Shown one piece after another: positions 1 to 64,000 of a stretch of DNA of 64,000 nt. The stretch is from the NCBI RefSeq assembly GCF_013340205.1, contig NZ_BJTG01000008.1, forward strand, positions 1 through 64,000. The letters run 5' to 3'. Numbering within the stretch: position 1 is the first letter of the stretch; the number at the start of each line of letters is the position of its first letter. The notes below the pieces were generated by a model. That model was not told the DNA's origin. It did not search any database and saw only the letters and a program-made list of their open reading frames with translations. The position numbers were made by a program, and so were the translations under genes. This DNA is from Anaeromyxobacter diazotrophicus (GTDB lineage: Bacteria; Myxococcota; Myxococcia; Myxococcales; Anaeromyxobacteraceae).

Positions 1-253
1 AGTTGACGAGCTTCCAGAAGTCGCTGAAGGCGCGCTGCCCGCGGGTGGCCGTGCACATGACGTGCGGGTGGGTACCCATGAGGCAGTAGGAGAGGATCTG
101 GATTCCGAACTTCTCTTTGTACTTCCGAATGAGTGCGAGGAACTTCTCGCAGGCCTCGTCGCAGTCGAGGACGAGACTGAACCCGTGGCTTCGCCACGTG
201 CAGTGGTTGGTGGAGTTCTCCTCGACCAGGAGGCGGCGCGGGATCCGGGACAC
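1..253 (-). CDS. REP-associated (IS200-like, Y1) transposase, 5' part only
   Basis: The reverse strand reads an 84-codon N-terminal piece that continues beyond the left edge. It contains VEENSTNH, then SYCLMGTHPHV. The HPH is the H-x-H metal-binding core of Y1/HUH transposases, and the Y-C-L-M-x-x-H-x-H context is typical of REP-associated tyrosine transposases (RAYT). These enzymes nick and transfer single-stranded DNA and act on short REP palindromes. I chose the GTG at 253 because the family-like sequence starts right after it; no ATG or clear ribosome site is visible. The catalytic tyrosine would lie outside the window. Short repeats lie immediately upstream. The family is fairly clear; activity cannot be judged from a fragment. 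Confidence 0.72.
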   Translation of the reverse strand, partial: MSRIPRRLLVEENSTNHCTWRSHGFSLVLDCDEACEKFLALIRKYKEKFGIQILSYCLMGTHPHVMCTATRGQRAFSDFWKLVN

Positions 254-294
254 TGCGAGCCAGTGAGAGCAAGTGGCGCGCCAGCAGTCGTCGG

Positions 295-424
295 TGTCCG
301 GCGCCCGAGTGCCGGCACCCAAGCCCAACTCAGAACCGGGTGTCGAACCGGAGCCGGATGTCCGGCACCCAAGTCCGGAACCGGATGTCCGGCACCCAAG
401 TCAAGTCCAAGTCCACAAGTCCAA
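295..424. repeat. REP-like short repeats beside the transposase
   Basis: A 21-bp unit occurs twice without change, at 354-374 and 381-401 (27-bp spacing); its core is TGTCCGGCACCCAAGT. Diverged partial copies sit at 295-325. Imperfect complementarity (CCGGA...TCCGG, GGTGTCG...CGGCACC) would let the units fold into small hairpins. A run of AAGTC-like pentamers follows at 398-424. The position just upstream of a Y1/RAYT gene fits a REP cluster. Two exact copies are too few and too short for a CRISPR array. Confidence 0.55.
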
Positions 425-479
425 CTCCGCCCCCCGCCGCCTGCGGGCGGCGCCTGCTCGGGTTAAACTGACCACCTCC

Positions 480-1370
480 ATGTCCGACCGCCTCGTGCGC
501 GGACTCCTGCCGTCGCAGGGGTTGCGCGTCCTCTACGCCCGCGTCACCGACACCGCGCGCATCGCGCGGATGCTCCACGGCCTCTATCCGACCGCCGCCT
601 ACCTGTTCGGCGAGGGCCTGGCCGCTGGCCTGCTCGTCGCCTCGCTGGCGAAGGACCACACGCGGGTGAACCTGCAGCTCGAGTGCGACGGCCCGCTGCG
701 CGGGTTGTTCGTCGACGCGGACACCGACGCCAACGTCCGCGGCTACGTGCGGGCGCCGCAGGTGAACTTCCCGGGAGATCCGGCCGCGGGCGCGCGCGCG
801 GCGCTGGGAGGGTCCGGCTACCTCTCCGTCATGCGCGACCTGGGGGGCGGGCAGTTCTACCGCGGCCAGGTTGCGCTCGAGGCGCGCGAGCTGGGGCGCG
901 ACCTGGAGCGGTACTTCCTCGACTCCGAGCAGGTCGGCACGGCGCTCGACCTGGCGGTGGTGCCTCGCGCCGACGAGCCGCTGGGCGAGGTGGCGGGGTT
1001 GCTCGTGCAGCGCCTGCCGGACGGCGACGGCGCGGCGCTGGAGCGGATCCGCGAGCGCCTGCGGGCGGGCGCGCTCCGGGCGGCGCTCGCGCGGGCCGCG
1101 GCGGCGCAGGAGGCCATCGGCGAGGTGGTCGGGACGGGGTTCGACCTCCTCGCCGACCTGGAGGTCGCCTACCGGTGCGGCTGCAGCATGGAGCGGGCCC
1201 GGGTGGCCGTCTCGGCGCTCGGCAAGGATGGCCTGCTCGACGTGCTGGAGAAGGAGGGCGAGGCGGTCGTCACCTGCGAGTTCTGCCGGGAGCGCTACGT
1301 CGTCGGCCAGGCGGAGCTGCGCGACATGCTGGCGCGCCTGGAGCGCCAGGAGAAGGGCGACGGCACGTGA
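480..1370 (+). CDS. hslO: Redox-regulated chaperone Hsp33
   Basis: This 296-residue protein matches the Hsp33 family, a cytoplasmic holdase activated by disulfide formation under oxidative and heat stress. The N-terminal half has the family pattern SDRLVRGLL, then an ARIARMLHGLYPTAA stretch and LVASLAKDHTRVNLQ. The C-terminal redox switch is present: a CxC pair (RCGCS, about residue 238) and a CxxC pair (CEFC, about residue 264), the four cysteines that bind zinc in the reduced form. The ATG at 480 is chosen because the open frame upstream of it is low-complexity repeat sequence. Length is normal. It seems to be transcribed alone or with the next gene, 79 bp downstream. Confidence 0.93.
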   Translation: MSDRLVRGLLPSQGLRVLYARVTDTARIARMLHGLYPTAAYLFGEGLAAGLLVASLAKDHTRVNLQLECDGPLRGLFVDADTDANVRGYVRAPQVNFPGDPAAGARAALGGSGYLSVMRDLGGGQFYRGQVALEARELGRDLERYFLDSEQVGTALDLAVVPRADEPLGEVAGLLVQRLPDGDGAALERIRERLRAGALRAALARAAAAQEAIGEVVGTGFDLLADLEVAYRCGCSMERARVAVSALGKDGLLDVLEKEGEAVVTCEFCRERYVVGQAELRDMLARLERQEKGDGT

Positions 1371-1449
1371 CGAAACGCGAGGCCGCCGTGGTACAGATCC
1401 GGCGTCTCCAGGCCGCGTGGGGCGGCTCGAGCTGAGACGGAAGGACGCC

Positions 1450-2124
1450 ATGCCGCCGCGCACCTCGAAGACCCCCGCCGCCAAGGCCGCTCGCCGCCCT
1501 CGCGCCACCGCCCGTGCCGCGGTGTCCTCTCCGCCGCGCCGGAAGCCCGCGCCGCGCCGTCCTCGCGCCGAGCAGCCGCTCGGGGTCGGGGTGGGCGACG
1601 CGTTCGCGGTGCAGCGCCTGCAGGTCCCCGCCTCCCAGTCGCGCGCCCGGCCGGACGAGCGGCTCCGCGAGATCGGCTGGGCCGAGTTCGGCGACATCGC
1701 GCGCGAGCTGGCGGAGCGGATGGAGCCGGAGTTCAAGCCCGACGTCGTGCTCGGGGTGGTGAACGGCGGCGTGTTCCTGGGCGGCGCCATCGCCAGCTAC
1801 TTCCGCGCCGAGTTCCGCCCCATCCGCGTCCGCAAGTACGGCCGCCGCTCGGTGGCGCAGGCGGTCATGGCCCTGCGCGGGAAGAAGGTGCTGGTGGTGG
1901 ACGACGTCACCGTGAGCGGCCAGACCCTGGGGGCGGGCCGCGTCACCGCCGAGAAGGCGGGCGCCCGCGACATCCGCACCGCGGCCATGGTGGTGCGCCC
2001 GGCCGGCCACCACGCCGACTTCTTCGCCCTGGAGACGGAGGAGCTCGTCGTCTTCGGCTGGGACTACCAGCTCCACGGCGGCAGCGGCGAGCCCGGCAGC
2101 GACCCGGGCGAGGTCGGGGTGTGA
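1450..2124 (+). CDS. Phosphoribosyltransferase-domain protein
   Basis: A 224-residue protein with a type I phosphoribosyltransferase fold. The PRPP-binding motif is clear: hydrophobic strand VLVV, acidic pair DD, then VTVSGQT (about residues 141-151). An upstream DVVLGVVNGGVFLGG segment matches the family's PPi-loop region. The first 55 residues are rich in Ala, Arg, Lys and Pro and are probably a disordered, nucleic-acid-friendly tail; a later start is possible. The substrate base cannot be told: xanthine/hypoxanthine-type enzymes and ComF-like or regulatory PRTases share this motif. The ATG at 1450 follows a GGAAGGACG stretch. SelB starts 19 bp after its stop, so the two may be co-transcribed. 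Confidence 0.75.
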   Translation: MPPRTSKTPAAKAARRPRATARAAVSSPPRRKPAPRRPRAEQPLGVGVGDAFAVQRLQVPASQSRARPDERLREIGWAEFGDIARELAERMEPEFKPDVVLGVVNGGVFLGGAIASYFRAEFRPIRVRKYGRRSVAQAVMALRGKKVLVVDDVTVSGQTLGAGRVTAEKAGARDIRTAAMVVRPAGHHADFFALETEELVVFGWDYQLHGGSGEPGSDPGEVGV

Positions 2125-2143
2125 TCTCCCGGTTCAGGCGCGA

Positions 2144-4090
2144 ATGAAGCGGATCGTCCTCGGGACCGCGGGGCACATCGACCACGGCAAGACCGCGCTG
2201 GTGAAGGCGCTCACCGGCGTCGACACCGACCGGCTCCGGGAGGAGAAGCGCCGCGGGATCACCATCGAGCTCGGCTTCGCGCACCTGGCGCTGCCGGACG
2301 GCACGGTGGCCGGGGTGGTGGACGTCCCCGGCCACGAGCGGTTCGTGCGCGCGATGGCGGCGGGCGCGGGCGGCATCGACCTGGTGGTGCTGGTGGTCGC
2401 GGCCGACGAGGGCGTCATGCCCCAGACGCGCGAGCACCTCGACATCTGCCGGCTGCTCGGCGTCCCGCGCGGCGTGGTCGCCATCACCAAGTCCGACCTG
2501 CTGCCGGAGCTCGGCGCCGACTGGCTGCCGCTGCTCGAGGCGGACGTCCGCGCCGCCGCGAAGGGGACGTTCCTGGAGGAGGCCGCGCTGGTCCCGGTCT
2601 CCGCCCGCACCGGCGAGGGGCTGCCGGCGCTGGTGGCCGAGGTGGCCCGGCTGGCGCGGGAGGTGCCGGAACGCCCCGCCGACGGCCCGCTCTTCCTGCC
2701 GGTGGACCGGGCCTTCTCGCTGAAGGGGTTCGGGACCGTGGTCACCGGGACGCTGCTCTCGGGCGCGGTGGCGGTCGAGGACGAGGTGGTGCTCTCGCCG
2801 CCGGCCCAGGGCCAGGGGCGGCTGCGGGTGCGGTCGGTCCAGGTCCACGGGCAGCCGGTGCAGCGCGCGCTCGCCGGCCAGCGCACGGCGGTGAACCTCC
2901 CCGGCGTCGAGGCGCAGACCATCTCGCGCGGGCAGGCGCTGGTGCACGCCGGGGTGGTCCCGCTGAGCCACGCGCTGGACGTCGAGCTGACGCTGCTCGC
3001 CGCCGCGCCGAAGCCGCTGCGCCACCGCGCGAAGCTGCTGCTCCACGTGGGGACGGCGCAGGTGCAGGCGGCGGTGTCGCTGCTCGACCGCGCCGAGCTC
3101 GCGCCCGGCGCGACCGCCCTGGCGCAGCTCCGGCTGGCGTCGCCGGCCGCCGCCCTCCCCGGCCAGCGCTTCATCCTGCGCGGGTTCGCGGTGCTCGAGG
3201 GGCGCGGCAAGACGCTCGCCGGCGGGCGGGTCCTGGCGGTGGCGGTGCGGCGCCGGCGGCGCGGCCGCCCGGCCGAGGTGGAGCAGCTCGAGGCGCTGGC
3301 GAAGGGCGACGTCGAGGCGCGGCTCACGGCGGTGCTCGCCAGCGCCGGCCCGGCGGGCCTCGCCGCGGACGCGCTGCTCGGCCGAACGGGCCTCTCGCCC
3401 AAGGCGCTGCAGGGCGCGCTCGAGCGCCTGGGGGCGAAGGGCGGCGCGGTCCTCTTCGACCGCGAGAAGCGCGCCTACGTGGCCGGCGAGGTTGCGCGCG
3501 GGCTGGCGGCCCGGCTGGTCGAGGCGGTGAAGGCGTTCCACGCCTCGCACCCGCTCGCGACCGGCATCTCGCGGGAGGAGCTGCGCGGGCGGCTGCCGCC
3601 GGTCACGGACGCCAGGCTCTTCGCCCGCCTGCTCGCGCAGCTCGTCGAGAAGGGCGAGCTCGTCACCGAGGCCGATCAGGTGCGCCTCCCCACCCACCGC
3701 GCCGCCAGCGGCGCGGCCGGCGGCGCGCTCAAAGCCACCGTGACCGCAGCGCTGGTGAAGGGGGGTCTCACCCCGCCCTGGCTGTCCGAGCTGCCCGGCC
3801 TCGCCGGCGCCGCGCCGGAGGAGGTGGCGGCGGTGCTGAAGCTGCTGCTCGCCGAGGGCGCCGCGGTGCGCGTCTCCTCCGAGCTCTACTACGACGCGGG
3901 GGCGATCCACGGCCTGCGCGAGCGGCTGGTGGCGCACCTCGCGGTGCGCCGGGAGATCACCACCCAGGAGTTCAAGGAGCTCGTCGGCGCGACGCGCAAG
4001 CACGTCATCCCGCTGGCCGAGTACTTCGACCGCGAGAAGGTCACGCTGCGCGTGGGCGACAAGCGGGTGCTGCGGGGCGAGGGGCGGTGA
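2144..4090 (+). CDS. selB: Selenocysteine-specific translation elongation factor SelB
   Basis: A 648-residue protein that delivers Sec-tRNA(Sec) to UGA codons at a SECIS hairpin. The N-terminal GTPase is typical: G1 [11 protein letters not shown], switch region [15 protein letters not shown]3 DVPGHE and G4 TKSD. EF-Tu-like beta domains follow ([18 protein letters not shown]). The C-terminal third holds the winged-helix repeats that bind SECIS RNA, ending in [25 protein letters not shown], a characteristic SelB C-terminus. Length is normal. SelA is also in the window, 9.4 kb away, but no tRNA(Sec) or selenoprotein gene was seen. The stop overlaps the start of the following kinase (GTGA). Confidence 0.95.
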
Positions 4091-6882
4091 CCGCGGTGCC
4101 GCCGGGCGAGGGCGAGCTGGCCGCGCTCCAGGCGCGCAACGCCGAGCTGGCCGCCCTCAACCGGGTGGCGGAGGCGGCCGGCGCGGCGCCCGACCTCGAG
4201 CTGTTCCTCGCGCGCGCCGGGGAGGAGGCCTCCGCGCTGCTCGGCGCCCCGGTGGTGGGCTTCTTCCTCCTCGAGCGCGACCGGCGCGAGGCGGTGCTGC
4301 TCCACCTGCACGGCGGCGACGAGGCCGACCGCCGGCGGCTCGGGCGCGCTCCGGTCACCGGCAACGTCTTCGAGTCGGTGGGCCTGGGCGGGCAGGTGCG
4401 GGTGCGCCAGGTGGCGGAGCTGCCCGGAGCGCTCCAGGAGCTGCTCGCGCCGCTGCGCCTCGCGACGGTGGCGAGCACGCCGGCGCGCTTTCGCTCGAGC
4501 ACGGTCGGGGTGCTCTCGGCGGGCTTCCGCGAGCCGCGCTCGCCCGAGGCCTGCCGCACCGACCTGCTGGAGGCGCTCGGCGCGCACTTCGCCTCGGCGG
4601 TCGAGACGCACCGGCTGCTGGGCGACCTGCGCGGGCGCGTGGCCGAGCTGACCCTCCTCAACGACATGGCGGTGGCGACCGCCACGCTCGACCCGGTGCT
4701 CCTGCTCGAGAACGCGCTCCGCCGCACCTCGGCCACCTTCCGCGCCGAGACCGCCGCCGCCTACCTGCTCGAGGCGGGCGAGCTCCGCCAGACCGCCTGC
4801 CTCGGGGTCTCGGCCGAGACGGCGGCCCGGACGTCACGGCTGCCGCTCGGCAAGGGCCCCGCCGGCCAGGCCGCCGCCGAGGGCAAGATCATCCATCACC
4901 CGGAGCTCCGGCCGGCGAGCCCCGGCCAGGCCTGGATGCGCGACCAGGAGGGCGTGCACGCCGCCGTCGGCGTCCCGCTGCTCGCGAAGGACCGCGTGCT
5001 GGGCGCGTTCGTGCTCGGCCGCCGGCGGCCCGAGCCGTTCACCGACGGCGAGCTCTCGCTCCTCACCGCGGTGGGCGTGCAGCTCGGGGTCGCGGTCGAG
5101 AACGCCCGCCTGTTCGCGGACACCCGGCGCCGCGTGGCCGACCTGGAGGCGGTCAACGCGCTCGCGCTGCGCGTCTTCGCGACCGCGCCGGGCGACGCGC
5201 GCCGGCTCCTCGAGGAGGCGAGCCAGGAGATGGCCCGCGCGCTCGCGGTCCGGTCGGTGGTGGTGCTGCAGCTGGACCAGGACGGCGAGGGGCTGACCGG
5301 CGTGGCCGGCTTCGGGACCCCGCTGCCGCCGGCGCAGATCGCGATCCCGCTCGCCCGCAGCGACCTCGTCCGGCGCGCGCTCGGCGCGTGCGAGCCAGCG
5401 TGGGGGCTGCAGGTCATCGACGCGCCCCGGCCGGGCGAGATCGCGCCGCCGCCGCTCTCGGTGCTGCTCGTGCCGCTCTCGGCGCGCGGGGCGACGCGCG
5501 GCGTGGTGGCGCTCGCCGACGGCCCGGAGCGGCGCTACAGCGAGGCGGAGATCGCGCTCGCCCTGGCGCTGGCGGGCGAGGCGGCCATGGGGCTCGAGAA
5601 CGCGGAGCTCTACGCCGAGGCGCGGCACCGCGTCGAGGAGCTGTCGCTCGTCCACGAGGTAGGCCGCTCGCTCGTCGCCACCCTGGAGCTGAGCCAGGTG
5701 CTGGAGGCCGGCGTGCGCAACCTGGCGCGCATCGTGGACGCGCCCGACGGGTACCTGCTCCTGGCGGACGCGCAGCGCGACCGGATGGTGGTCCGCGCCG
5801 CCTCCGGGAGCGGCGCGCGCCTCGTCGGCCACGGCATCTCGCTGCGCCTCCAGCACAGCTTGTCGCGGCTCGTCTACGAGCAGCGGACGCCCATCGCCAT
5901 GGCCGACGTGACCCAGGACGTCCGCGTCGACGCGGAGCTCAAGACGCTCACCGGCGCGCGCGCCTACCTGGGGCTGCCGCTCGTGGTGCGCGAGCGGCCC
6001 ATCGGCGTGGCGCTCATCGCCGAGACGCGCGGCCCGCGCCGCTTCACGCCGGCCGAGGTCGAGCGCGCCACCGCCATCGCGAACCAGCTGGCGGTGGCGG
6101 TGGAGAACGCCGGGCTGTACGAGGACCTGCGCCGCTCCTACGCCGACCTGGCGCGGGCCCAGGACCAGCTCGTGCGGCAGGAGAGGCTGGCCGCCCTGGG
6201 CGAGCTGGCGGCGGTGGTGGCCCACGAGGTCCGCAACCCGCTGGGCGTGGTGTTCAACTCGCTCGGCTCGCTGCGGCGGCTGGTGCCGCAGCGCGGCGAC
6301 GCGCGGATGCTGCTCGACATCGTGGGCGAGGAGGCGGAGCGGCTCAACCGCATGGTGGGCGACCTGCTCGACTTCGCGCGGCCGTCGCGGCCGACCGTGC
6401 GCGCGGAGCCGCTCGCGCCCGTGGTCGACGCCGCCCTGGCGGCCGCCCTCGGCGACGGCGGCCGCGGGGTGCGGGTCGAGCGCGAGCTGGCGGACGACCT
6501 GCCGCCCGTCCCCATGGACGCGCGCCTGCTGCGGCAGGCGGTGCTGAACCTGGTCCTCAACGCAGCCCAGGCCATGGGCGGCGCCGGGACGCTCACCGTC
6601 CGCGCCCGGGCCGAGGAGGGGGGCGTGGTGCTGGAGCTCGGCGACACCGGCCCCGGGATCCCGGAGGACGTGCGCCACCGTATCTTCGAGCCCTTCTTCA
6701 CCACCAAGGCCACCGGCACCGGGCTCGGCCTGGCGGTGGTGAAGCGCATCGTCGACGACCACCACGGCCGCATCGAGACGCGCCCCGGCCCGCAGGGCGG
6801 CACGGTGTTCTCGCTCCGCCTGCCGATCCGCCCGACGTCCCCGTTGAAACCGGACGCCGGTTCGGCCGAGGATGAGCCATGA
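4087..6882 (+). CDS. Multi-GAF sensor histidine kinase
   Basis: A 931-residue soluble kinase with no clear membrane segment. It begins with a short coiled coil and has about four consecutive GAF-type sensor domains (roughly 20-170, 190-340, 355-505 and 520-680), each ending in a VAVENA-like helix. The dimerisation/phosphoacceptor domain follows (LAALGELAAVVAHEVRNPLG, His 713). The ATPase domain has the N box (NLVLNAAQAM), G1 (GDTGPGIP), F box (FEPFFTTK) and G2 (GTGLGLAVVK). It starts at a GTG overlapping the selB stop and its own stop overlaps the NtrC regulator start, so selB, kinase and regulator are probably translationally coupled. GAF domains bind small molecules or haem; the ligand cannot be told. 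Confidence 0.92.
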   Translation: MTAVPPGEGELAALQARNAELAALNRVAEAAGAAPDLELFLARAGEEASALLGAPVVGFFLLERDRREAVLLHLHGGDEADRRRLGRAPVTGNVFESVGLGGQVRVRQVAELPGALQELLAPLRLATVASTPARFRSSTVGVLSAGFREPRSPEACRTDLLEALGAHFASAVETHRLLGDLRGRVAELTLLNDMAVATATLDPVLLLENALRRTSATFRAETAAAYLLEAGELRQTACLGVSAETAARTSRLPLGKGPAGQAAAEGKIIHHPELRPASPGQAWMRDQEGVHAAVGVPLLAKDRVLGAFVLGRRRPEPFTDGELSLLTAVGVQLGVAVENARLFADTRRRVADLEAVNALALRVFATAPGDARRLLEEASQEMARALAVRSVVVLQLDQDGEGLTGVAGFGTPLPPAQIAIPLARSDLVRRALGACEPAWGLQVIDAPRPGEIAPPPLSVLLVPLSARGATRGVVALADGPERRYSEAEIALALALAGEAAMGLENAELYAEARHRVEELSLVHEVGRSLVATLELSQVLEAGVRNLARIVDAPDGYLLLADAQRDRMVVRAASGSGARLVGHGISLRLQHSLSRLVYEQRTPIAMADVTQDVRVDAELKTLTGARAYLGLPLVVRERPIGVALIAETRGPRRFTPAEVERATAIANQLAVAVENAGLYEDLRRSYADLARAQDQLVRQERLAALGELAAVVAHEVRNPLGVVFNSLGSLRRLVPQRGDARMLLDIVGEEAERLNRMVGDLLDFARPSRPTVRAEPLAPVVDAALAAALGDGGRGVRVERELADDLPPVPMDARLLRQAVLNLVLNAAQAMGGAGTLTVRARAEEGGVVLELGDTGPGIPEDVRHRIFEPFFTTKATGTGLGLAVVKRIVDDHHGRIETRPGPQGGTVFSLRLPIRPTSPLKPDAGSAEDEP

Positions 6883-8288
6883 ACGAGGCGGCAGCCGACG
6901 CGACGCGGGCGCAGCCGCTCGAGGCCGGGGGAGCGGGCCGGGTGCTGGTCGTGGACGACCAGCGGAACATGCGCGCCACCACCGCCCTCCTGCTGCGCGA
7001 GGCGGGCTACGCCGTGACCGAGGCGGAGGACGGCGCCGCCGCCGTCCAGCGGCTCGGCGCGGAGCAGTTCGACGTGGTGCTGACCGACGTGCGCATGGGC
7101 GCGGTGGACGGCATGGAGGTGCTGCGGGCCTCGCTCGAGGCCGCGCCCACCGCCCAGGTCATCGTGATGACCGCCTACGGGACGATCGAATCGGCGGTGG
7201 AGGCGATCCGGCGCGGCGCCTACGACTACATCGCGAAGCCGTTCAAGGAGGACGAGCTGCTCCTGCGCGTCGCGAAGGCGATGGACAAGCGGCGGCTGCT
7301 CGGCGAGGTGAGCCTGCTCCGGCGCGACTTCCGCGCGCGCTACGGGCTCGAGCACATCGTGGGCCGCTCCGCGGCGCTGCGCGAGCTGCTCGACCGCGTG
7401 GTGCGGGTCGCGCCCAGCGACGCGACCGTGCTCGTCACCGGCGAGTCGGGGACCGGCAAGGAGCTCATCGCCCGCGCGCTGCACGCCGCCTCCCGCCGCC
7501 GCGACAAGCCGTTCGTGCCCATCAACTGCGCCGCCATCACCGAGACCCTGCTCGAGTCGGAGCTGTTCGGGCACGCCCGCGGCGCCTTCACCGGCGCCAC
7601 GCGCGCCCGGCGCGGCCTCTTCGAGGAGGCGGACGGCGGCACGCTCTTCATCGACGAGATCGCCGAGACCGCGCTCGGCTCGCAGGCGAAGCTCCTGCGC
7701 GCCATCCAGGAGGGCGAGATCCGCCGGGTGGGCGAGTCGCTCTCGGTGAAGGTGGACGTCCGTGTCATCGCCGCCACCAACCAGAACCTCAAGGCCGCCG
7801 TGGCCGAGAAGCGCTTCCGCGAGGACCTGTACTACCGGCTCAACGTGGTGCCGCTGCGCATCCCCCCGCTCCGCGAGCGGCGCGAGGACATCCCGCTCCT
7901 GGCCCAGCGCTTCCTGGAGGGGTTCGCGGAGCGCACCGGCGAGCGGAAGTCCCTCTCGCCGGAGGCGATGCAGAAGCTGCTCGGCTACCCGTGGCCCGGC
8001 AACGTGCGCGAGCTCGAGAACATGATCGAGCAGGCCGCCGCGCTGACGCCGCACGCCGTGCTCTCGGACGCGGACATCCACTTCGAGCCCGCCCCGGAGG
8101 TGCCCGGCGCGAGCGCAGCCCAGACCCTGGCCGGCGCGGTCGAGGCCGCCGAGCGGCGCGCGGTCGAGGCGGCCCTCAGCCGCTGCGGCGGCGACCTGGG
8201 CCGCGTCGCGCGCGAGCTCGAGGTCTCGCCGACCACCCTGTGGCGCAAGATGAAGGCGCTGGGCCTCCGGGCGCGCGACGGGGGCTAG
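6879..8288 (+). CDS. NtrC-family sigma54-dependent response regulator
   Basis: A 469-residue regulator and the obvious partner of the kinase that overlaps it by 4 bp. Receiver domain at about 20-135 (VDDQ, phosphoacceptor in VVLTDVRM, K in YIAKPFK). AAA+ domain from about 155 to 385 with Walker A GESGTGKE, the GAFTGA loop that contacts sigma54, Walker B GGTLFIDEI and the arginine-rich RRVGE and RFREDLYYRLNV motifs. The C-terminal Fis-type helix-turn-helix covers the last 45 residues (GRVARELEVSPTTLWRKMKALGL). An intact GAFTGA implies activation at sigma54 promoters; its targets are not evident here. Confidence 0.94.
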   Translation: MNEAAADATRAQPLEAGGAGRVLVVDDQRNMRATTALLLREAGYAVTEAEDGAAAVQRLGAEQFDVVLTDVRMGAVDGMEVLRASLEAAPTAQVIVMTAYGTIESAVEAIRRGAYDYIAKPFKEDELLLRVAKAMDKRRLLGEVSLLRRDFRARYGLEHIVGRSAALRELLDRVVRVAPSDATVLVTGESGTGKELIARALHAASRRRDKPFVPINCAAITETLLESELFGHARGAFTGATRARRGLFEEADGGTLFIDEIAETALGSQAKLLRAIQEGEIRRVGESLSVKVDVRVIAATNQNLKAAVAEKRFREDLYYRLNVVPLRIPPLRERREDIPLLAQRFLEGFAERTGERKSLSPEAMQKLLGYPWPGNVRELENMIEQAAALTPHAVLSDADIHFEPAPEVPGASAAQTLAGAVEAAERRAVEAALSRCGGDLGRVARELEVSPTTLWRKMKALGLRARDGG

Positions 8289-8304
8289 CGGGCCCCTCCC
8301 GCTA
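8286..8304. terminator. Possible bidirectional hairpin between convergent genes
   Basis: A perfect 7-bp stem with a 5-nt loop: TAGCGGG at 8286-8292 and CCCGCTA at 8298-8304. The two arms carry the TAG stop codons of the converging ntrC-type gene (+) and nuoN (-). There is no U tract on either side, so intrinsic termination is uncertain. Confidence 0.35.
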
Positions 8305-9771
8305 CTGCGTCAGCATCGACGCGGCGCGGGCCAGGTCGGCGATGGGGCCGGGGCCGATGCCGAGCACCACCACCGCCACCGCCGAGGCCGCCAGCGCCAC
8401 CGACAGGGCGGGGCCGAGCGCGAGCGCGCCCTCCTCGCCCGCCTCCGGCGCGCGCATGTACATGTAGACCACCACGCGCAGGTAGTAGTACGCGCCGAGC
8501 GCGCTCGTCAGGACGCCGATGATGGCGAGCCCGTACGCCTGGGCGTTGATGGCGGCCTTGAAGATGAGGAACTTCCCGACGAACCCCGCGGTGGGCGGGA
8601 TGCCGGCCAGCGACAGCATGAACACGGCCATCACGAAGGCGAGGCCCGGGCGGCGGCGCGCCAGGCCGGCCAGGCGCGACAGGTCCCAGGCGTCGGCGGG
8701 CTCGGCCCGGACGTCGGTCCGCTCCACCGCGCCCACCACCGCGAACGCGCCGATGACGGTGGCGGTGTAGGCGGCCAGGTAGAAGAGCACGCTCGACAGG
8801 GCGCTCTCGCGCGCCCCGGCCGCGCCGGCCGAGACCACGCCGACGAGCAGGTAGCCGGCGTGCGCGATGGACGAGTACGCCAGCATGCGCTTCACGCTGC
8901 GCTGCGGGACCGCCAGCAGGTTGCCGAACAGCATCGTCAGCACCGCCAGCGCCGCGGCCACCGCGCCGAAGCGGGCCGAGCCCATCACCGCGCCGCCCCA
9001 CACCGCCATGAGCACGCGCACCAGCACCGCGAACCCGGCCGTCTTCACGCCCGCCGCCATGAAGGCGGTCACCGGGGTGGGCGCGCCCTCGTAGACGTCG
9101 GGCGTCCAGAGGTGGAACGGCACCGCCGCGATCTTGAAGGCCAGGCCGGCGCCGACGAGGCCGAGCCCGATGACGAGCAGCGCGCCCGAGCCGCGGGCGA
9201 AGTCCGAGAAGAGGGTGGAGCCGGTCACGCCGTAGACGAGCGCCGTCCCGTACAGCAGGAGCGCCGAAGAGAAGGCGCCCAGCACGAAGTACTTGAACGC
9301 CGCCTCGGCCGGCTTGCGGCCGCGCCGCATGTAGGCCGCCAGCGCGTAGGTGGCGAGGCTCATCACCTCGATGGCGATGAACGTCATGAGCAGGTCGGCG
9401 GCGCTGCCGAGGAGCGACATGCCCGCCGCCGCGAAGAGCGCCAGCGCGTAGAACTCGCCGCGCTCGGCGTCGCGGGCGTGGAGCCACTGCGCGCCCACCA
9501 GCGCCGAGAGCGCGAGCCCGCCGCAGACGGTGACGGTCACGAAGACGGAGAAGCCGTCCACCACCGCCTGACCGCCGAAGACGCGGCCGGCCGGCGGGGC
9601 GAGCAGCGCCGCCAGCCCGGCCAGGGCGGCCGCGGCGACGGTGATGCCGGCCATGAAGCCGCGGCGGCCGGAGGTGAGGAACACCTCCGACATGAGCAGG
9701 ACCAGCGCCCCCGCCACCAGGATGGCGATGGGCAGCATGGCCGCGAGGTCCGTCGGGGAGAGGCCGGTCAT
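8302..9771 (-). CDS. nuoN: NADH-quinone oxidoreductase subunit N
   Basis: A 489-residue integral membrane protein of complex I and one of the three antiporter-like proton-translocating subunits. About 14 hydrophobic helices are visible. Family signatures include the [25 protein letters not shown] stretch (about residues 214-234), the ERGEFYAL segment and [16 protein letters not shown]. The lysine of FKIAAVPFH and the acidic residue of the helix-5 region expected for proton transfer are present. It is the last gene of a nuoL-nuoM-nuoN set; its ATG lies one base beyond the nuoM stop. Length is normal for the family. Confidence 0.95.
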
Positions 9772-9772
9772 G

Positions 9773-13374
<3,602 letters not shown>

Positions 13375-13493
13375 AAGGTGGGGCGAAGGATTACCTTGCC
13401 CAACGAATTCAGGCAACTGGGTTGTCGCAGGACAGAGCGTGCAACCCGGCCGCGGAGCGGATGGGGGACCTCCGCCGTGCTATGCGACAGGAC

Positions 13494-14996
13494 ATGACCC
13501 CGGACAAGGACACCGGCCCCGCCGCGCAGGTCCGCAGGATTCCCAAGGCGGACCGGCTCCTGGCCGCGGCGGCCGAGGCCGGGCTGGTGGCGCGGCTCGG
13601 GCACGCTCAGGTCATGGAGGCGGTGCGCGGCGCGCTCGACGAGGTGCGCGCCCGCGTGCTCGCCGGCGAGCCGTGCCCGCCGGCGGAGGTCCTCGAGGCG
13701 GAGGTCCTGGCGCGCCTCTCCGAGGCGGCCCGCGGCTCGCTGCGGCGCGTCGTCAACGCCACCGGCGTCGTCATCCACACGAACCTCGGCCGCGCGCCGC
13801 TCTCGGACGACGCGCTCGCCGCGATGCGGGCGGTGGGCGAGGGGTACTCGAACCTCGAGTACGACCTGGAGGCGGGCGAGCGGGGCGACCGTTACGGCCA
13901 CGCGGCGGCGGCGCTGTGCCGGCTCACCGGGGCCGAGGCGGCGGTGGTGGTGAACAACAACGCGTCGTCGGTGCTGATCGCGCTGGCGGCGCTGTGCTTC
14001 GGCGAGGGGCCGGACCGCGGCGCGCCCACCCTCTCCCCGGCCCTCCCCCTCTCGGAGGGGGAGGGGGGCGGGGCACGGGGAGCGGGGCGGGGCGAGCAGG
14101 CGTCGCTCCCCGAGGTCGTCATCTCCCGCGGCCAGCTGGTCGAGATCGGCGGCGGCTTCCGCATCCCCGACGTGCTGCGCCGCTCGGGCGCCGCGCTGGT
14201 GGAGGTCGGCAGCACCAACCGCACCTACCTGCGCGACTTCGAGGCGGCCGCCACCCCGCGCACCCGCATGCTCCTGTCGGTGCACCGCTCCAACTTCCGC
14301 CTCTCGGGCTTCGTGCACGACGCCGAGCTCGCCGAGCTGGTCGCGCTGGGGAGGCGGCTCGGGGTGTGGGTGCTGGACGACCTCGGCTCGGGCACGCTCC
14401 TCCCCACCGAGCGCTTCGGCCTCGGCCGCGAGCCCACCGTGCAGGAGCGCGTCGCGGCCGGGGCGGACCTCGTCTGCTTCTCGGGCGACAAGCTCCTCGG
14501 CGGCCCGCAGGCGGGGATCCTGGTCGGCCGGCGCGAGGCGGTGGAGCGCGTGAAGCGCCACCCGCTCATGCGCGCGCTGCGCGTCGACAAGCTCACCCTG
14601 GCCGCGCTCTCGGCCACGCTCGCCCACTACGAGCGCGGCGAGGCGGAGGAGCGGGTCCCGGTCTGGCGCGCCATCGCGCAGCCGCCCGCCGCGCTCGAGG
14701 CGCGGGCGCGCGGCTGGCTCGTCGCGCTGGGCGACCTCGCGCCCGGCGCGACGGTGAAGGAGAGCACCTCGGCGGTGGGCGGCGGCTCCCTCCCCGAGGT
14801 GACGCTCCCGACGCGGGTGCTCGCCCTCCCCTCCCGCGCGCCCGACGCGCTGGCGGCGCGGCTCCGGCGCGGCGACCCGGCGGTGGTGGGGCGCATCGAG
14901 GAGGGCGCGCTCGTCCTCGATCCACGCGCGGTGGCGCCGGGCGAGGACGAGCTCCTGGTGCGGGCGGTGCGGGCGGCGCTCGCGGCGGGGACCTAG
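13494..14996 (+). CDS. selA: L-seryl-tRNA(Sec) selenium transferase SelA
   Basis: A 500-residue PLP enzyme that turns Ser-tRNA(Sec) into Sec-tRNA(Sec) with selenophosphate. The N-terminal tRNA-binding domain (IPKADRLLA) is followed by VVNATGVVIHTNLGRAPLS and the PLP lysine in FSGDKLLGGPQAG. C-terminal conserved GGGSLPE and DPR are present. Start chosen at ATG 13494, where family homology begins; ATGs at 13461 and 13482 are alternatives. Between ALCFGEG and EVVISRGQLVEIG there is an extra, Gly/Pro/Glu-rich stretch of about 30 residues encoded by an inserted palindromic repeat (14022-14112). The frame is kept, so the enzyme is probably functional with a surface loop. Confidence 0.93.
   Translation: MTPDKDTGPAAQVRRIPKADRLLAAAAEAGLVARLGHAQVMEAVRGALDEVRARVLAGEPCPPAEVLEAEVLARLSEAARGSLRRVVNATGVVIHTNLGRAPLSDDALAAMRAVGEGYSNLEYDLEAGERGDRYGHAAAALCRLTGAEAAVVVNNNASSVLIALAALCFGEGPDRGAPTLSPALPLSEGEGGGARGAGRGEQASLPEVVISRGQLVEIGGGFRIPDVLRRSGAALVEVGSTNRTYLRDFEAAATPRTRMLLSVHRSNFRLSGFVHDAELAELVALGRRLGVWVLDDLGSGTLLPTERFGLGREPTVQERVAAGADLVCFSGDKLLGGPQAGILVGRREAVERVKRHPLMRALRVDKLTLAALSATLAHYERGEAEERVPVWRAIAQPPAALEARARGWLVALGDLAPGATVKESTSAVGGGSLPEVTLPTRVLALPSRAPDALAARLRRGDPAVVGRIEEGALVLDPRAVAPGEDELLVRAVRAALAAGT
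14022..14112. repeat. In-frame palindromic repeat insert within selA
   Basis: About 90 bp of purine/pyrimidine-skewed sequence interrupts an otherwise conserved part of selA. Its core is a hairpin with 8-bp arms, CTCCCCCT at 14043-14050 and AGGGGGAG at 14056-14063, flanked by further C-rich and G-rich tracts. The translated stretch has no counterpart in the usual SelA fold as I know it. A similar C-rich/G-rich hairpin lies between genes at 55219-55260. It resembles mobile palindromic elements that can insert into coding regions in frame. Boundaries are approximate. Confidence 0.6.
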
Positions 14997-15004
14997 TCCG
15001 CCGG

Positions 15005-16009
15005 TCACGGGTCGATGGCGAAGTTCGCCGTCCCGTTCCCGCTCGCCTCGTCCGCGGCATAGACGTTCTTGGGGTTCCCCGTCGCCTGCGCGATCCCGTA
15101 GCGGAGCTCGCCGTCGGCGGTGTTGCCGACCACCACGTTGTGGGTCGCGCCGGTGGTCGGCTCGGAGATCCCGGGGCCGCCGAGGCCGCAGTTGCACCCG
15201 TCCTTGCACCCGATGTTGATGCCGTCGGAGGTGACGGGCGGGGTGGCGGTGGCGCTCACCTCGTTCTTCAGGATGAGGTTGTGGGTCGAGGCGCCCATGA
15301 CGAGGATGTCGACCGACGGCTTGTCCTTGAAGATCGAGATGAACGAGTCCTGCACGGAGTTGAACGCGATCGTGTTCCGGCTGGCGTCGACGAGCCGGAT
15401 GCCCGTGCACTGGCTGCGAAGCACCTCGCTCCGCGTGAGGGTGTTGTCGTTCGACGCGAAGAGCAGGATCCCGGCCGCCGGCCCGATGCCGTTCGTGTCG
15501 TCGGCGACGAGCTGGTCGTAGTGGTTGCCGTTCGAGGTGTCGGAGGAGACGCCGAACACCGCGTTGCCGCTCACGTCGGTCGTCGCGATGGCGTTCCCGT
15601 CGGAGTGGTCGAGGTAGATCCCGATGTTGCTCCCGGTCGCCCGGAGGTCGCTCAGGTGGTGGCCGCCGCCGCCGGAGAGCAGGATGGCCCGCTCGGCGTT
15701 CTTGGCCGTGCCGTGAGCGAGGCTCGCCCCGGTACCGGTGAGCTCGATGCTGACGCCGGAGCCGGCGATGCTCATCGCCACGCTGTGGCCGCCCAGGTCG
15801 AGCGCCGCGCCGCTCTGGAGCGTGATCCCCACGCCGGACCCGGAGTTGCTGGGGCAGACGAGGTCCGTCTCGAGGAGCCAGGCGCCGGCGGAGAGCGTGT
15901 CGCCGCACTGGATGCTGGACGCGGCGCCGCGCGCCGGCAGCGCGGACGCGAAGGCGGCGAGGGCGGCCCACGCCCATCGCCGAGGAAGGGTGGTCTTGCG
16001 GAACGTCAT
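15005..16009 (-). CDS. Secreted right-handed beta-helix repeat protein
   Basis: A 334-residue exported protein. An N-terminal signal peptide (positively charged start RKTTLPRRW, then an Ala-rich core ending near ARGAASS) is followed by short repeating strands with Asn/Asp/Gly ladders such as GNAIATTDVSGNAVFGV, NDNTLTRSEVL and SRNTIAFNSV, typical of pectate-lyase-like beta-helix (NosD/PbH1) repeats. The C-terminal part has a cysteine cluster GCKDGCNCGLGG. AGGAGA lies 6 nt before the ATG and fixes the start. No catalytic residues of a polysaccharide lyase are evident, so the role may be binding or structural. It diverges from the next gene, also exported. Confidence 0.72.
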   Translation of the reverse strand: MTFRKTTLPRRWAWAALAAFASALPARGAASSIQCGDTLSAGAWLLETDLVCPSNSGSGVGITLQSGAALDLGGHSVAMSIAGSGVSIELTGTGASLAHGTAKNAERAILLSGGGGHHLSDLRATGSNIGIYLDHSDGNAIATTDVSGNAVFGVSSDTSNGNHYDQLVADDTNGIGPAAGILLFASNDNTLTRSEVLRSQCTGIRLVDASRNTIAFNSVQDSFISIFKDKPSVDILVMGASTHNLILKNEVSATATPPVTSDGINIGCKDGCNCGLGGPGISEPTTGATHNVVVGNTADGELRYGIAQATGNPKNVYAADEASGNGTANFAIDP

Positions 16010-16205
16010 GCGCGTCTCCTTCGCCGCACCCGAGCGGCTCGACCTCGAGAGGGCAGGAACCTGCTCGGGTGGAGAGGCGCCGTCAGCGCCCGGGCTGGGC
16101 GCCCCGCGCGGCGGAACCCGGACACAGGTGCTCGGCTTGCACGCGCCTGGCGGGCAGCCCGGGTTTCCTTGGCGTGCGGGGCGCGCCGGCGCGTAGAATC
16201 GGCGC

Positions 16206-17267
16206 ATGCTCCCTGCCTTGCTCGCGCTGGCCCTCTCCGCCACGGCCTCCACCAAGCTCGGAGTGTACGTGGCCGGCTCCGCCGCTCCGGCCCCCGCGCT
16301 GCTCGCCGGGCCGGGGTGCCCGGAAGTGGCGGTGTTCCCCCTGCCGGGCGACGGCGCCGCTGCGGCGCAGGTCCCGGCGCTTCGCACGGCCTGCCCGCAG
16401 ACGGTGGTCGCGTTCCAGGTCGGGGGCACGGGCAGCGCGCTCTCGGCGCTCGTCGCGACCCAGGGCACCGACTGGAGCCAGACCTGGCAGCCCCAGCTCG
16501 CGGCGGCTGGTGCGAGGTCGGGCGACTGGGTGGAGGGCCCGACCGAGATCTCGGGTGGGACCGCGACGGAGCTCGCCAACTACTGGACGCAGCTCGCCAC
16601 GGCCGTGAACAACGGCGGCTTCCACCCCGTCGTCGGCGGCCTCGCCCCCGGCGCGCCGCCGACCGTGCTGCTGGGCGACGGCGGCACCGAGCCCGTGATC
16701 TGCGAGACGCTGCGCAGGATGGCCACCGCCGGGATCGCCACCTGGGCCTGGAGCCAGCACGCGCTCGCGGCGACGCTCGACCAGTCGGCGCAGAGCGCGG
16801 CGCTCACCTACCGCACCATCGCCGACCAGTGCGCCGCGAACGGCGCGCCCGCGGGCGCGAACATCTTTCTCACCCAGGCCGGCCGCACCGCCGGGGCGTG
16901 GCAGACCTCCGACCTGACCTGGCTCGCCTGGTTCGACTTCCAGCTCGCGCAGGATCCCGCGGTCCTCGGGGCGGCGCTCTTCGAGGCAGGGGGCAGCGAT
17001 CGCTCGCTCGCGCCCATCGCGACGCAGCTCGAGGCCTATCTCCAGAACCCGGCCCCCTCCGACGGGGGCACGGACGGCGGCACCGACGGGGGGACCGACG
17101 GCGGCACGCCAGGTGGCACGACCCCCGGCGGCAACGGCGCCCCGGGCGGCCTCGGCACCCCGCCCGGCGCGAGCTGCGCCACCGCCGGCGCCGGGTTCGC
17201 GGTGCTGGCGCTCCTCCCGCCGCTCCTCCTCGCGCGCCGCCGCCGCCGTCAGGGCGTGAAGCGGTAG
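16206..17267 (+). CDS. Exported protein with MYXO-CTERM-like anchor
   Basis: A 353-residue protein with an N-terminal signal peptide (LLALALSATAS) and an alpha/beta body of about 260 residues that I do not recognise with certainty; its layout (GVYVAGSA start, WSQHAL, FFDFQLAQD-type segments) would suit a TIM-barrel or glycosidase-like domain. A linker of four GGTD-type repeats and Gly/Thr/Pro follows (about 285-315). The end is a single cysteine (SCA), a hydrophobic segment and an arginine cluster ARRRRRQ, the tripartite form of the MYXO-CTERM sorting signal, so surface anchoring is likely. Its last 19 bp overlap the convergent response-regulator gene. Confidence 0.65.
   Translation: MLPALLALALSATASTKLGVYVAGSAAPAPALLAGPGCPEVAVFPLPGDGAAAAQVPALRTACPQTVVAFQVGGTGSALSALVATQGTDWSQTWQPQLAAAGARSGDWVEGPTEISGGTATELANYWTQLATAVNNGGFHPVVGGLAPGAPPTVLLGDGGTEPVICETLRRMATAGIATWAWSQHALAATLDQSAQSAALTYRTIADQCAANGAPAGANIFLTQAGRTAGAWQTSDLTWLAWFDFQLAQDPAVLGAALFEAGGSDRSLAPIATQLEAYLQNPAPSDGGTDGGTDGGTDGGTPGGTTPGGNGAPGGLGTPPGASCATAGAGFAVLALLPPLLLARRRRRQGVKR
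17061..17108. repeat. Four tandem 12-bp units in the surface-protein linker
   Basis: Four consecutive 12-bp units of the form GACGGNGGNACN encode Asp-Gly-Gly-Thr repeats between the body and the C-terminal anchor. The copy number could vary by slippage, which would change linker length without breaking the frame. Confidence 0.8.
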
Positions 17268-17935
17268 CCGTACCCCCGCACCGTCTCCAGGTGCCGCGGG
17301 TGCTCGGCGTCGTCGCCGAGGTGGGCGCGCAGCCGGCCCACGAAGTTGTCGACCGTCCGCGCGGTGCCGCTGTAGCGCGCGCCCCACACCGCCTGCATGA
17401 GCTGCTCGCGCGAGTAGACGCGGCCGGGGTGCGCGACGAAGAAGGCGAGCAGGTCGAACTCGCGCGCGGTGAGCCCCACCGGCTCGCCGCGGACCGTCAG
17501 CCGGCGTGCCACCAGGTCCACCTCGACCTCGCCGAACCGGCGCGGACCGGCCTCCTCCGGCTCGCGCGGGCCGCGCCGTCGGAGCGCCGCGGCGATCCGG
17601 GCGAGCAGCTCCTTGAGCGAGAACGGCTTCACCACGTAGTCGTCGGCGCCGAGCTGGAGCCCGGTCACCTTGTCCGCCTCCTGCCCCTTGGCGGACAGGA
17701 TGAGGATGGGCGTCTCGCGGTCGCTCTCCCGGAGCGCGCGGATGACGTCGAGGCCGCCCATCTTCGGGAGCATGACGTCCACCAGGAGGAGGTCCGGGCT
17801 CTCGCTCTTCGCGAGCGCGAGGCCGGTCTCCCCGTCCATGGCCGAGCGGACGGCGTACCCCTCCATGGAGAGGTTGAGCTGCAGCCCGCGGAGGATGGAG
17901 GGGTCGTCCTCGATCACCAGGATCTTGCCCTTCAC
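17249..17935 (-). CDS. OmpR/PhoB-type response regulator
   Basis: A 228-residue regulator: receiver domain at 1-115 (IEDDPS, phosphoacceptor in LLLVDVMLPKMGG, KPFS) and winged-helix DNA-binding domain at about 130-225 (LTAREFDLLAFFVAHPG, SREQLMQAVWG, TVDNFVGRLRAHLG, VRGYGYRF). The start is a GTG overlapping the stop of the upstream membrane kinase (GTGA), so the two form a coupled pair. No binding site or target could be deduced. Its 3' end overlaps the convergent surface-protein gene by 19 bp. Confidence 0.94.
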   Translation of the reverse strand: MKGKILVIEDDPSILRGLQLNLSMEGYAVRSAMDGETGLALAKSESPDLLLVDVMLPKMGGLDVIRALRESDRETPILILSAKGQEADKVTGLQLGADDYVVKPFSLKELLARIAAALRRRGPREPEEAGPRRFGEVEVDLVARRLTVRGEPVGLTAREFDLLAFFVAHPGRVYSREQLMQAVWGARYSGTARTVDNFVGRLRAHLGDDAEHPRHLETVRGYGYRFTP

Positions 17936-18831
17936 CGCGCCACCTCCTCGGCCGGCAGCGCGATGGTGAAGGCGGCGCCGTGGCCGGGCTGGGAGGAGAC
18001 GCTCACCTTCCCGCCGTGCGCCTTCACGATGTGCTTCACCATCGACAGGCCGAGCCCGGAGCCCTCGATGGTGCGGTCCAGCGCGTCCTTGGCCCGGTAG
18101 AACTTCTCGAAGATGCGCTTCTGGTCCGGCGCGGCGATGCCGGGGCCGTTGTCGGCCACGGTGAGCAGCACCGTCCCGTTCGCGGCCCGCGCCGAGACGG
18201 CGATCTTCTTGTCGGGCCCGGTGTACTTGTAGGCGTTGTGGAGCAGGTTGAGCAGCGCGTCGCCCAGCGCCGCCGGGTCCACCCGCACGCGCGGCAGCCC
18301 GGGCGGCACGTCCCGCGTCACCTCGGCCGGGTGGTGCAGGCGCAGCGGCTCGAGCGCCGCCACCGCCTGGTCGACGAGGACCCCCACCTCGCACGGCTCG
18401 AGCTTGTAGCTGCGCCGGCCCGACTCCATCCGCGCCCAGTCGAGGAGCCGGTTGATGAGGTCGGAGAGCCGCGCCACCTCGTCGGAGATGATCTCGAGCG
18501 CCTCCGCCTGGCGCGCCGGGTCCTGCAGCCGGCCCATCTGCAGCGTCTCCACGAACATGCGGATGCTGGTGAGCGGCGTGCGCAGGTCGTGCGACACCTT
18601 GTTGACGAAGTCGGTCTGGAGCCGCGCCAGCCGCGACTCGCGGTAGATGACGCCCAGGGTGGCGGCGGTGCCGATGATGGTGGTCGCGACCAGCGCGACG
18701 ATGAGCGTGCCGAAGACGTAGTCGCGCGCCGCCGAGCCGAAGACGAGGATCAGGATCCCGACCGACAGCATGAGCGCCGCCGGCACGAAGACGAACCCGA
18801 TCATGAGCGGGAGGACGCGGCGGAGCTTCAC
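17932..18831 (-). CDS. Membrane sensor histidine kinase
   Basis: A 299-residue kinase with two N-terminal membrane helices (about 8-30 and 40-62) and almost no periplasmic loop, so it probably senses within the membrane or through another protein. The phosphoacceptor motif is FVNKVSHDLRTPLTSIRM (His about 81). The ATPase domain has NLLHNAYKYT, ADNGPGI, FEKFYRAKD and GSGLGLSMVKHIV. It is the cognate partner of the OmpR-type regulator that overlaps its stop. Confidence 0.92.
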   Translation of the reverse strand: MKLRRVLPLMIGFVFVPAALMLSVGILILVFGSAARDYVFGTLIVALVATTIIGTAATLGVIYRESRLARLQTDFVNKVSHDLRTPLTSIRMFVETLQMGRLQDPARQAEALEIISDEVARLSDLINRLLDWARMESGRRSYKLEPCEVGVLVDQAVAALEPLRLHHPAEVTRDVPPGLPRVRVDPAALGDALLNLLHNAYKYTGPDKKIAVSARAANGTVLLTVADNGPGIAAPDQKRIFEKFYRAKDALDRTIEGSGLGLSMVKHIVKAHGGKVSVSSQPGHGAAFTIALPAEEVAR

Positions 18832-18882
18832 GGCGCCATCTTAGCGAGCGCCCGGCCGGACCGCCCGCGCCGCGAAAAGAAA

Positions 18883-18910
18883 GAGGGCGCGGCCGGGTGG
18901 CCACGCCCTC
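18883..18910 (-). terminator. Terminator after the small multiheme cytochrome gene
   Basis: On the minus strand a 12-bp stem with one mismatch and a 4-nt loop (18899-18910 with 18883-18894) is followed by a T-rich run (CTTTCTTTTCG). It lies 26 bp after the stop of the cytochrome gene that ends at 18936, and just before the kinase gene. Confidence 0.7.
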
Positions 18911-18935
18911 GGAGAGACGGTGCGTCCTGCGGCCG

Positions 18936-19646
18936 CTACGGGGAGACGGGCGTGCAGAACGGCGGGCAGATCTGCCCGTCCATGTGGAGCTTGGGGTCGA
19001 CCGTGAAGGGCGAGTAGCCCGCCGGGTGGCAGGCGAAGGCGGGGTTCGTCGACGTCCCGCACCCCTGGGTGGCCTTGTCGATCTTCACGTGGACCGGGCT
19101 GGGGGGCGGCAGGTCGTGGCAGGCGCCACAGACGATCGCCTCGTTGCCCTGCGACCACTTCGGCGCCACGACCGGGTTGGCCTTCCAGCCGGGCGTGCCG
19201 CCGTGGCAGTACGTGTTGGAGCAGGTCTGGGTGGCCGGGTCGTAGGCGGGCGCGAGGCCGTTCTTCTTCGCCCGCGCGCCGAACGCGATGGTCACCTGGT
19301 TGTCGAGGTGGCCGGCCGCGTCGACCGTGGCCGGCACGACGTGGCACTGGTCACAGCTCACGGCCACGCCCAGCGCGCCACCGGTGAGGTGGATGGCGTG
19401 GGCGCCGATGGCGGTGGCGGCCGGATCGCCTGCGGTCCGGCCGTTGACGTCGGTGCCCCCGTTGAACCCGGGGGCGGCGTGCGGATCGCCCGGCTCGATG
19501 CCGGGGCTGCGATCGCCGTGGCAGGTGGCGCAGGAGGTGGTCGCCTCGGCCGTCACCGGCTCGCGAGCGCTGCCGCAGCCGGCGATGGACGCGAGCAGCG
19601 CGGCCGCGACCGGAGCTCCGAGGTAGACGGCGAATCGCCGTGTCAT
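18936..19646 (-). CDS. Multiheme c-type cytochrome lipoprotein (CxxxxCH/CxxCH type)
   Basis: A 236-residue exported cytochrome. A signal peptide ends at a lipobox (ASIAGC), so it is a lipoprotein. Haem sites seen are CATCH, CDQCH, CGACH and a four-residue-spaced CSNTYCH; a fifth wide-spaced C...ACH occurs in GCGTSTNPAFACH. The CxxxxCH followed by CxxCH pattern is that of the Geobacter-type CxxxxCH...CxxCH domain found in cytochromes of metal-reducing bacteria. I chose the second ATG (19646), because GGAGG lies 6 nt before it; the first ATG (19652) touches it. A terminator separates it from the decaheme gene upstream, so it has its own promoter or is expressed by read-through. Probably part of extracellular electron transfer. 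Confidence 0.85.
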   Translation of the reverse strand: MTRRFAVYLGAPVAAALLASIAGCGSAREPVTAEATTSCATCHGDRSPGIEPGDPHAAPGFNGGTDVNGRTAGDPAATAIGAHAIHLTGGALGVAVSCDQCHVVPATVDAAGHLDNQVTIAFGARAKKNGLAPAYDPATQTCSNTYCHGGTPGWKANPVVAPKWSQGNEAIVCGACHDLPPPSPVHVKIDKATQGCGTSTNPAFACHPAGYSPFTVDPKLHMDGQICPPFCTPVSP

Positions 19647-19668
19647 GTGCATCCTCCGGAAGTCTTGG

Positions 19669-19702
19669 AAAAAGGGCGGACCCCCGTCACAGGGGTCCGC
19701 CC
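19669..19702 (-). terminator. Strong intrinsic terminator of the decaheme cytochrome gene
   Basis: A perfect 11-bp stem (GGGCGGACCCC at 19674-19684 with 19692-19702) and a 7-nt loop, followed on the minus strand by TTTTT (19673-19669). It sits 46 bp after the stop at 19748 and just before the next cytochrome gene. Confidence 0.88.
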
Positions 19703-19747
19703 ATGCAGTTTACACCGGGACGTCAGGTCCTCCCCGGTGCTTTCGGA

Positions 19748-22700
19748 CTACCGGTGCACGTCGGCGATGGCGGCGATCTTGCCGGCCCCATGGCAGAGGA
19801 GGCAGGACTCGCCGACGCCCGTAGCCACCTGCTGCGTCAGCACCGAGCGCGGCGAGTAGAACAGACCGCCGTTGCCGACCATGTGGCCCTTCGCAGCCGG
19901 GCTGTCGTGGCAGGCCACGCAGGCGGCGGTGATGGGCGAGGTCACGAGCGTCGTCGCCGCAGCGTTCGTGATGATGCTGTTGGCCTTGTCGATGGAGAAG
20001 CCCGACCCGTAGACCGTGCCGGCCGTCTGCGCGATGTACGGCGAGCTCGAGAACGTCGGCGCGGCGGTCGTGCCGGTGGCAGCCGTGCTCGAGAGCAGGT
20101 TCGGGAGCGCAGCAGCGGACGCCGCGGCGCTGAAGTCGTACGTGTGCGTCCCGTCCGCCGGCGTGGCGTGGCAGGCATCACAGTAGTTGTGCTGGCCGGG
20201 GAAGGTGATGTCCCAGTACCCCTCGGTGGCGCTGACCGCGTGCCAGCCGAACGGAACCGTGCGGATGCCGCTGCCGCCCGCGACGGGCGTGCCGTCCGGC
20301 AGCTTGGTGGAGGCGTCCAGACCAGCGTGCAGCGCGTGAATGAAATCCTTCGCGTTGCCCGCCCACCCGGAGTTGACCTGGTTGACGTTGTGGCAGAAGG
20401 AGCAGGTCGGGCCGTCGTTGCGCTGACCAGCGTGGAACGTCGGCGCCGCCCCGAGCTGCACGTGGCAGTTCTTGCACTTGGCGTTGTCGACGACGGCGCG
20501 GCGGGGAGCGTAAGCCTTGCCGGAGGCGTCGACGCCCGTCCTCCAGACGTCGGGGGCCACGTTGACGAGGCCGCCGATCTTGGTGGCCGAGTTGTAGCTG
20601 TACGACGCGAGGTTGGTCTGGGTGAGCGGCTGGGTGGTCTGCAGGCCGTACGTATAGCCAACGCCACCCGTGAGCATCACCGCCTTATCCGGGATGACCG
20701 CGCCCACCTGGCAGGCCGCCGTCGTGCAGTTGCACGGAGCGGCCGAGGTGCAGGCCACGCCATTCTGCGTTCCGGTCTTGAGCGAGGTCGTGGTGGTGTC
20801 CACGCTCTTCGGCCCGACGCCCAGCGTGATCGTGTAGAAGCCGCTCGAGTCAGGACCCGTCATCGTGCCGGAGCTGGCGCCCGCGGCGTTCCCATTCCAG
20901 ACGGCCTTGATGTAGGCGCTCTGGGACGCGTTGAAGTCGGCCGGGGCGGTGATCCCGTCCTGCGGCACGCCGTACGCGAAGTACACGCTGGGCGAGCCGA
21001 CGAAGTTGTCCATGAGCTCCGTCTTGGCGCCGAAGGTATTGAAGACGACGTCGGACGGGGCCGCGCCGTTGAGCGACTGCTGGAACTTGAAGACGATCTG
21101 CGGGCGGAGGACGTTCGGGGTCACGGACGTGTCCTTGAACGCGGACACGCTCTTCACGACGTAGGTGACCTGGATGGAACCGGCCGGGACCGCGCCGGCA
21201 GCAGGCAGGAAGCCCGCATTGGTGTTGTTGTTGCCGGAGTTGAAGCAGGGCGCCGCGACCGTGCAGGTGCAGGGAGCCGCCGCGGAGCAGGCGTTGCCGA
21301 AGAAGTCGGCGCCCGTCGTGGACGTCCCCGTGGTCACCGGGAAGTTGTAGGTGCTGCCGCTATCCGGCGGGACGACCGCGACGTGGAAGTCACCGATGAA
21401 GCCAGCGCCGCCCGCGACGTGGCAGCCCTTGCAGGAGGTGTCGTCGGTGTTGGCGCCGGCGGCGTGGGCGCACTGCAGCCAGTTGCCATTGGCGTCCACC
21501 GCCTCGTTGCCGGCCGTGTCGACGCACGCGGGGAGGCCGGCCACCTTCGCCGGATCGAACACCACGTAGTCGTGGCAGGAGCCGCAGACCGCGCGGCTGG
21601 CGGTGGTCTTGGCCTGCGCGCCCTGGGCCGCGTCCTTGTGGCACGCGTCGCAGTTCCGGAGGTCCTGCGGGTAGGTCACGTCGGAGATGCCGTGGAACGA
21701 GTTCGGGAGGCAGGGGGCGGCGACCGTGCAGGTGCAGGGGGCCTTCGTCGTGCAGGCGGTGGCGCCCTGGTAGCCGGTCGTCTGCGTCCCGGTGGTGATC
21801 TTGAGGAGCAGCTCCTTCGACGCGTGGATGCGGTGGACGAAGATGCCCGAGAAGGCGGCCGGCGTCGTGCCGTCGCTCACCGTGGCGGTGCTCTTCCGGT
21901 CGATGGCGTGGCAGACGTCGCAGTACGCGGCCTCGACCCGCGTGCCGTTGTGGAAGGCGTTCGTCGTCAGGCTCTCGGGCTTGAACGCGTTGTGGCACTT
22001 GCTGCAGGCCGCCGTCGAGGCGACCTGGCGCTTGAGCGGCGTGGCCGAGGGGTTGCCCGGGACGAAGTCGTACTCGACGTTGACGGCCTTGAACCCGGCC
22101 GCGTCGGTGGTGTTGGTGGTGTTCGTCTGGCGGGCGGCCTCGATCCAGACCACGTAGGTGTCGGTGGCCTTCGGATCGACCTTCACCGCGCTCGCGAAGG
22201 TCCGCACGGTCTTGCCGGCGTTGCTGCCGGTGCCGTCGGCGTCGGCGAAGGGGCCGGCCGGGAAGGTGTAGGTGTAGTCACCGGCGCCCGAGCCGTTCTC
22301 GGCGAGGACGCCCGTGGTCGCGGGGGCGGCGGCGTTGGCGGCGATGGCGGTCGGGTTCAGCGTGGCCGCGCTGACGTCAGGAGGGGTGGTGCCCGGCGCG
22401 TACGCGACGCTCCCGGTCCTGGTGAGGACGCCGTACGGCGGCAGCGAGCCGTCGGCCGCCACGTTCACCTTGGACAGCGAGAACCGGGGATTGAAGGGGG
22501 CGTTGGTGGAGTACTTCCCGGCGAGGTCGACCGGGTTGCCCTGATCGTCCTTCGTCGTGAAGTTCACCGAGACCGACTGGTCGGCGTTGACGGTCACGCC
22601 CTTCACCGCGACCACGAGCCCGCTGGTGGTGAGCGGGAGGTTGACGGTGGTGTTGCTTCCCTGGCCCGGAGTACCGGCGGGGCCCGTGTCGCCCTTGCAG

Positions 22701-22762
22701 CCCGCGCCCGCGACCGCGATCGCGGCGAGCAGCGTCAGAGCTCTCTTCTGGAGTACGTTCAT
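19748..22762 (-). CDS. OmcA/MtrC-family decaheme c-type cytochrome
   Basis: A 1004-residue outer-membrane lipoprotein (lipobox VAGAGC after a signal peptide, then a GDTGPAGTPG collagen-like start). It holds exactly ten CxxCH sites in two groups of five, from residue 253 (CSKCH) to 444 (CKGCH) and from 763 (CKNCH) to the C-terminus (CLLCH). This is the split-pentaheme layout of OmcA/MtrC, which carry electrons to extracellular metals. An N-terminal beta domain and a central beta domain (about 450-750) surround them. Unusual are three copies of a C-x5-C-x-C-x4/5-C motif (337-351, 492-506, 671-684) outside the haem sites. GGGAGA lies upstream of the ATG. No porin (MtrB) or periplasmic (MtrA) partner is adjacent. 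Confidence 0.93.
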   Translation of the reverse strand: MNVLQKRALTLLAAIAVAGAGCKGDTGPAGTPGQGSNTTVNLPLTTSGLVVAVKGVTVNADQSVSVNFTTKDDQGNPVDLAGKYSTNAPFNPRFSLSKVNVAADGSLPPYGVLTRTGSVAYAPGTTPPDVSAATLNPTAIAANAAAPATTGVLAENGSGAGDYTYTFPAGPFADADGTGSNAGKTVRTFASAVKVDPKATDTYVVWIEAARQTNTTNTTDAAGFKAVNVEYDFVPGNPSATPLKRQVASTAACSKCHNAFKPESLTTNAFHNGTRVEAAYCDVCHAIDRKSTATVSDGTTPAAFSGIFVHRIHASKELLLKITTGTQTTGYQGATACTTKAPCTCTVAAPCLPNSFHGISDVTYPQDLRNCDACHKDAAQGAQAKTTASRAVCGSCHDYVVFDPAKVAGLPACVDTAGNEAVDANGNWLQCAHAAGANTDDTSCKGCHVAGGAGFIGDFHVAVVPPDSGSTYNFPVTTGTSTTGADFFGNACSAAAPCTCTVAAPCFNSGNNNTNAGFLPAAGAVPAGSIQVTYVVKSVSAFKDTSVTPNVLRPQIVFKFQQSLNGAAPSDVVFNTFGAKTELMDNFVGSPSVYFAYGVPQDGITAPADFNASQSAYIKAVWNGNAAGASSGTMTGPDSSGFYTITLGVGPKSVDTTTTSLKTGTQNGVACTSAAPCNCTTAACQVGAVIPDKAVMLTGGVGYTYGLQTTQPLTQTNLASYSYNSATKIGGLVNVAPDVWRTGVDASGKAYAPRRAVVDNAKCKNCHVQLGAAPTFHAGQRNDGPTCSFCHNVNQVNSGWAGNAKDFIHALHAGLDASTKLPDGTPVAGGSGIRTVPFGWHAVSATEGYWDITFPGQHNYCDACHATPADGTHTYDFSAAASAAALPNLLSSTAATGTTAAPTFSSSPYIAQTAGTVYGSGFSIDKANSIITNAAATTLVTSPITAACVACHDSPAAKGHMVGNGGLFYSPRSVLTQQVATGVGESCLLCHGAGKIAAIADVHR

Positions 22763-22921
22763 TTCCGTAGGTCTCCCGCTTGTGTGCGGATGGACAACCG
22801 TTTCAGTACTGCTGTCCCAGCCGGGTGGGCCTGTGCCAGAGCCGCGCCAGTTGATCGGCTCGTGACAGCGCGCGCCAGCTCTTCACGCGGCAGGGGAAGC
22901 GTTCCCCCGTCACGCGCGGGT

Positions 22922-22952
22922 AGCTTACGCGCCCTCGCCAGGGATGGGTCAA
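22922..22952 (-). promoter_or_regulatory. Candidate promoter of the decaheme cytochrome gene
   Basis: On the minus strand TTGACC (22952-22947) is followed at 19 bp by TAAGCT (22927-22922). The -35 is good, the -10 weak. It would give a leader of about 150 nt containing the hairpin GGGGAA-CGC-TTCCCC. I compared this leader with c-di-GMP riboswitches known before such genes and found no convincing match. Confidence 0.3.
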
Positions 22953-23159
22953 TATTTCAGACGCGACCGCGGGGGGATGCGAAAGCCGCCTCGGGCTCGC
23001 CCCCGGGCCCGCCGACCAGCCGTAGATCCGGGCAGTTGTAGGTTACCCAGGCGACAGGTGATCCCCTGGCGCACGTGTGGCCGTGGGGGTCCTGGCGCAC
23101 CCGGGGTGACCTCGACTGCGCCTTTTGCCCCATCCCATTTCAGGGGTCTGACGCAGGTC
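22953..23159. other. Non-coding interval upstream of the cytochrome promoter
   Basis: No open frame here has the codon pattern of the surrounding genes, and I see no RNA gene. It separates the cytochrome promoter region from an orphan minus-strand terminator. Confidence 0.5.
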
Positions 23160-23193
23160 AAAAAAAAGGGCCTGCTGGCGTCCCAGCAGGCCC
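23160..23193 (-). terminator. Strong intrinsic terminator without an adjacent gene
   Basis: A perfect 11-bp stem (GGGCCTGCTGG at 23168-23178 with 23183-23193), a 4-nt loop and, on the minus strand, eight consecutive T (23167-23160). It ends a minus-strand transcript, yet the nearest upstream stop (fadJ-like gene at 23517) is about 325 nt away. Confidence 0.88.
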
Positions 23194-23516
23194 CGATCCC
23201 CCTCCCCCTCACCTCATCAATTGCTCGCGCCGGGGATCGGCCGTCTTCCTACCCCCCTCAGAGCGGAGACTCGCAGCGACGCTCCCGGACGAGCGGGGGG
23301 ATGCTCTTGCGACGACCAGGCCACGCGCACCCGGTGCGCGCTGCGGCGCTTTGCCGCAGAACGTGCGCTGTGCGCCTGTGCCGCAGCGGTCCCGCAAGGT
23401 CGCTCGCCGCCGGGGAAAGCGCACTTTGTCGCATGACTTTGCGTGAATGAAGCCGCGCTCGGGCCGACGCGTGGAGCGCGACTCGATTGGGGCTTTTCAC
23501 GCGGGGCGGAGCGTTT
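23194..23516 (-). other. Non-coding stretch; long fad 3' UTR or small RNA
   Basis: Between the beta-oxidation operon stop and the terminator there are about 320 nt. Short frames exist (for example 23209-23424 and 23258-23500 on the minus strand) but their translations are arginine-rich and family-free. The stretch can fold locally: CTGCGGC-GCTTT-GCCGCAG and GCGCACC-CGGTGCGC are clear stems, and it contains repeated GCGCAC/CAAAGTGCG words. Either the fad mRNA has a long structured 3' end or a separate small RNA begins here. Confidence 0.4.
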
Positions 23517-25703
23517 TCACACAGGCCGCGCGTCCGGATAGAAGCGCCGCCCGTCGCGCGCGACCTCCACGAGCAGCGGCGCCGGCTCGAAGCGGTCGCC
23601 GAACTTGTCGTGCCACCGCTCCAGCCGCTCGAGGAGGGTCTTCGGCCCGACCGCGTCCGCGTACCGGAAAGGTCCCCCCAGGAAGGGAGGGAAGCCGAGC
23701 CCGAAGATGGCGCCGACGTCGCCGTCGCGGGCGCTGCGCAGGATGCCCTCGCCCAGGCAGCGGATCGCCTCGTTCACCAGCTGGAGCGTGACCCGCTCGG
23801 CGATCTCGTCGCGGGAGACGCGCTTGCGCTGCCGGCCGCCCGGGAGGAGGTCGTAGACGGTGACGTCGACCTCCTTCTTCTTGCCGCCGTAGGTGTAGAA
23901 GCCCTTCTTCGACTTCCGCCCCAGCCGGCCGTCGGCGGTGAGCTTCTCCAGCGCCGCGGGCGGCGTCATGCGGTCGCCGAAGGCGGCGTGGAGGATCTTC
24001 GCCACCTTGGCGCCGACGTCGACGCCCACCTCGTCGAGGAGGGTGATGGGCCCGACCGGCATCCCGAAGGCGGTGAGCGCGCCGTCGAGGTCCTCCACCG
24101 AGGCGCCCTCGATCAGGATCTCGGCCGCCTCGTTCATGTACGGGGTGAGGATGCGGCTCGTGTAGAAGCCGGGGCCGTCGTTCACGACGATGACCGTCTT
24201 GCCCTGCTTCTTGCCCACCGCGACGGCGGTGGCGGTGACGTCGGGCGCCGTCAGGGGCGTCACGATCACCTCGAGGAGCGGCATCTTCTGCACCGGCGAG
24301 AAGTAGTGCATGCCGAGCACGCGCTCGGGCCGCGTCGAGGCCTCCGCGATCTTGGCGATGGGGATGGAGGAGGTGTTCGAGGCGAAGATGCCGCGCGGGT
24401 TCACCTGCTCGAAGGCGCGCACCATCTCCTGCTTCAGCGCCAGGTCCTCGAAGACCGCCTCGATGACGAGGTCCACCCGCTCGAAGCCGGCCCAGCCGGT
24501 CGACGCGGTGAGGAGCCGCATCGTGGCGCCGCGCTCGATGGGCGTCATCGACCTGCGCTTCACCTTCTCGTCGAGGAGCCCCCGCACGCTGGCGAGCGCG
24601 CGCGCCGCCGCCGCGTCGTCCTTCTCGCGGACGCGCACCGCGAGCCCCGCGCCGACGGTGACGAAGGCGATGCCCGAGCCCATGAGCCCGCCGCCCAGCA
24701 CGCCCACCGTCTCGACCCGCCGCGCCTTCACCGCCGGGTCGTCTACCCCGGTGTCCTTCTTGAGCGCGGTGGTGGCGAAGAAGATGTCGACCAGCCGCTT
24801 CGAGACCTCGGAGACGGCCAGCTCCCCGAACAGCTTCGCCTCGCGCTCGAGCCCGGCCTCCATCCCCTTGTCGAGGCCGTGCTTCACCGCCTCGAGCGCC
24901 TTCTCGAGCGCGGGGTAGTGGCCGCCGCTCTTCTTCAGCACCTTCCGCCGCGCCTCGCGAAAGAGCAGCTCGCGGCCGAGCGGGTTGTCCTCGAGCGCGA
25001 GCTTCTGCAGCGCGCCCAGCCCGCCCCGCTGGAGCTGCTTCACGCCGCCCGGCTGCGGCCGGCGGAGCTGGCCGGTGGCGAGCTCCCGCGCCCGGCGCCG
25101 CGCCACCTCGAGGAGGATGGGCGCCGGGACCACCTCGTCGGCGAGGCCGAGCTTCTGCGCCTTCCTCGCCTTGAGGCCCTTGCCGGTGAGGATGAGGTCG
25201 AGGGCGGCGGCGATGCCGACGAGCCGCGGCAGCCGCTGCGTGCCGCCCGCGCCGGGGATGAGGCCGAGCTGCACCTCCGGCAGGCCGAGCTGCGTCTTCC
25301 GGTCGTCCGAGACGACGCGCCAGCGGCAGGCGAGCGCGAGCTCGAGCCCGCCGCCGAGGCAGGCGCCGTGGATGGCCGCCACCACCGGCTTCGGGAAGCG
25401 CTCCAGCGCGTCGAACTGCCGCTGCCCCGAGCGCGAGAGCGCCTCGGCCTCGGCCGCGCTGCGCGCCGACCGGATGACGTCGATCTTGGCGCCGGCGATG
25501 AACCCCTCCTTCTTGCCGCTGGCGATCACCACCCCCTCGACGGCGGGGTCCTTGGCCAGCGCGGCGAGCAGGTCCTCCAGCTCGGCGCCGACCTGGGGCG
25601 AGAGCGTGTTGACCGGCTCGCCCTGGACGTCGAGCAGGCAGAGCGCGACCCCGCCCTCCACCTCGACGCGGAAGCTCCGGACGATCTTCTCGGCGGGCAT
25701 CAT
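23517..25703 (-). CDS. fadJ: Fatty-oxidation multifunctional enzyme (enoyl-CoA hydratase/3-hydroxyacyl-CoA dehydrogenase)
   Basis: A 728-residue bifunctional beta-oxidation enzyme. The N-terminal crotonase domain (1-190) has EGVVIASGKKEGFIAGAKI, the oxyanion-hole GACLGGGLELALAC and the glutamate region LPEVQLGLIPGAGGTQRL. The NAD-binding dehydrogenase starts near residue 325 with VGVLGGGLMGSGIA and contains SNTSSIPI, HYFSPVQKMPLLEV (catalytic His) and DGPGFYTSR. The C-terminal domain ends with FGLGFPPFLGGPFRYAD. GGGAG precedes the ATG. It follows the thiolase gene by 24 bp in one operon; length and partner type (FadI-like) point to FadJ rather than FadB. Confidence 0.93.
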   Translation of the reverse strand: MMPAEKIVRSFRVEVEGGVALCLLDVQGEPVNTLSPQVGAELEDLLAALAKDPAVEGVVIASGKKEGFIAGAKIDVIRSARSAAEAEALSRSGQRQFDALERFPKPVVAAIHGACLGGGLELALACRWRVVSDDRKTQLGLPEVQLGLIPGAGGTQRLPRLVGIAAALDLILTGKGLKARKAQKLGLADEVVPAPILLEVARRRARELATGQLRRPQPGGVKQLQRGGLGALQKLALEDNPLGRELLFREARRKVLKKSGGHYPALEKALEAVKHGLDKGMEAGLEREAKLFGELAVSEVSKRLVDIFFATTALKKDTGVDDPAVKARRVETVGVLGGGLMGSGIAFVTVGAGLAVRVREKDDAAAARALASVRGLLDEKVKRRSMTPIERGATMRLLTASTGWAGFERVDLVIEAVFEDLALKQEMVRAFEQVNPRGIFASNTSSIPIAKIAEASTRPERVLGMHYFSPVQKMPLLEVIVTPLTAPDVTATAVAVGKKQGKTVIVVNDGPGFYTSRILTPYMNEAAEILIEGASVEDLDGALTAFGMPVGPITLLDEVGVDVGAKVAKILHAAFGDRMTPPAALEKLTADGRLGRKSKKGFYTYGGKKKEVDVTVYDLLPGGRQRKRVSRDEIAERVTLQLVNEAIRCLGEGILRSARDGDVGAIFGLGFPPFLGGPFRYADAVGPKTLLERLERWHDKFGDRFEPAPLLVEVARDGRRFYPDARPV

Positions 25704-25727
25704 GCTGTTCTCCCTCGTGAGCGGTGG

Positions 25728-27047
25728 CTAGGCGGCGACTTCGGGGCCGTCGAGGACCAGCGCGGCGCCGATGCCGCCGGCGGCGCAGACGGTGAGGAGC
25801 GCGTGGGCGCCCTTGCGGCGCTGGAGCTCGCGCAGCGTCTGCAGGATCATGCGCGCGCCGGTGGCCGCGAACGGGTGGCCGAGCGCGATCGACCCGCCGT
25901 TCACGTTGAGCTTCTCCGGGTCCACCTCCCCGAGCGGCTCGGCGCGCCCGAGCTTCTCCTCCGCCCACTTCTTCGAGGCGAAGGCCTGCAGGTTCGAGAG
26001 CACCTGGGCCGCGAAGGCCTCGTGCATGTCGACGAGGTCCATCTCGGCGAGCCGGAGCCCGGCGCGGTCGAGCGCCTTGGGGGCCGCGTAGGCCGGCCCT
26101 TGCAGGAGCTGATCGCCCGGGTCGAGCGCGGCGTAGGCGTAGCTGCGCACGTAGCCGAGCGGGGCGAGGCCGAGCGCCTTCGCCTTCTCCTCGGAGACGA
26201 TCACCAGCGCCGCCGCCCCGTCGGTGAGCGGCGAGGAGTTGCCGGCGGTGATGGTGCCGTACCGGCGGTCGAAGACGGGCTTCAGCTGCGCCAGCGCCTC
26301 GAGGTTCGTGTCCTCGCGGACGATGTTGTCCTTGGCCGAGACCCGCTGGTAGCGCGGCGGCACCGCCACGTGCATCACCTCGCCGTCGAAGCGGCCGGCC
26401 GCCCAGGCGCCGGCGGCGCGGCGGTGGCTCTGGTAGGCGAGCTCGTCCTGCGCCTTGCGGCTGATGCCGTTCACCTGCGCCATCTTCTCGGCGCTCTCGC
26501 CCATGGTGAGCCCGGTGGTGGGCTCCTTGAGCGCCGGCGGCACCGGGGCGAGGTCCCTCGCCCCGAGCTTCCCGAACGCCTTCGCCTTGTCGACCACGTT
26601 CTTCGCGCGCGAGGCGTCCACGATGGCGCGCGCCAGCGGGCCGGAGGCGAAGATGGGCGCGTCGGAGAGCGACTCGGCGCCGCCCGCCAGCACCACGTCG
26701 GCGTGGCCGAGCTGGATCTGGTCGGCGGCGTCGGTGGCGGCCTGGATGGAGGTGGCGCAGGCCCGCGCGACGGTGTGCGCCTCGACCGACTTCGGCAGCT
26801 GGGTGCGGAGCACCACCTCGCGCGCGATGAGCGAGACGAGCGGCGACGGGATGACCTGCCCGAAGACGACGGCGTCGTACTCCTTCGGGTCGAGGCCCGT
26901 CCGCGCGACGAGCTCGTTCACCACCGCCGCGCCGAGCTCGACCGCGGAGAGGTCGCGGAAGTCACCGCCCGACTTCACGAAGGGGGTGCGAAGGCCGGCC
27001 ACGATCGCCGCGCGGCGGCCGGGGCTGGGGGTACCGTTGCTGGGCAT
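25728..27047 (-). CDS. fadI: Acetyl-CoA C-acyltransferase (3-ketoacyl-CoA thiolase, FadI-like)
   Basis: A 439-residue thiolase that cleaves 3-ketoacyl-CoA with CoA. The active-site cysteine lies in VARACATSIQAA (about residue 98). The C-terminal motifs are NVNGGSIALGHPFAATGAR (His) and the second cysteine in LTVCAAGGIGAA. At about 439 residues it matches the longer FadI type. GGAGA lies 6 nt upstream of the ATG. First gene of the operon, behind a promoter with a perfect 16-bp palindrome just downstream of the expected transcription start. The operon diverges from a hemerythrin gene. Confidence 0.94.
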   Translation of the reverse strand: MPSNGTPSPGRRAAIVAGLRTPFVKSGGDFRDLSAVELGAAVVNELVARTGLDPKEYDAVVFGQVIPSPLVSLIAREVVLRTQLPKSVEAHTVARACATSIQAATDAADQIQLGHADVVLAGGAESLSDAPIFASGPLARAIVDASRAKNVVDKAKAFGKLGARDLAPVPPALKEPTTGLTMGESAEKMAQVNGISRKAQDELAYQSHRRAAGAWAAGRFDGEVMHVAVPPRYQRVSAKDNIVREDTNLEALAQLKPVFDRRYGTITAGNSSPLTDGAAALVIVSEEKAKALGLAPLGYVRSYAYAALDPGDQLLQGPAYAAPKALDRAGLRLAEMDLVDMHEAFAAQVLSNLQAFASKKWAEEKLGRAEPLGEVDPEKLNVNGGSIALGHPFAATGARMILQTLRELQRRKGAHALLTVCAAGGIGAALVLDGPEVAA

Positions 27048-27059
27048 GGTCGGTCTCCG

Positions 27060-27118
27060 TTGATTCTGGAATCAAAGAGCGGTTCAGTTCATCTAAAGGG
27101 CGCAACGCAGAGCGTCAA
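27060..27118 (-). promoter_or_regulatory. fad operon promoter with palindromic operator
   Basis: On the minus strand TTGACG (27118-27113), a 17-bp spacer and TAGATG (27095-27090) form a plausible sigma70 promoter. The perfect palindrome TTGATTC-TG-GAATCAA occupies 27060-27075, about +8 to +23 from the expected start and just before the ribosome site. Such placement suits a repressor that responds to acyl-CoA (TetR- or FadR-type); the regulator is not adjacent. Confidence 0.6.
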
Positions 27119-27172
27119 CCCTCGTCCGGGCGGCCGCTTGCGGGTGGGGGGTTCTTGCGGGACGATGGGTCG

Positions 27173-27661
27173 ATGGCCCAGAAGCGCAGCCGGCAGCTGA
27201 AGCCCCTCTCGAGCGAGCATCACCAGGCGCTCCTCGTCGCCTTCCAGCTCAAGAACGGGCTGGCCGGCCACGCCGAGAGCGCCGGCGCGCCGAAGGATCT
27301 GGCGGGGCTGGTGAGCCTGGCGAAGCGCTTCGACGCGGCGGTGCTGCGGGCCCACGGGCGGGCGGAGGAGGAGCTGCTCGGCGAGCACCTGCCCGAGGTG
27401 GACGTGAAGCGGCTGGCGGTCGAGCATCGCGAGCTGGCCCGGCTGCTCGAGGCGGCGCAGCAGGGGGGGCCCCAGGACGCGCGGCACGCGCTGAGCGCCT
27501 TCGCCGAGCTCCTCGAGCGGCACGTCCGCTGGGAGGAGCGCGAGCTGTTCGGCGCCTGCGAGCTGGCGATGGGCGAGGCGGCGCTGGCCCTGGTGGGCAC
27601 GGAGCTCGAGCGCCGGCTGGTGCTGCAGCGGGTGGACGCAAAGGCGGCGAAGCGCGCCTAG
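27173..27661 (+). CDS. Hemerythrin HHE-domain protein
   Basis: A 162-residue four-helix protein. The diiron ligands can be placed: SSEHHQALL (helix 1), a RAEEELLGEHL segment (helix 2), VEHRELARLLE (helix 3) and ERHVRWEERELF (helix 4), the H-HxxxE-H-HxxxE order of the HHE family. Such proteins bind O2, NO or iron, or serve as stress sensors. The ATG at 27173 is preferred to a TTG six codons upstream. The gene diverges from the fad operon, and its TAG stop shares the CTAG palindrome with the stop of the convergent ParB-like gene. Confidence 0.8.
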   Translation: MAQKRSRQLKPLSSEHHQALLVAFQLKNGLAGHAESAGAPKDLAGLVSLAKRFDAAVLRAHGRAEEELLGEHLPEVDVKRLAVEHRELARLLEAAQQGGPQDARHALSAFAELLERHVRWEERELFGACELAMGEAALALVGTELERRLVLQRVDAKAAKRA

Positions 27662-28632
27662 GACTCCTCGGGCGCCCCGCCCGACCGCGCCAGGTCCTCG
27701 CTCTTCACCTTGCCCGGGTCGAGGCCGCGCGCCTTCTTCGTCATCTGCTCGAAGAGCGCGTCGAAGCCGGGGGGCTCGCCCTTCATGAACCGCAGCGGGT
27801 TCACCCGCGCCACCACGAACGCCTTGAGGTAGGGCGAGTCGAAGCCGCGCTCCTTCAGCCTCGCCACCGCCTCCCCGACCGCGTCGTCGAAGGCCAGCAC
27901 CACCCCGGCGCGCCGCTCGCGCTCGGCCAGGGACGCGGCGAGCGGCTCGGGGAGGAAGGCGTCCACCCGCTTCAGCACCGGCTGGTAGGCGCCCCCGGAG
28001 AGGCGGCCGCGCTGCTCGTACGCGAACCCGAGCGTGGCGAGCGCCGGCTCCTCCAGCTCGAGCGCGAGGTCGGCCTCCTTCACCGTCCCGTCGAGCCGCG
28101 CCAGGTCGCGGTACATCCGCACCACCTCGAGCGCCTTCTCGCGGAGGTTGTGCGCCTTCTCGATGTTGAGGGCGAGGATCTGGTAGGCGACGCGCCGCTC
28201 GGGCACGACCAGCGCCAGCACCGCCTTGGCGCCCAGCTCCTTGAGGGCGGTGAGCCGGTGGCCGCCGTTCGGCGACAGGTAACGGCCGTCCTCGCGCACC
28301 GCGATGATGGGGTCGAGGTAGCGGCGCGTCTTGTCCATGGCCACGGTGAGCTTGCGGACGTGGGCGTCGGAGACGTCCCGCTGGAAGGCGGTGCGCTCCA
28401 CCTTCTCGAGCGGCAGGGCGGCGAAGACGAGGGCGTTCCCGCCGAGCGGCTCCCGGTAGAGCGCCAGCACCGCCCCGCCGTCCTCCTCGATCTGCCGGGC
28501 CAGCTCCGCCACCTCGGGCGGCGGGTCGGCGAGGCGCAGCTCCGGCGCGGTGAGCCCGGTCGGCTCGAGCTTCACGCCCTTGCGCTTGCGGGGAACTCCA
28601 CGCTTGGTGACGGGTCGCGCGCGAGGGGCCAT
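27658..28632 (-). CDS. ParB/sulfiredoxin-fold nuclease-domain protein
   Basis: A 324-residue protein. Residues about 85-165 resemble the ParB N-terminal domain: PLEKVERTAFQRDVSDAHVRKLTVAM, then DPIIAVREDGRYLSPNGGHRLTALKELGA, where the G-H-R motif matches the ParB box II. The rest is helical, without the ParB helix-turn-helix that I can see, and begins with a basic tail (RARPVTKRGVPRKRKG). Chromosome-partitioning ParB is usually next to parA, which is absent, so a different ParB-fold role (CTPase or nuclease) is likely. It starts at ATG 28632, 70 bp from the divergent ABC transporter gene. Confidence 0.68.
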   Translation of the reverse strand: MAPRARPVTKRGVPRKRKGVKLEPTGLTAPELRLADPPPEVAELARQIEEDGGAVLALYREPLGGNALVFAALPLEKVERTAFQRDVSDAHVRKLTVAMDKTRRYLDPIIAVREDGRYLSPNGGHRLTALKELGAKAVLALVVPERRVAYQILALNIEKAHNLREKALEVVRMYRDLARLDGTVKEADLALELEEPALATLGFAYEQRGRLSGGAYQPVLKRVDAFLPEPLAASLAERERRAGVVLAFDDAVGEAVARLKERGFDSPYLKAFVVARVNPLRFMKGEPPGFDALFEQMTKKARGLDPGKVKSEDLARSGGAPEES

Positions 28633-28702
28633 CCGCGCATGGTAACCGGCGCCGCGGCCCGGCGTGAGGGCACGCGCGGGGCGCCCGCCCGTGTTATGAC
28701 CC

Positions 28703-29700
28703 GTGGCTCGCGTGATCGACGTCCGCCGCCTCGCCAAGCACTACCGCGTCCACCGCCGCCAGCCCGGGCTCGGTGCGGCCCTGCGCTCGCTCCTGCACCG
28801 CTCCTACGAGACGGTGAAGGCGGTGGACGGCATCGACTTCCACGTCGCGCCGGGCGAGCGGGTGGGCTTCCTCGGCCCGAACGGCGCCGGCAAGACCACC
28901 ACCCTCAAGATGCTCTCCGGCCTGCTCCACCCCACGAGCGGTGAGGTGCGGGTGGCCGGCCACGTCCCGCGCCGGCGCGAGGCCGAGTTCCTGAAGCGGG
29001 TCACCCTGGTCATGGGGCAGAAGCAGCAGCTCCTGTGGGACCTGCCCCCGGCCGAGACCTTCGCGCTCAACCGCGCCATCTACGACGTCCCGCCGGCGCA
29101 GTTCGAGGAGACGGTGGCGGAGCTCACCCGGCTGCTCGAGCTCCAGGACCTGGTCGGGAAGCCCACGCGCCAGCTCTCGCTGGGCGAGCGGATGAAGTGC
29201 GAGCTCGCGGCGGCGCTGCTGCACCGGCCGCAGGTGCTCTTCCTCGACGAGCCGACCATCGGGCTCGACGTGTCGATGCAGGCGACGGTGCGCGGGTTCG
29301 TGAAGGCCTACAACGAGCGGTTCGGCGCCACCGTGCTCCTCACCAGCCACGACATGGACGACGTGGCGGCGCTCTGCCCGCGCGTCATCGTCATCGACAA
29401 GGGGCGCATCATCCACGACGGCGACCTGCGAGAGCTGCAGCGGGCGGTGCGGCCCGACAAGCGGATCGTGGTGCGGCTCGAGCACCCGGTGCCGGCGGCC
29501 GAGCTGTCGCGCTTCGGCGCGGTGGTCTCGGCCGACGCGGCCCAGGCGGTCATCCAGGTGCACGCGGCCGAGGTCTCGGCGGCGGTGGGGCGGATCCTGG
29601 CGGCCTTGCCGGTGACCGATCTGACCGTCGAGGACCCGCCGCTGGAGGAGGTCATGAGCGAGCTGTTCCGGAGCGGCCGGGCCGCGGGCGAGGCGGCGCG

Positions 29701-29704
<4 letters not shown>
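28703..29704 (+). CDS. ABC-2 type exporter ATP-binding protein (COG4586-like)
   Basis: A 333-residue ATPase. Walker A is GPNGAGKTT, the Q-loop region is VMGQKQQLLWDLP, the signature is LSLGERMKCELAAALLH, Walker B is VLFLDEPTIGLD and the switch is SHDMDD. The start (KHYRVHR...GLGAALRSLLHRSYETVKAVDGI) and the exact signature sequence are those of ATPases that work with the paired ABC2_membrane_6 (DUF990) permeases. Two such permeases occur at 35170-36762 on the other strand. Start: GTG 28703, with GTG 28712 as an alternative. A small membrane protein gene overlaps the stop. Confidence 0.9.
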
Positions 29705-30072
<368 letters not shown>

Positions 30073-30089
30073 GGGTACCGCCCCCGCTC

Positions 30090-31262
30090 TCAAACGCCCG
30101 GGAGCGGCTCCCCCGCCTTCGCCACCACCGTCACCCGCGTCTCGGGCCCGAGCCTGAGCCCGTCGCCCCGCGGCTCCACCTCCGACAGCTCCACCACGTC
30201 CCCGCGCAGGAGCCCCTCGAACGCCCGGTTCGCGTCGGTGACGTGCTTCTCCTGCAGCGCCAGCCCGAGCCGGCCCTCCGGGCCGCACGCCATGTACCGG
30301 AGCCGCCCCTTCGACGGCAGCGGCTCCGAGACGACGCGGAAGACGCGCCCGGCGGGCGGCGCGCGCCAGGGCTCGCCGCGCGGAGCGAGCACGAGGTAGC
30401 TCATCTTCACCGCCTCGCGGCGCAGCCCGGCGGCGCGCGCCAGCTCCGCCACCATCGGCGGCGGCTCGATGGGCCGCTCGGCGTGGCACCAGTCGCTCTC
30501 GCGCAGGCGCGCCGGGCACGGCCCCCGGAACAGGCAGGGCGCGCGCACCGCGAAGCCGCGCGCGACGAGCAGGTCGCGCACCTCGAGCAGCGCTCGCGAG
30601 GTGTCGCGCAGCGCCGGCTCGATCACCACCAGCGACCCGCCCGGCCGGAGCAGCGCCGCCGCCTCCTCGAGCAGCGCCGCGCGCCGCTCGGCCGCGCCCT
30701 CGCCGGAGAAGAGCTCGTTGAGGACGTGGCCGAAGGTGACGGCGTCGAACGTCTTGCCACCCGCCGCCTGCGCCAGGGCGCCGGGCCGGGTCGGGTCCCA
30801 GGGGTGCGTGGTGAGCGGGAGGCGCAGCTCGGCCGCGAGCGCGCGGGCCGCGGCGAGCGCCCGCGGCGAGCGGTCGGCGGCGATCGCCGCGGCGGCGCCG
30901 GCGTGCAGCGCCGCCAGCGCCACCGGGGCGGGACCGCTCCCGAGGTCGAGCACCGCCCCCGGCGCGCGCGGCAGCTCGCTGAAGACACCGCGCGCCTGCA
31001 GGTAGGAGGTCGGCCAGTAGAAGAGCAGGTACGCGCCGAGCAGCCGCGGGTCGTCGAGGTAGCGGGCGCCCGCCAGCGCCCGGTCGCGGGTGAGGCCGGT
31101 CGAGAGCCGCTCCACGCCGCGCGCGACCTCGGTCAGCTCCTCGGGGGCGAGGCGGTCCGGCGGCGGCCGCGGCCCGCGCCGCGGCGGGCCGCCCCGGAGC
31201 GCGCGCCAGGCGGCGAGCAGCCGCGGCGCGAGCCGGGCGAGGTCGTCGGTGGCGGTCTGCAC
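30090..31262 (-). CDS. Rsm22/METTL17-family ribosomal small-subunit methyltransferase-like protein
   Basis: A 390-residue protein. The SAM-binding motif is VLDLGSGPAPVALAAL (about 102-117), followed by a Rossmann methyltransferase core with LLRPGGSLVVIEP. The C-terminal half has APCLFRGPCP and DWCHAERP plus a further cysteine in MACGPEG, the four-cysteine set that binds an Fe-S cluster in the Rsm22/METTL17 family. Mitochondrial members help small-subunit assembly; bacterial ones are little studied. ATG at 31262. It lies 9 bp upstream of nothing on its strand but follows the FIST kinase stop closely, without a clear shared operon. Confidence 0.82.
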   Translation of the reverse strand: MQTATDDLARLAPRLLAAWRALRGGPPRRGPRPPPDRLAPEELTEVARGVERLSTGLTRDRALAGARYLDDPRLLGAYLLFYWPTSYLQARGVFSELPRAPGAVLDLGSGPAPVALAALHAGAAAAIAADRSPRALAAARALAAELRLPLTTHPWDPTRPGALAQAAGGKTFDAVTFGHVLNELFSGEGAAERRAALLEEAAALLRPGGSLVVIEPALRDTSRALLEVRDLLVARGFAVRAPCLFRGPCPARLRESDWCHAERPIEPPPMVAELARAAGLRREAVKMSYLVLAPRGEPWRAPPAGRVFRVVSEPLPSKGRLRYMACGPEGRLGLALQEKHVTDANRAFEGLLRGDVVELSEVEPRGDGLRLGPETRVTVVAKAGEPLPGV

Positions 31263-31271
31263 CGCAGGGTT

Positions 31272-34118
31272 CTAGCAGCGCGCGGCCGCGGCCGCGAGCG
31301 GGACGTCGAGCGTCTCGCGCACCGCGCGGGCGAGTTCGTCGCCGGTGAACGGCTTCTGCAGGAAGGCCTGGCCCTCCGGCAGCGCGCCGCTGCGCAGCGC
31401 CTCGTTCTCGGTGTAGCCGGAGACGTAGAGCACCCGCAGCGCGGGCTGGATGGCGAGCAGCTCGGCCGCCAGCTCCGGGCCGCCCATGCCCGGCATCACC
31501 ACGTCGGTGAGGAGGAGGTCGGGCGCCTGCGCCCGCGCCCCGACGAGCGCCTCCGCCGGCTGCCGCGCCTCCACCACCCGGTAGCCGGCTCCCTCCAGGA
31601 TGCGCCGCATGAGCGTGCGGACGGCGAGGTCGTCCTCCACCAGCAGGACCGTCTCGTGCCCGCGCGGCCGGCGCTCGCCGGAGCTCGCCGCCCCCTCGTC
31701 GTCCGCCGCGCGGTCCTCGTCCTCGGGCAGGCGCGGCAGGTAGATCTCGAAGGTGGTGCCGGCGTCCGGCGCGCTGCGCACCGCCACCGCACCGCCGCTC
31801 TGCTGCACCACCCCGTACACGGTGGCGAGGCCGAGGCCGGTGCCCTTGCCCCGCTCCTTGGTGGTGAAGAAGGGCTCGAAGAGGTGCTCCAGCACCTCGG
31901 CCGACATCCCGCGGCCGGTGTCGCGGACGGTCAGGAGCACGTGCGGCCCGGGCGTGGGCGGGCGCTGCGCGTCGCCGGGCGCGCCGTCCACCAGGGCGGT
32001 GGAGAGGGTGAGCCGCCCGCCCCCGGGCATGGCGTCGCGGGCGTTCACCACCAGGTTGAGGATCACCTGCTCGAGCTGGCCCGGGTCGGCGCGCACCGCC
32101 GCGCGGCCGGGCGCGAGCGCGCTCGTGACCGCGATGTGCTCCCCGATCAGCCGCCGCACCATCTTCTCGAGGTCGCGCACCACCTCGTTCACGTCGAGCT
32201 CGCGCGGGCGCAGCGCCTGCTGCCGGCTGAAGGCGAGCAGCTGCCGGGTGAGCGCGGCGGCGCGGTCGCCCGCGTCGAGCACCTCCTGCGCCAGCTCGCG
32301 CGCCTCGGCCCCGCCGGCGCTCCGGTACAGGTCGCGGGCCGAGCCGAGGATCACCGTGAGGATGTTGTTGAAGTCGTGCGCGATGCCGCCGGCGAGGCGC
32401 CCGATGGCCTCCATCTTCTGCGCCTGCCGCACCTGCTCCTCCAGGCGGCGGCGCTCGCTCACGTCGGTGGCCACCAGCATGGCGGCGGTGCTCCCGCCGC
32501 CCTTGCTCCGGAACGGCGCCGCGTGGAGGAGGACGAGCAGCTTCCCCACCACCGCCTCCAGCTCGACCGTCTCGCCCGCCAGCGCGCGGCGGAGCGCCGC
32601 CTCGATGGGCCCGCCCGCGTGCTCCGGGGACGCGTCGAGCCGCCGGCCCACCACCCCGCCCGCCGGCGCGATCCGCTCGACCAGCGTGCCCTCCGCGAGC
32701 GTGCAGCGCAGCTCGGCGTCGACGAGGAAGACGGCCGAGTTGGGCGTCCCGCGCACCAGCATGCGGTAGCGCTCCTCGCTCTCCGCCAGCTCGCTCGTCC
32801 GCCGCCGCACCAGGCGCTCCAGCTCGTCGTTGGCGGCGTGGCGCAGCTCCTCCAGCTCGCGCCGCCAGGTCACGTCGCGCGCCACGCCGGCGGTGCCGGT
32901 CACCCGCCCCTGCTCGTCGCGCACCGGGGCCTGCAGCGCCTCGAGCCACACCGGCCGCCCAGCCGCGTCCGCGACGCGGAGCTCCTCGCGCGTGGACGCT
33001 CCCTCGCTCCGCGCGCCGCCGCCGCCCGCCGCGGCCAGCGCCGGCGGCAGGACCTCGACCCCGCGCTGGCCCAGGAGCTCCTCGCGCGGCCTGCCCACGA
33101 AGGCGGCGAAGGGCTGGTTCACGGCCGCCAGGCGCCCCTCGACGTCCTTCATCCAGGCGAGGTCCGGGATGCTGTCGAGCAGCGCGCGGACCTGCGCCTC
33201 GCCGCGCCGGGCGCGCTCGAGCAGCAGCGCGTTCTGCTCCGCCACCTGCGCCTCGCGCGAGAGGTCGCGGCCGAGCACCAGCGTCGTGACGCCCGGCGCG
33301 CCGGCGGGCGCGCGGAAGCCGACCAGCGGGACGCCGCCCAGCGCCGCCGCCATGGTCGCCACCTCGTCGGGCGCGGCCCGGGGGCGCGGCGCGCCCCGGA
33401 CGGCGGTCAGCGCGAGCACCGGATCGGTGACCCGCCCGCGCAGCACCGCGTCGTGCAGCGCCTGCCCGTCGGCCGCCGCGGCGAAGCCGACCTCCAGCGT
33501 GGTCTCCACCAGCGCGAAGGCCACCCCGTCGTCGAGCACGCGGTCGCCGGCGAGCACCACGCCCGGCGCCGCGGGCGCGCTCGCGGAGGCGAAGGCGAAC
33601 ACCGGGAGCCGCCCGCCGGAGCGGCGGGTGAGCTGCTCGGCCAGCCGGCCCGCGCCGCCGCTGCCCTCGCCCGACGCGAGGAGGAAGGCGAAGACGGCGC
33701 GCCCGGCGCGGGTCGCCTCGAGCCACGGCCCCGGGCCGCCCAGGTACGGGGCGCCGCCGGCCGCGCCGAGCGCCTCGTCGAGCGCCGGCTCCAGCGCGCG
33801 CCCGCCGCGCGGCACGACCCCGAGGCGCACCGTCAGGGCGTCGGTGGCGAGGGCCGCCACCGCCACCGCGCCGACCAGGTCTGCGCCGTCGATCTCGCGC
33901 TCGGTGGAGAGGCCGACGAGCGGCGCCTCGCCGGTGACCTCGCGCACCCCGGCCAGCGCCGCGGCCGGATCGCCGTACGCGGAGGCGAAGACCAGGACGA
34001 GCGAGGGCGGCTGCTCCAGCCCGGCCAGCGCGGCGCGCGCCGCCTCGGCGCCCGCGGCGCGAGCGTGTCCGCCGAGCGCGTGCCCGTGACCGACCTCGAC
34101 CCTCGAAGGCAAGCGCAC
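31272..34118 (-). CDS. FIST-domain hybrid histidine kinase with C-terminal receiver
   Basis: A roughly 948-residue cytoplasmic sensor. An N-terminal FIST domain (about 1-300, [14 protein letters not shown]...) is thought to bind small ligands such as amino acids. Two PAS regions follow ([17 protein letters not shown] and [18 protein letters not shown]), separated by a coiled coil. The HisKA box is [17 protein letters not shown]. The ATPase has [25 protein letters not shown] and [12 protein letters not shown] receiver domain ends the protein ([26 protein letters not shown]). I chose GTG 34118, with GAGAGG upstream; an ATG at 34202 adds 28 unlikely residues. No separate output regulator is adjacent. 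Confidence 0.9.
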
Positions 34119-34251
34119 GCGAGAGACCTCTCGCCGGCGAGGTCGCAACGGGGGTGCCAGCCCGCGGATCCCGATCCGGCGGGATTCCGCCTTCGCGCAC
34201 ATGGGGCCGACCGGACCCCGGGTCGCCGGGAGGGGTCAGGCGGCGCCGCCC

Positions 34252-35163
34252 TCAGTCCGGCAGCGGCAGCTCCAGCACGAGCCCGTCGTGCGCGACGTCG
34301 ACGGCGGGCCACTCCTCGCGCGCCTGGCGCACGAGCGGCGAGGGATCCTGGTCGTAGCGGGTGGAGAGGTGCGTGAGCACGAGCCGGCCGGCGCGCGCGT
34401 CGCGCGCCACCCGCGCCGCCTCGCGCGCGGTCGAGTGCCACGTCTCCTCGGCCCGGCCCTGCTCCTCGTCGCCGAAGGTGGCGTCATGCACGAGCAGGTC
34501 GGCGCCGCGGGCCGCCTCGGCGGTGGCGGCGGCGGGCCGGGTGTCGCCGGTGATGACGAGCGCTCGCCCGCGGCGGGGCGCGTCCAGGACCTCCTCCGGG
34601 CGGACGGTGCGGCCGCCGGCGGCGACCGCCTCGCCCCGCTGCAGCCGCCCGAAGAGCGGGCCGGGCGGCACGCCCAGCGCGAGCGCGCGGTCGGGGTGGA
34701 ACCGGCCCGGGCGCGCGTCCTCGCGCAGCGCGTAGCCGAGCGACGGGGTGCGGTGCTGGGTGGCGAAGGCGTGGATCTCGGCCCCCGGCCGGCGCACCAC
34801 CGCGCCGGCGGCGATCTCGTGGATCTCGATGGGGAAGGCGAGGACGTCGGTCCCGGTGAAGAGCATCACCTGGAGGAGCCGCTCCGCCGGCCGCGGGCCG
34901 TAGAGGTGGAGGGGCGCGGTGCGGCCGAGCATGGAGAGCGTGCGCAGGAAGCCGATGGCGCCGAGGTAGTGGTCGGCGTGGAAGTGGGTGAAGAAGATGG
35001 CGGCCACGTCGAACCCGGTGGCGTACCGGATCATCTGCCGCTGGGTGCCCTCGCCGCAGTCGAAGAGCAGGAGCTCGCCGGCGTGGCGCACGGCGGTGGC
35101 CGACAGGCCGCGGCTGGCGGTGGGCTGGGCGGCGGAGGTGCCGAGGAAGGTGACCCGGAGCAT
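34252..35163 (-). CDS. rnz: Ribonuclease Z (tRNA 3' processing endonuclease)
   Basis: A 303-residue metallo-beta-lactamase-fold enzyme that trims tRNA 3' ends. The N-terminal pattern VTFLGTSAAQPTASRG and the di-zinc motif FTHFHADHYLG (about residues 58-68) are diagnostic. Further ligands are in FDCGEGTQRQ, ITGDTRP and the C-terminal HLSTRYD. An insertion-type exosite region is near residue 150-190. Length fits the bacterial form. Its start is 6 bp from the stop of an ABC permease gene on the same strand, so all may be one transcript. Confidence 0.93.
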   Translation of the reverse strand: MLRVTFLGTSAAQPTASRGLSATAVRHAGELLLFDCGEGTQRQMIRYATGFDVAAIFFTHFHADHYLGAIGFLRTLSMLGRTAPLHLYGPRPAERLLQVMLFTGTDVLAFPIEIHEIAAGAVVRRPGAEIHAFATQHRTPSLGYALREDARPGRFHPDRALALGVPPGPLFGRLQRGEAVAAGGRTVRPEEVLDAPRRGRALVITGDTRPAAATAEAARGADLLVHDATFGDEEQGRAEETWHSTAREAARVARDARAGRLVLTHLSTRYDQDPSPLVRQAREEWPAVDVAHDGLVLELPLPD

Positions 35164-35169
35164 GCGGCG

Positions 35170-35958
35170 CTAGGACGAGGCGGAGGTGTAGTGGCCGATG
35201 GACCGGAGCCACACGAGGCGCGCGAAGGCGCCGAAGAGCACGGCGCCGCAGACGGCCGCGAGCGCGGTGCCGAGGTCGAGCCGGCCGAGCAGCGCCAGCG
35301 CCGGGTAGGTGGTCATGAGCGCGAGCGGCACGAGGAAGGTGAAGACCAGGCGCCAGACGCCGCGGAAGACGGTGATGGGCCAGCGGGCGGCGTCGAAGAC
35401 CGAGGCGAAGAGGAAGGAGAGGTTGTCCACCTTCACCACGAAGAAGGCGGCCGAGACCACCAGGATCCAGAGCGAGTAGAGGGTGGCGGCGGCGCAGGCG
35501 AGCAGGAGCGCGGCGGCGAGCACGTGCCCGGGCTCCGGCCAGCGGCCCATGCGGTGGAACGCGACCGCGAACAGGGCGGCCCCGGCGGCGAGGTCGACCA
35601 CCCGCCACGGCTCGAACTTCGCCGTGGAGACCAGGAACTGCGCATCGGCCGGCTTGAGCAGGATGAAGTCGAGCGTGCCCTTCCGGATGTGCTCGACCAC
35701 GCTGGTGAGCGACGGGTTCACCGCGCCCTCCAGCACCCCCTTCATCACCGTGAACCAGCCCATGACCACCAGCGCCTGCTCGAAGCTCCAGCCCGCCACC
35801 GCCGGGCGGTGCCCGTAGACGACCAGGAGCGGGACGAGGGACCAGCCGGACCAGAAGAGCGCCAGCGCGCCCTGCCCCACGAACTCGACGCGGTACTGGA
35901 GCGACAGCGCGGTTGAGGCGCGGAGCTGGACCGCGAGCAGGTGGAGGTAGCGGCGCAC
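35170..35958 (-). CDS. ABC-2 type exporter permease (ABC2_membrane_6 type), second subunit
   Basis: A 262-residue protein with six hydrophobic segments. The pattern RRYLHLLAVQLRASTALSLQYRVEFVGQ at the start, split here by no signal peptide, and FILLKPADAQFLVST in the middle resemble the DUF990/ABC2_membrane_6 permeases. It starts at GTG 35958, 7 bp after the stop of the other permease. It forms a pair with that gene and likely works with the COG4586-like ATPase at 28703-29704. Substrate unknown. Confidence 0.82.
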   Translation of the reverse strand: MRRYLHLLAVQLRASTALSLQYRVEFVGQGALALFWSGWSLVPLLVVYGHRPAVAGWSFEQALVVMGWFTVMKGVLEGAVNPSLTSVVEHIRKGTLDFILLKPADAQFLVSTAKFEPWRVVDLAAGAALFAVAFHRMGRWPEPGHVLAAALLLACAAATLYSLWILVVSAAFFVVKVDNLSFLFASVFDAARWPITVFRGVWRLVFTFLVPLALMTTYPALALLGRLDLGTALAAVCGAVLFGAFARLVWLRSIGHYTSASS

Positions 35959-35964
35959 CGGGGC

Positions 35965-36762
35965 CTAGCCTCCGAAGGCGGCGAAGCGGCGCAGCCCGAG
36001 GCGCCAGGCCCCGAGCGCAGCGAGGAGGAGGAGCCCCACGAACCCCCACTGCACGGCGAGCTCGCCGAGCGCCCGGGCGCGGCCCTGCATCCCGATGAGC
36101 AGCTCCACCGGGAACGCCAGCATGTAGCGGAACGGGAGGAACCGGGCCAGCGCGGTGACCCAGGGCGGGAAGAGCTCGAGCGGCACGAGGTAGCCGGAGA
36201 AGACGCCGAACAGGCCCATCCACAGCTCGAACACCGAGCCGGCGGAGTCGACGTAGAAGGCGAGCGCGCCCACGACCGCCATGGCGAGGAAGGTGATGAG
36301 CCAGGCGCCCACCACCGTGAGCGGGAAGATGGCGAGCAGGAGCGGGTCGTGGGTCACGCGCGTGCCGCCCACCGTGAAGAGGAGGACGAGCGCGATGGGG
36401 AGCGAGAGCGCGAGCCGGAGCGGCATGGCGGCGACGTTCTCGCAGGCGTAGGCGACGAGCGGGTGGAGCGGGCGGAGCAGGCGGAAGGCGAGCGTGCCCT
36501 GCCGGATCTCGAAGTTGAGCTCCCAGATGACCCAGGCGCCGGTCATGAGGCGCACCACCAGCGCCGCGAGGAAGTAGGCGACGAAGTCCTTCTGCCCGAA
36601 CCGGCCCACCGGCGCGTCGCGCGCCACCGCCGTCCAGAGCGCCAGCATGACGAGCGGCATGTTGGTGGAGAGCAGCCACACCACGAACTCGGCGCGGTAG
36701 GCCACCGCCTCGGCGAGGCCGACGCGGAGCAGGGTCGGCAGGGCGCGGGCGGTGCGGAGCAC
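35965..36762 (-). CDS. ABC-2 type exporter permease (ABC2_membrane_6 type), first subunit
   Basis: A 265-residue permease with six membrane segments. The start LRTARALPTLLRVGLAEAV and the block WELNFEIRQGTLAFRLLRPLHP correspond to a conserved coupling region of ABC2_membrane_6 exporters, equivalent to FILLKP in its sister. I chose GTG 36762, where the family-like N-terminus begins; GTG 36798 would add a 12-residue proline-rich tail. It is followed within 7 bp by the second permease. No ATPase is adjacent; the matching one is about 6 kb away on the opposite strand. Confidence 0.82.
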   Translation of the reverse strand: MLRTARALPTLLRVGLAEAVAYRAEFVVWLLSTNMPLVMLALWTAVARDAPVGRFGQKDFVAYFLAALVVRLMTGAWVIWELNFEIRQGTLAFRLLRPLHPLVAYACENVAAMPLRLALSLPIALVLLFTVGGTRVTHDPLLLAIFPLTVVGAWLITFLAMAVVGALAFYVDSAGSVFELWMGLFGVFSGYLVPLELFPPWVTALARFLPFRYMLAFPVELLIGMQGRARALGELAVQWGFVGLLLLAALGAWRLGLRRFAAFGG

Positions 36763-36816
36763 GCCCGGAGGGTAACGCGCCGGCGGCGGCGGGACCACGC
36801 CGAAGCGACGGCCCGC

Positions 36817-37317
36817 TCAGCGGCGGCGCTCGGCCTGCAGCGAGGAGACGCGGAGCGCCTCCTCCGCGGTGCGGCACACCCGCGGCCCGTCGCGGTGCGC
36901 GGCGACCCGGACCGGCGGGTAGGCCCGCATCCGCTCGAGGAGCGCCTCCGCCTCGCCGGCGAGGAGGGCGTCGCAGGTGGCGTAGAGCCCCCCCTCGCCC
37001 TCCTCGAGCTCGTTGTGGGGGTCGAGCAGGGTGCGCAGCTCGCGCGCGATCCCGGGGGTCGGCGTCGGGACGAGGAGCGCCGCGATCGCGCCGTGGTCCA
37101 CCCGCAGCCGGCGCGCGTACGGGAGCTCCTCGCCGCCCCGCGCCGCCCGCAGCGCCGGGAAGAGCACCTTCTCCTCCACCGCGATGTGGCGGAGGAGCCC
37201 CTCCCGGAAGGCGGCGAACGCCGCGCGGTCGAGGTCCGGCCCCGCGACCGCCTGGGCGAGGAGCGCGTCGAGCCGCGCGTGGACCTCGCCCAGGAGCTGC
37301 GCGATGGGACCCGGCAT
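36817..37317 (-). CDS. Hemerythrin-like cation-binding protein
   Basis: A 166-residue helical protein with likely diiron ligands in LGEVHARLDALL, LLRHIAVEEKVLFPAL (HxxxE), VDHGAIAALL and DPHNELEEGEGGLY (HxxxE). This is the HHE hemerythrin order. GGAGG lies 5 nt before the ATG at 37317, fixing the start over longer frames. It is the second hemerythrin of the window and sits in a minus-strand run with the DUF6448 and TetR genes upstream. Confidence 0.8.
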   Translation of the reverse strand: MPGPIAQLLGEVHARLDALLAQAVAGPDLDRAAFAAFREGLLRHIAVEEKVLFPALRAARGGEELPYARRLRVDHGAIAALLVPTPTPGIARELRTLLDPHNELEEGEGGLYATCDALLAGEAEALLERMRAYPPVRVAAHRDGPRVCRTAEEALRVSSLQAERRR

Positions 37318-37336
37318 CGTTCCTCCAGCGGCCGCG

Positions 37337-37954
37337 CTACGGGTGGTGGTGCCCCCCGGTCTCCGCCACCTCGCCCTCGCCACCCTCGCCGTGCTCCGCC
37401 CCGGCAGCGGTGGCCGCCGCGTGCACCCCCTCGACATAGTGGACGAAGGGGACGTACGCCGCGACCCAGGCGCGCCCGGCGGCGACGTCCTCGCCCGGCG
37501 CCTTCTGGCTGCGGACCCGCGCGAAGCGGTGCTGCAGCCCCTCGTGCAGCTCGCCGGCGAGGAGCTTCTCGACGGGCGCGAGGTCGCCGGTGCGGAGCGC
37601 CTGGTCGGCGGCCGGGATCGCCGGCCCGAGGTCGCGACCGGCCGGGTGCAGCCCGGTGAATGGCGCGCCCTCCCCGGCGCGGTGGACGCGGACCACGGTC
37701 TCGAAGAACCAGGTGTCGGCCACCTCGCGGGCGGCGGGGCCGGCCTTGCGCGCGGCCTGCGCCTTCTGGAAGGCGGCGCGGAGCTCCGCCTCGTCCTGGG
37801 CGCGGACCCAGGCCAGGACCGGGGCGAGCTTGCCGGTCTCGAGGGCGGTGCGGGCGGTGATCACCACCGGTCCGTCGAGGGTGTCGCAGTGGGCGCGGGC
37901 GAGGGCGGGGGTGGCGAGGACGGCGGCGAGGGCGAAGGCCAGGCGACGGGTCAT
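37337..37954 (-). CDS. Exported DUF6448-family protein
   Basis: A 205-residue secreted protein. A signal peptide (MTRRLAFALAAVLATPALARA) is followed at the mature N-terminus by HCDTLDGPVV, the hallmark of DUF6448. The body is helical (VLAWVRAQDEAELRAAFQKA; FFETVVRVHRAGEGAPFTGL), and the C-terminus ends with acidic residues and GGHHHP, a possible metal-binding tail. AAGGAG lies 5 nt before the ATG at 37954. Function of the family is unknown. It is followed by a hemerythrin gene after 19 bp and preceded by a TetR regulator 28 bp away, so the three probably form one autoregulated transcript. Confidence 0.8.
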   Translation of the reverse strand: MTRRLAFALAAVLATPALARAHCDTLDGPVVITARTALETGKLAPVLAWVRAQDEAELRAAFQKAQAARKAGPAAREVADTWFFETVVRVHRAGEGAPFTGLHPAGRDLGPAIPAADQALRTGDLAPVEKLLAGELHEGLQHRFARVRSQKAPGEDVAAGRAWVAAYVPFVHYVEGVHAAATAAGAEHGEGGEGEVAETGGHHHP

Positions 37955-37982
37955 GTCGGCTCCTTGTTCGAGGTTCACGGGT

Positions 37983-38597
37983 TCACGACTTCACGGGTTC
38001 GACGGAAGCGGGGCCGCGCAGCAGGCGGTCCAGGGCGCGCCAGGTGCGCTCGGCGAGCGCGGCGGAGCGGCCGGCCCGGGCGCCGAGCTGCCCCCCCTGC
38101 GTCAGCGCCAGGATGGCGCCGAGGACGAGCACCGCCGCCTCCTCCTGCTCGAGGCCTGCGGCCAGCAGGCCCGCGCGCGACGCCTCCTCCAGGCAGGCGC
38201 GCACGAAGCGCACCGAGCGGCGGCGCAGCTCCGCCACCCGCGCCACGCCTTCGGGCGGCGCGGCCTGCGCCAGCGCGTCGGAGGCGACGAGGCGCGCGAC
38301 GCCGGGGTTCTCCTCGATGACGGCGACCCGCTGGCGGAAGAAGCGCCCGAGCCGCTCGAGCGGGTCCCGGCCGGCGGGCGGGAACCCGGCGAAGAGGATC
38401 TCCTCCACCCGGTCGACGACGGCGAGGACGATCTCCTCCTTCGTCTCGAAGTGCCTGAAGAGGGCGGCGTCCGACACGCCCACCTCGTGGGCGATGGCGC
38501 GCGCGGTGAAGCGCCCGAGCCCCTGCTCGGCGATGACGCGCAGCGCGGCGTCGGCGATCTCGCGGCGGCGTGCGTCGGCGGTCTTGCGCTCCGGCAT
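37983..38597 (-). CDS. TetR-family transcriptional regulator
   Basis: A 204-residue regulator. The N-terminal helix-turn-helix is clear: ADAALRVIAEQGLGRFTARAIAHEVGVSDAALFRHFETKEEIV (helices about 12-55; only family-type pattern cited). The C-terminal ligand-binding domain is less conserved. GGGAGG lies before the ATG at 38597. Its promoter region contains a palindrome overlapping the -10 and spacer, so autorepression is likely. It heads the run TetR-DUF6448-hemerythrin and diverges from an SDR gene, which the same operator may also control. Confidence 0.9.
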   Translation of the reverse strand: MPERKTADARRREIADAALRVIAEQGLGRFTARAIAHEVGVSDAALFRHFETKEEIVLAVVDRVEEILFAGFPPAGRDPLERLGRFFRQRVAVIEENPGVARLVASDALAQAAPPEGVARVAELRRRSVRFVRACLEEASRAGLLAAGLEQEEAAVLVLGAILALTQGGQLGARAGRSAALAERTWRALDRLLRGPASVEPVKS

Positions 38598-38628
38598 CGA
38601 ACCCCTCCCGTCGTGCGGCGACGGCGGG

Positions 38629-38656
38629 AGTATAGTTAGTGAATACTCACTAGCAA
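38629..38656 (-). promoter_or_regulatory. tetR promoter with TetR-type operator
   Basis: On the minus strand TTGCTA (38656-38651), 16 bp, TATACT (38634-38629) is a good promoter 32 bp before the tetR ATG. The palindrome TAGTGA-ATAC-TCACTA at 38637-38652 fills the spacer and touches the -35, as in autorepressed TetR genes. Confidence 0.7.
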
Positions 38657-38733
38657 CCGGGATCCCCACCTGGGCCGGCGCGCTCCCGCGCTTTCGACGT
38701 TCGGCCGCGCGGCCGCTCGGCTAACCCTCGAGG

Positions 38734-39462
38734 ATGGAACTCCGGGATCGGGTCGCGCTGGTGACCGGTGGCGACCGGGGGATCGGCCGCGCCATCGCGC
38801 TCGCGCTCGCGGACCGGGGGGTGCACGTCGCGCTGAGCTTCCGGTCGCGCGCGTCCGAGGCCGCGGCGGCGGTGGAGGAGCTCCGGGCCCGCGGCCGGCG
38901 CGCGGCGGCGGTCCGCGCCGACCTGGCGCTCGAGGGCGAGGTGGAGCGCATGGTGGCGGCGGCGGTGGAGGCGGTGGGGCCGATCGACCTCCTCGTCTCG
39001 AACGCCGGCGTCGGCGCGGCCGCGGGCCTGGACGCGCTGGACGCCGCGCTGTTCGACCGGACCCTCGCCGTCAACCTGCGGGCGGCCTTCCTCGCCACCC
39101 GGGCGGTGCTCCCCGGCATGCGCAGCCGCCGCTTCGGGCGCCTGCTCTACGTCTCGTCCACGGCAGCCCAGGTCGGCGGCATCATCGGGCCGCACTACGC
39201 CGCGTCGAAGGCCGGGCTCGTCGGCCTGGCGCACGCCTACGCCTCCCTGCTCGCGCCGGAAGGCATCACCGCGAACGTCCTCGCCCCGGCGCTCGTCGAG
39301 ACCGAGATGATCGCCTCGAACCCGCTCGCCCGGCCCGACCACATCCCGGTCCAGCGCTTCGGGCGCCCGGAGGAGGTGGCCGACCTCGCGGTGGCGGTGC
39401 TCGCCAACGGGTACGTGACCGGCCAGACGTTCCAGGTGAACGGCGGGGTCTACTTCACGTGA
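38734..39462 (+). CDS. SDR-family NAD(P)-dependent oxidoreductase (FabG-like)
   Basis: A 242-residue classical short-chain dehydrogenase. Cofactor motif TGGDRGIGRA (residues 11-20), NAG in LVSNAGVG, catalytic Ser in YVSSTAA and the YAASK pair (Tyr-x-x-x-Lys, about 152-156). Arg pair after the first strand (SFRSRAS) suggests NADPH. It ends with NGYVTGQTFQVNGGVYFT, typical of FabG-like 3-oxoacyl reductases, though the substrate is open. GAGG touches the ATG. The VOC gene overlaps its stop (GTGA), so they are coupled. It diverges from tetR. Confidence 0.88.
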   Translation: MELRDRVALVTGGDRGIGRAIALALADRGVHVALSFRSRASEAAAAVEELRARGRRAAAVRADLALEGEVERMVAAAVEAVGPIDLLVSNAGVGAAAGLDALDAALFDRTLAVNLRAAFLATRAVLPGMRSRRFGRLLYVSSTAAQVGGIIGPHYAASKAGLVGLAHAYASLLAPEGITANVLAPALVETEMIASNPLARPDHIPVQRFGRPEEVADLAVAVLANGYVTGQTFQVNGGVYFT

Positions 39463-39887
39463 CCCCCGGCGCCGCGCAGCAGGTGCTCGTGAACGTCGAC
39501 GTCCCGGACCTCGGCCGGGCGGAGCGCTTCTACACCGCCGCGCTGGGGCTCACGGTCGGGCGGCGCTTCGGCGACGCCGGCGTGGAGCTCCTCGGCGCGG
39601 CCGCGCCCATCTACCTCCTCGCCACGCCCGCGGGCTCGCCGCCGTTCAGCGGCGCCGCGGAGCGCCGCCGGTTCGATCGCCACTGGACGCCGGTCCACCT
39701 CGACTTCGCCGTCCCCGACCTCGACGCCGCGCTGGCGCGGGCGGAGGCGGCGGGCGCCCGGCGCGACCTCCCGGTCCAGCAGCACGCCTGGGGGCGGCTG
39801 GCCGTGCTCGCCGATCCGTTCGGCCACGGCTTCTGCCTGCTCCAGTTCGAGGGCGCGGGGTACGACGCGATCGCGACGGGCGGGTGA
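39459..39887 (+). CDS. VOC (glyoxalase/bleomycin-resistance) superfamily protein
   Basis: A 142-residue protein with two beta-alpha-beta-beta-beta modules: VNVDVPDLGRAERFYTAALGL at the start and VHLDFAVPDLDAALARAEAAGA in the second half, closing with VLADPFGHGFCLLQFE, a standard VOC pattern. Metal ligands are plausible (His in PVHLDF, Glu in LLQFE). The substrate is unknown. GTG start overlaps the SDR stop. Confidence 0.85.
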   Translation: MTPGAAQQVLVNVDVPDLGRAERFYTAALGLTVGRRFGDAGVELLGAAAPIYLLATPAGSPPFSGAAERRRFDRHWTPVHLDFAVPDLDAALARAEAAGARRDLPVQQHAWGRLAVLADPFGHGFCLLQFEGAGYDAIATGG

Positions 39888-39919
39888 GGGAGAGGGCGAA
39901 GAGGGCTCGCGGAGCCGGC

Positions 39920-40829
39920 TCAGCCGTACGACTCGGTCTTGATCCGGGCGGCCGGCACGCCCGCCTCGGCCAGCGCGGCCTGCGCCGCCTCCAGGAAGCG
40001 GGGCGCGGGCTCCTCGCCGCGCTCCTTGGCCGCGCGCCGCTCGTAGGGACCGATGGCGGGGCCGCAGGCGTAGACGAGGCAGGCGGTCGGATCGGGGACG
40101 AGCTCGCGCAGGAGCGCGGCGCCGACGCGGCCCTGACGCACGTCCGGGCCGCGGCGCGCCGGCTCCTCCTCGCGCGTCAGCGTGTGCACCACCCGCAGGC
40201 GGTCGGGGTGGCGCTCCTGCAGCTCGGCCAGGCCGCGCCGGAAGATGACGTCGCGCCAGGTCTTGTTCGAGCAGACGAAGGTGTGGCGCAGCTCCGGGTA
40301 GAGCGTCAGCGCGTGCTTCAGGATGGCGTAGTTGGGCACCGCGCCGGAGCCGGCGACCAGGTGCACCACGTGGTCGGTGCGCGAGGTCACGTCGGCCGGC
40401 AGCGTGTACGGCCCGGTGAAGCCCACCAGGTGCAGCCGCTGGCCGCGGGCGGTGCGCTTCACCAGGAGCGGCGAGAGCAGCGGCGGGTACTTCGTGACGC
40501 CGCGCTGGTAGCGCTCCTCCTTCACCGTGATGGCCAGGTACTTCTCCAGCGGCGAGGAGGACATCGAGTAGGCCCGCGGCGGCTCGCGCTTGCCCTTCTG
40601 GTCCTCCAGGTACGCCGTCCACCGCTCCAGCCCCTCGAACTGGTGCGGGTCGATGGTGAGGAAGTGGCCCGGCTCGTAGTCGAGCCGCTCGTTGCCGGTG
40701 AAGAGCACGAGCGTGGTGGTGTCGTGGGTCTCGACCACGACGTCGGCCACCATCGCCTCCAGCTCCTTGATGCGCCGGCGCGGCTGGGGCCCGGGGCCGC
40801 TCCGGGTCGGCGCGACCGAGGTCTCGCCC

Positions 40830-40837
<8 letters not shown>
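39920..40837 (-). CDS. Ferredoxin-NADP(+) reductase-type FAD oxidoreductase
   Basis: A 305-residue flavoprotein without an Fe-S domain. The FAD-binding motif is RAYSMSSSP (about 88-96), the nucleotide-binding start is LVAGSGAVPNYAIL and the C-terminal CGPAIGPYE fits the FNR superfamily. A short Pro/Arg-rich head precedes the beta barrel. It resembles stand-alone oxygenase/ferredoxin reductases. The ATG at 40837 lies inside the end of the M3 peptidase gene (8-bp overlap), so translation may be coupled. The electron acceptor cannot be told. Confidence 0.82.
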
Positions 40838-42773
<1,936 letters not shown>

Positions 42774-42795
42774 CGCCGTGTTCTAGCGCGCCGGG

Positions 42796-44274
42796 CTAGC
42801 TCGCGCCGAGGAGCTGGAGGAGCCGCGCCTGGATGGTCTTCTTCTTCGCGGGGTCCTTGCAGGTCTCGAGCGCGCGCGTCCAGGCCTCGCGGGCCGACTT
42901 CTGGAAGCCGAGCTTCTCGTAGGCCTGCGCCAGGCACTGGTACGACGCGTCCACGTCCGGGCGCAGCTCGGCGGCGCGCTCGTACGCGGCCACCGCCTCG
43001 AAGAGCTGCCCCAGCTTCACGAGCGCGTGGCCGAGGTAGTAGTGCGCCTCGGCGGACCAGGGGTCCTTCGCCGCCGCCTGCCGCGCGAGCTCCACGGCCC
43101 GCTCGGCCCGGTTCTCGGTGAGGGCGTCCGCGGCCTGGCGCCACAGCGCCATGCCCTCCTCGCGCGCGGCGCGCTCCTCGGTGGTCTCGGCCGCCGCCGG
43201 GCCGACCAGCGCGACCTTGAAGACGCGCGTCAGCTCGTCGAGCCGGAACGGCTTCTCGATGAAGGCGTCGGCCCCGAAGGCCAGCTGGGCGTCGGTGCCG
43301 ACCGTGCCCCGGTACACGGCCGAGCACAGCACCACGCGCGTGGTGCGCAGCGCCCGGTCCCCCTTGATGGCGCGGCACACCTCGAAGCCGTGCATGGCGG
43401 GCATCATGGCGTCGAGGACCACCAGGTCGGGCGCCGCGTCGCGCACCATCTCCAGCGCCGCCTTCCCGTCCGACGCCTGCAGCACGACGCACCCCATCTT
43501 GGCGAGCACCGTCGCCACGAGCTGCCGCACGTCCGCGTCGTCGTCCGCGACGAGCGCCACCTTGCCGATGGCGAGCCCCTCGAGCCGGAGCGTCTGGTGC
43601 GGCTCGGGGGCGCCGGCGCCCGGGGCGGCCGCGGGCCGGCGCGGCGCCGCCGGGGGCGCCGCCTGCCGTGCCGGCGCGGGCGGCTCGAACGGCTCCATCA
43701 CGTCCGCGAGGCCGACGATCTCCATGGACTCTTCCGCCTCCGGGAGCGCGACGCTGGCCACCGGGTCGCCCGCCTTGACGATGGCGGCGTGCCCCGCGGC
43801 CCGGTCGGGGAGGGCCGGCGCGCGCTCGCCGCGCCAGGCGGGCGCGCCGGCGGCGCGGGCGCGCTCGATCCCGTCGAGCGCGCGCACCACCGCCGTCCCG
43901 ACCGCCGCGTAGCGGAGGATCTTCTTGCCGGTGAGGAAGCGCACCTCGTCGGCCGCGGCGAGGTCGTCCGGGTTGCCCATGGCGAGCGCGAGCTCGGCGC
44001 GGCCCACCGCCACCGGCACCACCCGGTGCTCGCGGCAGAACTGCGCGCCGCCCGCCGCGTCGAGCCACGCCACCGGGATGGCGCTGCGCGACAGGTCGAT
44101 GCCGGGGCACTCGTGCGCGCGCGCCATGCCGCGCACCAGCGCCCCCTCGTCGGCGAGCTTGAGCTCGAGCGCCGCGGAGGCGACGTCGCCGCCGCGCGCG
44201 GCCTTGGCGGCGCGCTCGGCCTGCGGGAGCGTGAGGGTGCCGTCCTGGATGAGGACGCGCGCGAGATCGGCCAT
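42796..44274 (-). CDS. Response regulator with N-terminal MshEN-like and C-terminal TPR domains
   Basis: A 492-residue three-part protein. Residues 1-135 look like a type II secretion ATPase N-terminal (MshEN/T2SSE_N) domain: LIQDGTLTLPQAERA..., VAVGRAELALAMGNPDDLAAADEVRFLTGKKI. A Pro/Ala linker (about 190-240) follows. The receiver domain is at about 245-365 (VADDDADVR, LVVLDAMMPAMHGFEV, FIEKPF). Tetratricopeptide repeats close the protein (AHYYLGHALVKLGQLFEAVAAYERAAEL; about 385-490). No DNA-binding output is present, so signalling is probably by protein contact. MshEN domains can bind c-di-GMP, but I cannot confirm the ligand residues. Confidence 0.82.
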   Translation of the reverse strand: MADLARVLIQDGTLTLPQAERAAKAARGGDVASAALELKLADEGALVRGMARAHECPGIDLSRSAIPVAWLDAAGGAQFCREHRVVPVAVGRAELALAMGNPDDLAAADEVRFLTGKKILRYAAVGTAVVRALDGIERARAAGAPAWRGERAPALPDRAAGHAAIVKAGDPVASVALPEAEESMEIVGLADVMEPFEPPAPARQAAPPAAPRRPAAAPGAGAPEPHQTLRLEGLAIGKVALVADDDADVRQLVATVLAKMGCVVLQASDGKAALEMVRDAAPDLVVLDAMMPAMHGFEVCRAIKGDRALRTTRVVLCSAVYRGTVGTDAQLAFGADAFIEKPFRLDELTRVFKVALVGPAAAETTEERAAREEGMALWRQAADALTENRAERAVELARQAAAKDPWSAEAHYYLGHALVKLGQLFEAVAAYERAAELRPDVDASYQCLAQAYEKLGFQKSAREAWTRALETCKDPAKKKTIQARLLQLLGAS

Positions 44275-44367
44275 GTCGACCGATCCTATCCGGAAACGGC
44301 TGGAGCCGCGAGAAGGCGGCCCGTCCCCGCCGCAGGGGACTGCGCGGCCACGCGCAGGCCGCCGGCG

Positions 44368-45366
44368 TCAGTTCTCCGGCTTCATCTCGCGGTTCATGAG
44401 CTCGCCGACCGCCTGGCGGGGCGCCTGCCCCTCGTAGAGCACCCGGTACACCATCTCGCTGATGGGCATCTCGACCTTGAGCTTGCGGGCGAGGTCGCGC
44501 GTGCTGCGGGTGTTGAGCACCCCCTCCGCCACCTGGCCCAGCGCCCGCTGGATCTCCTCCAGCTTCTTGCCGCGGCCGAGCTCGAAGCCGACCGTGTGGT
44601 TGCGCGACTGCTCCGAGGAGCAGGTGAGGACCAGATCGCCCAGGCCGGAGAGGCCGGAGAGCGTCATGGGGTTCGCGCCCTTGCGCATGGCGAGCCGCCC
44701 GATCTCCGCCAGGCCGCGGGTGATGAGGGCGGCGCGCGCGTTGGCGCCGAACCCCATGCCGTCGGACAGGCCGGCCGCGATGGCGATGACGTTCTTGACG
44801 CAGCCGCCCACCTCCACCCCGACCACGTCGGTGCTGGTGTACGGACGGAAGGTGCGGGTGTGGAAGGCGTCCTGGACCTGCTTCGAGATGCGCTCCCACC
44901 GGCCGGCGATGGTGACCGCGGTGGGGAGCCCCGCCGCCACCTCCTTCGCGAACGACGGGCCGGAGAGGAAGGTGAGGTAGGGGTGCATCGGGACGGGCAG
45001 GACGTCCTCCAGCACCTCGCTCATGGTCATGAGCGTGTCCACCTCGATGCCCTTCGCCACCGAGCAGATCGGGACCCCGGCGTGGAGCAGCCGCTTCCCC
45101 TCGATGGCGACCTGCCGCACCGCCTGCGAGGGCACCGCGAACACCACCAGCTCGGCGCCCTCGAGCGCGCGGGCCATGTCCGGGGCAGCGGCGAGCGACG
45201 GCGGCAGCGCCAGCCCCGGCAGGTAGCGGGTGTTCTCGTGCTTCTGCGCGATGGCCTGCAGCACCGGCGCGTCCTTGTCCCACAGGCAGACCGGGAAGCC
45301 CTTCGAGGCGAGCGTGGCTCCGAGCGCGGTCCCCCAGGACCCGGCGCCGAGGATGGTGCAACGCAT
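44368..45366 (-). CDS. gpsA: NAD(P)-dependent glycerol-3-phosphate dehydrogenase
   Basis: A 332-residue enzyme making sn-glycerol 3-phosphate for phospholipids from dihydroxyacetone phosphate. N-terminal [10 protein letters not shown] dinucleotide fold, then [28 protein letters not shown], the catalytic lysine in [13 protein letters not shown] and the substrate-binding block [12 protein letters not shown]. All are hallmark GpsA sequences at normal length. ATG at 45366. It appears to be a single gene, upstream of the three-part regulator on the same strand with a 93-bp gap. Confidence 0.96.
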
Positions 45367-45487
45367 CTGTGTGACCTCCGCGCGGCGCGGACGCGCCGCC
45401 TGGTGAAGAGACCCCCGAAGGTTTCATCTTAGCCGTCCGGCCTCGCAGCGCGGCGCGTCAACCTTCGGTCCACGGAGGGGCGTGTCT

Positions 45488-46567
45488 TCATGCCACGGCG
45501 GCGGCCACCAGCCGGGCGAAGAGCGCCGGGTGCCGCCCGAGCCGATCGAGGGCGCGGGCGCGCAGGGCGGGGCGCCGGGCCAGCGCGAGCACGAGCCGGG
45601 TCACCGCGGCGTAGCGCGCGTAGCGGAGCCGCTCGCCGCGCTCCCAGGCGGCGAAGGACGCCGCCCCGGCGCCGGCCTGGAGCGCCGCCGGCAGCGCCGC
45701 GCCGAGCGCCAGCGCGCCGGCCAGGGCGAGCGAGAGCCCCTCGCCGGTGATGGCGTCGAGGTACCCCGCGGCGTCGCCCAGCAGGACCAGCCGATCGAGC
45801 GTCCGGCGCCGGACGGCGCGGGCGAGCGGACCCGCGCCCGCGAGCGGCGAGTCGGTCGGGGCGCCGGCGAGCCGCGCCGCCAGCGCGGGGAAGCGGGCCA
45901 GGAGCCGCGGGTAGGCGTCCCGCGCCGCCTCCTCGCACAGGAGGGCGACGCCGACGCGGCCGGGCCCCGCCGGCGTGACGTACGCCTCGACCCCCTCCGC
46001 GAAGTGCACCTCGACCGCGTCGCTCCAGGGCGCGATCGCGAAGTGGCGGCGCAGGCCGAAGCGGCGCCCGGGCCGCGGCGGTCCCTCGAGCCCCTCGCGG
46101 CGCCCGATGGCCGAGGCGAGCCCGTCGGCGGCGACGAGGAGCCGCGCGCGCTCCTCGCCGGCGCCGGTCTCGACCCGGACCTCGCCGGCGAGGCGCCGGT
46201 GCCCGAGGACCGCCGCGCGCTCCCGCACCTCCGCCCCGGCGGCGCGCGCCGCGGCGAGGAGCGCCGCCGAGAGCGCGGTGCGCCGCACCCCGAGCCCGCC
46301 CGGCGCCGGCAGCCGCGCCTCGGCCACCCGCGCCCCGTCGATCCAGCGGATGGCGCGGACCGGCGCGTGGGCGGACGGGTCGAGGTGGGCGCGCGCTCCG
46401 AGCTCCTCCAGCGCGCGCACGCCCGCCGGCAGGAGGCCCTCCCCGCACGCCTTGTCGGCCGGGAGCGCGCCCCGCTCCAGGACGAGCGCGTCGAGCCCCC
46501 GCCGCGCGGCGGCGGCGGCGAGCGCCAGGCCGGCGGGGCCGCCGCCGGCGATGACGAGGTCACGCAC
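45488..46567 (-). CDS. FAD-dependent oxidoreductase of the geranylgeranyl-reductase/hydroxylase type
   Basis: A 359-residue flavoprotein. The FAD fingerprint is VIAGGGPAGLALAAAAARRG at the N-terminus, followed by LERGALPADKACGEGLLPAG, the motif shared by the geranylgeranyl reductase and aromatic hydroxylase group. The second FAD motif is LLGDAAGYLDAITGEGLSLAL. No membrane anchor is seen. It is the last gene of the type III PKS operon and overlaps the acyl-AMP ligase by 8 bp. By comparison with the phenolic-lipid operon srsABC, it may hydroxylate or oxidise the aromatic product, but reduction of an unsaturated chain is equally possible. Confidence 0.82.
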   Translation of the reverse strand: MRDLVIAGGGPAGLALAAAAARRGLDALVLERGALPADKACGEGLLPAGVRALEELGARAHLDPSAHAPVRAIRWIDGARVAEARLPAPGGLGVRRTALSAALLAAARAAGAEVRERAAVLGHRRLAGEVRVETGAGEERARLLVAADGLASAIGRREGLEGPPRPGRRFGLRRHFAIAPWSDAVEVHFAEGVEAYVTPAGPGRVGVALLCEEAARDAYPRLLARFPALAARLAGAPTDSPLAGAGPLARAVRRRTLDRLVLLGDAAGYLDAITGEGLSLALAGALALGAALPAALQAGAGAASFAAWERGERLRYARYAAVTRLVLALARRPALRARALDRLGRHPALFARLVAAAVA

Positions 46568-48320
46568 GCGGGAGCCGCGCCCGCGCGTAGCCGGCCCAGG
46601 AGCGCACCGCGGCCTTCGCCAGCGCCAGCGCGTTCACCCGCCGCGGCGGCGCGAGCGCGCCGGCCTGCCAGCGGCGCAGCGCCTCGCCGCGCCGCAGCTT
46701 GCCGGAGGAGGTGCGCGGGAGGGTGCCCGGCGCCAGGATCTCCACCGTGTGGGCGCGCACCCCCGCGCGCTCCAGCACCGCCTGCCGCGCCGCCTCGGCG
46801 CGCCGCGGGTCCTGCGCCGGATCGGCGCCGGCCGCGCGCTCGGCGAGGAGGAGCAGCTCCTCGCCCTCCCCCGCCGGATCGAAGCCGAGCGCCACCGCGC
46901 AGCCGGGGCGCAGGCCCTCCACCGCCGCCAGCGGCGCCTCCAGCTCGTCCGGCGCGTGGTTCGCGCCGCGGACGATGACGACGTCCTTGGCGCGGCCGTG
47001 GACGAACAGCTCGCCGCCGTCCACGAAGCCCAGGTCGCCCGTGTCGAGCCAGCCGCCGGCGAGCGCGCGCGCCGTCGCCGCCGGCTGGCCCAGGTAGCCC
47101 GCCATGACCGACGGCCCGCGCGCGAGGATGCGCCCGAGCCGGCCCGGCGGGAGGAGCGCGCCGTCCTCGCCGCGCACCGCCACCTCGACGCCCGGCACCG
47201 GGACGCCCACCGAGACCACCTCGCGCGGCCCGTCCTCGACCTCCCCGCGAGCGGCCAGCGCCGCCGGGTCGAGCCGGCGCGAGCGCCAACCGCGCCCCGG
47301 CGGCGTGAAGGTGACCGCCAGCGCCGCCTCGGAGAGGCCGTAGACCGGCGTCAGCGCGCGGGCGTCGAAGCCGAAGGGCGCGAAGCGCTCGGCGAAGCGG
47401 CGCAGCACCCGGGGCGAGACCGGCTCGGCGCCGTCGAGCGCGACCCGCCAGCAGCCGAGGTCGAGGCCGGCCAGGTCCTCGTCCCGCACGCGCTCGGCCG
47501 CGTAGGCGAAGGCGAAGCTGGGCGCGGGCGAGATGGTGCCGCGGTGGCGGGCCACGGCGCGCAGCCACAGCGCGGGGCGGGCGAGGAAGTGCTCGGGGGG
47601 GATGAGGACGCACGGTCCGGGGTGGGCGAGCGCGCCCAGCAGCCCGCCGATGAGCCCCATGTCGTGGTAGAGCGGCAGCCACGAGACGAGCCGGTCCGCC
47701 GGCCCGGGGCGGAGGAGCTGGAGCAGGGCGGCGGTCTGCGCGACCACGCTCCCGTGGGTGAGCGCGACCGGCTTCGGGTCCACCGTCGAGCCGGACGAGA
47801 ACTGCACCAGCGCCAGGTCGGAGGGGTCGACGCGCCGCTCGAGCGCGGGCCCGTCCGCGGACAGGTCCTCGGCCGCGGCGCAGCCGAGCGCCGGCCGCGC
47901 CCGCGCCACCACCTCCCCGAGCAGCCGCCGCACCGCGCCGCCGGCGACGAGGAGGCGCGCCCCCGAGACGCTCACCATGCGCGCCGTCGCGGCGAGGTAC
48001 TCGTCCATGCGCCCCAGGCGCACCGGCGGGTAGAGCGGCACCGGCACCGCCCCGGCGAGCAGCGCGCCGAAGAAGGCGTCGAGGAAAGCGGGCTCGGTGC
48101 GGAGCACCAGCGCGACCCGGTCGCCCGGCGCGATCCCGCGCGCGGCGAGCGCGGCCGCGGCGCGGCGGGCGCGGGCGTGGACCTCCCCCCAGCCGAGCGC
48201 CGTCGCGCGCTCGCGCAGGTCGAGGAAGGTGACGCCGCTCGGGTGGCGCGCGGCGCGGGCGAGCAGCGCCACCAGGTCGGGGGCCGCAGGCGCCGGCGGT
48301 GGGCCGCCGGAGAGGATCAC
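46560..48320 (-). CDS. Fatty-acyl-AMP ligase (FAAL-like)
   Basis: A 586-residue member of the adenylate-forming superfamily. The P-loop-like core is FSSGSTVDPKPVALTH (about 170), VSWLPLYHDMGLIGG is the hallmark of fatty-acyl-AMP ligases, TPVYGLSEAALAV is the A5 motif, GGWLDTGDLGFVDGGELFVHGRAKD holds the A7/A8 hinge and LPRTSSGKLRR carries the A10 lysine. FAALs activate fatty acids as acyl-AMP and pass them to an acyl carrier protein rather than CoA. The GTG start at 48320 overlaps the TGA of the ACP gene, which strongly suggests that this ACP is its partner. Confidence 0.88.
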   Translation of the reverse strand: MILSGGPPPAPAAPDLVALLARAARHPSGVTFLDLRERATALGWGEVHARARRAAAALAARGIAPGDRVALVLRTEPAFLDAFFGALLAGAVPVPLYPPVRLGRMDEYLAATARMVSVSGARLLVAGGAVRRLLGEVVARARPALGCAAAEDLSADGPALERRVDPSDLALVQFSSGSTVDPKPVALTHGSVVAQTAALLQLLRPGPADRLVSWLPLYHDMGLIGGLLGALAHPGPCVLIPPEHFLARPALWLRAVARHRGTISPAPSFAFAYAAERVRDEDLAGLDLGCWRVALDGAEPVSPRVLRRFAERFAPFGFDARALTPVYGLSEAALAVTFTPPGRGWRSRRLDPAALAARGEVEDGPREVVSVGVPVPGVEVAVRGEDGALLPPGRLGRILARGPSVMAGYLGQPAATARALAGGWLDTGDLGFVDGGELFVHGRAKDVVIVRGANHAPDELEAPLAAVEGLRPGCAVALGFDPAGEGEELLLLAERAAGADPAQDPRRAEAARQAVLERAGVRAHTVEILAPGTLPRTSSGKLRRGEALRRWQAGALAPPRRVNALALAKAAVRSWAGYARARLPRA

Positions 48321-48580
48321 GGCGAGGCCTCGGCCGAGCGCCCCTCGGCGCGCGCGGCGACGAAGCGGGCCAGGTCGGCCAGGGTGCGGAGACCGGCCGC
48401 GTCCTCCTCGCCCACGCGGACGCGGAAGTGGTCCTCCACCGCCACCACCAGCGAGAGGAGGGCCAGCGAGTCGAGCCGGCCGGCCAGCTCCTCGCCGTCC
48501 TCCACCGCCTGCTCGAGGCCGAGCTCCTCGCGCGCCAGCCGGCGGATCTCGGCCGCGACGGCCGCCTCGCGAGGCGTCAC
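48317..48580 (-). CDS. Acyl carrier protein
   Basis: An 87-residue acidic helical protein. The phosphopantetheine attachment serine is in GRLDSLALLSLVVAVEDHF (Ser about 38), matching the D-S-L motif of carrier proteins, and the following helix has the VEDHFRVRVGEEDAAGLRTLADL pattern of helix 3. It starts at GTG 48580 overlapping the methyltransferase stop and ends overlapping the FAAL start. It is probably loaded by the FAAL and hands the acyl chain to the type III PKS or another acceptor. Confidence 0.88.
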   Translation of the reverse strand: MTPREAAVAAEIRRLAREELGLEQAVEDGEELAGRLDSLALLSLVVAVEDHFRVRVGEEDAAGLRTLADLARFVAARAEGRSAEASP

Positions 48581-49218
48581 GGCGTCCCCCGGGGCATCGG
48601 CGGCGGGGGACGAGCCCCCGCCCTGCGATCATGGGGAGCGCCGGGGATGAACCGGGCGCGCGGCGACCCGGGGAGGAACCGCCCCCGCGCCTCGAACGCG
48701 CGCCGCCAGACGGGCCCGAGCGCGCGCTCCTCGGCGCGCACGCGCGCCGCCAGCACCGCGGCGTTGGCCACCGAGAAGAGCAGCGCGACGCCGGCGAGCC
48801 CCCAGGCGAGCGGCAGCGCGGCGAGCTCCACCGCCACCGCGAGGTAGTTCGGGTGGCGCACGAAGCGGTACGGTCCGCCCGTCACCGGCGGCGCGCCGGG
48901 CAGCACCAGCACCCGGGTCGTCCAGCGCTCGCCCAGCGCCGCGATGGCCCACCAGCGCAGCGCCTGCGCGGCGAGGGCGGCGGCCGCGGCGAGGAGCGCC
49001 CAGCGGGGCGGCGCCGGGCGGAGGAGCGCGCCGGCGGCGCAGGCGGCCAGGAAGGCGCCGTGCAGGAGGACCATGGCCGGGTAGTGGCCCGCGCCGTGCT
49101 CCACCGCGCCGCGCGCCCGGAGCGCCCGCGCGTGCCGCCGCGACAGGGCGAGCTCGACCGCGCGCTCGGCGGCGAAGAGCGCCACCAGGGCGAGGTAGGC
49201 GGCGCGCGGGCTCACCAT
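48577..49218 (-). CDS. Isoprenylcysteine carboxyl methyltransferase (ICMT)-family membrane methyltransferase
   Basis: A 213-residue membrane protein with about five hydrophobic segments. The C-terminal catalytic signature is present: GPYRFVRHPNYLAVAVELAALPLA, with RHPNY being the SAM-binding core of the ICMT/PEMT group, followed by ANAAVLAARVRAEERAL with the conserved R-x-E-E. The ATG at 49218 lies within the type III PKS stop region (7-bp overlap). In phenolic-lipid operons such as srsABC, an enzyme of this kind O-methylates the PKS product; that role is the likely one here. A Pro-rich tail ends the protein. Confidence 0.86.
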   Translation of the reverse strand: MVSPRAAYLALVALFAAERAVELALSRRHARALRARGAVEHGAGHYPAMVLLHGAFLAACAAGALLRPAPPRWALLAAAAALAAQALRWWAIAALGERWTTRVLVLPGAPPVTGGPYRFVRHPNYLAVAVELAALPLAWGLAGVALLFSVANAAVLAARVRAEERALGPVWRRAFEARGRFLPGSPRARFIPGAPHDRRAGARPPPPMPRGTP

Positions 49219-50279
49219 CGCAGGAGCACCAGCTCGGCGCAGAAGCCCGGCCCCATGGCGGCCATCACCCCGAGGTCCCCCGGCCGCGCCTCGCCCGACT
49301 CGAGCAGGTCGCCCAGCACGAACAGCACCGAGGCGGAGGAGAGGTTGCCGATGTCGCGCAGGGAGCGCCACGACCGCGCCAGGGCGCCCTCCGGCAGCGC
49401 CAGCGAGGTCTCCATCGCCTGCAGGATCTTGGGCCCGCCGGTGTGCGCCACCCAGTGCCGCACGTCGCGGCGGGTGAGGTGGTGCTCGGCCAGGAAGGCG
49501 TCCACGTCGCCGCCGAGGTGCTCGCGGATGACGTCGGGCGCGCCGGCGGAGAGCACGAGCTTGAACCCGGTGTCGACCACGTCCCACCCCATGACGCGCT
49601 CGGTGTCGGGGTAGAAGACGGAGCGGGTGGCGAGGACGCGCGGGCCCGCGGCGCCGCGGTCCCCGCCGGTGAGCGCGAGCGCCGCGGCGCCGTCGCCGAA
49701 GAGCCCGGAGGCGATGATGTTCGCCACCGAGAGGTCCTGCCGCTGCAGCGTGAGCGAGCAGAGCTCGACCGACAGGAGCAGCGCCACCTCGCCCGGGAAG
49801 GCGCGCAGGTAGTCGGCGGCGCGGGCGGTGCCGGCCGCGCCCGCCAGGCAGCCCAGGCCGAAGATGGGCGTGCGCTTCACCGACGGCTTCAGCCCGAGCC
49901 GGTTGACGAGGCGCGCGTCGATGGAGGGGGTGGCGACCCCGGTGACGGTGACGAAGAAGACGTGGTCCACGTCGCGCGGCCGGAGGCCGGCGCGGGCGAG
50001 CGCCTGCTGGATCGCCTCCGCCCCGAGCTCCTGCGCCACCTCGACGAACGCGTCGTTGCACTTCCGGAAGGAGTCGAGGGAGGCGTACGCCTCGAGCGGC
50101 AAGGCCAGGTAGCGGCCGGACACCTGCACCGCCCGGTGCAGGTCCTCGAGCCGCTCGACGTTGAAGTGCTTCTCGGCCCAGAGCCCGCGCAGCGCCTGGA
50201 TGAGCTCCTCCTGGTCGAGGTGGTGCCGCGGGAGGGCGCGGCCGACGGCCGTCAGGCGAGGTGCGGCATCGTGATGCAC
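49212..50279 (-). CDS. Type III polyketide synthase (chalcone/alkylresorcinol synthase family)
   Basis: A 355-residue homodimeric condensing enzyme. The catalytic triad is visible: Cys in IFGLGCLAGAAG (about 148), His in VAHTGGPK (about 285) and Asn in IGNLSSAS (about 320). The C-terminus GVMAAMGPGFCAEL is the family's GFG-like loop. Such enzymes extend an acyl starter with malonyl-CoA and cyclise it to resorcinols or pyrones. Start chosen at GTG 50279, with GGAG 5 nt upstream, over GTG 50285. First gene of an operon with methyltransferase, ACP, FAAL and flavoprotein, each overlapping the next. Confidence 0.93.
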   Translation of the reverse strand: MHHDAAPRLTAVGRALPRHHLDQEELIQALRGLWAEKHFNVERLEDLHRAVQVSGRYLALPLEAYASLDSFRKCNDAFVEVAQELGAEAIQQALARAGLRPRDVDHVFFVTVTGVATPSIDARLVNRLGLKPSVKRTPIFGLGCLAGAAGTARAADYLRAFPGEVALLLSVELCSLTLQRQDLSVANIIASGLFGDGAAALALTGGDRGAAGPRVLATRSVFYPDTERVMGWDVVDTGFKLVLSAGAPDVIREHLGGDVDAFLAEHHLTRRDVRHWVAHTGGPKILQAMETSLALPEGALARSWRSLRDIGNLSSASVLFVLGDLLESGEARPGDLGVMAAMGPGFCAELVLLRW

Positions 50280-50435
50280 GGGCACTCCGGAGGGCGAAAA
50301 GGGCTCTCATGCTGGGGATCGCGAGGGATATCAAGGGCCGGGCTGGGTCGGCCGCGTGCTCCGGGTGCTCCTGCCGACGGGTGTCCCCGCGCGGGCTACT
50401 CGCAGGGTGTAAGCGGATTCGTCACCATCGCCGCC

Positions 50436-50711
50436 ATGCGCATCGCATACGACGAGCTGGTGCCCGAAGGGGAAGAGGTAGCGTGCGTCGGCCTGGCGCC
50501 GAGCCTCCACGACGCACGCCGGATGAAGGCCATCCTCGAGGACGAGCACCTCGACTTCGCCATCGAGGTCGAGCCCCACGCCTCGTTCGAGGTGACCGGC
50601 TCGCACGAGCACGCCCGCGCCGCCTTCTTCGTGGCGGCCTGCGACGCCTCGCACGCGCTCTCGGCGCTCCGCTCGGACCACGCCGAGGCCGCGCCGCAGC
50701 ACGCGCCGTAG
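50436..50711 (+). CDS. Small DUF2007-like protein
   Basis: A 91-residue acidic protein. The layout (hydrophobic strand VACVGLAPSLHDARRMKAILEDEHLDFAIE, then HEHARAAFFVAACDASHAL) resembles DUF2007/GlnB-like small domains that are believed to signal or bind ligands. The ATG at 50436 is the first in frame after a stop-rich stretch. It diverges from the type III PKS gene with a 156-bp gap and precedes clpB by 138 bp. The family assignment is tentative. Confidence 0.6.
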   Translation: MRIAYDELVPEGEEVACVGLAPSLHDARRMKAILEDEHLDFAIEVEPHASFEVTGSHEHARAAFFVAACDASHALSALRSDHAEAAPQHAP

Positions 50712-50849
50712 CGCGGGCGACAGGGCGCAGCGCCCCCGCCCTTCGCCAGCGCGGGCGCCTCGACGCCGCGCCGCCTCCCGGCGCGGGCGGGGGGGTGTGC
50801 GCTCCGCCCGCCCGCTTGCCAAACCCCTCCCCGCCCTTACGTTGCGCGC

Positions 50850-53468
50850 ATGCGACCCGAGAGACTGACCACCAAGGCCCAGGAGGCCTTGCAGGGCGCG
50901 GCCGCCCAGGCCCGCCGGCGCGACCACCAGGCGGTCGACGTCGAGCACCTCCTCCTGGCGCTCCTCGAGCAAGAGGACGGCATCGCCCGTCCGGTGCTGG
51001 AGAAGATCGGCGCCGACCCGGCGCGCGTCGCCTCGCGGCTCGAGGACGAGCTGCGCACCGTGCCGAAGGTCGAGGGCGCCGAGCCCTACACCGCCAACCG
51101 GCTCCTCAAGCTCCTCGACAAGGCCGAGGACGCGGCGAAGAAGCTCAAGGACGAGTACGTCTCGACCGAGCACCTGCTCTGGGCCGCCTCCGAGGAGCGC
51201 GGCGCCGCGGGCGAGGCGCTGCGCGCGGCCGGCGCGACCCCCGACCGCATCCGAGACGCGGTGAAGGGCATCCGGGGCGGCGCCAAGGTCACCTCGCCGG
51301 AGGCGGAGAGCCAGTACCGCGCGCTGGAGAAGTACGCGAAGGACCTCACCCAGCTCGCGCGCGACGGCAAGCTCGACCCGGTGGTGGGCCGCGACGACGA
51401 GATCCGCCGGGTCATCCAGATCCTCTCCCGCCGCACCAAGAACAACCCGGTGCTGGTGGGCGACCCGGGCGTCGGCAAGACCGCCATCGTCGAGGGTCTG
51501 GCGCGGCGCATCGTGGACGGCGACGTGCCGGAGGGCCTGAAGGGGAAGCGCCTCCTCAGCCTGGACCTCGCCTCGATGGTGGCCGGCACCAAGTTCCGCG
51601 GCGAGTTCGAGGAGCGGCTGAAGAGCGTGCTCAAGGAGGTGACCTCGTCCGAGGGCCAGATCGTCCTCTTCATCGACGAGATGCACACCATCGTCGGCGC
51701 GGGCGCGGCCGAGGGGGCGATGGACGCCGGCAACATGCTGAAGCCGGCGCTGGCGCGGGGCGAGCTGCACGCCATCGGCGCCACCACCGTGAACGAGTAC
51801 CGCAAGCACATCGAGAAGGACCCGGCGCTGGAGCGCCGCTTCCAGCCGGTCTTCGTCGGCGAGCCCACCGTGCAGGACACCATCTCCATCCTGCGCGGCC
51901 TCAAGGACCGCTACGAGCTGCACCACAAGGTGCGCATCCAGGACGCGGCGCTGGTCGAGGCCGCCCGCCTCAGCCACCGCTACATCACCGACCGCTTCCT
52001 GCCGGACAAGGCGATCGACCTCATCGACGAGGCGGCGAGCCGGCTGCGCATCGAGATCGACTCGATGCCGACCGAGGTGGACGAGGTGCGCCGCCGCATC
52101 GGGCAGCTCGAGATCGAGAAGCAGGGGCTGCGCAAGGAGCGGGACGAGGCCTCGCAGGCGCGGCTCGCCCAGGTGGACAAGGAGCTCGCCGCCCTCAACG
52201 AGCAGTTCGCGACGCTGAAGGCGCGCTGGGACAACGAGAAGAAGGCGATCCAGGAGGTGGCCGCCGCCAAGGGCGAGATCGACCAGCTCAAGGGCGAGCA
52301 GGCCGCGGCCGAGCGCGCGGCCGACTTCAACAAGGCGGCCGAGATCAAGTTCGGCCGGCTCCCCGAGCTGCAGCGCAAGATCGAAGTGCAGCAGCAGCGC
52401 CTCGCCGAGCTGCAGAAGGGCGGCGCCATGCTGAAGGAGGAGGTGACGCCGGAGGAGATCGCCGAGGTGGTCTCGAAGTGGACCGGCATCCCGGTCTCGA
52501 AGCTCATCGAGGGCGAGGTCGAGAAGCTGCTCGAGATGGAGGCGCGGCTGGCGAAGCGCGTGGTGGGCCAGGAGGAGGCGGTGCGGGCGGTCTCGGCGGC
52601 GGTGCGCCGGGCGCGCTCGGGCCTGCAGGATCCTCACCGGCCCATCGGCAGCTTCATCTTCCTCGGGCCGACCGGCGTCGGGAAGACCGAGACGGCGCGG
52701 GCGCTGGCCGAGTTCCTGTTCGACGACGAGCAGGCGATGATCCGGCTCGACATGAGCGAGTACATGGAGAAGCACGCCGTGTCGCGGCTCATCGGCGCGC
52801 CCCCTGGCTACGTCGGCTACGAGGAGGGCGGCCAGCTCACCGAGGCGGTCCGCCGCCGGCCGTACGCGGTGATCCTGTTCGACGAGATCGAGAAGGCGCA
52901 CCACGACGTCTTCAACGTGCTGCTCCAGATCCTCGACGACGGGCGGCTCACCGACGGGCAGGGGCGCACGGTCGACTTCCGCAACGCGGTGGTCATCATG
53001 ACCTCCAACATCGGCTCGGAGGAGATCCAGCGGCTGGCGGGCCGCCCCGGCTCGCAGATGCAGGAGATCCGCGAGGCGGCGCTGGAGCACCTGCGCGGCG
53101 AGTTCCGGCCCGAGTTCCTGAACCGGGTGGACGAGATCGTCGTCTTCCGGCCGCTGACGCGCGAGGACATCGGCCGCATCGTCGAGATCCAGCTCGGCCG
53201 GCTCCGCAAGCTGCTCGAGGACCGCAAGCTCACCCTCGAGCTCACCGACGGCGCGCGCGAGACCATCGCCGACGCGGGGTACGACCCGGTCTACGGCGCC
53301 CGGCCGCTCAAGCGCGCCATCCAGCGGCTGGTGCAGGACCCGCTGGCCCAGAAGATCCTGCGCGGCGAGTTCAAGCCCGGCGACCACGTGGTGGTCGAGG
53401 AGGGCAAGGGCGAGACCCTCGACTTCAGGAAGGGCGAGCGGCCGGTCGAGGTCGCCACCGTTCACTGA
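50850..53468 (+). CDS. clpB: ATP-dependent disaggregase ClpB
   Basis: An 872-residue Hsp100 chaperone that, with DnaK, dissolves protein aggregates. Clp_N repeats (1-145, [14 protein letters not shown]), first AAA+ domain (Walker [37 protein letters not shown]), a long coiled-coil middle domain (about 400-530) and a second AAA+ domain ([29 protein letters not shown]) are all in order. The C-terminal domain ([19 protein letters not shown]) is intact. Upstream CTTGCC and a C-rich stretch faintly resemble a heat-shock sigma promoter. The stop overlaps the convergent truA stop by 7 bp. Confidence 0.97.
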
Positions 53469-54208
53469 AGCGGAGGGTAGAACACCTCCTCGAGGCACAG
53501 GCCCTGCGGCGGGGCGGTGCGGCCGGCGCGCGTCCGGTCGCGCCCCTCCAGCAGCGCCGGGATGGACGCGGCCTCGCGCTGGCCGAGGCCGACCTCGACC
53601 AGCGTGCCGACGATGTTCCGCACCATGTGCTTCACGAAAGCGGTCGCCTCGACGACGACCGCCAGCTCGCCGCCAGCCGAGACGAGCTGGAGCCGCCGCA
53701 CCTCGCGCACCGCGTGGGCCGCCTCGCAGTCGGCGGCCTGGAACGCTGCGAAGTCGTGCCGCCCGAGGAGCGGCGCCGCGGCCGCGGCCATGGCGGCGGC
53801 GTCGAGCGGCCGGAACACCTGCCAGGACTGGAGCCGCGAGAGCGGGGCGCGCGTCGGACCGTTCACGATGCGGTAGCGGTAGCGCTTCCCCCTCGCGCTG
53901 CGCCGGGCGTCGAAGCCGTCCGGCTCGACCGAGGCCGCGCGCACGGCGACGTCGGCCGGCAGGAGCGCGTTCATGCCCTTCACGTAGGCGGAGAGCGGGA
54001 GCGGCGCGGCCTCCGGGAAGCTCGCCACCTGCCCCAGCGCGTGCACCCCGGCGTCGGTGCGCCCCGCCGCGACCACCCGCCGCGGCGCGTGGTGCAGCGT
54101 CCCCAGCGCGCGCTCCACCTCCGCCTGGATGGAGGGCCCGTTCGGCTGCACCTGCCAGCCCACGTAGCGGGTCCCGTCGTACTCGAGGATGAGCTTCACG
54201 ACCGGCAC
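53462..54208 (-). CDS. truA: tRNA pseudouridine(38-40) synthase
   Basis: A 248-residue enzyme modifying positions 38-40 of tRNA anticodon arms. The catalytic aspartate is in [15 protein letters not shown] (about residue 55). The N-terminal [16 protein letters not shown] and the C-terminal [13 protein letters not shown] are family signatures. The GTG at 54208 is used; another GTG at 54199 (V-K-L-I start) would fit as well. Neither has a good ribosome site. Only its 3' end touches the convergent clpB; upstream lies the inverted-repeat element. Confidence 0.95.
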
Positions 54209-54244
54209 GGCGGGAAGGTAGCACGAGGGACGACCGTGGCCGCT

Positions 54245-54511
54245 GGGGGCGGAGCGGGTGACCCCCGACCGCCCCTCGTCCGCGCGCGCGTCGGCGCCCA
54301 TGCTCCGCGCCGCACCGAGGCTCGCTCGGCCGGAACGCGCATCAGGGTCCCCGCGACGCGGCTGCGGAACCTTGCTCCGCGCCGCTGCGCGTCGCGGATC
54401 TTCGAGCAGTCCTCGCCGCGGAAGGGTTCCCTCGGGCGCGTTCCGGCGACCATGATGCCCGTGGCGGCGCTCCGCAATGGCGCCTCGTGCGCGCGCGGAC
54501 TCGGGGCGGCC
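54245..54511. repeat. Left arm of a large inverted repeat
   Basis: This arm matches the reverse complement of 54929-55198. The inner 78 bp (54434-54511) are identical in both arms; the outer part has diverged with small insertions. The outer match runs through words such as CGCGCGCGCGTCGGCGCCC and GCGACGCGGCTGCGGAA. No gene is seen in the arm. The sequences 54209-54244 and 54512-54545 between the arm and its neighbours hold nothing I recognise. Confidence 0.8.
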
Positions 54512-54545
54512 GCCGGTGCGACGCGAGGCCGCGGGGGCTAGGGCA

Positions 54546-54739
54546 TCACCGGCTCGAGAGGTCACGTTCGAGCGCGACCTTCCCGTCCAGGAGGAGTTCT
54601 TTCGGTCCGTCCGCGGGCGTGTAGACGCGCCTCTCTGCGGGTACCTCCTGCAGCGCGGCGAACACCTCGTGACGGCTTTCGCAGAACCGTTTCAGCGACT
54701 CGACGTCCCCATACTGCGAGAACACGAACGCCTGGTAAC
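54546..54739 (-). pseudogene. Orphan gene remnant inside the inverted-repeat element
   Basis: On the minus strand a stretch of about 64 codons reads like real protein: it has a GYQAFVFSQYGD start, then VESLKRFCESRHEVF, and a polar C-terminus ending in LERDLSSR before TGA. Codon use is less G/C-biased (AAA, GAA, TAT, CGT occur) than in neighbours, suggesting foreign origin. Upstream in frame there is no family-like sequence, so it is probably the 3' end of a truncated gene. A 59-residue version starting at GTG 54725 is possible, because GGAGG lies 14 nt upstream. I do not recognise the family. Sequence 54740-54928 holds nothing else. Confidence 0.45.
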
Positions 54740-54928
54740 CCTCCTTTCGTCTCCGCCGACCCGTAGCCGTAGCCGCCCGGCCAGCGACGGTCGTGGCTCG
54801 AAGATGATGGTGCCAACTCCCCAAGGGCCTCTGGCACACCGGGCGAGGCTGGAGCAGAAGGAGAGGGAGCACTCGCCTCGACGTGAAGCACATCCTGCGC
54901 GCGCTCGGACGACGCGTCCGCCCCGACT

Positions 54929-55198
54929 GGCCGCCCCGAGTCCGCGCGCGCACGAGGCGCCATTGCGGAGCGCCGCCACGGGCATCATGGTCGCCGGAAC
55001 GCGCCCACGGGGACCTCGACCGCGGCGAGGACTGACCGAAGCACCCCGGCGCGCAGCGCCGCGGTGCAAGATTCCGCAGCCGCGTCGCGAGGACCCCGGG
55101 CGCGTTCCGGCCATGGGAGCTTCCGGGCGGCGCGGAGCACGGGCGCCGACGCGCGCGCGGGCGAGGGGCGGCGGGGTTCAGCCGCGGTGCCCCCAGCG
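54929..55198. repeat. Right arm of a large inverted repeat
   Basis: Reverse complement of the left arm (54245-54511). Positions 54929-55006 are identical to 54511-54434. The arm spacing is about 417 bp. Together the pair could form a very long hairpin or mark the ends of a transposable element. No gene was found in 55007-55283 apart from a small C-rich palindrome. Confidence 0.8.
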
Positions 55199-55218
55199 TG
55201 AGGAGGCGTCGCCGTGAG

Positions 55219-55260
55219 CCCCTCTCCCATCCCCGCGATGCGGGGCGAGGGGAGATGGGG
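55219..55260. repeat. C-rich/G-rich palindromic repeat
   Basis: A hairpin with a perfect inner stem, CCCCGC-GAT-GCGGGG (55231-55245), and outer C-rich and G-rich tracts (CCCCTCTCCCAT...GAGGGGAGATGGGG). It resembles the insert in selA and could double as a terminator for the converging interval, though no U tract follows. Confidence 0.6.
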
Positions 55261-55283
55261 TCCCGCCGGGCTCCTCCTCGCCG

Positions 55284-57380
55284 CTACTTCGACGCCGCCG
55301 GGCAGTAGGCCGCCGGCACGGTGACGGCGTTGTTGTCGGTCCGGCACTCGCCGACGACGCCCTGCCCCGTGCCGTCGTCGTTCAGCACCGCGGTGACGTC
55401 GAGCGGCGCCGCCGGAGGCGGGGCGAGGTCGAGCGACACGGTCTCGCTCATCGCCGGCAGGATGGCGCCCGCCGTCTTCGCGACGCCGAGCAGCTTGCCG
55501 CCGCGGCCGCCCTGGTAGAAGGCGACCGGGACGCCCGCCGTCACCAGCACCGCGCCGCGGTTCCACACCTTCACCGCGAGGCGCACCTTGGCCGGGCAGC
55601 CGCTCGGGTCGAGGGAGGCGTCGGCCGCCGCCGCGGCCAGGTCGGGCGCGCGGAAGTCGCTGTTGCCGATCGGGTTCATGCGGAAGGTGTTGAGCGACTC
55701 GCCGAACAGGGAGGCCGTCCAGTGCGGCTGCTCCTTCTGCGGGATCGAGCCGTCCTCGTTCACGTTCGTCACGTGGTAGGCGTGCTCGTTCCACACCGAG
55801 CGGGTCGAGACCCAGTGGTCGCGCAGGTCCTTGAAGACGGTGATCCCGTGCAGTCCGGAGGTCTCGTGGTCCCAGGTCGTGCCGTCCGGCGCGGTGCAGG
55901 TGATCTTGCACACGCTGTTCGTGGCGACGACGATCTCGGCCCGCCCGTCGCGGTCGACGTCGGCGATGACCGGGTTCTCGTGGACCGTGCAGCTCGGGTT
56001 CTTCGCCTGGAACAGCACGTCGCCCGAGGGGCCGTCGTAGACGCGCGTGTAGCACTCGTCGCCGTAGACGACCTGCGCCCGCCCGCCGTGCGAGAAGTCG
56101 AAGACCGAGCTCCCGGTCACCATGCTCTGGTCCTGCGTCGGCTTGCTCCAGAGGATGGGGCTCGCCGCGAACGGCTTGAACACGGTGTAGGACGACTTGC
56201 CCGCCACGCCGATCTCGAGCTTCCCGTCGCCGTCGAAGTCGGCGACCGTCGGCGCGCCGCCGCCGGCGATGCCGCCCGGGGGGATGTCGACCGGCCCCCA
56301 GATCACCTTGCCCTGCCAGTCCTGCAGCCGCACCTGGCCCACCGAGACGACCACGATCTGCGGGTGCGGGTCGTCGGTGAAGCGCGCCACCGCCACCAGG
56401 CCGTCCTGCTGGCCGTTCGGCCAGCCCGGCTTCGGCTGGCAGTGGTTGTCGTAGACCGTGTTGCCCGTCACGATGTCGGGCACGCCGTCGAGGTCCACGT
56501 CGGCCACCGTGGAGATCGGGCCCAGGAAGTTCTCGCCGATGCCGGTGCCGCCCGGGCCGTTCGAGCCCTGGCACACCACCTTGCCGTGCGCGTCGACGAC
56601 GGTGGCGCCGAGGATCACCTGCGCCTCCTGCCCGCCGTAGAGGTTGGCGATGGAGGGGGCGCCCCAGAACACGCGCAGCCCCTTCACCTCCCACAGGAAC
56701 TGGCCCTGGCCGTCGAAGGCGACGAGGCCGTCGTCGGTCGGCGGCCCCTGCCGCGTCGGATCCGTCGCCGGCCAGGTGCTGCCCAGGCGCGCGGTGACGA
56801 GCTCGGTCCGGCCGTCGCCCAGGAGGTCGCCCGCCGCGATGGCGGCCAGGCCGTTCACCGGGTGCGCCGGGTCGGTCGTCCACAGCTCGGTCCCGTCGCG
56901 GCCGGAGACGGCGCGCATGACGCCCGGGACCACCGAGCCCGCGCCGAAGCCCATCGGGATCGCGTTGAACACGACCGCCGGCGGCGCGTTCACGTCGGAG
57001 GTCCTGGAGAGCGGCACCACCACCGGGGTCATGAGGACGTGGACGTCGTCCGGCAGCGTGGTCGAGGACGACCACTGCCACGCCACCCGGGGCGTGAACG
57101 GGCCCTTGGGTGGGACGTAGCTGCAGGTCGCGTCCGCCGGCTGGCAGGCGCCGCTCACGCAGACGAGGCCGCCGTCGCAGGCGCCGCCCGCGCCGCACGC
57201 GCTCGCCGCCGAGACGCCCCCGTCGGCACCGCTGCCCCCCGCCGCCACGCACTGCCCGTTCTGCAGCGTCTGTCCGCTCGGGCAACCGCTGGACCCGCCG
57301 GAGCCTCCCCCGCCGCCCTTGCTGCAGCTCGACGCCGCTGCGAGCGTCGCCGCCGCCAGCAGCACCCCGATTCGCCGCAT
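55284..57380 (-). CDS. Exported FG-GAP/VCBS-repeat lipoprotein
   Basis: A 698-residue surface or periplasmic lipoprotein. The signal peptide ends at a lipobox (AAASSC), followed by a Gly/Ser linker and a cysteine-rich EGF-like head (CPSGQTLQNGQC, ACGAGGACDGGLVC). The body carries repeats of the integrin FG-GAP/VCBS kind with calcium-type loops: DVDLDGVPDIV, DFDGDGKLEIG and DVDRDGRAEIV. A beta-sandwich (CARDB-like) domain near the C-terminus (VWNRGAVLVTAG...TDNNAVTV) follows. GGGAGA upstream supports the ATG at 57380 over a longer frame. Function unknown; adhesion or carbohydrate binding is plausible. Confidence 0.8.
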   Translation of the reverse strand: MRRIGVLLAAATLAAASSCSKGGGGGSGGSSGCPSGQTLQNGQCVAAGGSGADGGVSAASACGAGGACDGGLVCVSGACQPADATCSYVPPKGPFTPRVAWQWSSSTTLPDDVHVLMTPVVVPLSRTSDVNAPPAVVFNAIPMGFGAGSVVPGVMRAVSGRDGTELWTTDPAHPVNGLAAIAAGDLLGDGRTELVTARLGSTWPATDPTRQGPPTDDGLVAFDGQGQFLWEVKGLRVFWGAPSIANLYGGQEAQVILGATVVDAHGKVVCQGSNGPGGTGIGENFLGPISTVADVDLDGVPDIVTGNTVYDNHCQPKPGWPNGQQDGLVAVARFTDDPHPQIVVVSVGQVRLQDWQGKVIWGPVDIPPGGIAGGGAPTVADFDGDGKLEIGVAGKSSYTVFKPFAASPILWSKPTQDQSMVTGSSVFDFSHGGRAQVVYGDECYTRVYDGPSGDVLFQAKNPSCTVHENPVIADVDRDGRAEIVVATNSVCKITCTAPDGTTWDHETSGLHGITVFKDLRDHWVSTRSVWNEHAYHVTNVNEDGSIPQKEQPHWTASLFGESLNTFRMNPIGNSDFRAPDLAAAAADASLDPSGCPAKVRLAVKVWNRGAVLVTAGVPVAFYQGGRGGKLLGVAKTAGAILPAMSETVSLDLAPPPAAPLDVTAVLNDDGTGQGVVGECRTDNNAVTVPAAYCPAASK

Positions 57381-57517
57381 GCCGTCTCCCCGCGCGAGAT
57401 GCGCGAGGCCGCGGGCTGCACGGGCCAGGCCAGGAGCGCGCGCGGGGCGGATCGCGCCGCCCCCGGCAGCCGGCGCGTCACGCCCGAGCCGCCCTGCCCG
57501 CCGCGGGGGCGCCCCGA

Positions 57518-57535
57518 TGGGAACAAACGTTCCCA
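57518..57535. promoter_or_regulatory. Palindromic operator candidate (GAAC-N4-GTTC)
   Basis: A perfect 18-bp palindrome, TGGGAAC-AAAC-GTTCCCA, lies in the 297-bp gap between the divergent lipoprotein (-) and polyprenyl synthase (+) genes, about 140 bp from each start. The core GAAC-N4-GTTC has the form of the LexA box of Gram-positive bacteria, but many other regulators use such half-sites. Confidence 0.45.
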
Positions 57536-57677
57536 GCGGTGGAAGGGGCAGCGCACGGGCGAGCCCTCGCGCCGCGTCATTCACCATTCGTCAACAGTCC
57601 CCGTGGCGTTGACCCCGGGGAGCGCTCCGCGCTATATGCCTCCCTTCAGTTTTTTTTGAAGTTCCCGGAGAGGGAGC

Positions 57678-58724
57678 ATGAGCCGAGAGCAGGCCATCCT
57701 GTCGCAGCTCGACGCCAGCGCCGGACGCGGGGTCCGCCCCGAGAAGGCGCAGTCGGCGCTGCAGGAGGTGCCGTCGCTCGCGCTCGAGCTCTCCTCGCTC
57801 GAGGCGGAGCTCACGCGCGCCACCGAGGACGCGGAGGAGACGCTCCGCGCCGCCGCGCGGCACCTGGTGGGCTCGGGCGGCAAGCGCATCCGGCCCACGG
57901 TGACCTTGCTCGCCTGCGGCGCGTGCGGCGGGATCCTGCGGCACGCGGTGCCGTTCGCCTGCGCCGCCGAGCTCACGCACTCCGCCACCCTGCTCCACGA
58001 CGACGTCATCGACGACGGCCCGACGCGCCGCGGCCAGCCCGCCTCGCGCGTGCTGTGGGGCAACGCCGTCTCGGTCCTCTCCGGCGACTGGCTCCTCACC
58101 CGCGCGCTCGAGATCGTCGCCGCCGAGCCGGCCCGCTCCGCGGCGCTCCCGGCGCTGCTCGCCACCATGCGCCGGCTGGTCGAGGGCGAGGTGCTGCAGC
58201 TCTCGCTCCGCGGCAGCTTCGAGGCCACCGAGCAGGACTACTTCGACGTCGTGCGCGGGAAGACCGCCTCGCTCTTCGGCTGGAGCGCCGCGGCCGGCGC
58301 GTGGGCCGCCGGCCTCCGCGGCGAGATCCCGGACGCGCTGGCCGAGTTCGGCGAGGGCATCGGGATGGCCTTCCAGCTCGTCGACGACGCCCTCGACTAC
58401 GCCGCCGACCCGGAGCTGCTCGGCAAGCGCCTCGGCCAGGACTTCCTGGAGGGCAAGGCGACCCTGCCGCTCATCCGCGCCCTCCAGCGCGAGCCGGCGC
58501 TGCGCCAGCGGCTGGCGGCGCTGCTCGAGGGCAAGCTCGACGGCGCGGCCGTCGCGGCGGACGTCATCGAGGCGGTGAAGCGGACCGGCGGCGTCGAGGC
58601 CGCCCGCGCCGTCGCCCGGGAGCACACCGCCTCCGCGATGGAGGCGCTCACCCGGGTGCCGGACGGCACGCACCGCCGCGCGATGGCCGAGGCGGCGCGC
58701 CACCTCACCGAGCGCGCTTTCTAG
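57678..58724 (+). CDS. Polyprenyl diphosphate synthase (menaquinone side chain)
   Basis: A 348-residue trans-prenyltransferase. The first aspartate-rich motif is LLHDDVIDDGPTRRG (DDxxD, about 112-116) and the second is FQLVDDALDYAAD (about 237-241). SGGKRIRPTVTLLA upstream is the IPP-binding motif (GKxxRP). Sequence and length fit the IspB/HepT-type enzymes that build the C35-C45 chains of quinones. GAGAGGGAG precedes the ATG. The menaquinone ring operon follows 0.5 kb downstream, so this enzyme probably makes the prenyl tail. A CTTCA...TGAAG hairpin around eight T lies just upstream of the ribosome site. Confidence 0.92.
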   Translation: MSREQAILSQLDASAGRGVRPEKAQSALQEVPSLALELSSLEAELTRATEDAEETLRAAARHLVGSGGKRIRPTVTLLACGACGGILRHAVPFACAAELTHSATLLHDDVIDDGPTRRGQPASRVLWGNAVSVLSGDWLLTRALEIVAAEPARSAALPALLATMRRLVEGEVLQLSLRGSFEATEQDYFDVVRGKTASLFGWSAAAGAWAAGLRGEIPDALAEFGEGIGMAFQLVDDALDYAADPELLGKRLGQDFLEGKATLPLIRALQREPALRQRLAALLEGKLDGAAVAADVIEAVKRTGGVEAARAVAREHTASAMEALTRVPDGTHRRAMAEAARHLTERAF

Positions 58725-58747
58725 GAGGCGCGCGCGGCGGCGCCTCC
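58724..58747 (+). terminator. Possible terminator hairpin after the polyprenyl synthase gene
   Basis: A perfect 8-bp stem, GGAGGCGC (58724-58731) and GCGCCTCC (58740-58747), begins at the stop codon of the polyprenyl synthase gene. No U tract follows, so it may only stabilise the mRNA end. Confidence 0.35.
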
Positions 58748-58835
58748 CCCGCGCCCCGCAGAGGGACCGACCGCCCGTCAGGGGGCCAACCTCCGCTGAG
58801 CAGGACCGCTCCAGGCTACTTATCGTCGAAGGAGC

Positions 58836-59135
58836 ATGGCGCGATCGAGCTGGAGGCAGCGGTCGGACGGCGTCTACCTGATCATCGGCCAGGGGCGTAG
58901 GTTCCGGCGCGCCGCGGTCGCCTTCGCGACGTTGCTCACCGCGCTCGCGATGGCCGTGGCGGTCACGACCGCCGCGGTCGTCTACCTCGTCATCGGCCTC
59001 CCGCTCCTGGTGGCCGCGGCCGGGTTCCTCCTCGTCCGGCGCGCCAGCCGCCCGGCCACGCCCCCGGCCACCGTGCTCACCCTCGCGCGCCGCAACCGCC
59101 CGCTCTCCGTCGCCGCGCGCGACGCGGGCGCGTAG
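58836..59135 (+). CDS. Small two-helix membrane protein
   Basis: A 99-residue protein of no recognised family. Basic N-terminus (SSWRQRSDGVYLIIGQGRRFRR), two hydrophobic segments (about 26-50 and 52-68) and an Arg/Ala/Pro cytoplasmic tail. AGGAGC lies 3-8 nt before the ATG. It stands between the polyprenyl synthase and the menaquinone operon, so a link with quinone metabolism is possible but unsupported. Confidence 0.55.
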   Translation: MARSSWRQRSDGVYLIIGQGRRFRRAAVAFATLLTALAMAVAVTTAAVVYLVIGLPLLVAAAGFLLVRRASRPATPPATVLTLARRNRPLSVAARDAGA

Positions 59136-59168
59136 GTAGCGACGGGCGGGCGTTTCCTTCAACGAACA

Positions 59169-59197
59169 TTGAAACTCGCTGGGAAGGGGAGTAGATA
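59169..59197 (+). promoter_or_regulatory. Promoter of the menaquinone operon
   Basis: TTGAAA (59169-59174), a 17-bp spacer and TAGATA (59192-59197) form a strong sigma70-like promoter. The ATG of the ubiD-like gene follows 11 bp after the -10, so transcription would start about 3-5 nt before it, leaving almost no leader. Confidence 0.7.
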
Positions 59198-59207
59198 GGT
59201 CCGCCTC

Positions 59208-60740
59208 ATGGCCTATCGCTCGCTGCGGACCTTCCTCGAAAGGCTCGAGCGCGCCGGCGAGCTGGTGCGCGTCTCCGAGCCCGTCGATCCGGTGCTGGAG
59301 ATGGCGGCGCTGGCGGACCGCGCCGCGAAGCAGGAGGGCCCCGCGCTCCTCTTCGAGCGGCCGCGCGCCCCGAGCGCCGGGGCGAGCAGCGCCTTCCCGG
59401 TCGCGATGAACCTGTTCGGCACGCGCCGGCGGACGGCCTGGGCGCTCTCCTGCGAGGACCTCGAGCAGCCGGCGAGCGAGCTGCGCGAGCTGCTCCACCT
59501 CGCCCCCCCGGTGAGCTTCTGGGAGAAGGTGAAGCTCCTCCCCCGCCTGGGGAAGCTCGCGGCGTACATGCCGAAGCACGTGGCGGACGGCCCGGTGCGC
59601 GAGATCGTCGAGGACGAGCCCGACCTGGGCGCGCTGCCGGTGCTCACCACCTGGCCGCACGACGGCGGCCCCTTCATCACCCTGCCGCAGGTCGTGACGC
59701 GCGACCCCGAGACGGGGCTGCGCAACGTCGGGATGTACCGGCTGCAGGTCCTCGGGCCGCGCCGGCTGGCGATGCACTGGCAGCTCCACAAGACCGCCAC
59801 CGCCCACTACCGCGCCTACCAGAAGCGCGGCGAGCGGATGCCGGTCGCCATCGCGCTGGGCGGCGACCCCGCCCTCACCTACTGCGCCTCGGCGCCGCTG
59901 CCGCCCGGCATCGACGAGTACCTCTTCGCCGGCTTCCTCCGGAAGGAGGGCGTGCCGCTCGTGAAGTGCGTCAGCCACGACCTCGAGGTGCCGGCCGAGG
60001 CCGACCTCGTCATCGAGGGGTTCGTCGACCCGCGCGCGCCGCTCGTCCGCGAGGGCCCGTTCGGCGACCACACCGGCTACTACTCGCTGGCCGACGACTA
60101 CCCGGTGCTCGAGGTGACCGCCATCACCCGCCGCGCCGACGCCGTCTACCCGGCCACGGTGGTGGGCCCGCCGCCCATGGAGGACCTCTGGCTCGGCAAG
60201 GCCACCGAGCGGCTCTTCCTGCCCATGCTGCAGATGGTGTTCCCCGAGGTCACCGACATGTCCTTCCCGGCGGAGGGCGTGTTCCACAACCTGTGCTTCG
60301 TCGCCATGCGCAAGGAGTACCCCGGGCACGCGAAGAAGCTCATGCACGGGATGTGGGGCTCCGGGCAGATGGCGAACACGAAGACGCTGGTGGTGTTCGA
60401 CGACGACGTGGACGTGCAGGACCACGCGCAGTGCGCCTGGCGCGCCTTCGCCAACGTGGACGCCAAGCGCGACCTGGTGGTGGTGGACGGGCCGGTGGAC
60501 GTGCTCGACCACGCCGCGCCCTTCTTCGCCCTGGGCGGCAAGATCGGCGTCGACGCCACGCGGAAGTGGGCCGAGGAGGGCGGGCGCGAGTGGCCGGAGC
60601 CGTGCGTCCACCCGCCGGAGATCCTGGCGCGGATGGACGCGCTCTACGCGCGGCTCGTCCCCGGCGCGCCGCCGCCGCGCCGGCCGCGCATCCCGGTGCC
60701 GCGCGCCGCCAGCTGGAGCCCGAAGAAGGGGGTCGCGTGA
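59208..60740 (+). CDS. UbiD-family menaquinone biosynthesis decarboxylase (MqnL-like)
   Basis: A 510-residue prenylated-FMN-dependent decarboxylase. The start AYRSLRTFLERLERAGELVRV is typical of UbiD. Conserved segments include TTWPHDGGPFITLPQVVTRDPETG, EGPFGDHTGYYS (with the Glu/Asp/Glu set involved in catalysis), VVGPPPMEDLWLGKATERLFLP and DDDVDVQD. In the futalosine route a UbiD-like enzyme removes the carboxylate of the naphthoate intermediate. The UbiX protein that makes its cofactor is two genes downstream. The stop overlaps the ubiE start (GTGA). Its ATG lies almost at the transcription start. Confidence 0.92.
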   Translation: MAYRSLRTFLERLERAGELVRVSEPVDPVLEMAALADRAAKQEGPALLFERPRAPSAGASSAFPVAMNLFGTRRRTAWALSCEDLEQPASELRELLHLAPPVSFWEKVKLLPRLGKLAAYMPKHVADGPVREIVEDEPDLGALPVLTTWPHDGGPFITLPQVVTRDPETGLRNVGMYRLQVLGPRRLAMHWQLHKTATAHYRAYQKRGERMPVAIALGGDPALTYCASAPLPPGIDEYLFAGFLRKEGVPLVKCVSHDLEVPAEADLVIEGFVDPRAPLVREGPFGDHTGYYSLADDYPVLEVTAITRRADAVYPATVVGPPPMEDLWLGKATERLFLPMLQMVFPEVTDMSFPAEGVFHNLCFVAMRKEYPGHAKKLMHGMWGSGQMANTKTLVVFDDDVDVQDHAQCAWRAFANVDAKRDLVVVDGPVDVLDHAAPFFALGGKIGVDATRKWAEEGGREWPEPCVHPPEILARMDALYARLVPGAPPPRRPRIPVPRAASWSPKKGVA

Positions 60741-61456
60741 GCGGCGCCACCCCCGAGCGCGTCCCGCTCCCCGGCGAGGCGAACCGCGGGCGCGCGGTGC
60801 AGGCGATGTTCGACCGCATCGCGCCCTCCTACGACCTCCTCAACCGCGTCATGACCTTCCGGGTGGACCAGCGCTGGCGGCGCCGGCTCATCGGCGCGCT
60901 GGCGCTCCGGGACGGCGAGCGGCTGCTCGACCTGTGCGCCGGGACGATGGACGTGGCCGCCGAGGCGCGGCGCCGCGCGCCCGGGCTCGCCGTGGTGGGC
61001 GCCGACTTCTCCCGCGAGATGCTGGCCCGCGGCGCCGCCAAGACCGGCCTCCCCGCCGCCCAGGCCGACGCGCTGGCGCTGCCGTTCGCCTCCGGGCGCT
61101 TCGACGCCGCCACGGTCGCGTTCGGCGTGCGCAACCTGGAGCGGCTCGACCAGGGGCTCTCCGAGCTGGCGCGGGTCCTCCGGCCCGGCGGCCGCCTGGG
61201 CGTGCTCGAGTTCTTCCGCCCCGAGTCGCAGGGCTCGCGCTTCGTGCACGGCGCCTACAACCGGCTGGCGCTGCCGGTGCTGGGGCGCGTGCTGTCGCCC
61301 GACCCCGAGGCGTACCGCTACCTCGTCGCGTCGATGGAGCGCTTCGCCTCGCGCCCCGAGTTCGAGGAGGCCTGCCGGAAGGCCGGCTTCCGCGAGGTGC
61401 GCGGCGCGACGCTCTTCCCGGGCGTGTGCGGCCTCGTCACCGCGGTGCGGGCATGA
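60737..61456 (+). CDS. ubiE: Demethylmenaquinone methyltransferase
   Basis: A 239-residue SAM-dependent C-methyltransferase (also named MenG) acting at the last step of menaquinone synthesis. Signature blocks: MFDRIAPSYDLLNRVMTFRVDQRWRR near the N-terminus, SAM motif LLDLCAGTMDVAAEA, FGVRNLERLDQGLSE and VLRPGGRLGVLEFFRP. The DPEAYRYLVASMERF stretch matches the usual S-I-x-x-F. GTG start overlapping ubiD; stop overlapping ubiX (ATGA). Length normal. Confidence 0.94.
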   Translation: MSGATPERVPLPGEANRGRAVQAMFDRIAPSYDLLNRVMTFRVDQRWRRRLIGALALRDGERLLDLCAGTMDVAAEARRRAPGLAVVGADFSREMLARGAAKTGLPAAQADALALPFASGRFDAATVAFGVRNLERLDQGLSELARVLRPGGRLGVLEFFRPESQGSRFVHGAYNRLALPVLGRVLSPDPEAYRYLVASMERFASRPEFEEACRKAGFREVRGATLFPGVCGLVTAVRA

Positions 61457-62043
61457 AGCTCGTGGTCGCGGTCAGCGGCGCGTCCGGCGCGCCCTACGCG
61501 AAGCGGCTGCTCGACTTCCTGGCGGCCGAGGGCGCCGCGCAGGGCGTCTCGTGCGACCTCGTCTTCACCGAGACCGGCCGGCAGGTGTGGAAGGCCGAGA
61601 TCGGGGCCGAGCCCGCCTACCCGTTCCCGGTCTGGAAGCCGCGCGACTTCACCGCGCCGTTCGCCTCCGGCAGCGCCGGCTACGAGGCCATGGTGGTGGT
61701 GCCCTGCTCGGCCGGCATGATGGCGCGCATCGCCCACGGCGTCTCGCTGGACCTCGTCGGCCGCGCCGCCGACGTCATGCTGAAGGAGCGCCGCCGGCTC
61801 GTGCTCTGCCTGCGCGAGACCCCGCTCTCGCTCGTGCACGCGCGCGCCATGACGGCCGCCCTCGAGGCGGGCGCGATGGTGGTGCCCGCCTGCCCCAGCT
61901 TCTACTCGCGCCCGAAGGACCTCGGCGAGCTCGTCGACACGGTGGTCGCCCGGCTCCTCGATCGCCTCGGCATCCCGAACACGCTCATGCGGCGCTGGGA
62001 GGGGCTCGCCCCTCGCGCGCGCCTCGAGCCGGCGGAGGACTGA
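61453..62043 (+). CDS. ubiX: Flavin prenyltransferase UbiX (MqnM-like)
   Basis: A 196-residue flavoprotein that prenylates FMN to make the UbiD cofactor. N-terminal VAVSGASGAPYAKRLLDFL is the FMN/prenyl binding start; VVPCSAGMMARIAHGVSLDLVGRAADVMLKERRRLVLCLRETPLS and PACPSFYSRPKDLGELVDTVVARLLD are diagnostic. It overlaps ubiE by 4 bp and precedes mqnE by 2 bp, an arrangement that matches its role in serving the UbiD-like decarboxylase of this operon. Confidence 0.94.
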   Translation: MKLVVAVSGASGAPYAKRLLDFLAAEGAAQGVSCDLVFTETGRQVWKAEIGAEPAYPFPVWKPRDFTAPFASGSAGYEAMVVVPCSAGMMARIAHGVSLDLVGRAADVMLKERRRLVLCLRETPLSLVHARAMTAALEAGAMVVPACPSFYSRPKDLGELVDTVVARLLDRLGIPNTLMRRWEGLAPRARLEPAED

Positions 62044-62045
62044 CC

Positions 62046-63182
62046 ATGCTCTCGAAGCTCGCGCACCACGCCCTCGAGCAGGACGGCCTCGGCCCCATCC
62101 GCGACAAGGTGCTCGCCCGGGAGCGGCTCACCGACGCGGAGGCGCTGCGGCTGTTCGAGGCGAAGGACCTGGCGGCGCTGGGCGCGCTCGCGAACCACGT
62201 CCGCGAGGAGCGCCACGGCGACCTCACCTTCTACAACCGCAACGTCCACCTCAACTTCACCAACGTCTGCGTCGCCTCCTGCAAGTTCTGCTCGTTCGCG
62301 CGCCCGGACGACCGGGCCGCGAGCGAGGGCTACACGATGAGCCTCGACGAGGCCGTGAACCACGTCCTCTCGAAGCGCGACCTCGGCATCACCGAGGTGC
62401 ACATCGTGAACGGGCTCCACCCGGACCTCGGGTGGGAGTTCTACCTGGAGGTCCCGCGGCGCATCCACGCCGCCTGGCCGGAGCTGCGCATCAAGGGGTA
62501 CACGGCGGTCGAGATCCACTTCTTCGCCCAGAAGTTCGGCAAGAGCTACGAGCAGGTGCTGCGCGAGCTCCAGGCCGCCGGGGTCGAGACGCTCCCCGGC
62601 GGCGGGGCCGAGATCTTCGCCAGCCGCGTGCGCCGGAAGCTCTGCGACGACAAGGCCACCGCCGAGGAGTGGCTGGAGGTGCACCGGGTGGCGCACCGGC
62701 TCGGCATGAAGACCAACGCCACCATGCTCTACGGCACCATCGAGCGGCTGGAGGAGCGGGTCGACCACATGCGCCGCCTGCGCGAGCTCCAGGACGAGAC
62801 CGGCGGCTTCCAGGTCTTCATCCCGCTCGCCTTCCACCCCGAGCACAACATGATCGGGAAGGCGTTCCCCAAGCCGACCGGCTTCGACGGCCTACGCACC
62901 TACGCGGTGGCGCGGCTCTACCTCGACAACTTCGACCACCTGAAGGCGTACTGGGTGATGCTGGGGGAGCGCCTGGCGCAGACCGCGCTCAGCTTCGGGG
63001 TGGACGACCTCGACGGCACGGTCATCGAGGAGCGCATCTACCACATGGCCGGCGCGAAGACGCCGCAGGCGCTCTCCGAGGGGCAGCTGCACCGCCTCAT
63101 CCGCGCCGCCGGCCGCGTCCCGGCCGAGCGCGACAGCCTGTACCACGTCCTGCGCGTGCACCCCGCGCCCGTCGCCGCCTGA
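62046..63182 (+). CDS. mqnE: Aminodeoxyfutalosine synthase (radical SAM)
   Basis: A 378-residue radical SAM enzyme joining the enolpyruvyl product to SAM-derived adenosine early in the futalosine pathway. The cluster motif is CVASCKFCSF (C-x3-C-x2-C, about 75-82). NRNVHLNFTNVC, HIVNGLHPDL, YTAVEIHFFA, LPGGGAEIFA and THR-type NATMLYGTIE segments with FIPLAFHPEHN identify it as MqnE rather than MqnC. ATG at 62046, 2 bp after ubiX. Length normal. Next gene mqnA supplies its substrate. Confidence 0.92.
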   Translation: MLSKLAHHALEQDGLGPIRDKVLARERLTDAEALRLFEAKDLAALGALANHVREERHGDLTFYNRNVHLNFTNVCVASCKFCSFARPDDRAASEGYTMSLDEAVNHVLSKRDLGITEVHIVNGLHPDLGWEFYLEVPRRIHAAWPELRIKGYTAVEIHFFAQKFGKSYEQVLRELQAAGVETLPGGGAEIFASRVRRKLCDDKATAEEWLEVHRVAHRLGMKTNATMLYGTIERLEERVDHMRRLRELQDETGGFQVFIPLAFHPEHNMIGKAFPKPTGFDGLRTYAVARLYLDNFDHLKAYWVMLGERLAQTALSFGVDDLDGTVIEERIYHMAGAKTPQALSEGQLHRLIRAAGRVPAERDSLYHVLRVHPAPVAA

Positions 63183-63193
63183 GGATCCGCACC

Positions 63194-64000
63194 ATGCCGA
63201 AGCTCCGCGCCGCCGCCGTCTCCTTCCTCAACGCGCTCCCGCTCACCGCCGCCCTGGAGCGCACCGGCCGCATCGAGCTGGTGCTGGCCGAGCCGGCGCA
63301 GTGCGCCGCCAAGCTCGAGGCCGGCGAGGTCGAGATCGCGCTCCTGCCGGTGGGCGGGCTGGTCGGGAAGGACTACGAGATCGTGCCCGGCATCGCCATC
63401 GGCGCCGACGGGCCGGTGACGACGGTGCTGCTCGCCGGCGAGCAGCCGCCGGAGACCTGGGACGAGGTCTTCCTCGACACCGCCTCGCGCACCTCGCAGC
63501 TCCTCTCCAAGGTGGTGCTGGCCGAGCGCGGGCTGCACCCGAAGTTCACGCCCATGCCGGCGCTGGAGGGGCTCGCCCGCGCCCAGGGGACGAAGGGCGC
63601 CCTGGTCATCGGCGACCGCGCCTTCGACGTGAAGGCGAAGCACGTGCTCGACCTCGGCCGCGAGTGGGTGAAGCTCTCCGGCTTCCCCATGGTGTTCGCG
63701 CTGTGGGCCGCCAAGCCCGGCGTGCTCGCGCCCGAGGACGTGGCCGAGCTCGCCCGCGCCGCGCACGAGGGCCTCGGGCTCCGCACCGAGCTGGCGCAGG
63801 CGTTCGCGAAGGAGCGGGGCGGCGACCCGGAGCGCTACCGCCGCTACCTCACCCAGAAGATCCGCTACGGCCTCGGGCCCTACGAGCTGCAGGGCCTGGA
63901 GGCGTTCGTGGAGCGGGTGGCGAAGCACGGCTTCGCGCCGCCCACCACCCTCCGCTTCGCGGACGACCACGTCCGCACCCGGCGCGCCCGCCGCCAGGTC
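63194..64000 (+). CDS. mqnA: Chorismate dehydratase, 3' end beyond the window
   Basis: The first 269 codons of a MqnA/MqnD-type periplasmic-binding-fold enzyme. The start KLRAAAVSFLNALPLTAALE matches MqnA (V-x-Y/F-x-N-x-x-P), and SKVVLAERG, FPMVFALWAAKPG and KIRYGLGPYELQGLEAFV are conserved. MqnA dehydrates chorismate to 3-enolpyruvyl-benzoate, the substrate of MqnE. ATG 63194 with GAGGATC upstream, 11 bp after mqnE. The frame is open at the window's right edge, so the stop is not seen. Confidence 0.9.
   Translation, partial: MPKLRAAAVSFLNALPLTAALERTGRIELVLAEPAQCAAKLEAGEVEIALLPVGGLVGKDYEIVPGIAIGADGPVTTVLLAGEQPPETWDEVFLDTASRTSQLLSKVVLAERGLHPKFTPMPALEGLARAQGTKGALVIGDRAFDVKAKHVLDLGREWVKLSGFPMVFALWAAKPGVLAPEDVAELARAAHEGLGLRTELAQAFAKERGGDPERYRRYLTQKIRYGLGPYELQGLEAFVERVAKHGFAPPTTLRFADDHVRTRRARRQV

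Follow-up and report, generated by a model that had tools for sequence, protein, structure and literature searches.

Organization of the five-gene operon

In the window, a 64,000-nucleotide stretch of DNA from Anaeromyxobacter diazotrophicus, the minus strand carries five open reading frames (ORFs) with zero internal stops on translation. In transcription order, this single strand encodes a type III PKS of the FtpA type (49212..50279), an ICMT-family membrane methyltransferase in an SrsB-type position (48577..49218), a stand-alone ACP (48317..48580), a stand-alone fatty acyl-AMP ligase (FAAL; 46560..48320), and an FAD-dependent oxidoreductase of the UbiH/geranylgeranyl-reductase superfamily (45488..46567). 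The PKS stop and the ICMT start overlap by 7 nt, the ICMT/ACP and ACP/FAAL junctions by 4 nt each (GTGA), and the FAAL/FAD junction by 8 nt. The ORFs, their translations, and these overlaps bear out the first-pass annotation, which had described five genes on one strand overlapping at every junction, and its span of 45488-50279 is consistent with the PKS start, a GTG at 50279 with GGAG just before it. The FAAL start was placed at the GTG at 48320, overlapping the ACP stop. A 690-aa ORF (46560-48632) was considered as the FAAL gene and rejected, the stretch up to 48632 being a mere open frame across the ACP gene. Since GC at the third codon position reached 0.97-0.98 in all five genes, all five are coding. 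The downstream neighbor is a glycerol-3-phosphate dehydrogenase gene (44368-45366, minus strand) and the upstream neighbor encodes a Clp-family ATPase (50850-53468, plus strand); as both flanking genes are housekeeping genes, the operon is self-standing.

Active-site features of the gene products

The PKS matched both chalcone/stilbene synthase models (PF00195 and PF02797), and structural database comparison revealed M. tuberculosis Pks11 as its nearest solved structure (PDB 4jao, E 1e-101), with CylI, the cylindrocyclophane type III PKS, also among the nearest. The catalytic triad Cys146-His281-Asn314 (P0001 numbering) was invariant in 122 aligned PKS sequences, and Trp234, located in a GWDV motif that aligns with Pks11, was kept in 115 of them. 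A Trp is reported as conserved at the cyclization position of the resorcinol-forming enzymes FtpA, SrsA, PKS10, PKS11, and ArsB (PMC5916927); from the Pks11 alignment, we infer that Trp234 is this residue, placing a Trp at the ArsB/PKS11 cyclization position of the window enzyme as would be expected of a resorcinol-forming type III PKS. The genome holds a single PKS of this type III family. The methyltransferase matched PF04140 (6e-26), and its HPN motif, together with the R/E of the C-terminal motif, was conserved in about 101 orthologs. In the ACP, which matched PF00550 (PP-binding, 1.5e-7), the 4'-PPant attachment residue Ser38 (LDSL) was invariant among 86 aligned ACPs, and two PPTase-family genes are available for it in the genome.

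The ligase matched the AMP-binding family PF00501 (5e-65) and was assigned to the FAALs rather than to the acyl-CoA ligases by its family scores and by an extra segment of the FAAL type. Its top NCBIfam model was the FAAL PRK09192, although the 433 bits fall short of that model's curated cut-off (600). Second came PRK07768, a model named as a CoA ligase (403 bits); further FAAL models scored 244-291 bits and the general CoA ligase PRK06187 far lower (175 bits). The best PDB matches were likewise FAALs (3pbk and others). Between the YGLSE and SVGVP motifs the protein has 38 residues, compared with 17-19 in the genome's other measurable ligase-like frames, in agreement with the FAAL-specific insertion that has been described (PMC8460268).

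The oxidoreductase, with conserved GGGPAG and GD motifs and a match to PF01494 (FAD_binding_3, 2e-14), is encoded by the operon's final gene in loci where all five are present. It stayed under the NCBIfam cut-off for every specific function. Its best model was TIGR02032 (GG-red-SF), which would point to a geranylgeranyl-reductase-type enzyme acting on the lipid chain instead of a ring hydroxylase or oxidase. However, that match (121 bits) is below the cut-off of 159, UbiH-type hydroxylases and FAD_binding_3 match the protein as well, and its role in the operon corresponds to that of SrsC, a monooxygenase to which PMC6669644 ascribes hydroxylation, so that a chain reductase seems improbable to us and a ring-oxidizing flavoprotein is preferred. 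Taken together, the Pfam and NCBIfam matches and the intact active-site motifs back the five gene names of the first-pass annotation.

Conservation of the operon in Myxococcota

PKS matches were found in 130 of 195 genomes of the phylum at E <= 1e-30. The five window proteins were compared by tblastn with 121 fetched loci; many of the incomplete ones run off the end of a contig, and in some cases one contig was fetched twice. The complete order PKS-ICMT-ACP-FAAL-FAD, whose synteny in Myxococcota had been put forward as a check, was present in 61 of the 121 loci, some of them near-duplicates; such recurrence argues that the arrangement is not due to chance. One of these loci (L106), from Myxococcus xanthus AM003, carries the identical five genes in the same order and on one strand, with 68% (PKS), 52% (ICMT), 46% (ACP), 59% (FAAL), and 52% (FAD) identity to the window proteins. 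In a quick PKS tree, in which branches outside the Myxococcales rows are long and unsure, the closest partner of the window sequence is L119, from its own genus (98% SH-aLRT), and the pair falls among the rows of family f1 and inside those of the Myxococcales. A Myxococcus-like operon also turned up in L079, whose record bears the title Comamonas sp. KCTC 72670 and whose PKS is 90% identical to that of genome G121; the genome is probably mislabelled.

Hayashi et al. (2011, ChemBioChem 12:2166) reportedly described the M. xanthus type III PKS FtpA, acting with a fatty acyl-AMP ligase, as a producer of alkylresorcylic acid; the paper is cited for FtpA in PMC10896814, for FAALs in PMC8460268, and also in PMC11837247, whose Table 2 enters alkylresorcylic acid with C18:0 and 'in vitro data'. 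In addition, a 2016 paper (PMC5006271) likened the cluster of another bacterium, comprising a stilbene synthase, a methyltransferase, an AMP-dependent synthetase, and a monooxygenase, to the pathway for alkylresorcylic acid in M. xanthus, in both sequence and organization. The first-pass view that no operon of exactly this make-up had been described thus did not hold, since M. xanthus has the same order and its organization has already served as a reference. With the gene set, strand, and order shared by L106 and 60 further loci, and a PKS that groups with myxobacterial PKSs and retains the Cys-His-Asn triad, the window operon is very probably a further member of the M. xanthus ftp-type operons, in an Anaeromyxobacteraceae version, and not a new kind; it opens no new mechanism. 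What the comparison does reveal is wide retention of the phenolic-lipid operon of M. xanthus across the taxonomic order, the Anaeromyxobacter family included, despite a 2025 survey (PMC12224551) that filed related clusters as 'alkylpyrone' and gave the genus Anaeromyxobacter as lacking one.

Natural variants and pairing of FAAL with ACP

Among the non-truncated loci, ACP and FAAL were both present in 61, both absent in 19, and FAAL alone was recorded in 4; ACP without FAAL was not seen among the fetched loci. In one of the four FAAL-only loci (L065), the search had overlooked an ACP ORF bearing a DSM site, and another (L111) lies on a contig of equal length, apparently the same one. The apparent absence of ACP was likewise rejected for L109, L062, and L059, which, like L065, do have an ACP-like ORF, its site reading DSM or DSL. 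A FAAL-ACP pair in a genome that lacks the PKS would speak against the model, and such cases were looked for by a FAAL search of the 195 phylum genomes. It found no intact locus of a close FAAL in a PKS-less genome: the three candidates (G020, G133, and G146) were all rejected, the operon being cut by a contig end in each.

Other parts of the operon vary between lineages. In the Anaeromyxobacter-like genus g2, seven of the eight readable loci (L121, L122, L124, L125, L126, L127, and L136, from genomes G031, G032, G034-G037, and G039) have no ICMT gene between PKS and ACP and read PKS-ACP-FAAL, plus FAD where the contig allows, with a PKS-ACP gap of 5-53 nt; the exception, G033, kept the gene. 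A search for ICMT-family genes elsewhere in the seven genomes gave weak matches or none. Thus, ICMT-less operons occur in an Anaeromyxobacter-like genus, although PMC12224551 gives Anaeromyxobacter as being without a related cluster. The reverse composition, a PKS-ICMT-FAD core of the srsABC kind without ACP and FAAL, was found in Sorangium (L103, L104, and L107), in Saccharopolyspora flava (L110), and in genus g17; loci of this kind also include L150 and L171-L174, and some of them are cut by contig ends. These operons indicate that relatives of the PKS can do without FAAL. Some Archangium/Hyalangium-type loci carry PKS-ACP-FAAL and neither ICMT nor FAD.

Two further arrangements were observed. 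In the draft genome G053, ICMT-ACP-FAAL-FAD follows mere remnants of a PKS frame (L212:5650-7400), and an intact PKS gene stands by itself on a different contig (L135:7327-8385), a split that may reflect rearrangement or an assembly effect. In L153 and L167, PKS-ACP-FAAL has beside it, on the opposite strand, another PKS (28-30% identity) accompanied by a FAAL of its own (37%), which gives the look of an additional type III PKS-FAAL pair.

It is conceivable, albeit doubtful, that FAAL-ACP constitutes an interchangeable loading module added to a PKS-ICMT-FAD core, and that lineages lacking either ICMT (Anaeromyxobacter-like genomes) or ACP-FAAL (Sorangium, g17) make predictably different lipids. 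If so, the natural variants would test whether the hand-off from ACP to a type III PKS is obligatory. In any case, the variants without the methyltransferase and those without ACP-FAAL are ready material for testing the contribution of each part to the lipid.

Proposed pathway and alternative explanations

From free fatty acids, the operon probably produces lipids of a waxy, phenol-type nature. By homology, the FAAL would convert a free long-chain fatty acid to fatty acyl-AMP and load the acyl chain onto the holo-ACP, as modelled on the FAAL-ACP pair of M. xanthus. The type III PKS would then take the chain from the ACP and could extend it with malonyl-CoA, and perhaps also methylmalonyl-CoA units, before a ring closure of the kind reported for FtpA gave an alkylresorcylic acid or resorcinol. 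Finally, by analogy with SrsB, SrsC, and the FtpA literature, the ICMT-type enzyme would methylate the product and the flavoprotein would oxidize its ring, yielding methylated phenolic or quinone lipids. This route, from FAAL activation, ACP loading, and hand-off to the PKS through ring closure, methylation, and oxidation, is the one the first-pass annotation had proposed, and on the sequence evidence it is the likely one. In its favor count the joint retention or loss of ACP and FAAL, the invariant PKS triad, and the M. xanthus gene order. That FAAL-ACP supplies the starter is presumably correct as well: FAAL-to-ACP loading has been demonstrated for the M. xanthus pair MxFAAL Q1CXX0 and MxACP Q1CXW9 (PMC8460268), which may differ from the ftp pair, and PMC11837247 places a FAAL in alkylresorcylic acid production by an M. 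xanthus type III PKS.

Alkyl-alpha-pyrones of the alkylpyrone-407/393 type, in place of resorcinol or quinone lipids, are a rather unlikely product of the operon, although the labels given to similar clusters would suggest them. Surveys file similar myxobacterial clusters as alkylpyrone (BGC0001831-like, 20-63% similarity; PMC12224551), alkylpyrone-407 is listed with a C18:0 FAAL (PMC11837247), and a T3PKS cluster on scaffold 26 of Citreicoccus inhibens was called alkylpyrone-407/393 by antiSMASH (54%; PMC8538283). The five-gene operon itself is carried on C. inhibens NODE_26 (L094), apparently the same contig as scaffold 26, and the product class may therefore include pyrones. However, these alkylpyrones came from a cluster of strain MCy9487 (PMC9231227) that may not be orthologous, the comparison here being via the antiSMASH labels given in papers; moreover, Trp234 is conserved, and the nearest relative that has been studied, FtpA, is an alkylresorcylic acid producer according to published reports. 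Resorcinol-type lipids hence remain our preferred product.

That the PKS uses acyl-CoA while FAAL-ACP serves another acceptor encoded elsewhere is very unlikely: related PKS-ICMT-FAD operons do occur without FAAL-ACP, and mycobacterial type III PKSs and FtpA have been described with acyl-CoA starters, long-chain in the case of FtpA (PMC5916927), but the ACP and FAAL genes lie inside the operon with overlapping starts and are retained together, the 195 genomes yielded no intact FAAL locus where the PKS is missing, and FAALs strictly reject CoA (PMC8460268).

Comparison with known systems

The closest known system is the M. xanthus ftp-type operon, which is like the window operon in its five genes, their order, and their strand; the two differ in host, Myxococcaceae as opposed to Anaeromyxobacteraceae, and in the tighter packing of the window genes, with no difference of kind seen. 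In the Azotobacter arsABCD system, the acyl chain also reaches the type III PKS without free acyl-CoA, but it is supplied by a type I FAS (ArsA/ArsD) and not by a FAAL-ACP pair as proposed for the window.

The Streptomyces griseus srsABC operon shares the PKS, the ICMT-type methyltransferase, and the flavoprotein monooxygenase, and the parallel drawn to it at first pass is supported by the report of SrsB as an isoprenylcysteine carboxyl methyltransferase (PMC6669644). The three common genes may work alike in both systems. Nevertheless, srsABC has no FAAL or ACP and relies on acyl-CoA starters according to the same source, whereas in the window the ACP and FAAL genes stand between ICMT and FAD, which sets the operon apart from the three-gene srsABC type. 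The hierridin operon hidABC and the planctomycete alkylresorcinol operons similarly share a methyltransferase, an oxidoreductase, and a type III PKS, but have the PKS last in order and, as described, no FAAL-ACP (PMC10896814).

FAAL-ACP priming is found in the cylindrocyclophane pathway (CylA FAAL, CylB ACP, and CylI type III PKS), which also ends in a resorcinol-making type III PKS (PMC8086630, PMC11837247) but differs from the window operon in having type I PKS modules interposed between CylB and CylI, a halogenase, and the dimerizing CylK. Lastly, the cluster for alkylpyrone-407/393 (BGC0001831; Hug et al. 2019) also comes from myxobacteria and combines a type III PKS with a C18:0 FAAL; it differs in its pyrone product, and its likeness to the myxobacterial operons is drawn via antiSMASH labels in papers.

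Follow-up and report, generated by a model that had tools for sequence, protein, structure and literature searches.

Two facing copies of a dispersed, structured palindromic repeat at the truA site of Anaeromyxobacter diazotrophicus

What is the large inverted repeat that lies between an FG-GAP lipoprotein gene and truA in Anaeromyxobacter diazotrophicus, and how did it come to be there? Within the window (the whole stretch of 64,000 nucleotides that was analysed), positions 54,241–54,525 and 54,913–55,198 are reverse complements with 87% identity over 285/286 bp, including an exact 78-bp identity (54,434–54,511 versus 54,929–55,006) with 417 bp in between. From base composition alone, an inverted match this good would arise by chance in 64 kb with a probability of ~5e-31. 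A preliminary description had read the arms as the ends of one non-autonomous element, or the scar of an insertion, around a foreign-looking gene remnant. The inverted repeat is real, and the locus indeed lacks a transposase. The less GC-rich, coding-like interior was likewise borne out: its GC content is 0.68 versus 0.75 for the whole window, and a 66-codon stretch on the minus strand (54,549–54,746) shows codon-position bias (GC of 0.71/0.39/0.82; 0.79/0.51/0.98 for truA). The 66-codon stretch, a putative remnant, had no homologue in GTDB genomes, relatives, plasmids, Pfam, NCBIfam or PHROGs, and the sole identifiable gene piece between the arms is a ~50-bp end of a four-helix-bundle gene adjoining the second arm.

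The site itself differs between relatives. The gap between the FG-GAP lipoprotein gene and truA is 1,075 bp here versus ~90–120 bp in a genome of the same genus (G001) and in G008, the element is absent between the two genes in both, and covariance model R2 gave no match at truA in 13 other genomes of the family. Because the relatives have the short gap and no element, ~1 kb is, as judged from these genome comparisons, an insertion in the Anaeromyxobacter diazotrophicus lineage. Comparing the relatives at truA and looking for further copies of the arms were checks that the preliminary description had proposed, and both favoured its idea of a foreign-type, dispersed, non-autonomous element over a unique sequence at a conserved position.

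A repeat family with sharp ends

Compared with the whole genome (blastn), the locus gave 41 matches. Extraction and alignment of the copies delimited a sharply bounded unit of ~245 bp, GCCGCMCCGCGCCCGCGCGCGC ... GCGCGCGCGGGCGCGGGGCGGC. Compared with its reverse complement, the unit matches at ~70% and is thus an imperfect palindrome; full copies carry terminal inverted repeats (GCCGCMCCGCGCCC.../...GGGCGCGGGGCGGC). Present in the genome are 15 full-length copies, one with an internal deletion (C2_494) and two isolated end fragments (L022 and L023), both of which end in unrelated sequence; two stacked end fragments additionally precede copy C2_617. Almost every copy follows the 3' end of a gene, often where two genes converge, and both orientations relative to the neighbours occur. 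Most are solitary, and the full copies form two pairs. At C2:617,915–618,024 (L013) the first ~35 bp of the element, truncated, stand as two tandem copies ahead of a full one, an arrangement that suggests repeated insertion or 5'-end slippage.

Each arm of the inverted repeat is itself one such 245-bp palindrome. The first copy, W1 (54,267–54,510, minus strand), is of the subtype CTGCTCG...CAAGGTTCC and has its 5' end toward the second; W2 (54,930–55,174, plus strand) is of the subtype CTGACCG...CAAGATTCC and stands head-to-head with it. Both belong to the family by blastn and by covariance model R1 (233.6 and 221 bits, respectively, with both copies included in the model). A core motif GAGGACTG...TTCCGCAG, common to other phyla, lies at 54,362–54,414 (minus strand) in W1 and at 55,027–55,079 (plus strand) in W2. 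The spacer between the facing 5' ends (54,511–54,929) is single-copy and of lower GC. With most copies being solitary hairpins, the arms are units of their own and not the ends of one element, as had first been supposed. A local inverted duplication would account for two partly identical arms in one place; it is refuted because many other sites carry this unit, bounded in the same way, and beyond the identical stretch nine other copies resemble W2 more closely than W1 does. Overall, the repeat appears to represent an uncatalogued family of non-coding elements, small and spreading, and not one odd scar.

Downstream of W2 lies a separate hairpin, CCCCTCTCCC...GGGGAGATGGGG (55,215–55,262, plus strand), and similar sequence follows several other copies. 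A sub-threshold Rfam match to Antizyme_FSE at 55,215 falls outside the element and was taken as chance.

We consider it probable that W1 and W2 are two head-to-head insertions of a non-autonomous, structured, dispersed repeat, mobilised in trans and partly homogenised by conversion. The two copies show no difference in the 77 columns at their facing ends, whereas 28 of 166 columns (17%) differ beyond. Three alleles of the homogenised 5' segment, which occupies 54,434–54,511 (minus strand) in W1 and, identically, 54,929–55,006 (plus strand) in W2, are exclusive to these two copies. Because 77 identical columns adjoin a remainder that is 17% diverged, this pattern points to gene conversion confined to the inner segment, as the alignment of copies would lead one to expect, and it fits the conversion proposed in the preliminary description.

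Five head-to-head pairs were found, all divergent: the one in the window, C6:49,670–50,231 (C6_49), L087, L095 and L098. Pairs are commoner in betaproteobacteria than in the Anaeromyxobacter diazotrophicus genome. By eye, three betaproteobacterial pairs each combine two different subtypes, as W1 and W2 do, and the spacers of L095 and L097 look alike. These features, and the same divergent orientation in five of five pairs, would suit a pair that transposes as a whole, with inverted hairpins as its ends and the spacer as its cargo, comparable to REPINs as REP doublets. We regard this as unlikely, given that most copies here are solitary with the same sharp ends and that the spacer varies in length from 70 to 419 bp among the pairs of this genome.

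A conserved fold in distant phyla

RNAalifold and pair counting on the genome copies gave 71 pairs in 9 helices, with 95.7% of pair cells paired. Two-sided compensatory changes occur in 17 of the 71 pairs, a level reached in 0 of 500 shuffles; this control keeps shared ancestry, and sliding the partners by 1–3 columns destroys the pairing signal. The core reads GAGGACTG-NYCGAnG-(variable stem)-AAG(N)TTCCGCAG. In the multi-phylum set the invariance of GAGGACTG and TTCCGCAG follows by construction from the search pattern, whereas the stem between them was free to vary: across 25 distinct elements the apical stems are paired at 0.89 versus 0.59 when shuffled, with a maximum of 0.71 among 5,000 shuffles.

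The fold also appears to distinguish the strands. In other genomes, isolated mismatches with a match on either side were, as read on the motif strand, G.U in 31 cases versus A.C in 14 (p = 0.016, from copies that are not fully independent and from arms aligned with G.U and A.C scored equally); within the Anaeromyxobacter diazotrophicus genome the asymmetry is weak (14 versus 10). In 30 of 33, it is the motif strand that has the more stable fold. The G.U excess and the greater stability of this strand suggest that it is selected as a folded single strand, either RNA or single-stranded DNA.

Full-length homologues occur in two other Anaeromyxobacteraceae genera (G010, 102.7 and 97.9 bits; G003, 69.5 bits). 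A scan of 84,980 species genomes for the core pattern recovered it in Nitrospirota, Betaproteobacteria, Elusimicrobiota and Myxococcota, in an Arcobacter MAG (Campylobacterota), and in a Spirochaetota and a Coriobacteriales MAG, with up to five exact core matches per genome outside Anaeromyxobacter diazotrophicus; the reversed control pattern gave zero matches. Five pattern matches in coding-like sequence unlike the element (L080, L081, L104, L111 and L114) were discarded. The spread is patchy, with the core in 3 of 195 Myxococcota genomes (and the reversed control in none of them), and the core was missing from the phage, plasmid and IMG/VR records searched. No Rfam covariance model fits the element at permissive thresholds, using its own copies and those of betaproteobacteria, Nitrospira and Elusimicrobia. 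String and keyword searches of the open-access literature found no described family, and the core and downstream-hairpin sequences, when searched as strings, led to unrelated papers only.

Several further observations concern individual genomes. Elements adjoin sucC in two Nitrospirae MAGs (L094 and L101) and panC in two betaproteobacteria (L097 and L098); these placements seem orthologous, hence some copies would be old or long retained. A MAG labelled Klebsiella pneumoniae (CAMDRJ01; L087, L093, L102 and L113) carries the betaproteobacterial form of the element, and its label is probably wrong. A second conserved hairpin, GGGGTGCCYTTCTCTTTGGTTACTTTCTCTTGG...CAAGAGAAAGTAAC, lies downstream of the element (L095, L098, L087, L113, L079 and L088), both in betaproteobacteria and, as a variant, in Elusimicrobia. 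It was also detected at six places on the Ilyobacter megaplasmid NC_014633.1.

Covariation, conserved internal loops, the one-strand wobble asymmetry, the position of nearly all copies behind gene 3' ends and some apparently orthologous placements could also befit a functional structured RNA or 3'-end element (a processing signal, terminator or RNase III substrate) that is selected and duplicates without dedicated mobility. We think this quite improbable, for the element is patchy among Myxococcota, the site in the nearest relatives is empty, and copies lie in both orientations to their neighbours with no common neighbour gene. Structural-RNA character and mobility may nevertheless both apply, given a fold conserved across phyla.

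Four-helix-bundle genes and a possible mobiliser

The gene piece beside W2 (54,861–54,911, plus strand; blastn) is the 3' end of a four-helix-bundle (PF05635/TIGR02436) gene, and the same gene end also precedes C2_617, C8_125, C1_30 and C11_114. In blastn, the remnant has 83% identity over 52 bp to the flank of C11_114 and 96% over 23 bp to three four-helix-bundle genes; thus ~50 bp of one and the same gene end survive beside both W2 and C11_114. PF05635 is the protein family of 23S rRNA intervening sequences and resembles the accessory protein Avd of diversity-generating retroelements (DGRs; PMC10053308). It has four matches in the genome, one being a truncated gene below the cut-off, and the intact copy also matches TIGR02436. 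In three of the four cases a hairpin follows the gene immediately on the same strand (chance ~4e-10); the fourth, on C5, has no hairpin.

The adjacency, the retained gene ends and the resemblance to Avd raise the prospect that the hairpin forms the 3' portion of a 23S intervening-sequence or DGR Avd type of mobile element, with solitary hairpins as gene-less derivatives. We regard this as unlikely: the hairpin-bearing betaproteobacterial genomes tested had no PF05635 match, no PF05635 gene of Nitrospira or Elusimicrobia has a hairpin beside it, and the C5 gene stands without one. We rejected PF05635 as a universal partner; most copies and genomes lack the gene. The C8 and C5 four-helix-bundle genes (L161:1200–2170 and L159:1130–2040) have degenerate CGACCTC hexamer repeat arrays on both flanks, and a short hairpin lies ahead of them at the start codon, an arrangement that would suit independent cassettes.

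A RAYT (Y1 tyrosine) transposase would be a familiar agent for intergenic, non-autonomous, imperfect palindromes with inverted doublets, as in REP/REPIN elements. We disfavour this as very improbable, given that the genome, for all its 15 copies, yields no PF01797 match above the cut-off and that no hairpin found with model R2 adjoins Y1 genes in the other genomes searched. A target-site duplication, which the preliminary description had proposed to look for, was not found: the best direct repeats were 3.5 bp versus 3.8 bp with swapped flanks, with some automatic boundaries imprecise. Nor is any neighbour gene shared across genomes; there are only the apparent orthologous placements. Because there is no Y1 transposase over the cut-off, target duplication or conserved neighbour gene, the mode of copy origin, and copy movement itself, is something that we infer, from one genome of the species. 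Against the insertion reading we count the absent duplication, the failure to find a mobilising enzyme, the apparent orthologous placements and the weak wobble asymmetry in the home genome.

Under the preferred reading of two insertions mobilised in trans, the unit would be a single ~245-nt strand whose fold is a long, interrupted hairpin in which the internal loops are conserved. An enzyme acting in trans may recognise this folded strand, as RNA or single-stranded DNA, and mobilise it; the unit would prefer, or survive at, gene 3' ends, and facing copies could afterwards exchange sequence through gene conversion. Some units in this genome may travel with, or descend from, a cassette in which a four-helix-bundle (23S-IVS/Avd-like) gene is followed ~45 bp on by the hairpin. 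More tentatively, the family as a whole might represent a phylum-spanning class of miniature elements that move, and are selected, as the folded single strand with its conserved internal-loop core, spread by a trans-acting system, possibly with Avd-like four-helix-bundle proteins.

Comparison with known interspersed palindromes

As a rule, an interspersed palindrome in bacteria is known from a single genus or family. In the present case a structured core that Rfam does not contain recurs across distant phyla, each genome having several copies. If mobile, it would be a new non-autonomous element under selection for the folding of a single strand; if immobile, it would be a widespread unannotated structured RNA. 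The sharp copy ends and a searchable model make the question of mobility directly testable.

ERIC/IRU, YPAL and Correia/NEMIS sequences are imperfect palindromes of 100–250 bp that are intergenic, dispersed and without an encoded enzyme. The element is likewise an imperfect palindrome, intergenic, dispersed and enzyme-less; compared with the general features of the ERIC/IRU type, however, it is longer, multi-phylum, has conserved asymmetric internal loops and shows no detectable TA-type target duplication. It shares terminal inverted repeats with MITEs of DDE-transposase insertion sequences, but no target-site duplication like theirs was found. As in cassettes of the 23S rRNA intervening-sequence/PF05635 kind and with DGR Avd, the hairpin adjoins a gene or its remnant in three to five copies; unlike the 23S cassettes, it lies outside 23S rRNA, and most copies and most other genomes are without the gene. 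With REPINs (PMC3116915) it has in common that it is non-autonomous and that inverted doublets occur, whereas its unit is ~245 nt and not a short REP, no RAYT is present in the genome, and most copies are solitary. Thus, the element resembles ERIC-like and REPIN-like interspersed palindromes in kind and differs from them in its size, its internal-loop core and its spread over several phyla.
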